From: Spirogloea muscicola
Lineage: Eukaryota > Streptophyta > Zygnematophyceae > Spirogloeales > Spirogloeaceae
Assembly: GCA_009602725.1 (NCBI GenBank)
Contig: WELB01000263.1
Location: 1-40,436, forward strand
Direction of reading: 5' to 3'
Length of the DNA stretch: 40,436 bases
The number at the start of each line of letters is the position of its first letter. Position 1 is the first letter of the stretch. This document shows positions 1 to 40,436 of this stretch, piece after piece. The notes under the pieces are model-generated. The model had not been told where the DNA came from. It saw nothing but the letters and a program-made list of their open reading frames with translations, and ran no database searches. Made by a program: the position numbers and the translations under genes.

Positions 1-260
1 CCCTAAACCCTGAACCCTAAATCCTAAACCCTAATTCCTGAAACCTACCCCGTAAACTCTAAATTCTAAATGCCAGGACAACGTAATCACAACATCTTAC
101 GCTGGTCGACCCAACTTCCGCCTACAGGTGAGCTTGAGGGCATAATAGTACATGGCTCCATGCTAAACCCTGAACCCTAAATCCTAAAGCCTAAAGCCTA
201 ATCCCTGAATCTTAAACCCCAAACCCCAGGCCTTAACTTCTAAACCCCAAACGCCCTGAC
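1..260. repeat. Degenerate telomere-like repeats (CCCTAAA type)
   Basis: The first ~70 bases are variants of CCCTAAA (CCCTAAA, CCCTGAA, CCTAAAT, CCTAAAC), and a second block lies at about 163-255. The C-rich strand reads 5' to 3' from the left edge, as expected for the left end of a chromosome with plant/green-algal TTTAGGG telomeres. The units are too degenerate to be an active telomere tip, so this is subtelomeric or interstitial. Confidence 0.75.
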
Positions 261-475
261 GGCACGTGCCAAGACATTGTTATCACAACATCATGCGCTG
301 GTCGACCCGACTTCCGCATACAGGTGGGCCTGAGGGCATAATGTTCCATGGCCCTGACCTTAACCCCATACCTTCAAACGCCCTGAGTGCTTATGCCAAG
401 ACAACGTTACCACAACACTTTGCGTTGGTTGACCGAACGTTCACCTACAGGTGGGCCTGAGTACATAGTCTCTGG
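71..475. repeat. Subtelomeric ~85-bp unit, three diverged copies
   Basis: Three related copies at about 71-156, 268-350 and 394-475 share the order CAAGACAACGTTATCACAAC, then GCTGGTCGACC, then CTACAGGTGGGCCTGAG. They are separated by telomere-like sequence. Short reading frames run through them but show no coding signal I recognise. Confidence 0.7.
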
Positions 476-596
476 CCTTAGGTGCCCCTTAGCCTTTGTG
501 CTGGGCCAAGACGATGTCTTTACAGGTGGGCCTGAGTACATAGTCTCTGGCCTCAGGTGCCCCTTAGCCTTTGTGCTGGGCCAAGACGATGTCTTT
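447..596. repeat. 75-bp tandem duplication
   Basis: Bases 447-521 and 522-596 are a head-to-tail duplication with one visible mismatch (CCTTAGG against CCTCAGG). Each begins ACAGGTGGGCCTGAG. The period is a multiple of three, so an overlapping reading frame shows a duplicated 25-residue block; I regard that as incidental. Confidence 0.85.
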
Positions 597-1062
597 ATAC
601 AATGGCCACAGAAGTTGAAATGTCATTCAACCGTGAAGGAGGGCCTTACTCTGTGGCCTCAAGTGGCTATGTAGCTTCTGTGTTGGTGCTTTTGCTAGCA
701 CGCTTCCACATTCGGAGTTCTGAAAGACATCATGCACCATGGAGGCACGGTAAAGGCAGCGGTATTGTACAAGTTCACAACATGTACTGGAACAAATGAA
801 TGGTCCACGACCTTGGCAACTGTCGCCATTCTCGAGTGACCCTACATCCTTGTTCTGTGGTGGCAAGTAGCTGCAAGCTCTTTTATGTATTTAGTAGACA
901 ACAATCTGTGGTCCCAGGTCTTTGGACAAGGTAGTAAATCTGCTTCTTGCAAGTATGCACACGGCAGGCACGCGGCAGGAGTGGCACTGTTGTAAGTTTT
1001 GTCCTTTGCTCCAAGTAAACGTAAGGCGCGTTCTATGCACCTTGCAGGGTAGGCTGAGCCTT
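597..1062. other. No gene recognised
   Basis: Between the subtelomeric repeats and the dehydrogenase stop codon I see no recognisable gene, RNA or mobile element. The part next to 1063 is probably 3' UTR of the minus-strand gene. Confidence 0.4.
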
Positions 1063-2944
1063 CTACTGTCGTAATGTCTTTGGGTACAGGATCTGTTGCA
1101 GAAGAGGGAGCTCCACTAGCATCTTGCTGAATGGCTTCTGCAGCCATTGACGCATGTAATCGTCCTGCATCAGCTTACGTGCTGCACAGATACATCTCAA
1201 CTGAGGTGCAATCCAAGATGTCAAGCAGCAGCTATGCTGCATTGGTCGCATACCTGACCCTTTGGAGCACAGAACATCGTCCGAAGATACGGCTCCAGCA
1301 TCTTGAAGCCGAAGGTGCGATAGTAAAGCATGACCGCATACCACTTTGGTGTAATCCTGTGCATCTTTCTTCTGAGGGCGGCATCAATGATCGTCTCGGA
1401 GCAAGTTTTGGTGCGTTCCACAGGGACTGGTCCCACAAGACACTGCTCCGAGCAGGACACAAGCATGTCAGCGGGTGCCTGCATGTGCATGCGAAGTGCA
1501 GCGGACAGAGACAATGGGCGTGGAGCAACATGAAAGCGCCACAGACGCGGCCAGAGAGGCAAGGGTTGCAGGATTGCTCACATCCCGTTTGTTCTTGTCC
1601 CAAACAATGTTGCCCTCCTCGTTGATGAACTTGCCCATGGTCATCTCGCTTTCAACCCATCCAGGCTCGATGACAGTGACGTGAACCTCGCCTGCCTCTT
1701 CGACCCTGATGGTGTCTGCTAGGTTGGCGATGGCAGCCTTGGCAGCGCTGTATGAAGTCATGTACGGGAAGGGCGTGAAGGCAGCCGCAGAGGCCATGAC
1801 CAGCAGGACGCCTTTCCTCTGCCTCAGGTGGGGTAGTGCGTAGTATATTGTGTACACATCACTCCAGAAAGTCGATGCCTGCAAACAAGTGTCCGTACTT
1901 GTGAGACTCGTCGTGAGAGCATCGGGTTCATCTTCGGGTCCGTAAGACTCGAACGAAGTGACCAGCATTGTTCAGCACAAGCCGTGGCCCCCGTGGCAGG
2001 AGTCAGGCAGCCCCGATTCAGCGAGCAGCATCAGGCTTACGATCTCTTCTCTGAATGCCTTTGTCGTCGGTGCATCTTCGAAGTGGAAGGCCATCGCCAC
2101 GCCGACATTGGCAAAGCAGTGGTCCACTGGGCAATCAACAAGGATCCAGCGGAGGGCTGGTCAGAAGTGCCCCAGTGATTGGGACGACAGGTTCACTGGA
2201 GCGCGGGTGACCATGCATGCAACGGTTCTAACCCTTTTACGACTCACACGCCATGGGAGACTCGGTAACGTCTGGCGATGCGCTTTCTGGGGGGCACAGG
2301 AGTAGCCGCATGAGGCCGATGCTCACAGCGGCCAAAGTTGTGGATAACGTAGTCGACCAGTTGCTTGTTGTTCTCCTCCTCGCGCAGGTCTGCTCTGTAC
2401 ACCAGAGCCTCCATGGCGCCCTTGCGCTTGCACTCCTGGGCCACGTGGCGCAGGCGGTCTTCCCTCCGAGCAGACAGCACAAGCTTGGCACCCCGCTCAG
2501 CATAGCGGTAGGCGGTTTCCTGCATGCAGCCCAGATGGGGAGGCATCGGTGATGGAGTCGGTCGTCGGTCGTGCGCGCGGGTACAGGCTGCTACAGGCGC
2601 GGCGGGGAATCAGTACGAGCAGTGCGGCCGCGAGCTGCCGCCCGCGATGCGATGCGAGCGAGTGCGATGGGGGGCAGGCCCTGGGCGACGGCCAGGACCG
2701 GGCCTGCCGCCACGGGAGGGCACCCGGCCCCGGGAGGAGGGCCCAGCGCCCGGCGGCTCACCTCGCCGATGCCGGAGGAGGCGCCGGTGATGAGCACGAC
2801 CTTGCCGCGGACGTCCTCGGGGTAGGGCAGGCGGTAGAGGGTGGACGCGAGGCGCCAGAGGAGGAGGAGGGGGTAGAGCAGGACGAGGTTGGCGAGGAGG
2901 AAGGGCGGGACGACGAGGTTGAGCACGGCGTGCGTGAGCTCCAT
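1063..2944 (-). CDS. Steroleosin-type 11-beta-hydroxysteroid dehydrogenase-like SDR
   Basis: NAD(P)-dependent short-chain dehydrogenase of the plant steroleosin (HSD) type, which in plants sits on oil bodies or ER and oxidises or reduces sterol-like substrates. Exons on the minus strand: 2944-2762, 2519-2327, 2126-2041, 1878-1582, 1442-1254, 1164-1063. All joins keep frame and give 349 residues, the usual length. Residues 1-47 form a hydrophobic, proline-containing anchor. TGASSGIG at 53-60 is the cofactor loop. Ser184, Tyr197 and Lys201 (YSAAK) form the catalytic set. KFINEEG and the C-terminal LYPKTLRQ resemble the plant family. The NNAG motif of classical SDRs is replaced by FANVG in the segment FGRLDHCFANVG, as happens in some steroleosins. 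The start is the first Met before the anchor; an ambiguous base at 2963 lies upstream of it. The substrate cannot be told from sequence. Confidence 0.88.
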
Positions 2945-3059
2945 GGCGGCGGCGGGGAGGGCNAGAGGCGCGCATGCATGAGGGGCAGCCTGGGACGCCG
3001 GCGCCTCCGGCCCCGTGCATGCGCCCCGCGCCTCCGCGCGGCGCCCCACTCCTCTGCCG

Positions 3060-3400
3060 ACATAGATCAGAGACCTGTATGTATTAACCCGTGGTTACTG
3101 AGCGGGTACAATCTGCTGTACGTCCCTAGATGTGCTTCCCTTTGTACCTGGCCATTTGGCCTTCGTTTGTTTCAAATACACGAAGAAAATTTCTCCGGGT
3201 GCTCCGGCTCCCTAAGTTAGCTTGTCGGATTTGTATGTGCTCACCCGTGAGTACCAACGTCACACTGTTCCCTTAGCCACCTTAGCACAAGGCATCGTTT
3301 TATGTAGCCTAGTCTTTGCACTGCTTTTTGCCTAAGAACGTATTGGCTTCAATTAGCCTCCGTCTCTTTCATGCGCACCGCGCGCCTTCTCATTCTTCTC
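3060..3400 (+). mobile_element. Two nested retroelement 3' ends plus 3' UTR
   Basis: Two C-terminal tails of the same non-LTR family lie 140 bp apart: RDLYVLTRGY followed by TGA at about 3067-3102, and SLSDLYVLTREY at about 3212-3250. The sequence between them (about 3103-3190) is the inverse of 28440-28555. Bases 3255-3400 match a 3' UTR seen at 26640-26780 (inverted) and 7900-8040, including the CATGCGCACCGCGCGCC box. No upstream coding part remains. The fragments start about 120 bp upstream of the dehydrogenase start codon. Confidence 0.7.
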
Positions 3401-5780
3401 GCCCGATGCACGCCCACGCCCCCGCCGCCGTCGTCCCTGCAGCTCCATTGCCCCCACAACACATCCCTCCAGAGCCGCTGATGCTGATAGCCCGCCCTGC
3501 CCGTCCATACCCCGCCACATGCCCGACAGGGTGGCACGCCTGGCGATCCACCTCTCACCCCTCATTGCTCCAGCAAAAGTGCTTTGTAAACAGGACGTAC
3601 AGCCCCTTCTTGAGGAGCTAACATTACACCTGCATTCCTCGTGCACCTCCAGATGCACATGCCCATATCCCGCTTCCGATCGAGCAATCAGCATGCGGTG
3701 GCGATATCCCTGTTCCCAGGAGTACACATGTCACAATGAATGTCAGGGTGAATGTTGGGTTGTCGGGGTGTAGGGTGTGTGGACCCCCCGCAGCGAGGGG
3801 GACACACTGACAATGTTCTGGTGTGTAGCTTGAGCCCATTCAAGCAACGCGTCCACCGAGGAGTCAAAGACGGGGGCCGATGATGCTCACGTCGACCTTA
3901 TTGTGTCATCATGTGCATTCAGCCCGCAGACTTAGGCGTGCACGCTGCTGTTACTGCCTGCAGGCACGTCAGCTGGCAGTCCTGGCAGCTGTCTAGCAGC
4001 AGCTCCGCCTTTGCTTTGTGAGCAACTTCTCAATCAGAGCCGTTCACGTGGTCGCTCACACACGCCACTGCGGCCAGGCGAGCGCCCCGTTCATCAAGAA
4101 AAGCACTTGCATGAATATATAGCCGCGCACAGCATCTTGCAGGAAAGCAAGGAAACCAGGGATCTGGAGCACACCGGCTCAAAGAAGGGCGTTCGTGGCG
4201 CTCCAGAAAGGACCTTCATTCAAGGAATATACCGACCTGCTGCTCGGGCTGTCAAGTAGGGAAGCCGCCGCCTCCTGATTGCAGTGATGCACGCTGCAAA
4301 GGGGAGGCATGCGGCCCGCTTTGAATTGTCAGTGCAGCTGAGCCGTGCCAATACAGTGCTCATACAAAGATCAAATGAAGTGCAAAGCATGGGACCAAAC
4401 AAAGCGAAAGCCGTGACTAAGAAGGGCTAAGGAAGCACGGCAGGGTTGAATCGGACTTTCAGATAGAGGGAGAGGAGGCGCGGGGTGCGCATGATTTGAA
4501 AGGGAGGCCAAACGAGGCCAAGGGAGGCCAAAAACGAAAACTTACGTGGTCAGTGGCGGGGTGCTCCGACGTTAGCCAAGGCCATCTTGCCCTTTGTCAG
4601 CATACTGCACCATTCCAGCTTTTGCAGCAACTTTGGTTAGACAGTGACTCAGTGCTCGTCCCATGCCTATGCACAAGAAGCCTTGCTCTCGTGAAAGCCT
4701 CCTGGATCCGGGCACCCCCGGTCGTGAGCCTGCAAAGGCATTTCTGAAGGACGGCCTGGTGGACGCCAAAGCTTGGCCTTTCTTATGATGCTGCTCAATC
4801 CTGTGATGCTGCTGAAACAGGAACCAGTGTGACCCGGCATGGTCGAGTTGTGCGAGAGGACAAGGGACCCTGCAGCCTGCAGAACCAAGCCTCATGTGCT
4901 GAGCACCTACTAGGAGGTCGCTAGCACTTAGCAGAGCAATGGATGTCCTACTCACTAACGAGCTTCCGGATGTAAGTGCCACTAATGTTGCCCGGGCCAC
5001 GTGATGAGCCGGAAAGTTACGCATGTACAGTGATCTTCGTGCCAAGAAACCCCCTTGCCATGAATATCCAGGGTCACAGCGGTGAGTAATGCTCGTGTTG
5101 ACAATGACCTGCTGGCTTATCAACAAGCATGGAATTGTCGAAGCGAGCGGCTACTCAAGTTGTTGCTGCTCATTGCTGACCAAAGACAAATGCATTTGCC
5201 ATGGACCTTCTGGCCTGAGGCCCCTTGAGGTTTAATGCGATCAATTTCCATTGGAATGCATGCCGCAATTTACCGCCACTCAACTGTTCCAGTACTGCAG
5301 TCAAGATTCACCTTCCTTGGCGACCTCTGCAGCGTGGAGACTGCGCCACACGGGCCCCCTTCGATTCTTTCAAGTGCCTGACATGCATCAAAGAGGAATA
5401 CACAACGAGAGATGGAGGTCGTAGTGTAGACCTATTTTATGCATGTTAGACTTTTCAGAAGCTAATACAGCTGTACATATGGCACGTTCCTCAAGCTCAC
5501 TGACAAGCAATGCAGCAGGTCCTACATACTCTGAGGTATGGGAATAGTGGATCGACGATTTCCATGTGCTCCTTCCCCGAACGCGTCAGAGTAGCTTTGT
5601 ACTTGCACTTATGCGCTGTGGAGCTCAGCAGGTCTGATGAGCTCCAGAAGTCTTGATAACCAGTCGCCAGTAAGTGGTGAGACCTCTGCTTCTGGCTTTT
5701 TACAGCAGCGGAGTTGGTCAGTGGATGTTGGAGGAGTAGATGGGGACTTCAGAAGAGAACTTCTGCTGACCTTGAAGGCC
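3401..5780. other. Long stretch without a recognised gene
   Basis: No reading frame here resembles a known protein or shows a convincing exon series on either strand. The longest minus-strand frame (4572-5126) has no domain, repeat or motif I recognise. The only repeat seen is an inverted copy of the retroelement UTR box near 4455-4530. It may contain noncoding transcript or decayed repeat. Confidence 0.35.
4455..4530 (-). repeat. Retroelement 3' UTR box, inverted copy
   Basis: Read on the minus strand, this matches the recurrent box TTGGCCTCCCTTTCA..CATGCGCACC..GCGCC that follows retroelement stop codons elsewhere in the window. No coding remnant is attached. Confidence 0.55.
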
Positions 5781-6229
5781 GGCTGTGAAGGCTAGCCACG
5801 TGCTAAAATTGGTCCAGGACTACGAAATCAAAGAATATAGAAAGAGCAAGCGCGGCCAGATTAAGTGGTGGCTGGGAGAGGCCAGCCCAAAAGAATGGAC
5901 AAGGTCTGAAGGAGCCGGAGTGCTAAGGACTGATATAGAAGCCGCAGCCAGGAGGACCGCTCAGCAACCCTGTCACAAAGGGACGGTTGAGCTCGGGGGT
6001 GATGGCCAGTCCTGCTATGCAAGTCCCGCTGTCGGAGGCAGCAGACAAAGGATAACTTCAGTTATCGCTGCAGCGACATGGACAGGCGCAGACGATATGC
6101 GACAGCCAGGTAGCCGGCAGCATTACTGTTGGAGTTGAGCAGTGGGGGCCTGAGATGCCCAGGACAAAGCAGTGGGCGTCGCTCTGTAGCCCTATCCTTG
6201 CTTTTCCCTTGTCTTTAGCATGAATAATG

Positions 6230-6290
6230 TGTTAGTTCCCGCTTGGCCTCCCTTCATTTCAAGCGCACCGCGCGCCCTCTACCAGGCCAA
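6230..6290 (+). repeat. Retroelement 3' UTR box
   Basis: Contains the box CCCTTCATTTCAAGCGCACC followed by GCGCGCC, in plus orientation and opposite to the neighbouring hairpins. No coding remnant precedes it. Confidence 0.55.
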
Positions 6291-6569
6291 AGCGGAAAAA
6301 ACTGCTGCGGCTGCTGAAAGTAAGAGAGCCGCTTGAAAGCCAGCCAGGTGCATACGGAGGGTTTTTATAAATCCCTTAGCGGAGCCACTGGCTAGGCAAA
6401 CAATGCGCTCTTACTAATACCCTCGTGTCAGCACCAAGAGGTCGGATGAGCTGAGGGGAGGAAGAGCAACCCCGATGCACAAGCCAGAAGATGGGCGAGA
6501 TAGGGGCTGGAAAACGCCAGCCCAAAAAGACCCATAGGACGAGAAGGGGTCAGAGGCCGCTGCAAGGGC

Positions 6570-6830
6570 TTAACTGGCTCGGCGGTGCAAAGCAAGCGCT
6601 TGGGAACGCTGGAGGGACATGAATAGACGCATGCGGTAGCAGGACGCACAACCCAAATGCACCGAGCCTCCAGGATGCTGCACCCTGTTTACGGTGCAGC
6701 TGGTCAGCTTGAGAGGCCAGCAGTAGAATTTATGAGGAACACCAACCCCGTAAATCCATAGCCAGCGGGTAGAAGGTATTCCCAGTGGGGCGTCGAGACG
6801 CCAGCAAGAAGGGCTCGCGTAGATGATAGA
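6570..6830 (-). pseudogene. Retroelement C-terminal fragment, 5' truncated
   Basis: On the minus strand the translation includes NTFYPLAMDLRG and, after a frameshift, CYRMRLFMSLQRSQALALH. These align with EFFPLAIDTHGALG and YRMRLAVSLQRSMARALH in the longest copies. The fragment begins directly after the 3' terminal sequence GCGAGCCCTTCTT of the preceding minus-sense hairpin unit (6830-6860) and is broken by a frameshift. Confidence 0.65.
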
Positions 6831-7239
6831 GGTTTGGGAAAGCCAGCCCAAAAAAGAATCAACAAAGTACGAGAAGGGGCCAGGGGAAGCACTAAGAAAA
6901 ACAAGCACAAGAAACAAGGAGAAAGTAAGCAGCAAGGGAGAAAGAGGCCGGCCCCGCTGGAAGTGAGGGGAGGTAGAGAAGCGTTCTTCCAGATGAGAGA
7001 AAGTCACTCGAATGGGGGGCAATGGCTGTGAGAGTATGCTCATCCAAATGGGGCGAGGGCTGTGAAAAGCCAGCAAGGACAAGGTCCGAAGGGGCTGGAG
7101 AGCGCTAGAATACATTACTTAGCAAGTATCAAGAAGGATGGTCAGTGAGTAAATGAAGGAGAGGGCTGTGAAAGGCCAAGCCCAAGAGAAGTAGAAAGGT
7201 CGGAAGGCGGCCGGAAAGAGAGAAGGGGCGATGTGCCCA

Positions 7240-7440
7240 TCAAGTGGAAGGGAGGCCAACTAAAGCCAGTACACTGTCTAGGCGGAATCTAGTGCAGAGA
7301 CTTGGGTTACACAAAGTGATTCCTTATGCTAAGGGGGCTGAAGTGATTTTGCGAAACAGGCTGAAAGGGGTCTTCAGTACCCATGAGTGAGAACATGACA
7401 GATCCGAGAGGCTAAGTTGGGGGCCGGAAGGGCAAAGCGA
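7240..7440 (-). mobile_element. Retroelement tail with 3' UTR
   Basis: Minus-strand tail ending HVLTHGY with TGA at 7376-7374, a variant of the family ending VLTRGY, followed on the minus strand by the UTR with CTTAGCATAAGG and TTGGCCTCCCTTCC. Only the last few codons survive. Confidence 0.6.
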
Positions 7441-7859
7441 GGCGACGAGCACCTGGCGGGGCCTCAAGAGAAGCAAGCGCGGCCAGATTAACTGGCAAGG
7501 CCGTGCCCGCTGGCGAAGCCTGGCCGATGGGGAGGAAGCAGCTATTCCTTCAACGTTCCCTGGGTCACGCAGTGCACTTGCGGGCAGGCCACTCTTTGGC
7601 TGCTCCTTCTGGGTCTCGTGGGGGTGCCACTTTGCCAGCTACAGGTTGATCCAACTCGCAGCGGCTGTCTTGGGATTACTAAGCTCCCCTTCTCTGTTGT
7701 CTCTTGCATAGAAGAAGTGCTCCCCAGAGAGGATAGGGGCTGGGAAAGGCCAGCCCAATACAATGGACAATGCCGGAAGGAGCCGGATGGCGCAGAAAGC
7801 AAGGTACTAAGTGCATAGCTGTCTGAGTATGGCGCCTTTCGGCCCTTTTGGAAGTTGTC

Positions 7860-8060
7860 CATTCTTTCTGGGCTGGACATGCACAGCCTCCGCCCCCCTT
7901 TGTCACACTGTTTCCTTAGCCACCTTAGCATGGGGCTTCGTTTCATGTTGCCCCACTTGTTCCACTAGATTTTGCCTGCACAATGTGTTGGCTTGGATTG
8001 GCCAGCTTTTCATTCTATGCGCAACTGCGCGCCTTCCCGTTGGAAGAGCTCACTCCCGGA
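7860..8060 (+). mobile_element. Retroelement 3' UTR, plus sense
   Basis: Contains TTTCTGGGCTGGACATGCACAGCC (a degenerate hairpin), then CTTAGCCACCTTAGCA and the box with ATGCGCAACTGCGCGCC, matching 3270-3400 in order. The coding end is lost. Confidence 0.55.
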
Positions 8061-9080
8061 CAGGTGAGAAGGAGAAAGCTTCTTCCAGTAGAAGAAACGT
8101 CTCTTCCATTTTACGGCAATGGCTGTAAGAGGCCAGCCCAGAAAGAAGAATTTACAAGCTTCGAAGGAGCCAGGAAAGCGCTAAAGAAGAGGAGGGAACG
8201 AGGGCTGCCAAAAGAGCAAAACTAACCGAGTATCGGGCGATGGCTATGATCGGCCAGCCCAGAAAGAAGAATGAACAAAGGCTGAAGGGGCTAGCTAGCC
8301 CGCGGAAGAAGTAGAAGAAGGGCTCACCCATTGAGGATAGGGGCTGGAAAAGCTAGCCCAAAAAAGAATGAACAAAGGACGAGAAGAGAAGCACTAAAGA
8401 AAACAAGCACAAAAAGTAGCACTCCCCAAGGCCATGCGTCCTGTAGAGTTGGAAGGGGTACGAAGGAAGCAAAAAAATTGGAAAGCGGCTGCTGATATTA
8501 AAAGAGCGGCTGTGAAAGCCAGCCAGATGCATACAGGAAGCGGAGGGGGGGCTGGGGCGCGTGGCAGGGGGTCAGAGGCCGAGGCGGGGGTGAGGCGAGC
8601 GGGCGGGGGCGAGGGCGCGGGGAGGCGGCGGCCAAGTGGAGCAGGGGCCGCGGGCCCAGACGGGGCGGATGGGAGAGGCGGCGGGCGACGACGAGGCCGC
8701 TTCCCTGCAATGGCCGAGGGCCGCAAAGAAACGGCTCGTGCCGTGGGAGGCGGCAATGGCTGTGAGGAGTGGCCCCCCCAATGGGGGGGGGCAAGGGCTC
8801 TGAAAAGAAGAAGTGGCTCTCCCAAAGGGGGCAAGGGCTGTGAGAAGCCAGCCCGAAAGGAATTGACGGGCGGCCCTGGCAAGAAGGGGGCGGAGGGTCG
8901 CGCGCCGTGCGGACGCGGGCGGGCTAGGGCCCGGGCCCCCCCTCCCGCCAGCTGACGCCACCCCCTCCCTCCCCGCCCGCGTCCCGCTCAGCAGCCGCTT
9001 TCTCTTTTCTCCGCCGCGGCCAGCCCCCCGCCGCGCCGCGCGGCCCCGGCGGCCGCCAAGCCCGCGCCTTTGGCGGCGCC

Positions 9081-11641
9081 ATGGGCAAGGGGGCCGGCCT
9101 CTGCGCCTCCAAGCCCAAGACCTCCGACGGCGCCGCGCCCACCTCCGCGCCCGGCCGCAGCTCCGCCGTCCCGGCCGCTGCCCCCGTCGGCACCGGCCAT
9201 GCCGCATCTGCCGCCACCAAGGACCCCGCGCTGCAGCCGGCGGCCGACCTGCCCGTCTCCACCGCCACCGGAGGTAAGCGGCCTCGCCTCTGCCCCGCCA
9301 CGCCTCCCCCACCGCCGGCCCAGCTCCGCCGCCCTACACTTGCAGCCCTGCCCACGCCCGCACCCCCCAGGCCGATCGGCTTCATGCGGCGCGCGACACG
9401 GCCGCGGGCAGCTCCGCTTCACCCGCTTGCCGCTTGCAGGCCTGGCGCCGCCGATGGCCTGCTAGCACTCACCCTTCTAATGCAGGTTGCTTAGGACCCC
9501 CCTCTGGGACACCAGTGCTCCTTGGCCACGAGTGCTCAGGATGGGTCCTAGCGGCGCCCGCGGCTCTGCCAAGGACAGTGCAGCGCCTTCGGCCGGCCGA
9601 GGCTGTCATGGGAATAGGGCCCAGGCTCTGTGCTCGTGCAGCCGTGCCATGAGGCGCAGCTTGCTTCTCCCTGATGGCGAGGTCTGTTGCCCGACGGGGC
9701 CCAAGGATGCCGACGGCGCGCTAGCCTGCTAGTCAGACGAGGCCACCCAGTACACAAAGACACTTGACAGCTGCGCTTGCTTGCTGCAGGGTCGGCAGGG
9801 GCCGCTCTTGCCACTGCAGGAGCCGCCGTCGCAACGGCCACTGCCGTGACGGGACAAGCTGCGGCGCAGACTGCTTCCAGTGCCACCCCCAACTCTGCTG
9901 CGACGACAATTTCACCGCACACGTCGCCTGCAACTTCAAAGGTCTACATTGTGTGAGTGCCACTCTGAGCAGCTCGGGTTCTACTAGTTCAGCTTAACGG
10001 CTTGACATGCACACTCGCCAGCATGATGGCAGCTTGATGACAGCAGTTGTCGAGCTTAACTCGGCATCCCTGCTTACCCTGTTTCCAAACACGTGCAAGC
10101 CACTGTGGTGTTGTGCTCACTGCAGCAGTCTGCAACCCAAGCTGGCTCTTTGTGGAAAGGTTGCTGGCAGAAGCTTGTGGTAGTTGCTGCATGTCCTCTT
10201 GTGACAGGATATTGGATTTCTAGATGTCTGATTCGAGGCTGGATGGTTCCCTGGATTTTTTAAGGGTACCAGCTCACACTTTCTGCCTTGTCAATCGATT
10301 GCAGATTTTACTCCATGTATGGTCACGTAGCCAAGCTTGCCGAAAAAGTGAAGGAGGGCGTTGACATGGTCGAGGGTGCCGAAGGATTCCTCTTTCAGGT
10401 CCTGTGCCTTGGGAATTTTGCCTTCTATCGTTTTGCACTATCTACCCTAAGTCAGCTCACATTTGCCGCCTGCTTGAAGATGTCAAAGTGTTGAATAAGC
10501 GGTGCTCCTCTGGCGGCTAGGAACAGATTATGCTGCAAAGTTAAGATTATTCTGGCCTGACATGAAGAAGCCACCACAAGTTTTCCTGCCTTCTAGTTAC
10601 TTCACATTACAGAGTGGAGCCTTTGAAAACACTACGCTCCTGGGGCATGCATGCCAAGAAAGGAGCTGCCTGCCGCCTATGTCTTGGTCTTATGAGCTGT
10701 GTGCAATGTCTGGGCTACAGGTTCCTGAGACTCTGCCAGATACTGTTCTTGAGAAGATGGGAGCTCCAGCTAAGATGGAAATTCCACTCATCACTGCTAA
10801 GCAGTTGACAGAGGCGGATGCAATCTTGTTTGGGTTCCCCACAAGGTTTGGCATGATGTGTGCTCAGATGAAAGCCTTCTTCGATACAACAGGCAGTCTG
10901 TGGCAGACTCAAGGTCTTGCTGGAAAGCCAGCTGGATTTTTCTTCAGCACCGGCACGCAGGCAGGCGGTCAGGAGACAACTGCGTAAGTGCACCTTTGTA
11001 AAACGCCAGCTCCTGCAAGAGTCGAGTGTTGCACTAGACTCTTCTGGCAGTCTTTGCGGAATGCATGGTTCCTGTTCTGCTGGCCTTATTAAGCAGATAT
11101 GCAAGAAAGGTGCGTGCTCAGTCCATCTATTACCTATTTGCAGATGGATCAACATGAGCAGTTGTGCACGACAGCTTGCCTCTTTCGTTCGCCCACCTCT
11201 TGGTGTCATTGCCTGTATCATGGCCCACCTCTTGGCCTCATATGGTTGACTTTTTCCCTTGCAGAATGACTGCCATTAGCCAACTCTGCCACCATGGGAT
11301 GCTTTATGTTCCGGTTGGGTATACGTTGGGAGCTCAGATGTTCAGCCTGGATGTGCATGGCGGCTCACCATACGGAGCTGGTACATTTGCAGGGGATGGG
11401 TCCAGGTATGCAGGTTGCCTGCTAAGCTTGGAAGGCTAGTCATGTTTGCAGTCCAGGTTCAATATGGCAGTGCAGATGCTAGATGACAAAGATGTACTTG
11501 ATTTAGTGCTGCACAGGGGGCCTGACTATCGCCGCCGCTTTCTTCCCCAGAACTCCTCTACCAGAGGAGCTGGCACTGGCAACGCACCAAGGAAAGCTGA
11601 TGGCGACTGTGTCGCGCAAGCTTAAGCCAACATTGTTGTAA
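9081..11641 (+). CDS. WrbA-type NAD(P)H:quinone oxidoreductase with acylated-looking N-terminus
   Basis: Flavodoxin-fold FMN enzyme of the WrbA/FQR1 family; members reduce quinones by two electrons and protect against oxidative stress. Exons: 9081-9273, 9790-9952, 10305-10398, 10721-10983, 11265-11405, 11551-11641, giving 314 residues. Residues 1-114 are an Ala/Pro/Thr-rich extension beginning [11 protein letters not shown], with Gly2 and Cys8 placed as for N-myristoylation and palmitoylation. The catalytic domain starts at KVYIVFYSMYGH (115-126), the FMN-phosphate loop, and includes [30 protein letters not shown] and a C-terminal [13 protein letters not shown]. Bacterial WrbA lacks the extension; membrane- or flagella-associated algal relatives such as AGG3-like proteins are a possible parallel. 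The third intron starts GTCCTG, a weak donor. Its tail faces the RUB gene. Confidence 0.88.
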
Positions 11642-12362
11642 TTGCACGAAGACAGCCACAGTCACAGCGCTGCACAATCACAGTCGCTTCGCATCTCGGT
11701 AGCATGGAGATCTCTCTCAAGATTGAGGTGTGGTGCCTACTTACGACGGAGCACGTTGCCAGCAGTACTAGGGCGATAATTTATCACGCAAATGGTCGCG
11801 AGATTTTGCAGCTTGTGCAACCAAATCGGCCATACGTATCTGCAAATGAGCAGGTCATGCCTTGGATAGTCTGTCATCGTGCACCAGAATCTGCTGCACT
11901 GAAGGCACCCCGCAGAATCAAACTGCGACCTGGAATTCATGTACGCGGGCGTCAATTCCTAAGCATAAATTGAAAGTCAAAACCACACTTGCTGAGTGAA
12001 AGCAGCGGCAGTGGCTGATGGAGATGGACTCGGATTGCGGCAGGATCAAGCAATGTCCATCAGACCTGTGGATGCAGCACAGCAACTTGTATTGGCTGCA
12101 CCGCATGTGTACAGTCCTACAACATTCACGTCACAATCGACGGTCCATCTATATGATGCCCAGCATCATCAAAGCAAGCGCTGTCAACCTGTTGATGCCA
12201 CGGCAAGCACTCGGCTAAATACTCATCATGAGCAACTTGCTGACTCTCAGCTCTGGAGTGTTCCAGACAACAATGGCAAGGTACATGGATACAAGGGAAT
12301 GAGCGAGGGCGTGGCTGTACGAGAGATCAGAAGCATGACACTAGCAATACACTAGCAATCAG
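11642..12362. other. Tail-to-tail intergenic region
   Basis: Lies between the stop codons of the quinone reductase (+) and RUB (-), so it should hold both 3' UTRs. I see no gene and no copy of the retroelement repeats. Confidence 0.5.
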
Positions 12363-13476
<1,114 letters not shown>

Positions 13477-13478
13477 CC

Positions 13479-13601
13479 NNNNNNNNNNNNNNNNNNNNNN
13501 NNNNNNNNNNNNNNNNNNNNNNNNNNNNNNNNNNNNNNNNNNNNNNNNNNNNNNNNNNNNNNNNNNNNNNNNNNNNNNNNNNNNNNNNNNNNNNNNNNNN
13601 N
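13479..13601. other. Assembly gap (123 N)
   Basis: An uninterrupted run of N. The true length and content are unknown; it falls in the divergent promoter region about 100 bp upstream of the V-ATPase start. Confidence 0.98.
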
Positions 13602-13701
13602 CCCGCCCCCCTTCTCCGTCCCCCTCCTCGACCTGCCCCTCGGCCGCCCGCCGGTCCCCGCCGCCCGCCTGCCGCTCCCCGGCCCCGACGCCGGCGCCGC
13701 C

Positions 13702-16700
13702 ATGGACCTCTTCCGCTCCGAGGAGATGCAGCTCGTGCAGCTCATCATCCCCGCCGAGTCCGCGCACGACACCATCACCTACCTCGGCCAGATTGGCCTC
13801 ATCCAGTTCAATGATGTGCCAGCCACAAACTTGTCCCCCGAGCCCGGCCGTCCCCTGCAGCCTCTCTTCACGCGCGCTTCGCCCGCCCTGCGCGGGCTGC
13901 TCGTGGGCACGAGGCTGCCTGTCTGTGTGGTTGCCTGCCTGTCTGTCTGTCTGCACACACTCCCACTCGGGAGCACCTTCACGAAGCTCGTGTCTTGTAC
14001 ACCCTGTGCAGCTCAATACCGAGAAGAGCCCCTTCCAGCGCACGTATGCAAATCAGGTACGCCAATTTGCAGCCAGTGCGCGACCTTAGCAGGAGATTGC
14101 TGCCTTGCTTTGCTTGAGTCCCTATTCAAAATACTGCAGCTTCTGGGAAGCGTGTGGGCGCTGACTCTGCTGCACCTCACGGTAGGTCAAGCGCTGTGGC
14201 GAGATGGCACGCAAGATCCGTTTCTTCAAGGACCAGCAGACAAAGGCAGGTATTGCCATGAGCACGCGAAGTGGTGCGGACAAGGACTTTGACCTCGACG
14301 AGCTGGAGGTCAGTCTGTTCTACAGCGTTCGGACTTCTCTTGGGTCTGCCTGTCGCAGCCGTCATGGGCTACCTCCCTAGCTCCTGCTTTATGGGGTTGC
14401 CTGCCCGATCGATGTCATCTGCAGCCTCTGCGCGAGCAGATACAAGCTTCTGTGTACATAGCAGAGGCAATGTCCTGTTGTGCTCGTTTAGGTCAAGCTG
14501 GGGGAGTTAGAAGCGGAGCTTCTCGAGATCAACCAAAACAACGACAAGCTCATCAGGAGTCACAGCGAACTACGGGAGTTGCAGTTGGTCCTTGAGAAGG
14601 TGAAAGTCAGTGCCTCGTCATCATGAAGTGTGACAACAAATGGAAATGCTTGTTCTCTGCTGGCTTAGTCGATGGAATTCCACATAGATGGCGTGGATGC
14701 AGTGATCCAGCACTCCTCGGTCACGCTTTGGTATGTGACCATTTGTCGCGTTCTCGGTTGTAGGCTGGGGCTTTCTTTGGCCCTGCCAGAGATGATGCAG
14801 TTGCCCATCAGAGAGAGGTTGAGGAGGCTGCTAGTACGCAGGAGTACTCTGCAGACAGCCCGCTTTTGCTGGAACAGGTGACCCCTGCAGTAAGTGGGGG
14901 TCCTCAACTCCTGCGTCTGTGTTGCCTGCACGTTGCAGCTATCTGGATATACTAGCTACCTTAACAGAGGTTGGTATTTGGCGCCACTCTCGATTACTGA
15001 GGCAGGAGGTAGCTCGTATATGCAGGCCTGTCAGCAGCTGACTCCATGTCTTGGCCCCGTTTCCATCGTGGCAGGAGATGCAAACGGATCCTTCCAAGCA
15101 GATGCGGCTAGGTTTTGTGTCAGGGCTTGTTCCAAAAGCCAAGGCCCAGTCTTTTGAGAGGATCCTCTATCGTGCAACTCGTGGCAATATGTTTCTCAGG
15201 ATTTCTGAACTGGAGGAGCCTGTGGTGGATCCGGCCTCTGGAGAGCCGGTAAGCTCAAATCTCAGCCTGTGTCTTGAGTAATGGCCACATTCAGACTGCT
15301 CTTCACAGGCACTCTGATAGAGTTTGTGTCCTGGTTGCAGCTGGGTTGCTTGGTGTTTACTGTTGAGTGGTCACTGTTGTTGCTTGTATGCAGGAGGAGA
15401 AGGTTGTGTACGTGGTGTTCTTTGCTGGAGACCGAGCACGTACCAAAATCTTAAAAATTTGTGAGGCGTTTGGGGCCAATCGCTATCCCTTTCCCGAGGA
15501 GCCCGCTAAGCAAAGGCAGATGAGATCGGAGGTAACAGCTTACTTCCACTAGGTTTATGTACGGGAGCGTCGTTATGAGTGGGCTTTGTACCCAGCTTCA
15601 GAGCTGGATGCCTGTGGCTGCAGCTATTCCAGGTCGCACGCTTCAGCTGTATCTAGCACGCAATGGTTGCAGGTGTCAGCCAGACTTTCAGAACTTCAGT
15701 CGACGATTGATGCTGGACACCGTCATCGTGACAACGTGCTGACCTCAGTAGCTTATCAAATAGATACCTGGACAACAATGGTGAGTTTTTGACGGTGCAA
15801 GTATCATCACTTCTGACAAGTACATTGTTGCCTGAGACGCTGTACCTGTCACATGACCTGCCATTTTTCAGTGTGTATGAAGGTGCATCAGCTGTCAGCA
15901 AATCTGCATGTATGCTCATCTCTTTTGCATTGATCATGTGATGCCACAGGTTCGCAAAGAGAAGGCTGTGTACCACACCCTGAATATGCTAAGCATTGAC
16001 GTTACCAGGAAATGTCTGGTCGCCGAGGGTTGGTGCCCTGTACAGGCAAAGAATCAGGTACGACATCAATTGTTCAAGTCAAGACAAACCTCAGTGCAGA
16101 CGAAAGTCACCTCAGGCTCTCCTTAATCAATCTCTTGTCAATCTGCTCACGACCAATGTAGCATTGTTGGATTGTGTAAGGCATTGAGCAGCGGTCTTCC
16201 GCACCTGACTAACACTGGGACGTCAAGTCTTCCAGGTCCAAGATGCTCTGCAGAGGGCAGCTCTTGACAGCAATGCACAGGTTGGAACTATTTTTCAACC
16301 TATTTACACGAAGGAGTCACCACCAACATACTTCAAGACCAACAAAGTCACGGGGGCCTTTCAGGAAATTGTGGATGCATATGGGTGGGGATGCAAGCTC
16401 ACCCTGGTTGCCGCTTATATGCAATATTTGTGTCATCATGATCAGTCTGTGCAGTTTGCAGGTGCATGCATATGTTTTGCAGTCTTGCCACCCTCATGCC
16501 TTGGCAACATGTTTGTCTCTTCAGGATTGCAAAGTACAGGGAAGTGAACCCTGGCGTGTTCACCATCGTCACTTTCCCGTTCCTCTTCGCTGTCATGTTT
16601 GGGGACTGGGGCCACGGGCTTGCTCTTCTTCTGTTTGCTGTTTACCTCATAGTCAACGAGAGAAAGATGCTTGGTCAGGTATTCTTCCCCAGCACAGCCT

Positions 16701-19489
16701 GGTCATGGTGCTTCTGCTTGCTGCAGAGGTGCTTAGTCACCTGAACAGGTTTTGCACAGCTATAGCATGCTTGGGGAAAGGATCCCTTGCAATGGCAGGC
16801 TTTGCTTCGTGTCCTGCCCTGTTAGGCAGCTCTGCAAGCACAACCCTGTGGTCGCACGTAACAAGATATGGGAATCTGATCTGGCTTTGTCGGTCCCGAA
16901 CAGAAGCTTGGAGATATCATGGAGATGGCCTTTGGAGGCCGCTATGTCATCCTGTTCATGGCCATATTCTCTATCTATTGCGGCTTCATCTATAATGAGT
17001 TCTTCTCCCGTGCATTTGAAATCTTTGGCAGGTCTGCTTACTCTTGCGAGGGGGTCACTTGCAGGTACTCCTCCACTAAGTTGCATGCCCAATCTTGGCT
17101 TGTTGCATGCAATGGCAGGGTCACTTTATTCTGGTCTCTGTGCCTGCTCTACTATACTGAGAGATGACCTGGCAGTCAAGCACTTCGTTGCTCGCAGCTG
17201 ATGAGAAGCGTGGCTGCCAGAGTGGCTGGGGTTCTTCGTATTTTTTGTGAAAATGTGCCTAGATGCCTGTACCTCTTATTCTTGTCTTCAGAGGTTTGTC
17301 ATGGTTGCTCAGTCTGCACTTCTGATCTACTCATTGCATTGCTTCGTTTTGCAGAAAAACTGGGCCGACATACCCGTTTGGTGTAGACCCAAAGTGGCAT
17401 GGTTCCACAACAGAGCTGCCCTTTCTCAATTCCCTCAAGATGAAACTGTCCATTCTACTTGGTGTTACTCAGATGATGGTTGGAATCTTCTTAAGCTACC
17501 TGAATGCGCGGCACTTCCATTCTCCTGTTGATATATAGTACGATACCAACCTCGGTTGCACCATCTGCTCGTGTGTCAGTTGGCATGGTTTGCAAAAACA
17601 TGGGGACATTGAGTATCTTCCATGTTGGCATCAGCTTCATTCACGCCTTTGAGGAATGAGATGGACTGTTGGGGCGAGATTTTGACCCTGTATAGGACAG
17701 GGGCATGGAATCTGGATTCGTGCGTGTCGCCGTTGGTTTCTTATTTTCGGGTCGACTGGCTTGGTTGGCTAGTCAGCTCACACGAGGTCACACACATACA
17801 TGCATGCCGTTCTGAATGTTACCAAAAATGCTGGGTGCAGTTACGTTTTCATCCCGCAGGTCCTCTTTCTTGGGAGTCTTTTTGGCTACCTGTCCATCTT
17901 GATCGTCATCAAGTGGGTAACAGGACAGGAGGCAGACTTGTACGGCGTCATGATCAACATGTTTTTGAAGCCCACTCTGCCGTTGGGTGGCAATCAGCTC
18001 TTCTGGGGACAAGGTCCTTTGCAGGTATAGAAGGCTGCATCTATGAAAGCGTGATAAACAGGCCCGATGTGCGTGAAAATGTGTTGCTTTGGTCACAGAT
18101 TGTGCGGGAAGGTGTGTAGAGCCTGATCATATTGTCTAAGTACGCGACAACACTAGTGTATTCAGTGTGTGTACCCAACAAATGCCGTAGCTGTGGGGCG
18201 ATGACTATACTCATAGCTTCATTTCAGAAGTTGCATGTGATGCAGTGTTCATGGCTGCTTGCATGCAGATTGTTCTGGTTGTAGTTGCCTTGATTGCTGT
18301 TCCTTGGATGCTCCTTCCGAAGCCTCTGATTTTACGCAGGCAGCACATGGAAGTAAGGGACATGGACTCTTGCTGTGCATTACTGCCCTTGTTCGCAAGC
18401 AAGCGTTGCTTTGCACGATCTGACTAGTTTAGCATGTCTTCTACAGCGTCGCGTGCAATTGTATCAGTTCGTCAGGCTGTGAAAAGTTGCCCTTGCTGCC
18501 ATAGGGTTGCGGGCTGAGGACGACCGTGACAATCTGTGGACAGAGTCAAATTCGTCTATAGCGCTACAATGTCAGGTAATTCACGTCCATTTGCCGCTTG
18601 TTGTGAATGCAGCGCCACCAGGGCAGGACATATGGTGTTTTGGGTGGATCTGACACTGAATCATATGATGCCGAGCATGGGCATGGTGATGACGAAGAGG
18701 AGTTCGACTTCTCTGAAGTCCTTGTGCATCAGATGATACATACTATTGAGTTTGTGCTTGGGGCAGTTTCCAACACTGCATCGTATCTACGACTGTGGGC
18801 TCTCAGGTGTGCATCTCTGAGAATGCCAGGTTGATTCTGACACTGCCTGCTCGAGGATTCGTGCTGAACTCAAGGCCAAGTTCAGTAGTTGGCTTTTGTT
18901 GCTGTACATTCTAAGCTGATTATGAAGTCAGGGTCAGATAGTGTCAACAGTCGTCATAACTCATGGTAGAGGCTTTAGTACTGACAACTTCCTCCTTGCT
19001 ACCAACTTTGCTGCCAGCTTGGCCCACTCCCAGCTGTCTATTGTCTTTTACGATCGTGTCCTTGTGCCTGCCTTCCAGTAAGCTCCCGTACTTCATCCAC
19101 TTTGATTCGTGTGTATGCCAGTCTGGCATGCCGGCTCTGACAAGCTTGTCTATAAAGCACAGGCTCTTCAGATGATGTGTTGTTTGACAAATCTCAGCAT
19201 GCTGTTCCATATCATGCCACAGTTGTGTGCTCCTCTCTGACGTGACCGCTGCTTGACTGATCAATGATGTGTGATGTACTGTAGGACCCGCAATCCCATC
19301 TTCATCATTATTGGTTGCGTTGTCTTTGCATTTGCAACCATTGGAGTCTTGCTGGTGATGGAGACCCTGAGTGCCTTCCTGCATGCCCTGCGGCTCCATT
19401 GGGTAGAATTTCAGAACAAATTCTATCAAGGGGATGGATACAAATTCACACCCTTTGCATTCTCAACCCTTACTGAGGATGACGAATGA
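13702..19489 (+). CDS. VHA-a: V-type H+-ATPase 116-kDa subunit a (VHA-a)
   Basis: Membrane Vo subunit that carries protons past the proteolipid ring in vacuolar or Golgi/endosomal V-ATPase. Eighteen exons: 13702-13815, 14012-14056, 14186-14308, 14492-14599, 14764-14877, 15075-15248, 15394-15531, 15673-15780, 15950-16057, 16236-16384, 16525-16678, 16904-17064, 17355-17537, 17841-18024, 18269-18352, 18613-18806, 19018-19077, 19285-19489. Together they encode 801 residues, near the family length of about 820. The cytosolic half (1 to about 380) starts [15 protein letters not shown]; the membrane half contains [44 protein letters not shown] and ASYLRLWAL. The essential proton-path arginine (Vph1 Arg735) is Arg709. 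The C-terminus [13 protein letters not shown] matches the family. Exons are short and most introns are phase 0. Confidence 0.95.
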
Positions 19490-20035
19490 GTAGAAAGTGT
19501 AGAAAAAATGGGTAGGCCAGTCAAGGTGTGAAATAATTGGTGACACAGGTCATCTGTATGAGCAACACTATTGAACCACATGCTTGCCCACAGGTTCATT
19601 GTGCTGTCAAAACACCTTGAATGCATGAGCATGTTGTAACAACTTATAGACCGATTTGGCCCTTGCTCCATCTCCTCAGCTCCGTCGGATAATCTTGGCT
19701 GCAAGGGGGTTACTGATAGGCCCCTCTTTGCCTTCCAATTCTAAGTTGATGCATTCTTCAACTCTATCTATACACACTACTCTATCTGTCCAGCCTTCAT
19801 TGTGGCTGTCGTCCACTGCTCAGCTTTCCGGGAGTCCTTAGGAGTGAGCACCAAAGATGAGCCAGTTGTTGCAATGAGCCTCCACCAGTAACAGACCTGC
19901 TGTTGCGATTGTCAGAAGGTGGTGGTGCTAAATCACATCGCTGCCGATCTGTTGAAACCAAAACGAGGCGAGCTACTGCTGGCAGGTGAGATGATCAAGC
20001 GTAGGCCAGTAATGCTTACCACAGAGACCCAGAGG
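19490..20035. other. Tail-to-tail intergenic region of VHA-a and GOS1
   Basis: Holds the two 3' UTRs. A TGTAA motif at 19635-19639 is a candidate poly(A) signal for VHA-a, by analogy with the signal used in Chlamydomonas. No retroelement repeats are seen. Confidence 0.4.
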
Positions 20036-21585
20036 TCATCTGAAGAGCCAGTAGAGAAGCATGAAGACCGTGCAGGCAGCCACTACCCCTGATATGATGA
20101 TGGTGTCTCGTGACTTTTTCCGACGTATGGATGATAACAATTGGTTCATCTAGCAGGACCAGGTCAATATTGAGCAGGAGTGAGTGGTGCTTGGTCATAC
20201 TGGGTGTTTGAGAGCTCGTGGTTTTCAGTTGACATTGCAAAAGCTCGCAAGAGGCGTGACTGTACTGAACGCAATTCTGGCCAGGCAGATCAGATGAAGA
20301 GCTGCTTTGTGATTGAACTCATGGAGCGACAGTAGCATGAGAGCGAATGGAGCGAAAGGCAGCACAGCTGCCCACAGGGTCATGTTGGCATTGGGGCTCC
20401 CACCTCTGGAAACCGCAACCCAGTAGTCGTCACTTTGCCGCTGATGTCTCCAAAGAGAAGCCTCTGCTGGCTGAGAGCTGCCGCTGTCGACTGCGCTTGC
20501 CCAACGACGTCGTCAATCTGCAAGGAGCGGGTGTGATGCCTTTGGTCAGCCAGAGCTGCGCGGATCACAGCACGACACTCGTACACCCTGCAGCATGGTG
20601 CACTTGAAGCTAGGCAGCAGTGTGTGGGTCTCATGGCGCGTTCAGGGTCTGGGAAAGTCAGGGTCAAGGGAGTTGATTGTGAAGGCTTGACGTCTGCTTT
20701 GGATGCGCTGCGGCCTTGCTATCCGTGGTCAGCGCCAGCCACTGCTGGGCCTCCTTGTGATGCGGGCAGGCCACCTCGAGAGAGTCACGGATCGGCAGGG
20801 TGCAGAAGCTGGAAGAGAGGGTGGACAGCCCGGCGGGCAGCATGACAGCGGCCGGGCGTGCAGCACCTCGGCGGATTCAGAGATCCGAAGCTGCTGTCAG
20901 CAGCCGCTCACCTGCGCCGTTGCACTGTGCAGAGTGCCCCTCTCGCGGAGCAGCGCCTGCTGCGCGGAGAGCGCGCCGCTGGCAAGGCCGTCGTCGTCCT
21001 CGCGCGCGCGCGTGAGGCTGCTGCCCAGCAGCAGCGCGTGGTCGCGGGTCGCAGCCACGTTCGTGCGCGTCCGCCGGAACTCCTGCGGCGCCGCCCACGG
21101 CCGGCACGCTGTGGGGCTGCCCCGCGCCTGCGTTGCCCTCGAGCGGGCAGCAGGCGGGCTGGGCGCAGGCGTGGGCACCTGGGAGTACTCGTGCAGGATG
21201 TCGCGGTGGCGGGCCAGCGTGTGGCCCAGCGCGTCCGCGCCCGAGCCACTTGCGGCATGCGCTGCCATGGCTGCATTGAGCTCGCCTAGCTGCGCCAGTA
21301 GCGCCTCAATCTCCACCCTACGCAGCTCCTCCTCGCCGCCGCCGCCGCCGTCGCCGCCGCCCAGGCGGGCGTAGGCGGCGAGCTTGTGGTCGACGTCGCC
21401 CTCGAGCTTGCGCGCCTGTGGGGCGGCGCCCACGGCGAGGCTGGAGGCGGGCAGCGGGGAGGCAGTGGGTGGCGGGGCGGGGGTGAAGGATGCGGGGGGG
21501 ACGGAAACNGCAAGCAGGTGAGGGGGCAAGGGGAGCGCACCTGGCGGCGCAGGTCTTCCCAGGAGGAGGAGGCGGCGGCGGCCAT
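20036..21585 (-). CDS. GOS1: Golgi Qb-SNARE, GOS1/GOSR1 (GS28) family
   Basis: Tail-anchored SNARE for vesicle fusion at the Golgi. Exons on the minus strand: 21585-21541, 21415-21179, 21082-20912, 20517-20404, 20149-20036; all joins are phase 0 and give 226 residues, the family length. The N-terminal helical region begins MAAAASSSWEDLRRQ joined to ARKLEGDVDHKLAAY, the family WEDLRKQARQLE signature. RERGTLHSATAQ precedes the SNARE motif IDDVVGQAQSTAAALSQQR (152-170), with Gln169 as the zero-layer residue. IRRKKSRDT leads into a single C-terminal membrane segment (about 206-225) ending LLYWLFR. A Gly-rich stretch in exon 2 (GGGDGGGGG) is an algal insertion. An ambiguous base (21509) lies in intron 1. 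Retroelement remnants begin about 140 bp upstream of the start. Confidence 0.92.
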
Positions 21586-21721
21586 GGCGGGGCAGCGTGG
21601 GGGCCCGGGCCCAGGGGCGCCGGCCCCCGCGAGGAGAGCACCGCGGCGCCGGGGGTGGTGTGCCCGTCGGCTCGACTTGGCCTCCGGCCTTCCGCCGCCG
21701 TCGCCTGGTGTGTTGGGAGCT

Positions 21722-22145
21722 CCCAGCTGAAAAGGGCGCATTTGCAAGGCTAGATAGATAGAGCTGGCCTCCCCCTCGCAATCTCGTGCGCACCGCGCGC
21801 CTTCTTCGACTCTTGCCTTGGCCTCCGGCCTGCTCCGCCGCCGTCGCCTTGTGCGTTGGGAAAGAAGGTGCTCGCCCATTGAGAAGAAGATGAGCTCGCC
21901 CATAGAAGCGAGGGGCTGGCAGAAGCCAGCCAAAAAAGAATGGACAAAATCCAAAAGAAGGGAAACACACTAGCTAGGCATCGAGAAGAGGGGCTGGCAA
22001 AGCCAACCCAAAAAGAATGGACAATGTTCAAAGCCAAAGAAAGAGGTGCTGAAAAAGGACTACACTACAAAGTGCAAGACGGTGCAGAGGGAGATGTAGA
22101 TGGCTGCTCAGTATCCACGTGTGAGCAACAGCAGATCAGAGTAAA
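21722..22145. mobile_element. Retroelement 3' UTRs in both orientations
   Basis: Plus-sense UTR box at about 21726-21805 (CTGGCCTCCCC..GTGCGCACCGCGCGCC). Minus-sense hairpins near 21913-21930 and 21990-22008 (GGGCTGGCAAAGCC). The minus-sense unit at 21980-22140 runs from a tail SDLLLLTRGY with TGA (minus strand, about 22138-22106) through TAGTGTAGTCC to the terminal hairpin, so the whole 3' UTR from stop codon to terminus can be read here. Confidence 0.7.
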
Positions 22146-22360
22146 AGGGCGCATTTTCTTTGCAAGGCTAGACAGAGCTGGCCTCCCCCTTTCAATCTCA
22201 TGCCTAGGATTCAGGGTGGAGAAGAAAGTTTCGGCACCTGTTGTAGCTCTCTGGATTTTGTCCATTCTTTTTTGGCTGGCTTCTGCCAGCCTCCTCTCTT
22301 CCTTCTTTTGGGCTGGCCTTTCCCAGCCACCAGTCAATCTGGTCGCGCTTCCCCTCTCTN
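22143..22360 (+). mobile_element. Retroelement UTR pieces with paired hairpins
   Basis: A 45-bp stretch at 22143-22190 repeats 21726-21770 (AAAAGGGCGCATTT..GCAAGGCTAGA). Two hairpins follow: GGCTGGCTTCTGCCAGCC near 22275-22292 and GGGCTGGCCTTTCCCAGCC near 22313-22331. The second is followed by ACCAGTCAATCTGGTCGCGC, a flank also seen at 26382-26402 and 29203-29227. The stretch ends at an ambiguous base (22360). Confidence 0.65.
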
Positions 22361-22954
22361 GCCAAAAAAGGACTACACCTCAAAACACTACAAACACAAG
22401 ACGATGCAGAGTGAAGCTCAGTACCCGCGAGTCAGCAACATCAGGTCGGAGTAGCTCGCTGCACGGAAAGAGGCACTCCGCCTAGACCCGGAGACGGTAG
22501 CCATAGCACGGCCCGCTCGCGTGTGGACGGCGTAGGCAAAGGGAGCGTTGAAACGATACCGCCAGGCGCATACGGAAGACTTGGGCGAGCGGACCGGCGG
22601 CGTTGAAGCCGGGCATCGCCCCTGGCAGACCTGGCCGCCGGTCAATGGCCTGACGGGCAAGCCGCTGGAGGAGATCCAGCCAGCGGCTGCCGAAAGCCCC
22701 GTCGCCAGGGCCGCGAATTCATCACCAACCGGGTGATCGGCATATTTTCGCTCCTTGCCTTGTTTCAACGCTCCCGTGCCTACGCCGTCCACACGCGAGC
22801 AGGCCGTGCTATGGCCACCGCCTCTGAGTCTCGGCGGAGTGCCTCTTTCCGTGCAGCGAGCTACTCCGACCTGATGTTGCTGACTCGCGGGTACTGAGCT
22901 TCCCTCTGCATCGTCTTGTGTTTGTAGTGTTTTGAGGTGTAGTCCTTTTTTGGC
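22361..22954. repeat. Inverted repeat, 194-bp arms, ~95% identical
   Basis: Bases 22361-22554 and 22762-22954 are reverse complements with about nine differences and a 207-bp spacer. Both arms encode the retroelement C-terminus ending SYSDLMLLTRGY, left arm on the minus strand (stop at 22418) and right arm on the plus strand (stop at 22897). The minus copy continues into the spacer (KYADHPVGDEF), so the arms are two separate insertions or an inverted duplication. The N at 22360 touches the left arm, so an assembly artefact is possible. Confidence 0.8.
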
Positions 22955-23041
22955 ACCTTCTTTCTTCGGCTTTGGACACTGTCCATTCCTTGTGGGCTGG
23001 CTTTGCGAGCCCCTCTTCTCTATGGGCGCGAGCCCTTTCTT
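22898..23041 (+). mobile_element. Complete retroelement 3' UTR with terminal hairpin
   Basis: Follows the TGA at 22895-22897. In order: TCGTCTTGTGTTTGTAGTG, TAGTCCTTTTTTGG, GGACACTGTCC, GGGCTGGCTTTGCGAGCCCC and TATGGGCGCGAGCCC. It is homologous along its length to the 129-bp insertion at 27194-27322, and the next retroelement fragment starts immediately after it. Confidence 0.75.
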
Positions 23042-23467
23042 GTGGTCACCACTGATGTAGTCGACCGCTCCAACCCGGGGCTTTCTGCCTCGCGGGCTGG
23101 CCACGCTGCGGCGAAGGCCGCTCGCAGCAAGGCGGCCAAACACGCCGACCACCCGGCTGCCGATGAGTTCGTCCCCCTGGCTGTGGACGTGCACGGGGCT
23201 CTCGGATCCCACTGGCTCGACCTGTTGGCCAGGCTTGCACGGCGCGCTGTGTCCCCCAGGCGTGGTGAGCCGGCTGAATTCAACGCCGCTGGCTCGTGGG
23301 CTCAGGTATATCGTATGCACTTGTCCGTCTCCCTCCAGCGGTCCATTGCCCACGCCTTGCATCTGCGTGCTGGCCGTGCTCTCGCTGCGGCCTCCGGCTT
23401 TCGTCAGGGGGATAGTTTTCCGGCAGCTAGTCTGTCGGATGTGAGGCTCCTCACTCGTAACTACTGA
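23042..23467 (+). pseudogene. Retroelement C-terminal fragment, 5' truncated
   Basis: Open to the stop at 23465-23467. Starts within the nuclease-like core (VVTTDVVDRSNPG) and continues through KHADHPAADEFVPLAVDVHG, AQVYRMHLSVSLQRS and the terminal SLSDVRLLTRNY. All upstream protein (RT, linker, finger) is missing. The next 300 bp are its UTR. Confidence 0.7.
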
Positions 23468-23765
23468 GTGGTCCATCCTCCCCCGTTCTGCCATAGCCTC
23501 TTCAGGCCCCGCAGTCGCTGCTTAGCTCGTAGTTTGGCCCCTTCGAACCTTGTCAATCCTTTTCGGGCTGGCTTCTCACAGCCCTTGCCCCCATTTAGCC
23601 TTGTTTAGTTTGCACTCGCCTCTGCTTGAACTGTGTATTGGCTTGAATTGGCCTCCCTTTTCATTTCATGCGCCCCGCGCGCCTTTCTCTCATTGGGAGA
23701 GCCACTTCTTTCTTTCGTTTCTTGCCCCGGGCCGCCAGGCCGACCGTGTGCCCTGCAAACGACGC
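23468..23765 (+). mobile_element. Retroelement 3' UTR
   Basis: Contains CCTTGTCAATCCTTTTCGGG, a degenerate hairpin GGGCTGGCTTCTCACAGCCC at about 23568-23587, then TTGGCTTGAATTGGCCTCCC and the box CATTTCATGCGCCCCGCGCG. Confidence 0.65.
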
Positions 23766-23768
23766 CGA

Positions 23769-24086
23769 TCAGGTGGAATTAGCGGAGTCGATGCAGTCAG
23801 TTGTCACCACATCGGCGATGATGCGGGGACTGCCGCCGGGCGGGATGGCGACCAGGTCGGCGCTTCGAGTATGGGGCTGGCCGTCCGCGCCCAGCTGGAT
23901 GGGCATTATCGAGGTATTTTCCAGAGCCACCTTGAAGCCCGCCTCCATAAACCCCCCCTGCATGCCATCTCGCAGGAGATCGTGGGAACCGGTCCGCTCG
24001 CCCCCGTGCGCGCAACGGAGCATCTGCGCAGCCAGCTCCGCAGGGTCGGCGTGACGGACATCGCACTCGCACTGAGTGACGCCCAC
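23769..24086 (-). pseudogene. Retroelement finger/nuclease fragment, inverted
   Basis: On the minus strand: GVTQCECDVRHADPAELAAQ, then MLRCAHGGERTGSHDLLRDG and IADVVTTDCIDSANST. This covers the Cys-Cys-His-Cys finger and the start of the nuclease-like segment, truncated at both ends. Its 5' edge abuts the start of the next plus-strand copy. Confidence 0.7.
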
Positions 24087-25268
24087 GGCGGTCTCGGCTT
24101 GCGCCCGCTCGTCCGTTCCTGCCAGGCAGCGTGTCTCGGCAGCAGGCGCAGACAGCCGCCTCCGTGGCCCAGCGCTTCTTGGTCCACGGCCGGCGTGCTC
24201 TGGAGCAGGCGGTGGTGGAGGTAGAAACGGGTGTGCTGCCTTTCCAGGCGTCGCTACGCTCCGCTCAGCAGGAGCTGCTCGCGGCGCACCCGGACCTGGC
24301 GGGCCAGGCGGTCTCCCTTGCGCACCTCGCGCACACCGCCGACCTGCGCGTCCAAGCGCGATTCGCAGCCGCGATGGACAAGGCCGCCTTCACCACCGCC
24401 TTGCTGCAGCTCCCGGAGGCCGACCTGCGCGCGAGACTCCACTCGGCCTCTTCCCCGGGGGCCGCGCCGTGGCTCCAGGCCCTCCCCCTCAACGATGCCC
24501 TCACTCTCTCGGACGAGGTATTTCGCAGTGCCATCCACCGGCTCCTGGGCCTGCCGCCGCCATGCCTCCAGGGTGTGCGTCAGTGCGAATGTGGCGAGCG
24601 GGGGGCCGAGCCTGGGGAGCTGGCCGCTCATGTTCTGCGCTGTTCCCACGGCGGAGAGCAGACAGCGGCCCACGACCGCCTCCGGGATGCGATGCATGGC
24701 ATCCTGGTGGAGGCTGGCTTCTCGGTGGCAGCGGAGAACTCTGCTGTCAGGCCGCTCCAGCAAAGGGCCGACGGTCTCCACGCACGTCGCGTAAACCTTG
24801 TGGCCACCCCACAAGCTGGCGGGCCACGTCTTATCCTGGATGTGGTGACCACAGACGCATACGACCGCTCACACCCAGCCCAATGTGCCATCAAGGCTGG
24901 GTATGCGGTCGCCTGCGCCGCTCGAGCTAAGGAGCTCAAATGTGCTGATCCGCGGGAAGACGAGTACTTCCCGCTGGCCTATCGACACGCATGGGGCGTT
25001 GGGCGCTCGGTGGCTCGAGCTGCTCAATCAGCTCACCCGCCACGCCATCGTCCGCCGCTTCCATGGGGAGCCAGTGGACTTCCCTGCAGCCGGGTCGCTA
25101 GCGCCGGTGTACCGGATGCGCTTGGCCGTCTCGCTGCAGAGGTCTATGGCCCGCGCGCTGCACCTGCGTGCCGGCAGAGCCCTCGCTGCTGCTTCTGGCT
25201 CTGGCCAGGGGACCCACTTCCAGGAGCCTAGCTTCTCTGACCTGAGGCTGCTTAGCAGGGGTTACTGA
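24080..25268 (+). pseudogene. Longest retroelement copy: linker, CCHC finger, PD-(D/E)XK-like domain
   Basis: Plus-strand remnant starting DAHGGLGLRPLVRSC, a segment that follows the reverse transcriptase in such elements. After a frameshift near 24130 it continues in one frame: QAVSLAHLAHTADLRVQARF (linker), CLQGVRQCECGERG with HVLRC (finger, about 24570-24640), LILDVVTTDAYDRSHP and AKELKCAD (nuclease-like, about 24830-24950). One extra T in GGCCTATCGACACG (about 24980) shifts the frame, and the rest, ending SFSDLRLLSRGY, follows in another frame to TGA at 25266-25268. No reverse transcriptase motif is present. The family would be a non-LTR retrotransposon with a restriction-like endonuclease; this rests on motif order. 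Confidence 0.75.
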
Positions 25269-25307
25269 GTAATACGTAGCTGCTTTGTTACTTGTTGTGC
25301 TTGGTTT

Positions 25308-26080
25308 TCTTACCCTCCCGGATGAGGCGTTCCGCAGTGCCGTCCACCGGCTCCTGGGCTTGCCGCCGCCATGCCTCCAGGGCGTGCAACAGTGTGAGTG
25401 TGGTGAGCGAGGGGCCGAGCAGGGGGAGCTGGCCGCTCATGTTCTGCGCTGTTCCCACGGCGGAGAGCGGACCGCGGCCCATGACCATCTCAGGGATGCG
25501 ATGCATGGCATCCTTGTGGAGGCGGGCTTCTCGGTGGCAGCCGAGAACTCTGCCGTCATGCCGCTCCAGCAACGGGCCGACGGTCTCCACGCTCGTCGCG
25601 TGGACCTTGTGGCCACCCCACCGGCAGGCGGGCCACGTCTTCTCCTGGACGTGGTGACCACCGACTCCTATGACCGCTCCCATCCAACCCAGTGTGCCAC
25701 CAAAGCTGGGTATGCGGCAGCCTGCGCAGCTCGGGCCAAGGAGCTAAAATACGCAGATCACCCGCGGGACGACGAGTTCTTCCCGCTCGCCATCGATACG
25801 CACGGGGCGCTGGGCGCTCGGTGGCTCGAGCTGCTCAACCAGCTCTCTCGTCACGCCATTGCCCGCCGCTTTCATGGGGAGCCGGTGGACTCCCATGCAG
25901 CAGGGTCGCTAGCGCAGGTGTACCGCATGCGCTAGGCCGTCTCGCTGCAGAGGTCTATGGCCCGCGCGCTGCACCTGCGTGCAGGCAGAGCCCTCGCTGC
26001 TGCCTCTGGCTCTGGCCAGGGGACCCGCTTCCAGGAACCCAGTCTCTCTGACCTGAGGCTGCTTAGCAGGGGTTACTGAG
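25308..26080 (+). pseudogene. Second, tandem retroelement copy with one nonsense codon
   Basis: Matches 24507-25268 at roughly 90% by eye, offset 807-812 bp. It lacks the frameshift of the first copy, reading EFFPLAIDTHGALG intact, but has TAG at 25933-25935 where the first copy has a Leu codon (YRMR, stop, AVSLQRS). It ends SLSDLRLLSRGY, TGA 26078-26080. It starts about 40 bp after the first copy's stop, so the first copy lost most of its UTR. Confidence 0.78.
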
Positions 26081-26405
26081 TGCTTCGTAGCTGCTTCGCT
26101 TCTTTTCTGTGCTTGTTGTTCTTCGTACTTCCCCTGGCCCCTTCTCGTCCTTTGTACATTCTTTTCTGGGCTGGCTTTTTCCAGCCCCTATCCTCAATGG
26201 GCGAGCCCTTCTCTCGTTTTCTTAACGCTTCTTCTGGGCCCCTTCTCGTACTTCGTTCCTTCTTTTTTGGGCTGGCTTTTCCAGCCCATATCCTCAATGG
26301 GCGAGCCCTTCCTATTAGTCACTTTCTGCGCCCTCCGGCTCCTTCAGACCTTGTCCATTCCTTCGGGCTGGCCTCTCACAGCCACCAGTCAATTTGGACG
26401 CGCTT
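26081..26405 (+). repeat. Three consecutive retroelement 3' UTR hairpins
   Basis: Perfect stems at 26168-26187 (GGGCTGGCTTTTTCCAGCCC) and 26269-26287 (GGGCTGG-CTTTT-CCAGCCC), and a weaker one at about 26368-26386. The first two are each followed by ATCCTCAATGGGCGAGCCCT, the terminal sequence. Each is preceded by CCCCTTCTCGTNCTT..TTC, so this is a stack of UTR-only copies. Confidence 0.8.
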
Positions 26406-26409
26406 TCAC

Positions 26410-26640
26410 ACGGAGGGAGGAGGCCCGCGAGCCTGTGGACCGCCGTCCTGCAGACCTCATTGGGCATGGTGAGCGCTGCGTAGGATGGGAGCGCTGATAA
26501 CCACGCCGCCGCCAGGGGAGGAGGCTGAGAGAAGCCGGGCGCGCCCGCGAAGGTCAGACGGAGGGAGAAGCTCCACCACCTGGTCAGAGGCCGCTTTTTC
26601 AACCAGCGCCGTGAAGCGTGCCTGGGCGGGGGGGGGAGAG
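26410..26640 (-). pseudogene. Retroelement linker fragment, inverted
   Basis: On the minus strand: QARFTALVEKAASDQVVELL, RLLSASSPGGGV and VCRTAVHRLAGLLPP, matching the linker upstream of the finger in the longest copy. Truncated on both sides. Confidence 0.6.
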
Positions 26641-27975
26641 AGAAGGCGCGCGGAGCGCATGAAATGAAAGGGAGGACAACTCAAGCCAACACTTCACCAG
26701 CCAGAGTCTAGTGCAAAGTAAACAAGGCTACATAACACGGAGACCTAAAGTAAGGTGCCTAAGGTAACAGAGTCACATTAGTACCCACGGGTGAGCATAA
26801 CAAATCCGACAAGCTAACTTGGGGAGCAAAAGCGCTGCCACGAAAGCCGGAGGCCTGACCTTAGATCGCGCCCTGCACGTTGATGAAGAGCCAATGCTTG
26901 CGAGCGCTGCAAACTAAGCCAAAGCCGCATTCTACAATATGCAACTAAGGCCTGCGGAATGCTGGAGTGGCCCAAGCTGCCCCCCCGACTTCGACGACGC
27001 GCATCAACCAGCCGGGCCAGATGCTGGATCAGGGAGGACCATTTCACTCCGTAGCCTCCGGAGATATCCGTGGCACACGGACAAAACTGGTCCCCTCGGG
27101 GATGGTCCTGGTAGTGCCGCTCCTTCTTGGGCTCCGCGCTGGACGTGGCCCAGCCAGACACGGTTGACGTGGGTGCGCCAGCCTTGTATGCATGTTGTCT
27201 GTGTTGTATGTGTTTTGTAGTGTAGTCCTTTTTCCGGCTCCTCCTTCTTTGGCTTTGGACATTGTCCATTCCTTTCTGGGCTGGCTTTGCCAGCCCCTCT
27301 TCTCTATGGGCGCGCACTTCTTTTGTATGCATCGATCAGGACCACGTCCAGGAGCAGACGAGGCCCACCGCCCCGGGGGGTGGCGACCACGCCCCGGGGG
27401 GTGGCGATTACGTCCAGACGCCGCACGTATGGCTTGCCGCGCCTTCAGGAGATTGGCATGATGCCGGACACCTCCATCGCCCGATGATACCCCGCCTCTC
27501 GCACAATTCCAAACATAGTATCCCTGAGTAAGTCGTGGGAGGCAATGCGCTCACCCCCCTCAACACATTTCAGCATGTGCGCAGCAAGAGCGAGCTTGTC
27601 ATCGGCAATATGGCCACACTCGCACTGGCGGATGCCAGCCAAGCAAGGTGGGGGAGGCCGTGGTGGTGATGGAGCGCTGTACGAAACAGGTTGTCTGAGA
27701 GCCGAAGGGACTTGTATATCGGCAGAGCATTTAATCACTCGGACGCGCCCGGGGCCTGATGGAAAGGAGCCGGGTGAGGCCTCGTCCATCGTCCTTGAGC
27801 AGTCCCTTCAGTTCGGAGGCGGCCTGCACGTCCGCAGCGTGAGTGTAATGGGCATGCGTTTTCCTGTCGGAACAGCGTGCCCGTGCCACAAAAGCTGCAT
27901 GACCCTCTGCAAGTGTTGGTAAGGAGCGCGAGAGGTCACGTGGTGCTGCGGTCAGAGAGAGCTGGAAGGGCAAGT
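26641..27975 (-). pseudogene. Older retroelement copy interrupted by a UTR-only insertion
   Basis: Read on the minus strand from 27975: linker (LPFQLSLTAAPRDLSRSLP), finger (GIRQCECGH..HMLKC), an in-frame stop, then GPRLLLDVVLIDA at about 27370-27330. Bases 27194-27322 are a foreign insertion, after which the frame resumes AYKAGAPTSTVSGWA, ERHYQDHPRGDQF, CRMRLWLSLQRSQALALHQR and, after a one-base loss, MLTRGY with TAA at 26780-26778. The UTR with CCTTAGGCACCTTA and CATGCGCTCCGCGCGCC follows to 26641. A 21-bp in-frame duplication (ATPRGVV) lies near 27370-27410. Confidence 0.78.
27194..27322 (+). mobile_element. 129-bp 3'-UTR-only retroelement insertion with 10-bp target-site duplication
   Basis: Flanked by TTGTATGCAT at 27184-27193 and 27323-27332. 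In plus sense it carries TTTGTAGTGTAGTCC, GGACATTGTCC, the hairpin GGGCTGG-CTTTG-CCAGCCC (27278-27296) and the terminal TATGGGCGCGCACTTCTT, with no poly(A). Deleting it together with one flank copy restores the older minus-strand frame (LIDA-YKAG). The homologous unit at 22898-23041 follows a retroelement stop codon, so this is the bare 3' tail of that family or a SINE sharing it. Confidence 0.85.
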
Positions 27976-28345
27976 TTCCTGGTAGCGAGGTGCAGAGCAG
28001 AGAAAGCTCCTACACTACTCTGACTACGCCCGCAGTGACCATCTCCTACCAGCCGCGAGTGACACTTTCGGCTGCAAGGATCCTCGCTTCCATATGCTAC
28101 TGCAGGATATTGCAAGTCTGGGATATGCTCGACGTGAGGATATGCTTCCAGCTCAGATGGGCATGCCGGCAGCCTAATTGTCATTCTTGCGTCATCGAGT
28201 GTCAGCTTGCCTGCAGCGAGTTCAGGCTCATGCGTTGCATCAGAAAGCTGGTCGAGCCTTAGCTGGTAGTTCAAGAGCTTGTCGATTGCCGTCCGGTATT
28301 CGGGCATCAGTTAGCGACCTCCATGTGCTGACTCGTGCTTACTGA
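27976..28345 (+). pseudogene. Retroelement C-terminal fragment, second subfamily
   Basis: Plus strand, starting near REKLLHYSDYARSDHLLPA and running through DMLPAQMGMPAA (in-frame stop), RVSACLQRVQAHALHQKAG and SVSDLHVLTRAY with TGA at about 28342-28344. It resembles the inverted copy at 28555-29010 more than the copies at 24-26 kb. Its 5' edge abuts the older minus-strand copy head-to-head. Confidence 0.68.
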
Positions 28346-28554
28346 GTGGGTCAGCTTAGCAGCAGGCGATGTACATTTGTCAATGTGCTTGCCTTGCACT
28401 TGGCCACACAGGCCCTTCATCTCTTAGAACACGCGCTTTCTCCTGGTGCAAGAAGAATTAGATTTCGTGTATTTGAAACAGACGAAGGCCAAATGGCCAA
28501 GTACAAAGGCAAGCACATCTTAAGACCTACATAACCTCCAGTAGATTGACCCGC
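28346..28554. mobile_element. Converging 3' UTRs of two retroelement copies
   Basis: Lies between two tails pointing at each other. Bases 28440-28555, inverted, match 3103-3190 (GCCATTTGGCCTTCGTTTGT). No hairpin of the GGGCTGG type is seen in this subfamily's UTR. Confidence 0.55.
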
Positions 28555-29010
28555 TCAGAAACCACGGGTCAAAACATAAAGGTCGCTAACCGATGCCTGG
28601 ATACTAGATGGCAGATACGAAGCCCTTCTGCTACCAACTAGAGCTCGCCCAGCTCTGGTGCAAAGCATTAGCCTGAGCACGCTGCAAACAGGCCGAAACT
28701 CGTCGTCGCAACGACAGATAAGCAGCTGGCAAGCCCATCTCAGCCGGGAACACATCTGCATGTCGTGTGTAGCCTAGATTGGCTATGTTTTGAAGGAGAG
28801 TAAGGAAACGAGGACCTAAGCAGCCAAAGATGTCGATTGCTGCTGGCAAGAGCTGATTACATCGGGGGCAATCGGAGTAGTGCTGCAACTTTCTTTGTTC
28901 AGCACTGCCCACTGCGTGGCCAGCGATGTGTGTCGATGCTGGACCTTTATAGGCCTCCGTAACCACAATATCGAAATGGAGTGAACGAGGTCCGCAGGGG
29001 CCAGCAAAGA
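28555..29010 (-). pseudogene. Retroelement C-terminal fragment, second subfamily, inverted
   Basis: Minus strand from about 29000: FDIVVTEAYKGPASTH, QRKLQHYSDCPRCNQLLPAA, RVSACLQRAQANALHQ, then a frameshift and SVSDLYVLTRGF to the stop at 28555. The VVTEAYKGPAST stretch corresponds to the AYKAGAPTST junction restored at 27184-27332. Confidence 0.7.
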
Positions 29011-29120
29011 ATGGACAATGGGCAATGGGCAAAGGGCCCGAGCACCGAGCGACTCCAGGGGCCAAACGGGTGCCCAGTCTGCCCTGTTTGTTAGGCAGCC
29101 GCAGGTCTGCGAAACTGGCC

Positions 29121-29244
29121 TCCGGGGAGTTCCTTCTTTTTTGGGCTGGCTTTTCCAGCCCCTATCCTCAATGGGCGAGCCCTTCCGGGGCTGGCCTCTC
29201 CCAGCCACCAGTTAATCTGGCCGCGCTTGCTCTCTTCCGGGGAG
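29121..29244 (+). mobile_element. Retroelement hairpin pair just upstream of TAP46
   Basis: Perfect stem GGGCTGG-CTTTT-CCAGCCC at 29143-29161, the terminal ATCCTCAATGGGCGAGCCCT, then a second hairpin GGGGCTGGCCTCTCCCAGCC at about 29187-29206. Direct repeats TCCGGGGAG at 29121-29129 and 29236-29244 could be a target-site duplication, though TCCGGGG also occurs inside (29184-29190). The downstream flank is 46 bp from the TAP46 start codon. Confidence 0.65.
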
Positions 29245-29290
29245 CGGGTCTCGAAGCCGCTGCTCGGGGCTGGCCCGCCCCCCGGCCCCT

Positions 29291-31712
29291 ATGGCCTCCG
29301 CCGCCGCGCCCGGGGTGCGCGCCCTCGACCTGCCGCTGGCGCACCTCTTCNCCCAGGTCCCTGCCCGGCCCTCCGCACTCCCAGCCTCCCCTCCCGCCTC
29401 GGCTCCTCCGCCTCAGGCTCCGCCCGGCCCCCGCGCCGCCGCTCCGCAGGCCCAGGAGGAGCGCCTGCAGTGGGCGCGCGGTGCGCTGGAGGAGTGCGAG
29501 CGGCGGTGCGACGCGCTGGCGCTCTTCTCGCCCAACGAGGACGCCGACGACGTGCCGTCCGCGCACCTCCGGTACCTGCTGGTGCGCCGCCGGCCCCACC
29601 AGCAGCCTGCCCCCGCGCCGGCTTTGCTCTCGGGGCCCTAACTGCCGCCACCCTCCGTGCCCAGGTGCCCTACCTGCTGGCCGACGTCACGCTAAGGCTC
29701 CGTGGCGACGGCGCCGTGGCCCGCCTCTCCCTCGTCCGTGCTGCTCGCCTCAGCTTCGAGGTCGACGCGAGCCCTCAGCTCTCACGGCGTTCATGAACGG
29801 GAGCGGCCTGCAGCGCTTCTGCTGCCTGTAGCTCCGCACGGTGCCCCGGCGACCACTGCAGCCGCCGAGCGGGCGGCTCATGCGGGCCCCTCCCTTGCAG
29901 GCCTTTGTAGCTCGATGCGAGGCCAAGGGCCTGGTCTCCCGGGAGGAGCGCCAATCTCTCTCGGCAGAGGCTCCTGTGGAGCCAAGGTCTCGCAGAGATC
30001 TCAAGGTGACTGGACACTGCTGCTGGCCTCCAAGGACCTGCACAGTTACCGAGTCATGGTGGCTGTCGAGCACGCTCACAAGGTTGCTGTGCAGGCAATG
30101 TGCAGTTACTTGGTGGTCATGCGGGCTGCTGTTGATCAGTGCGTGCTCCATCATCGCCGACCACTCAACCAGGTCTCACCAACTGCAGGTCTCCAGATTC
30201 CGGCGGCAGCGGGCTGCTGAGCTGCAGCTGCAAGCGAATGAGGCCCGCCGGCTGGCCCAAGGGAGGCAAGGCGGGGCTGGAGATGGCAAAGCGGATTGCA
30301 CTGGCGCTGCGGAGGCAAATGGTGGGGATGAGCAGGATGAGCGCGAGGTGAGCACGTGAGGTATTCTGGTGATGTGCTCACGGGGCACTGCAGGCAGCTG
30401 TGTACCTTTTCAAGCTGGCAGCATGCTCTTTGGGCCCCATTGAACGGGCCGGGCAGAGCCAAAGGGCATTTGCTCTGCAGTCCCTGTTGCTCTGGGAACG
30501 GCCATATGAGCCAGGAGGAGTGCTGCAGGCTTGGTAGTTCTTGTGCAAGGTCACACGGTATTCCAACCGTGGGGCAGTGTATATAGGCTCATCATCAGCG
30601 TGCCCTGCTTTGGGCTTCGTGCTGGTGACTGCCTGATACATGTTGGCCTCCCCTCCTGTTCTGGCAATTGCAGGCTTGGTTGCTGCAGCTCCAGCTAGCC
30701 ATCTTCCAAGTAAGCACTCTCTCTGGATGAAGCCACTGGACCTCTGCAATCGAAGCATGACTAGTAACTGCTGCAGCCTAGTGAGACAGAGGCAGCCTGG
30801 GGGGGCCTGCAATGTCTTGGGCTCCAGTTGCAGACGGGGCCAGCCTGCCATTGTATGGGCAACTTATGTCCGCTCAGTGCCTCCCTTGCAGGCCGTGAAC
30901 TCGCTGGACGTGCTAAAGCGTGAAGAGGAGATGCTGTTGGCAGTAGCCACTGACCCCAGGATAGACGGGGTACCCTTCTTATCTCATACAGACGCATCGA
31001 GTGGTTGCAATTGCAGGCAATGCTCAATGTTGCCTTAGCTAGCTCCACAATGTGTCCTTGATGTCATGCAAGAGATGTCATCTGTCGTACTCAGAGGAAT
31101 GTGATGTTACTCTGCTGTGAGTAACTTTATGTTTGAGTATGCGGCGATGGTGATCTGTAATTGCTGCAGGTCTCAAGGGAGGCGTTGGATGATCGCACAA
31201 CTGCTGCAGAAGCCAGGCACAAGGAGATGGTGGCAGGAGCGAACACAAAATCCTCTTCTGTGTCCTCAGCTGCCGAGCCCATCGCCTGTGCTACTCATGC
31301 ACGTGACGTGATTGAAGGTCGAGCTGCTGTTGCCCACGTTCACCGGCACCAAGGTGTTCGCTTGCCGCTGACAACAGCATTTGGCCCTGTGAGTGCGATG
31401 ATAGGAGGCGCTCGGCCTTCAACGATGCAGGAACAGGTGGCTGCTCGAGTATTTCAGCCAAGCCACAGCCTTCCCAGCATGAGCATAGAGCAGGCTGCAG
31501 ACTATGAGCTGCAGATGATGCAAGCTGTGAATGAGCAGGCCAGCCGCCTGCGGCCACAAGTCATCTCATCTGCTGCTAGTCAGGGCCCAGAAGCAAGCAG
31601 CAGCGATGATGAGGATGACGAGGAGAGCATCTACCGAGCTAGACGGTGGGATGACTGGAAAGATGAGCACCCTCGTGGAGCAGGCAATAGCAAGCTGACA
31701 CCTTGTGGCTGA
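29291..31712 (+). CDS. TAP46: TAP46/IGBP1 (alpha-4) regulatory subunit of PP2A-type phosphatases
   Basis: Binds catalytic subunits of PP2A, PP4 and PP6 and acts in TOR signalling. Exons: 29291-29356, 29450-29581, 29665-29760, 29901-30005, 30189-30347, 30674-30709, 30892-30969, 31170-31712; every intron is phase 0 and the product is 404 residues, close to plant TAP46. Recognisable segments: ALFSPNEDADDVPSAHLRYL with LLVPYLLADVTLRL (helical repeat), VSRFRRQRAAELQLQ, AWLLQLQLAIFQAVNSLDVL, HARDVIEGRAAV, EQVAARVFQPSHSLPSMSIE and the hallmark C-terminus RRWDDWKDEHPRGAG ending LTPCG. Base 29351 is ambiguous and affects only codon 21 (NCC). The stop is 171 bp from the HUS1 stop on the other strand. 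Confidence 0.94.
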
Positions 31713-31883
31713 GTCTGAGGTCTTAGAGCTCGGCAAATACAAGCAATTCGACACCGTCTGATTCCAACGAGGGGTCCTTCAGATCAAGTTGTTCATAGTT
31801 GTACAGGTCAAGTAATTGAGAAGCAGCAGAACAGGCTCCAAGAAGCAACTTTCTAGAGATGTTAGTCATGTGCGTTGTAAATC
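31713..31883. other. Short tail-to-tail intergenic region of TAP46 and HUS1
   Basis: Only 171 bp separate two facing stop codons, so the two 3' UTRs probably overlap. No repeats are seen. Confidence 0.5.
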
Positions 31884-34330
31884 TCAATCTACATCAAGAG
31901 TTGGCAGCCGATAATGTAGGCTGATGGAGGGGTCGAGCTGGCCGATGCCTGGTTGCATGTACTGAAACATAAGGTCAAGACTTGCCTCGCTGTTTGCCAC
32001 TCCTGCCAGCACAGGGCAGCGCGAGCATTAGTACTGTGTGATGCAGACCTGCACATTGACCCGTCTGCCATAGTGATTGTCCAACTTTCTAGCCTTGGGT
32101 GCATCACGAAGCTCAGAGGGCGGGCCAGATTCACAATGAGACTGATGATAGTTGCGGCGCAAATGCTTCCCCTTAAGCAGCTGAACCTGCAGTGGAGGAA
32201 GTGGTCTCGAGAACAGCAGTAGCAGTCAGTGCACCTACCACAGTATGAGACATCTGGCTTGCTAAGCTGGCAATGCAGGCTCCTCAGAAAGTGCTTCATG
32301 CTAACTTTCTGCGGTTTCACGCACAACCCATGATGTACTTGTCAGACACCAGAAGCTCACCAAGCAGCCAACAGCCCGAGGGCCTCGCTGCACAAGCAGT
32401 GAACACTTTCGGCATGGCCCCGGTTGTGGCATTCATCTACCATGCTCGCAAACGTTTCCATCCCCAGTGCAGTGCTTCAAGAACGTAGTCACCTGAATGC
32501 AGTAAGGAACGAGGGGCTCACTACAGCAGATGCCGCCCCTGCATCCAAGGCCCTTTGCATTCGTAGCGATGGCGTGACATTAACATCACATGGCACAACG
32601 GCGGCAGCATCTGCGCTCACCAACTCCAGACACCAGTCGCTGTTAGCACGCCTTCTTTGCAGGCCAACAACCACGCACAGCACATGCTTCAGGGGTGACA
32701 AGTCTGCACAAGCAGTTTGGGTCTCAGAAGCAGATGCAGTAGGTGGTAGTACGAGAAGGTGGTTGACCTGTCGATGCTGGAATGACCATCAGGCGACAGA
32801 ATTGAGCACCAATGGACACGAACGGTGTTTGCACGCGCAGGTACAGGTCGCCGGTGCGAGCAATGGTCACGTCCAGCACCTCGCCCACATTCTTGAGGCG
32901 GTCCACAAGAGTACCGAGATGTGCCAGATCCGGCAGCCTCACCATGGCCTGAACAGTATCGTGATCTTGCAACACGACGATAAGTAGCACATAGACTGGC
33001 GAGCCCAGTCACTTTGGTGACCTGGCCACCACGCGCACTCACTGTTCACTGAGTTCGTGCAGCCAATTCAGGTTGTTGTGTATGGCCCCGTCCGGCTTGC
33101 AGCAACACAATGGGGGATGAGAGCTAGCAGCCGGACTACAGGTCTTACTGCCGGACTTCAGGTCTTACTTTGGGGAGGTGGTGCTCAATGTGATTGAAGG
33201 CCGTGTGCAGGGTCTGCACGTCTGCCCGAGCCAGTGGTTGAGAAATGGGGACATCCTGCACAACTGCTGCTCGGTGCCCCTGCCATGGTCCCACACAGTA
33301 ACTGAACTGAGAACCGTGGAAGGGGATGGGCATTCTGCCTGCAGCCAGTCCTGAGCTCACCGCCTCACGCTGTGCTACAATTCAAAGCTAGACGCATGAC
33401 GAAGATGGGGCACTCATCCGAGCAAAGACTCCTCTTGAGCCCCACAGCTCGCCCAACCCCGGCCCATTTGATTCATGCAGACCACGTCTTGAGAGTAGTG
33501 TGAATCCTTGGCGCTTTGTGCGCGCTGCATTTGCATGCCAACATGTCCCGTCTGCGGCTGCACTGTGAGCTGTCAACATTGGAGCGAGGCCGACCAGAGC
33601 TCTCTGCTCACCTTGCTCTCGAAGCTGAGGAATGGCATCGGGCGCTGCGCTGCCGTGGATCGTTTCTTCACCAGCTTCACCTGGCCGACCGGAGCTTGAC
33701 CATGGCAGAGAGAGCAGAGGCTCGAGTTCAGGGAGCTGGCTGGCGCTCTTGCTCTCAGACGCATGGCGGCGTGTCGAGCGGAGAGCGAGGCGGCCAGGCG
33801 ATCGGCACCTGCAGGTCGGTGCCGTGCATGCTCTGGCCGCTGCGCAGGGCGCGCGCGAGGAGGGCGAGGTCGACAGAGAACGCGATGCGGTCCTGGAACT
33901 GGCTCGAGATGGCGTACGCCTCGAACAGCACCTCCTGCGACACCAGGGGATGTGTGAGGCCGCGGCGGCGGGCGGCCGTGGCGAGAGGGAGGTGGGGGAT
34001 GGCGGCAGAGGGGGCGCCGGCCTTGCGGAAGCGCGCGATGGCCTGCACGCCGTCGGCGGCGAGGACGTTGTGCAGCAGCACCAGCTCGTCGCGGTCCAGG
34101 TAGACGTGGCACGCCCGCCCGAGGCGCTCCAGCGCCGCCACGAAGCCTGCGGAGGCCGGCGGGCGGCGGCGGGGGTGAGGCGCAGGGCCGGGGGGGGCAC
34201 GGGCAGCAGCGCGGGCGCGGGTGGCGGCGATGGTGGAGCCGCGGAGTACAGCGGGGGGCAGAGGCGGGCGAGGCGCACGGCGCTCCAGGAGCGAGACGCC
34301 GTGCTCGGTGAGCACGGCCCGGAACTTCAT
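31884..34330 (-). CDS. HUS1: HUS1, subunit of the 9-1-1 checkpoint clamp
   Basis: PCNA-like subunit of the RAD9-RAD1-HUS1 ring loaded at DNA damage. Exons on the minus strand: 34330-34279, 34146-33809, 33680-33612, 33279-33169, 32948-32768, 32610-32522, 32308-32239, 32002-31884. As read, 342 residues. Matches to plant HUS1 include MKFRAVLTEHGVSLLER, RFVAALERLGRACHVYLDRD, SSQFQDRIAFSVDLALL, AAVVQDVPISQPLARADVQ, LVDRLKNVGEVLDVTIARTG, KVSMKHFLRSLHCQLSKPD and the ending SISLHYRLPTLDVD. Exon 2 includes a 29-residue stretch between RFRK and EVLF that other HUS1 proteins lack. Its DNA (87 bp, open in frame) begins GC and ends AG and may be a GC-AG intron; without it the length is 313, nearer the norm. 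Retroelement remnants begin about 260 bp upstream. Confidence 0.92.
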
Positions 34331-34589
34331 GGCGGCGGCGGGGGGCGGGGGCTCGCTCGAGGCCCCCCGGCGCCTCGCCTCCTCGGCTTTCGACGCCGGT
34401 GGTCCGCACCTGCAGGCGGCTGTCCGCCTCCGTCAAACTGCACGTCACTCCGACTTGCGCCTGCCGCTTGCCCGGAGTCCACCCCATTCGCAGCTCCCAT
34501 CCCCACAGCCCACGCGCTCTACTGGACGAGTCTCTCTCTACACTCTCTTTCCAGCGCCTCTCGGCCCTATGAAAACCCTCCTCTGGCCT

Positions 34590-34680
34590 CTAGGGTATTG
34601 TCCTTCTTTTTGGGCTGGCTTTGCCAGCACCTCTTCTCTAAGGGCGAGCAATTCTTCCATGAACAACGGGCATTCCCTCT
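34590..34680 (+). repeat. Retroelement 3' UTR hairpin upstream of HUS1
   Basis: GGGCTGGCTTTGCCAGCACC (34612-34631) followed by TCTCTAAGGGCGAGCAATTC, a diverged copy of the terminal hairpin and 3' end. Confidence 0.65.
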
Positions 34681-35480
34681 GAGCTGCGCTGGATTCTCGC
34701 AGCCCTCGCCTCCTTTCTTTCCTTGGACGAGCTCTTTTTGGTCTCAGCAGCCGCGTTGATGTGGAAAGCGCGTACTTCTTCTTTCTCTAGCTGAGTTTGC
34801 AGCGCTCCCAAGCTCTGGCCATGCATCAGCGTGCTCGGCGCGCACTCTACCAGGCCACTGGCCTTGGTGGCGGTGCTCCGGGCCCCCAAGTTAGCCTGCC
34901 GAGTTTGAAATGTGCTCGCTGGGATTTTGACTCCACCTTCAGCCGACTTCAGCACTGCTTTTGTTTTAGCTGGCCTTTTACTGTCCTCGACCTTTCAGAA
35001 GAGTTGCTCATTCTGCCTCTGCCTTGGCCCACTTCGGGCTTCGCCTTGTGAAGACCCATCCTTAGCGCTAATGTTCCCTGAACGGAGTGTCAGCTCAGAC
35101 TGGTCCCCATGTCATTTCGTGCGCACGGCGGTCGCCTCCCCTCTCCTTGGAGTGTATTTCCTACCTTTCCAGCATCTGCGTGCAGGCCGTACCTTGACTC
35201 CCACATCAAGCTATAGGTGAGGCGACTCCTTCCTTTCGTAGGCTGGCTGTGCACAGCCCAGTTTCAGGAAGAAAATTGTCCTCGCCCCCTTTGAAAGAGC
35301 TGCTCCGCCTCCGGTTGAGCTGCTTCTCTATCCCTCTATTACTAGTGCACCTAGCATAGCTGCGCGTGTTTCCAGCCACGTCAGATTGAGTCAAATCCGG
35401 CCCCTTCGTACCTTGTCCAAGCATTTCGGGCTGACCTCCCAGATTTATTGCCTCCTATGAAGCTTCTCTTCCCCTGTGCT
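34681..35480 (+). pseudogene. Decayed retroelement C-terminal fragments
   Basis: At about 34790-34932 the plus strand reads SLQRSQALAMHQRARRALYQ and ends SLPSLKCARWDF before TGA, a degraded form of the family tail. At about 35155-35219 HLRAGRTLT resembles HLRAGRAL. Degenerate hairpins (GGCTGGCTGTGCACAGCC near 35240) and a box with CATTTCGTGCGCAC (about 35113) belong to the same family. Nothing else is recognised here. Confidence 0.5.
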
Positions 35481-35758
35481 TGCCCATGGGCTTGACCGCA
35501 ATCGCCCTCCACCGGATTACACACGCTCGTTCTTCCCTACGTGCCTGCATGCCCAGCCCAGCCCAGCTGGTCGTAGCTACAACCACGATCCCTGCCTGCA
35601 CAAGTCCTTGACCTGCCACACAAACGTACACCTGTCGCAGCTTTTGGCCCCCTGTGGCCGCTGCCCCGCAAAATCAACTGCACAATGAAGTCAAGAGCCA
35701 CAATCCAGTAGCGCGGCCAGCACCGCCACCAGACAGTGGCCCGCGCGGGCACGCCAAG

Positions 35759-35922
35759 TTGCGCAGAAGGCAAATCATACCCCACCTTTGCACGGTCAAC
35801 AATGCCACTGGGCACCCAAACAATGAGTTCTGAAGTCAGTCAGTTGCGCAGTAGGCACGTGATACCTACCTTTGCACTGTCAACAATGCCACTGGGCACC
35901 CAAACATGACTTCTGAAGCCAG
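35759..35922. repeat. 84-bp tandem direct repeat downstream of zeaxanthin epoxidase
   Basis: Two diverged copies, 35759-35842 and 35843-35922, share GTTGCGCAG, CACTGTCAACAATGCCACTG and GGGCACCCAAACA. They lie within 235 bp downstream of the zeaxanthin epoxidase stop and are unrelated to the hairpin repeats. Confidence 0.75.
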
Positions 35923-35992
35923 AGCTTCACTGCTCAGTCACCAACTATACAGAGGTGCGGGGCCAAATGCTGGCCCCTTGTAGCACGGCCTC

Positions 35993-38900
35993 TCATGTGG
36001 CCGCGCCCACTAGCTGCTCTGGCGTCGAGCTCGAGCGCTCGACCGGCCCAAGCTTCCGGAGCTTCACGCGGAATCGTCCCTGTCAAGCAAGACAAACCTG
36101 CCTTACTAATGCGCTTTAACCCAGCAAGCGGCACGTGAACAAAGGCCAGGAGGACGAGCACTTAGACACAGCCAAGTGAGTCCCAGGTCAGTCACCTGCT
36201 CATGAGGACCGAGCTCCACTGTATCCCCCGGGTGGATGCGGACGGCAACACCAGGAGCAGCTTCTACCCTGGCTCCAGAGACCCTGGATAGTGCATAACA
36301 GTCAAAGCAGCTTTGAGGAAGGGGCTACATTAGGAGGCGCACTAACCAAGAGAGCTGATCATCAAGTAACCTTTTCAATATGTTAGACGTTCTCGAGTTG
36401 CTCATTTCTTACTTTCGTCAAATGACTTTTGCTCCGAAACTCAAAGACAAGCTGGGTCAGTTGCTTCATTCGTATCATGCGCATGCTTAGTATGGCCAGA
36501 ACGGCAACTTTCCAACCTTCGGTGACCTGGTGTCGAGATATCACCGAGCAGCTGGACCAATGACTAGATTGGAGGTCTGCAACTGACCTTGTGATCCAAG
36601 TGCCGGTGGAGCTCTGAAGGTCGGTGAGGTAGAATGCGCCCTGCCGGTACTCAATCTTCGCATGTTTTGCGCAAACCTGCACCATTTGCCACGAAATATA
36701 CTCATGCCATTCTTCACAACATGCACATGTTTGTATTCCCTCAACGGGCCCCTGAGAGCTGTTGGCCAGATCCAATGCAACAGACTGTCCATCCCAAAGA
36801 AAACCTCAATGCAGTACCTCGGGCGCACCGACAACCAATGCCACTCCCTCATGTGCCGAGCAGGCTGAGGACCTGCACAGGCCAGGGTGCATAGTATCAT
36901 GAGCAACTAGTAACCATTTTTCCTGGTGGCCAGACATGCTAGCAAATAAAACATACGGAGGTTGCCACCTTACCTTTTAAATCATTTCCCCTGGAGCACT
37001 GTCAGCAAGGTTCTCGTACCGGTCCAGTATCAAGCAGATCTGACAAGCAGGCAGTGCGAGCTTGGGCTGCAAGGGCCTCACCCCACAATGGTGGCACGGC
37101 CCTCTGTCTGACAAAGGGCCAGCAGCTCATTGCCTTCTGTGGTCACATTTCCCTCCACCATCCGTTCTGCTGCTGGCAATAAGTACCACCTATTGCAGGG
37201 AAGGCTGATAGTGAGGCAGGGGCTGCAAGCGGCCAACATTGCACCTGCAGCAGAAGCCAAATAGGCAGTAGCAAGTGCTTCAAGAATATACTGCTGGTAC
37301 ATTGGTAGAGGTCGCTGGCAATGTATACGCTTTCAGCTGCTAAGAGATACCCGCGGACGCAAGCTACTGGACTTACTCTGCCTGAGTTGCTCGTTCCAGT
37401 GCATCGCTGTCCACGAGCCACCACTTCAGGTTGTCGCTTGCCTGCAAATCACGTGAAAATGGCAAGGCCAGCCCTGCTACACAGAACTGTCAAGTAAGCA
37501 GGCAGAACCAGCAAGCATGCCCCACTGACTACCTTCGATCCCAAATCCCACCCAATTGAAAGGCACGCATGTCACCTTGTCCTCGAGGCGGCAGTATGGT
37601 GCCCTTCCTTCAAGTGCAGAGCTGAGTAGAAAGTGGTGCTCATCAGACTCGCGATTAGGGGATGCATAGGTACATCATTGACGTGAAAATTAAACCTTGC
37701 AGCGCCAATTGCTAAAAAGCATTGTAGACATTGTCATGTTAAAGTGTACTTCCACCTCACAAGCATTCGCCATGCTGTACCACCATTAGGAAGCCATTGA
37801 GTGCACTTACGCGTTGCCCCCCAGCACCCATTTGAGCATAAAGGGCATGACTGGGGTCATGAAGAAGCGCCCTCCGACCTTGCCAGGGTGAGGTATCCTC
37901 AGCTTTGTCAACCACTGCAAGTGCAGAACAGGCCAGCCGATCTGTAAGGCTCAGACAGCCAGACTGCCAAGCCAGGCATTGCTGCCACGGCTCTAATAAA
38001 AGCTGTGGCATTCGACTTTGCTGCAATGCTCACAGAGAGAGGCCCCAAGCCCTCGCCGAGGTACGCCTTGTAAGTCGACGCCATGATGGCGGCCATCCGC
38101 GCCATCCCATGGATGGCGCCAGTTCTCAAACGCCTTTGCCCCTCGTACCTGCAGGAGGGCTGCTTCCATCACATTCGCCTCTCCGCTACTGATGAAGGAC
38201 AATCAGAACAGCTGCCGACGAGGCTTTGCAGCCTTACCTGCGGAGGATTGAGGGCAGATCCAACTCGGAAAATGAGCCAACCTGCTGCAAAGCCTTGTCA
38301 AGGTCCAGCGCCAGCTGATAGCCATCCTGTGCACAAACCCAGCAGTTTCCAGTTGAGCAAGGATATGTTTGTGCATTTGCTCACCCAGAGGTACTGCCAT
38401 GCACACATGGCAACAGCGTACAAGTTGCGCTTGCCTGCAGGTGAGCAACTCACAAGCAAGATGCAAGATTGCTTCTGCAGCTAGCAGGAAGGGCAAGCTT
38501 ACTAGCCAGACTTGGACCTAACCACGAGATTGCGCGCTGGCGACTGAGGAAGTGCTCAACTCCACATCTTGCATGGAGGTAGCAATTAGTTGAGAGGTGG
38601 GTGTCCAGTGACGCAATGAATAGCAGAGCGCCTACCTCAATGGCCATACAGCCACCCTGGCCCATGTTTGGCTGCATGGCGTGGGCAGAATCGCCCAGCA
38701 ATGTCACGCGGCCTTTGCTCCAAGTGAAGATGGGCACCCGGTCGTAGATGTCCCGCCGAAGAATTGCATCCTCGGGTGTGGCAAGCAGAAGGTCAACTAC
38801 TCCGTCGCACCAGTGCCCAAACAGCTTGAGCAACCTCTCCTTGCGCCCTGCGGCAGGGAACCCCATCACATGGCTGTCAGAGACGAGCTGACATGGTGCG

Positions 38901-40436
38901 AGCTGCTGAAGGCTGCTGCCTAGCACATAAGGCAACGACCAGACAGGATACAACCTGGCGGCCAGGTTGTCTTCGTCGAGCATGAGGAGCAGAATACTCA
39001 CCGCCAGCAGGATCACTGCCTCCAGCAGGCTCGTTGTAGAAGGCGTACCACTGCATCTTGCCACCACCCACGTCGCTGCTCACAAAGTACTGACGGTTGC
39101 CCAAGAATACACGGTACCTGCACCACAACCGTGAGGAACGAGACTACAATCAACATGACGGCCCAATCGAGCGGAGAGGTCACCTATTAAGATGATACGT
39201 GCAGCTGCAGCGGCAAACTTGGCTCACCCCACAGTGTCAATGTCTGCTGGGACGTAGTCACAAATTCCTGTGTAGCAGGTGTAGTCTGAGTATGTTGCCT
39301 CGGATGCTCCCAGCAGCTTTGCACGCACCTGGATTGGTCACATATCGACATCACATACACGGGAGTGCATGAGGAGTCTCAGAACGGCATGTCCAGGGTG
39401 CCGATCACCTGGAGCATGCTGCAGCAGGCAGCCTGCCTTGCTGCTGAGCTCGCATCGGCCAGCTACTCACGCGCGAGCGGATGCCGTCGGCACCGACCAG
39501 CATGTCGCCCTCCACACGGCGGCCGTCGTCCAAGACAATCGTGACCTGGACATGCCAGAGGCAGCACAGTGCACAGTCAATCATCACTGTGGCACTGGTA
39601 GCATTACTGAGCGACAATTGACTGGCTGACTGCTAAAGCCAACCGATGGTGTCGGATGGGGCTTGGGAACTCAAGGTGCCTGCCTTGGAGCCGTCGTCCT
39701 CAAAGTCGACAACTGTGGCCCCATTCTCAATGACATCCAAGCCGACGGCTGAGGCCAGGATGCGCTGCAGCGTCATGCGGCTGATGACGCGCGTCACTGG
39801 GAGGCCTTTCTCCACTGCCGGTGTGTATGTGTCGAACTTGACATACCTGCAATGAAGGGCAAGGGAACACGCTCAGCTGAGCACCGACGGCCATCAATTG
39901 GCAACGCAGAAGCGAGACACAGCGCTGACCACTGAGACCGTGTGGCAGAGCGCACCACTCGCCCGTGAGGCCATCTACAAGGCCGTTGATGCGGTCGCCG
40001 GTGACGCAGCCGATGGCCATCACCTCCTCCGCCACGGCCTCGTCGACGGCCTCCAGTGCGGCCAGGGCGTTGCTTTGGATCTGGATGGGACCCCGGTACT
40101 GGCCTTCGCCGCGAATTGCCGTCAGATCGCGCTCAAACACCTGCCGGTCGCGCGGAGGCGGGTGAGGGCGCGGCCATCGGCAGCTGCGGGCCGACAGAGC
40201 GCCCGCAGGCACGGCCGCAGCCGGCGTGGAGCTGCTACGGCTGCTCACCTTCACGTCGAACCCGCGGCGCTTGGCCGACAGGGCGAAGACGAGACCGCCG
40301 ATGCCGGCGCCCGCCACCAGGACGCGCAGCGCAGCTTTGCCGCCGCTAGAGGCCGGGGCGGCCGCATCGCTGCCCGGCGCGGGCAGAGCGTCGCTCAGCG
40401 GCTCGGCAGGCGGCGCTGCCGTGGCCGTGGCCGCCG
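35993..40436 (-). CDS. ZEP: Zeaxanthin epoxidase with C-terminal FHA domain (5' end outside window)
   Basis: FAD monooxygenase that epoxidises zeaxanthin to antheraxanthin and violaxanthin in the plastid xanthophyll cycle. Seventeen exons are visible on the minus strand: 40436-40249 (cut), 40140-39956, 39846-39684, 39545-39471, 39328-39228, 39117-39002, 38847-38636, 38326-38238, 38148-38034, 37914-37811, 37621-37576, 37441-37377, 37189-37082, 36872-36818, 36676-36588, 36283-36196, 36079-35993, giving 627 residues. Motifs in order: VAGAGIGGLVFAL (FAD), GQYRGPIQIQSNALAALEA, VGADGIRSR, RRDIYDRVP, LLGDSAHAMQPNMGQGGCM, ARMAAIMASTYKAYLGEGLG, RIPHPGKVGGRFF. The C-terminal FHA domain (about VALVVGAPE to GRFRVKLRKL) contains CAKHAKIEYRQGAFYLTDL and STGTW. 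The intron after DDGSK uses a GC donor. The missing N-terminus should be the chloroplast transit peptide. Confidence 0.94.

Follow-up and report, generated by a model that had tools for sequence, protein, structure and literature searches.

A 129-nt insert flanked by 10-bp repeats in Spirogloea muscicola, very probably the 5′-truncated tail of an R2-like LINE

Within the window (the whole 40,436-nt stretch of Spirogloea muscicola DNA analysed here), a 129-nt insert interrupts an older LINE copy. It is very probably a 5′-truncated copy of an R2-like LINE of which only the 3′-UTR tail is left, and which duplicated its target site (TSD) on insertion. The insert is flanked by a duplication, its site is empty in paralogues, its sequence is homologous to LINE 3′ UTRs, and it falls within a genome-wide continuum of truncated copies whose flanks are enriched for duplications. 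The event is real and well preserved, but ordinary for an abundant LINE family. Mildly unusual are the shortness of many copies and, for an R2-like element, the apparent lack of strict targeting.

The insert and the LINE copy it interrupts

Perfect copies of TTGTATGCAT, at 27184-27193 and at 27323-27332, enclose 129 nt, as reported in the preliminary description of this locus. The features of the insert, of its target and of related copies in the window are as follows.

26964-27183, minus strand: first part of the target (220 nt tested), a coding piece of the older LINE copy; in the orientation of that copy it lies downstream of the insertion
27184-27193, no strand: left TSD copy, whose last five bases (TGCAT) also match the element 3′ UTR (5′-junction microhomology, 5-nt overlap)
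27194-27322, plus strand: the insert, very probably a 5′-truncated LINE copy comprising 3′ UTR only, with homology to LINE 3′ UTRs
27278-27296, plus strand: subterminal hairpin with an 8-bp stem (GGGCTGGC/GCCAGCCC) and the loop TTT, a block common to other LINE lineages
27297-27322, plus strand: conserved 3′ tail past the hairpin, CTCTTCTCTATGGGCGCGCACTTCTT, with the same CTTCT end zone in other copies that have duplications
27323-27332, no strand: right TSD copy, a single site in the four paralogues read
27333-27552, minus strand: second part of the target (220 nt tested), from the same older LINE copy; in the orientation of that copy it lies upstream of the insertion
22898-23041, plus strand: homologous LINE 3′ UTR, which runs from just past the stop codon (22895-22897) as far as the tail and is 88% identical over 117 nt; it is not the direct parent, and its right end is approximate
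21979-22071, minus strand: another copy of the same 3′ UTR, 91% over 95 nt
34597-34656, plus strand: another hairpin and tail copy, 87% over 62 nt
26152-26212, plus strand: hairpin-plus-tail block from a second LINE lineage, 85% over 61 nt
29134-29185, plus strand: hairpin-plus-tail block, again from the second lineage, 85% over 52 nt

Elsewhere in the window, a LINE C-terminal segment is tandemly duplicated (24500-25311 and 25309-26123, 88% over 816 nt) and a LINE end is present as an inverted repeat (22361-22554 and 22762-22954, 95% over 194 nt). A run of N lies within 12697-14292; the ORFs of this region take in a ubiquitin-like domain and a stretch that we take to be V-ATPase subunit a-like; ORFs of the window presumably resemble zeaxanthin epoxidase and V-ATPase subunit a.

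Removing the insert together with one repeat rejoins the older minus-strand copy in frame, as had been predicted: the minus strand then reads GGGPRLLLDVVLIDAYKAGAPTSTVSGWA over the junction in a single frame, at the point where the related copy at 28555-29010 reads VVTEAYKG. Because a stop codon persists in this frame upstream of the rejoined junction, the older copy is broken regardless of the insert. The target copy also has a 21-bp tandem duplication at ~27371-27412, which is absent from four aligned paralogues (21 gaps each).

The predicted empty site was found, with the rejoined sequence, in paralogues of the same genome. We searched that genome with the joined 450-nt flanks and scored the best 40 of 819 candidates; all 40 span the rejoined junction, and 33 cover the full 450 nt, at 85-91% identity. 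Four paralogues examined base by base have a single site and lack the insert, two of them carrying TTGTATGCGT and two differing by one base. A pattern of the uninterrupted junction occurs 197 times in the genome at ≤1 mismatch, and its reversed control 0 times. The 100 junctions listed of these 197 are all exact; where the window locus reads A, 99 of them read G and one reads A.

This same base bears on how much of the flanking repeat is a true duplication. Related 3′ UTRs have TGCAT at the place matching the left repeat, and up to five of the ten duplicated bases at the insert may therefore be element sequence or microhomology instead of TSD. The A of the locus (G in paralogues) is present in both flanking copies. 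Since related 3′ UTRs have TGCAT there, the A in the left copy is possibly element-derived; that in the right copy is not so explicable, which places the TSD at at least 5 and at most 10 bp and the 5′-junction microhomology at no more than 5 bp.

The insert aligns with LINE 3′ UTRs as far as the left repeat and shows no LINE-unrelated head. It had been described as equal to the 3′ UTR following the stop codon that ends at 22897; the homology stands but the equality does not, as the insert and 22917-23030 are 88% identical (103/117 nt). Similarly, the 3′ end (...GGGCGCGCACTTCTT) has no poly(A), as stated earlier, but the hairpin, which had been called terminal, is not: GGGCTGGC-TTT-GCCAGCCC is followed by 26 nt of tail. 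Its stem varies little among 14 aligned tails, and folding of the whole insert is only somewhat better than that of shuffles (z -1.97). A scan of the window against Rfam at gathering scores gave no match.

Truncation and target duplication across the genome

A search of the genome with the insert listed 44 matches from 2,087 candidates, the best 40 of which were scored. Allowing ≤2 mismatches, a 33-nt pattern taken from hairpin and tail has 2,667 occurrences and its reversed control has none; tails of the LINE family are scattered over many contigs with varied flanks. For the distribution of 5′ ends, we used the 100 tails listed of these 2,667, all exact 33-nt matches, each retrieved together with 600 nt of upstream and 120 nt of downstream flank, and set each 5′ end by anchored extension against seven long copies.

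The 5′ ends of the 100 sampled copies are spread continuously, the nearest 3 nt upstream of the hairpin core and the farthest at the 600-nt flank limit. With the insert counted, the quartiles of the 101 values are 42, 97 and 227 nt (median 97). Measured upstream of the hairpin core, 58 of the 100 are shorter than 130 nt, 36 shorter than 60 and 13 shorter than 30, with a broad high at ~30-55 nt. There is no excess at the insert's own 5′ end (92 nt), within 5 nt of which 4/100 sampled copies end. Such a continuum is that of 5′-truncated LINE copies, and of the two origins offered in the preliminary description, a truncated copy or a SINE, it agrees with the first.

The abundance of the shortest copies raises the question of their templates. 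Short RNA fragments of the LINE 3′ end might have been reverse transcribed, so that a tail of ~50-150 nt would be a self-sufficient mobile unit; in its fullest form, the bare 3′ tail would be a main product of an R2-like LINE, RNAs of 50-150 nt its templates, and hairpin and tail the minimal mobile unit. Copies shorter than 60 and 30 nt are indeed common, and those of <30 nt retain an excess of flank matches of at least 6 nt (5/13, 1.9 expected; pairing described below). An early RT stop on a long template would yield the same products, however, and despite the broad high the 5′ ends are not gathered at a single processing site. We regard both the short templates and this fuller form as improbable. 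If true, hairpin and tail alone would seed very many sites, some of them inside the tails of other repeats. The earlier statement that ~130 nt is enough to be mobilised does not follow from the insert, as a truncated product says nothing about the length of its template.

A SINE, that is, a discrete non-autonomous unit of ~130 nt with its own transcription and a borrowed LINE 3′ tail, is slightly less likely still. Sharing of tails between LINEs and SINEs is known, in Chlamydomonas too, where the part of PMC3747384 drawn on here describes SINEX with RandI/Dualen. Of the 35 close relatives of the insert examined, one (L167) starts at the same TGCAT. Only 3/35 end within 10 nt of the insert end, L167 included, and 31 extend past 110 nt and reach coding sequence; where they stop varies widely, some at stretches of N (L135 and L141, whose true ends are masked) or at the fetched edge. 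Neither these relatives nor the 100 sampled tails show 5′ ends clustered at that of the insert, the insert shows no head foreign to the LINE, and ARAGORN found no tRNA gene in the window. The 35 relatives were drawn from 43 non-self matches listed; four others (L006, L014, L022 and L034, with 5′ ends at 113, 101, 201 and 264) were already among the 100, and four more, which adjoin included ones, were left out. As relatives were ranked by similarity over the whole insert, shorter copies are under-sampled and a SINE of insert length would be favoured.

The expectation that other copies carry flanking duplications was borne out. For 95 of the 101 copies (six with a 5′ end close to or past the limit of the fetched flank were dropped), we compared the longest exact match between left and right flank with that in every mismatched pairing of these copies. 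Matches of at least 6 nt were found in 37 copies where 11.7 were expected, of at least 7 nt in 21 (4.4 expected), of at least 8 nt in 16 (1.8) and of at least 9 nt in 12 (0.7); 0/10,000 permutations reached the observed counts at 6, 7, 8 or 9 nt. An earlier pass with wider limits had given matches of at least 8 nt in 20/101 copies and in 46/808 mismatched pairings. Each of the five length classes shows the excess, the 30-60 nt class least (7/22, 4.6 expected, at ≥6 nt).

Individually convincing duplications (p ≤ 0.05 and at least 6 nt) number 23/95 with the insert counted, of which up to ~5 are possibly due to chance at this per-copy threshold. Duplications in the family are often short, absent or eroded, and variable, as judged from the 58/95 copies without a flank match of at least 6 nt and from two apparently full-length copies in which the duplication is unclear. 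In all 23 confident cases the base preceding the duplication is C or G, and the commonest first and second bases are C (15) and T (15), the left edge of the duplication being chosen by longest match. This C/G | CT start may reflect an endonuclease preference or an overlap with the pyrimidine tail. Overlap of at least 3 nt between the 5′ junction and the element occurs in 9/23 of these cases, with 3.0 expected.

A second clean case, L083, repeats the structure of the insert in shorter form, with an 82-nt insert, a 12-nt duplication (TCGCACAAGTCT) and host sequence that reads as LINE coding. Its empty site is spanned in 40/40 scored paralogues (the best 40 of 1,814 candidates) at 97-99% identity, in 38 of them over all 140 nt. 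For the shortest candidate, the 50-nt insert L065 with an 8-nt flank match, the genome search found no empty site, and we do not number it among the demonstrated insertions. In the right flank of L065 is another high-copy repeat with a sharp start at TGTATGCATCTGGCTGGC in many contigs, and other short copies (L062, L064, L088 and L094, for example) adjoin pyrimidine-rich ends of other repeats. A target preference of the tail family, for C/G | CT and pyrimidine-rich neighbours, is possible.

Formation of the flanking repeats and insert by another route, such as gene conversion or replication slippage between repeats without retrotransposition, could draw on the density of related repeats in the region and on the TGCAT within the element itself, but is highly improbable, given that the site is clean in the paralogues read, that the insert ends in the common 3′ end zone of the family and that the same junction structure occurs at other loci with differing duplicated sequences.

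The LINE family and its relatives

Two copies, L123 (2202-6499) and L124 (2013-6308), are 99.7% identical over 4.3 kb and, as they also share their first base, were taken as full-length. Both contain a single long ORF (1,410 aa in L123, 1,433 aa in L124), followed by a 3′ UTR that is 85% (L123) or 87% (L124) like the insert over 107 nt and ends in the hairpin, ATGGGCGAGCC and TTCTTCT. Neither shows a clear target duplication. Their near-identity and long open frames point to a recent family. They belong to a sister subfamily of the insert's own, and among the copies examined we identified no intact full-length parent of that subfamily. A further copy, L125, belongs to a related lineage (72% in the RT) with hairpin and tail after its ORF; it matches the insert only over this last part of the 3′ UTR, as would be expected if the RT recognises the block.

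The ORFs of L123 and L125 match Pfam RVT_1 (2.5e-13 and 8.4e-16, respectively). An RT search with a related copy listed 118 matches (117 scored of 1,911 candidates), and because many of these lie in long open frames, the family is taken to be large and in part recent. Against the PDB, a profile of nine RT copies matched R2 proteins at 1.2e-9, 1.6e-9 and 6.7e-6, with the next match at 0.079, a comparison among solved structures only; a single RT sequence had no match there. NCBIfam gave only matches to group II intron RTs, far below the cut-off.

The C-terminus carries CECGARHADPAELAAHMLRC... together with RRADLVAI...IITDVVTTD. We take this order, CxC...H...C followed by (R)xDL...DVVTTD, to correspond to a zinc knuckle plus PD-(D/E)XK-like endonuclease, as in RLE elements. 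Neither Pfam nor a phmmer search of the PDB returned a match for the endonuclease part. A low-confidence model (pLDDT 47) of the homologous C-terminal piece, built from three window copies, aligned by VIA-align with PD-(D/E)XK nucleases at Z scores up to 6.4 and with R2 C-termini at 4.6-6.0, but also, at similar Z, with unrelated proteins such as acetyl-CoA carboxylase at 6.1; by Foldseek, the best match of this model was TDP2 (0.029), with an R2 protein sixth (0.11) and none reaching 0.001. These matches fall short of a reliable level and are at most suggestive of a putative PD-(D/E)XK-like endonuclease in the C-terminal part of the LINE ORF.

The likeness to the R2 group and to RLE LINEs consists of the single long ORF, an RT profile that matches the R2 proteins of the PDB (a profile match rather than a placement in a clade tree) and a C-terminal motif order that we presume to be alike. 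Targeting differs. R2 proper inserts at one 28S rDNA site, by the portion of PMC4640811 consulted, whereas the tails described here are dispersed, with at most a weak C/G | CT preference. In this respect they resemble the HERO clade, described in the same portion of PMC4640811 as RLE type with non-specific insertion in many families.

Among green algae, the Dualen elements offer another comparison. They are present in Chlamydomonas and relatives (excerpts of PMC8226300) and also encode an APE endonuclease (excerpts of PMC3636483). Like RandI/Dualen and SINEX, as far as the cited section of PMC3747384 describes them, the present family pairs a putatively RLE-bearing LINE with a 3′ tail common to elements. 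In contrast to Dualen, which has APE, and to SINEX, which is a SINE, we found here neither an APE-type domain (by Pfam at E ≤ 1, in the two ORFs of L123 and L125) nor a SINE with a head of its own. In stringent-type LINEs (UnaL2, ZfL2 and R2, in the section of PMC4176376 used here), a 3′ stem-loop is recognised; here, hairpin and tail are conserved over lineages without poly(A), and the LINE RT may likewise recognise the hairpin.

A model for the insertion and its meaning

The 5′-truncated LINE copy that we favour would have arisen through target-primed reverse transcription by an RLE-type LINE, as follows. Bound to the hairpin and tail with which its own RNA ends, the LINE protein would nick the target, the older LINE copy, and the nicked strand would prime reverse transcription with no need of poly(A). 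Synthesis of cDNA may then have halted, or the RNA been exhausted, at ~130 nt. At its 5′ end the copy would have been linked to the target, probably through annealing of the shared TGCAT, while staggering of the nicks would give rise to the duplication. Truncated L1 copies are known to show microhomology at their 5′ junctions.

The clean insertion fixes the 3′ end of an abundant, dispersedly inserting R2-like LINE family, in which products as short as 82 and 129 nt reached completion, target duplication included. Its thousands of tails, graded in length, provide material for studying how copies of RLE-type LINEs come to end at their 5′ side.
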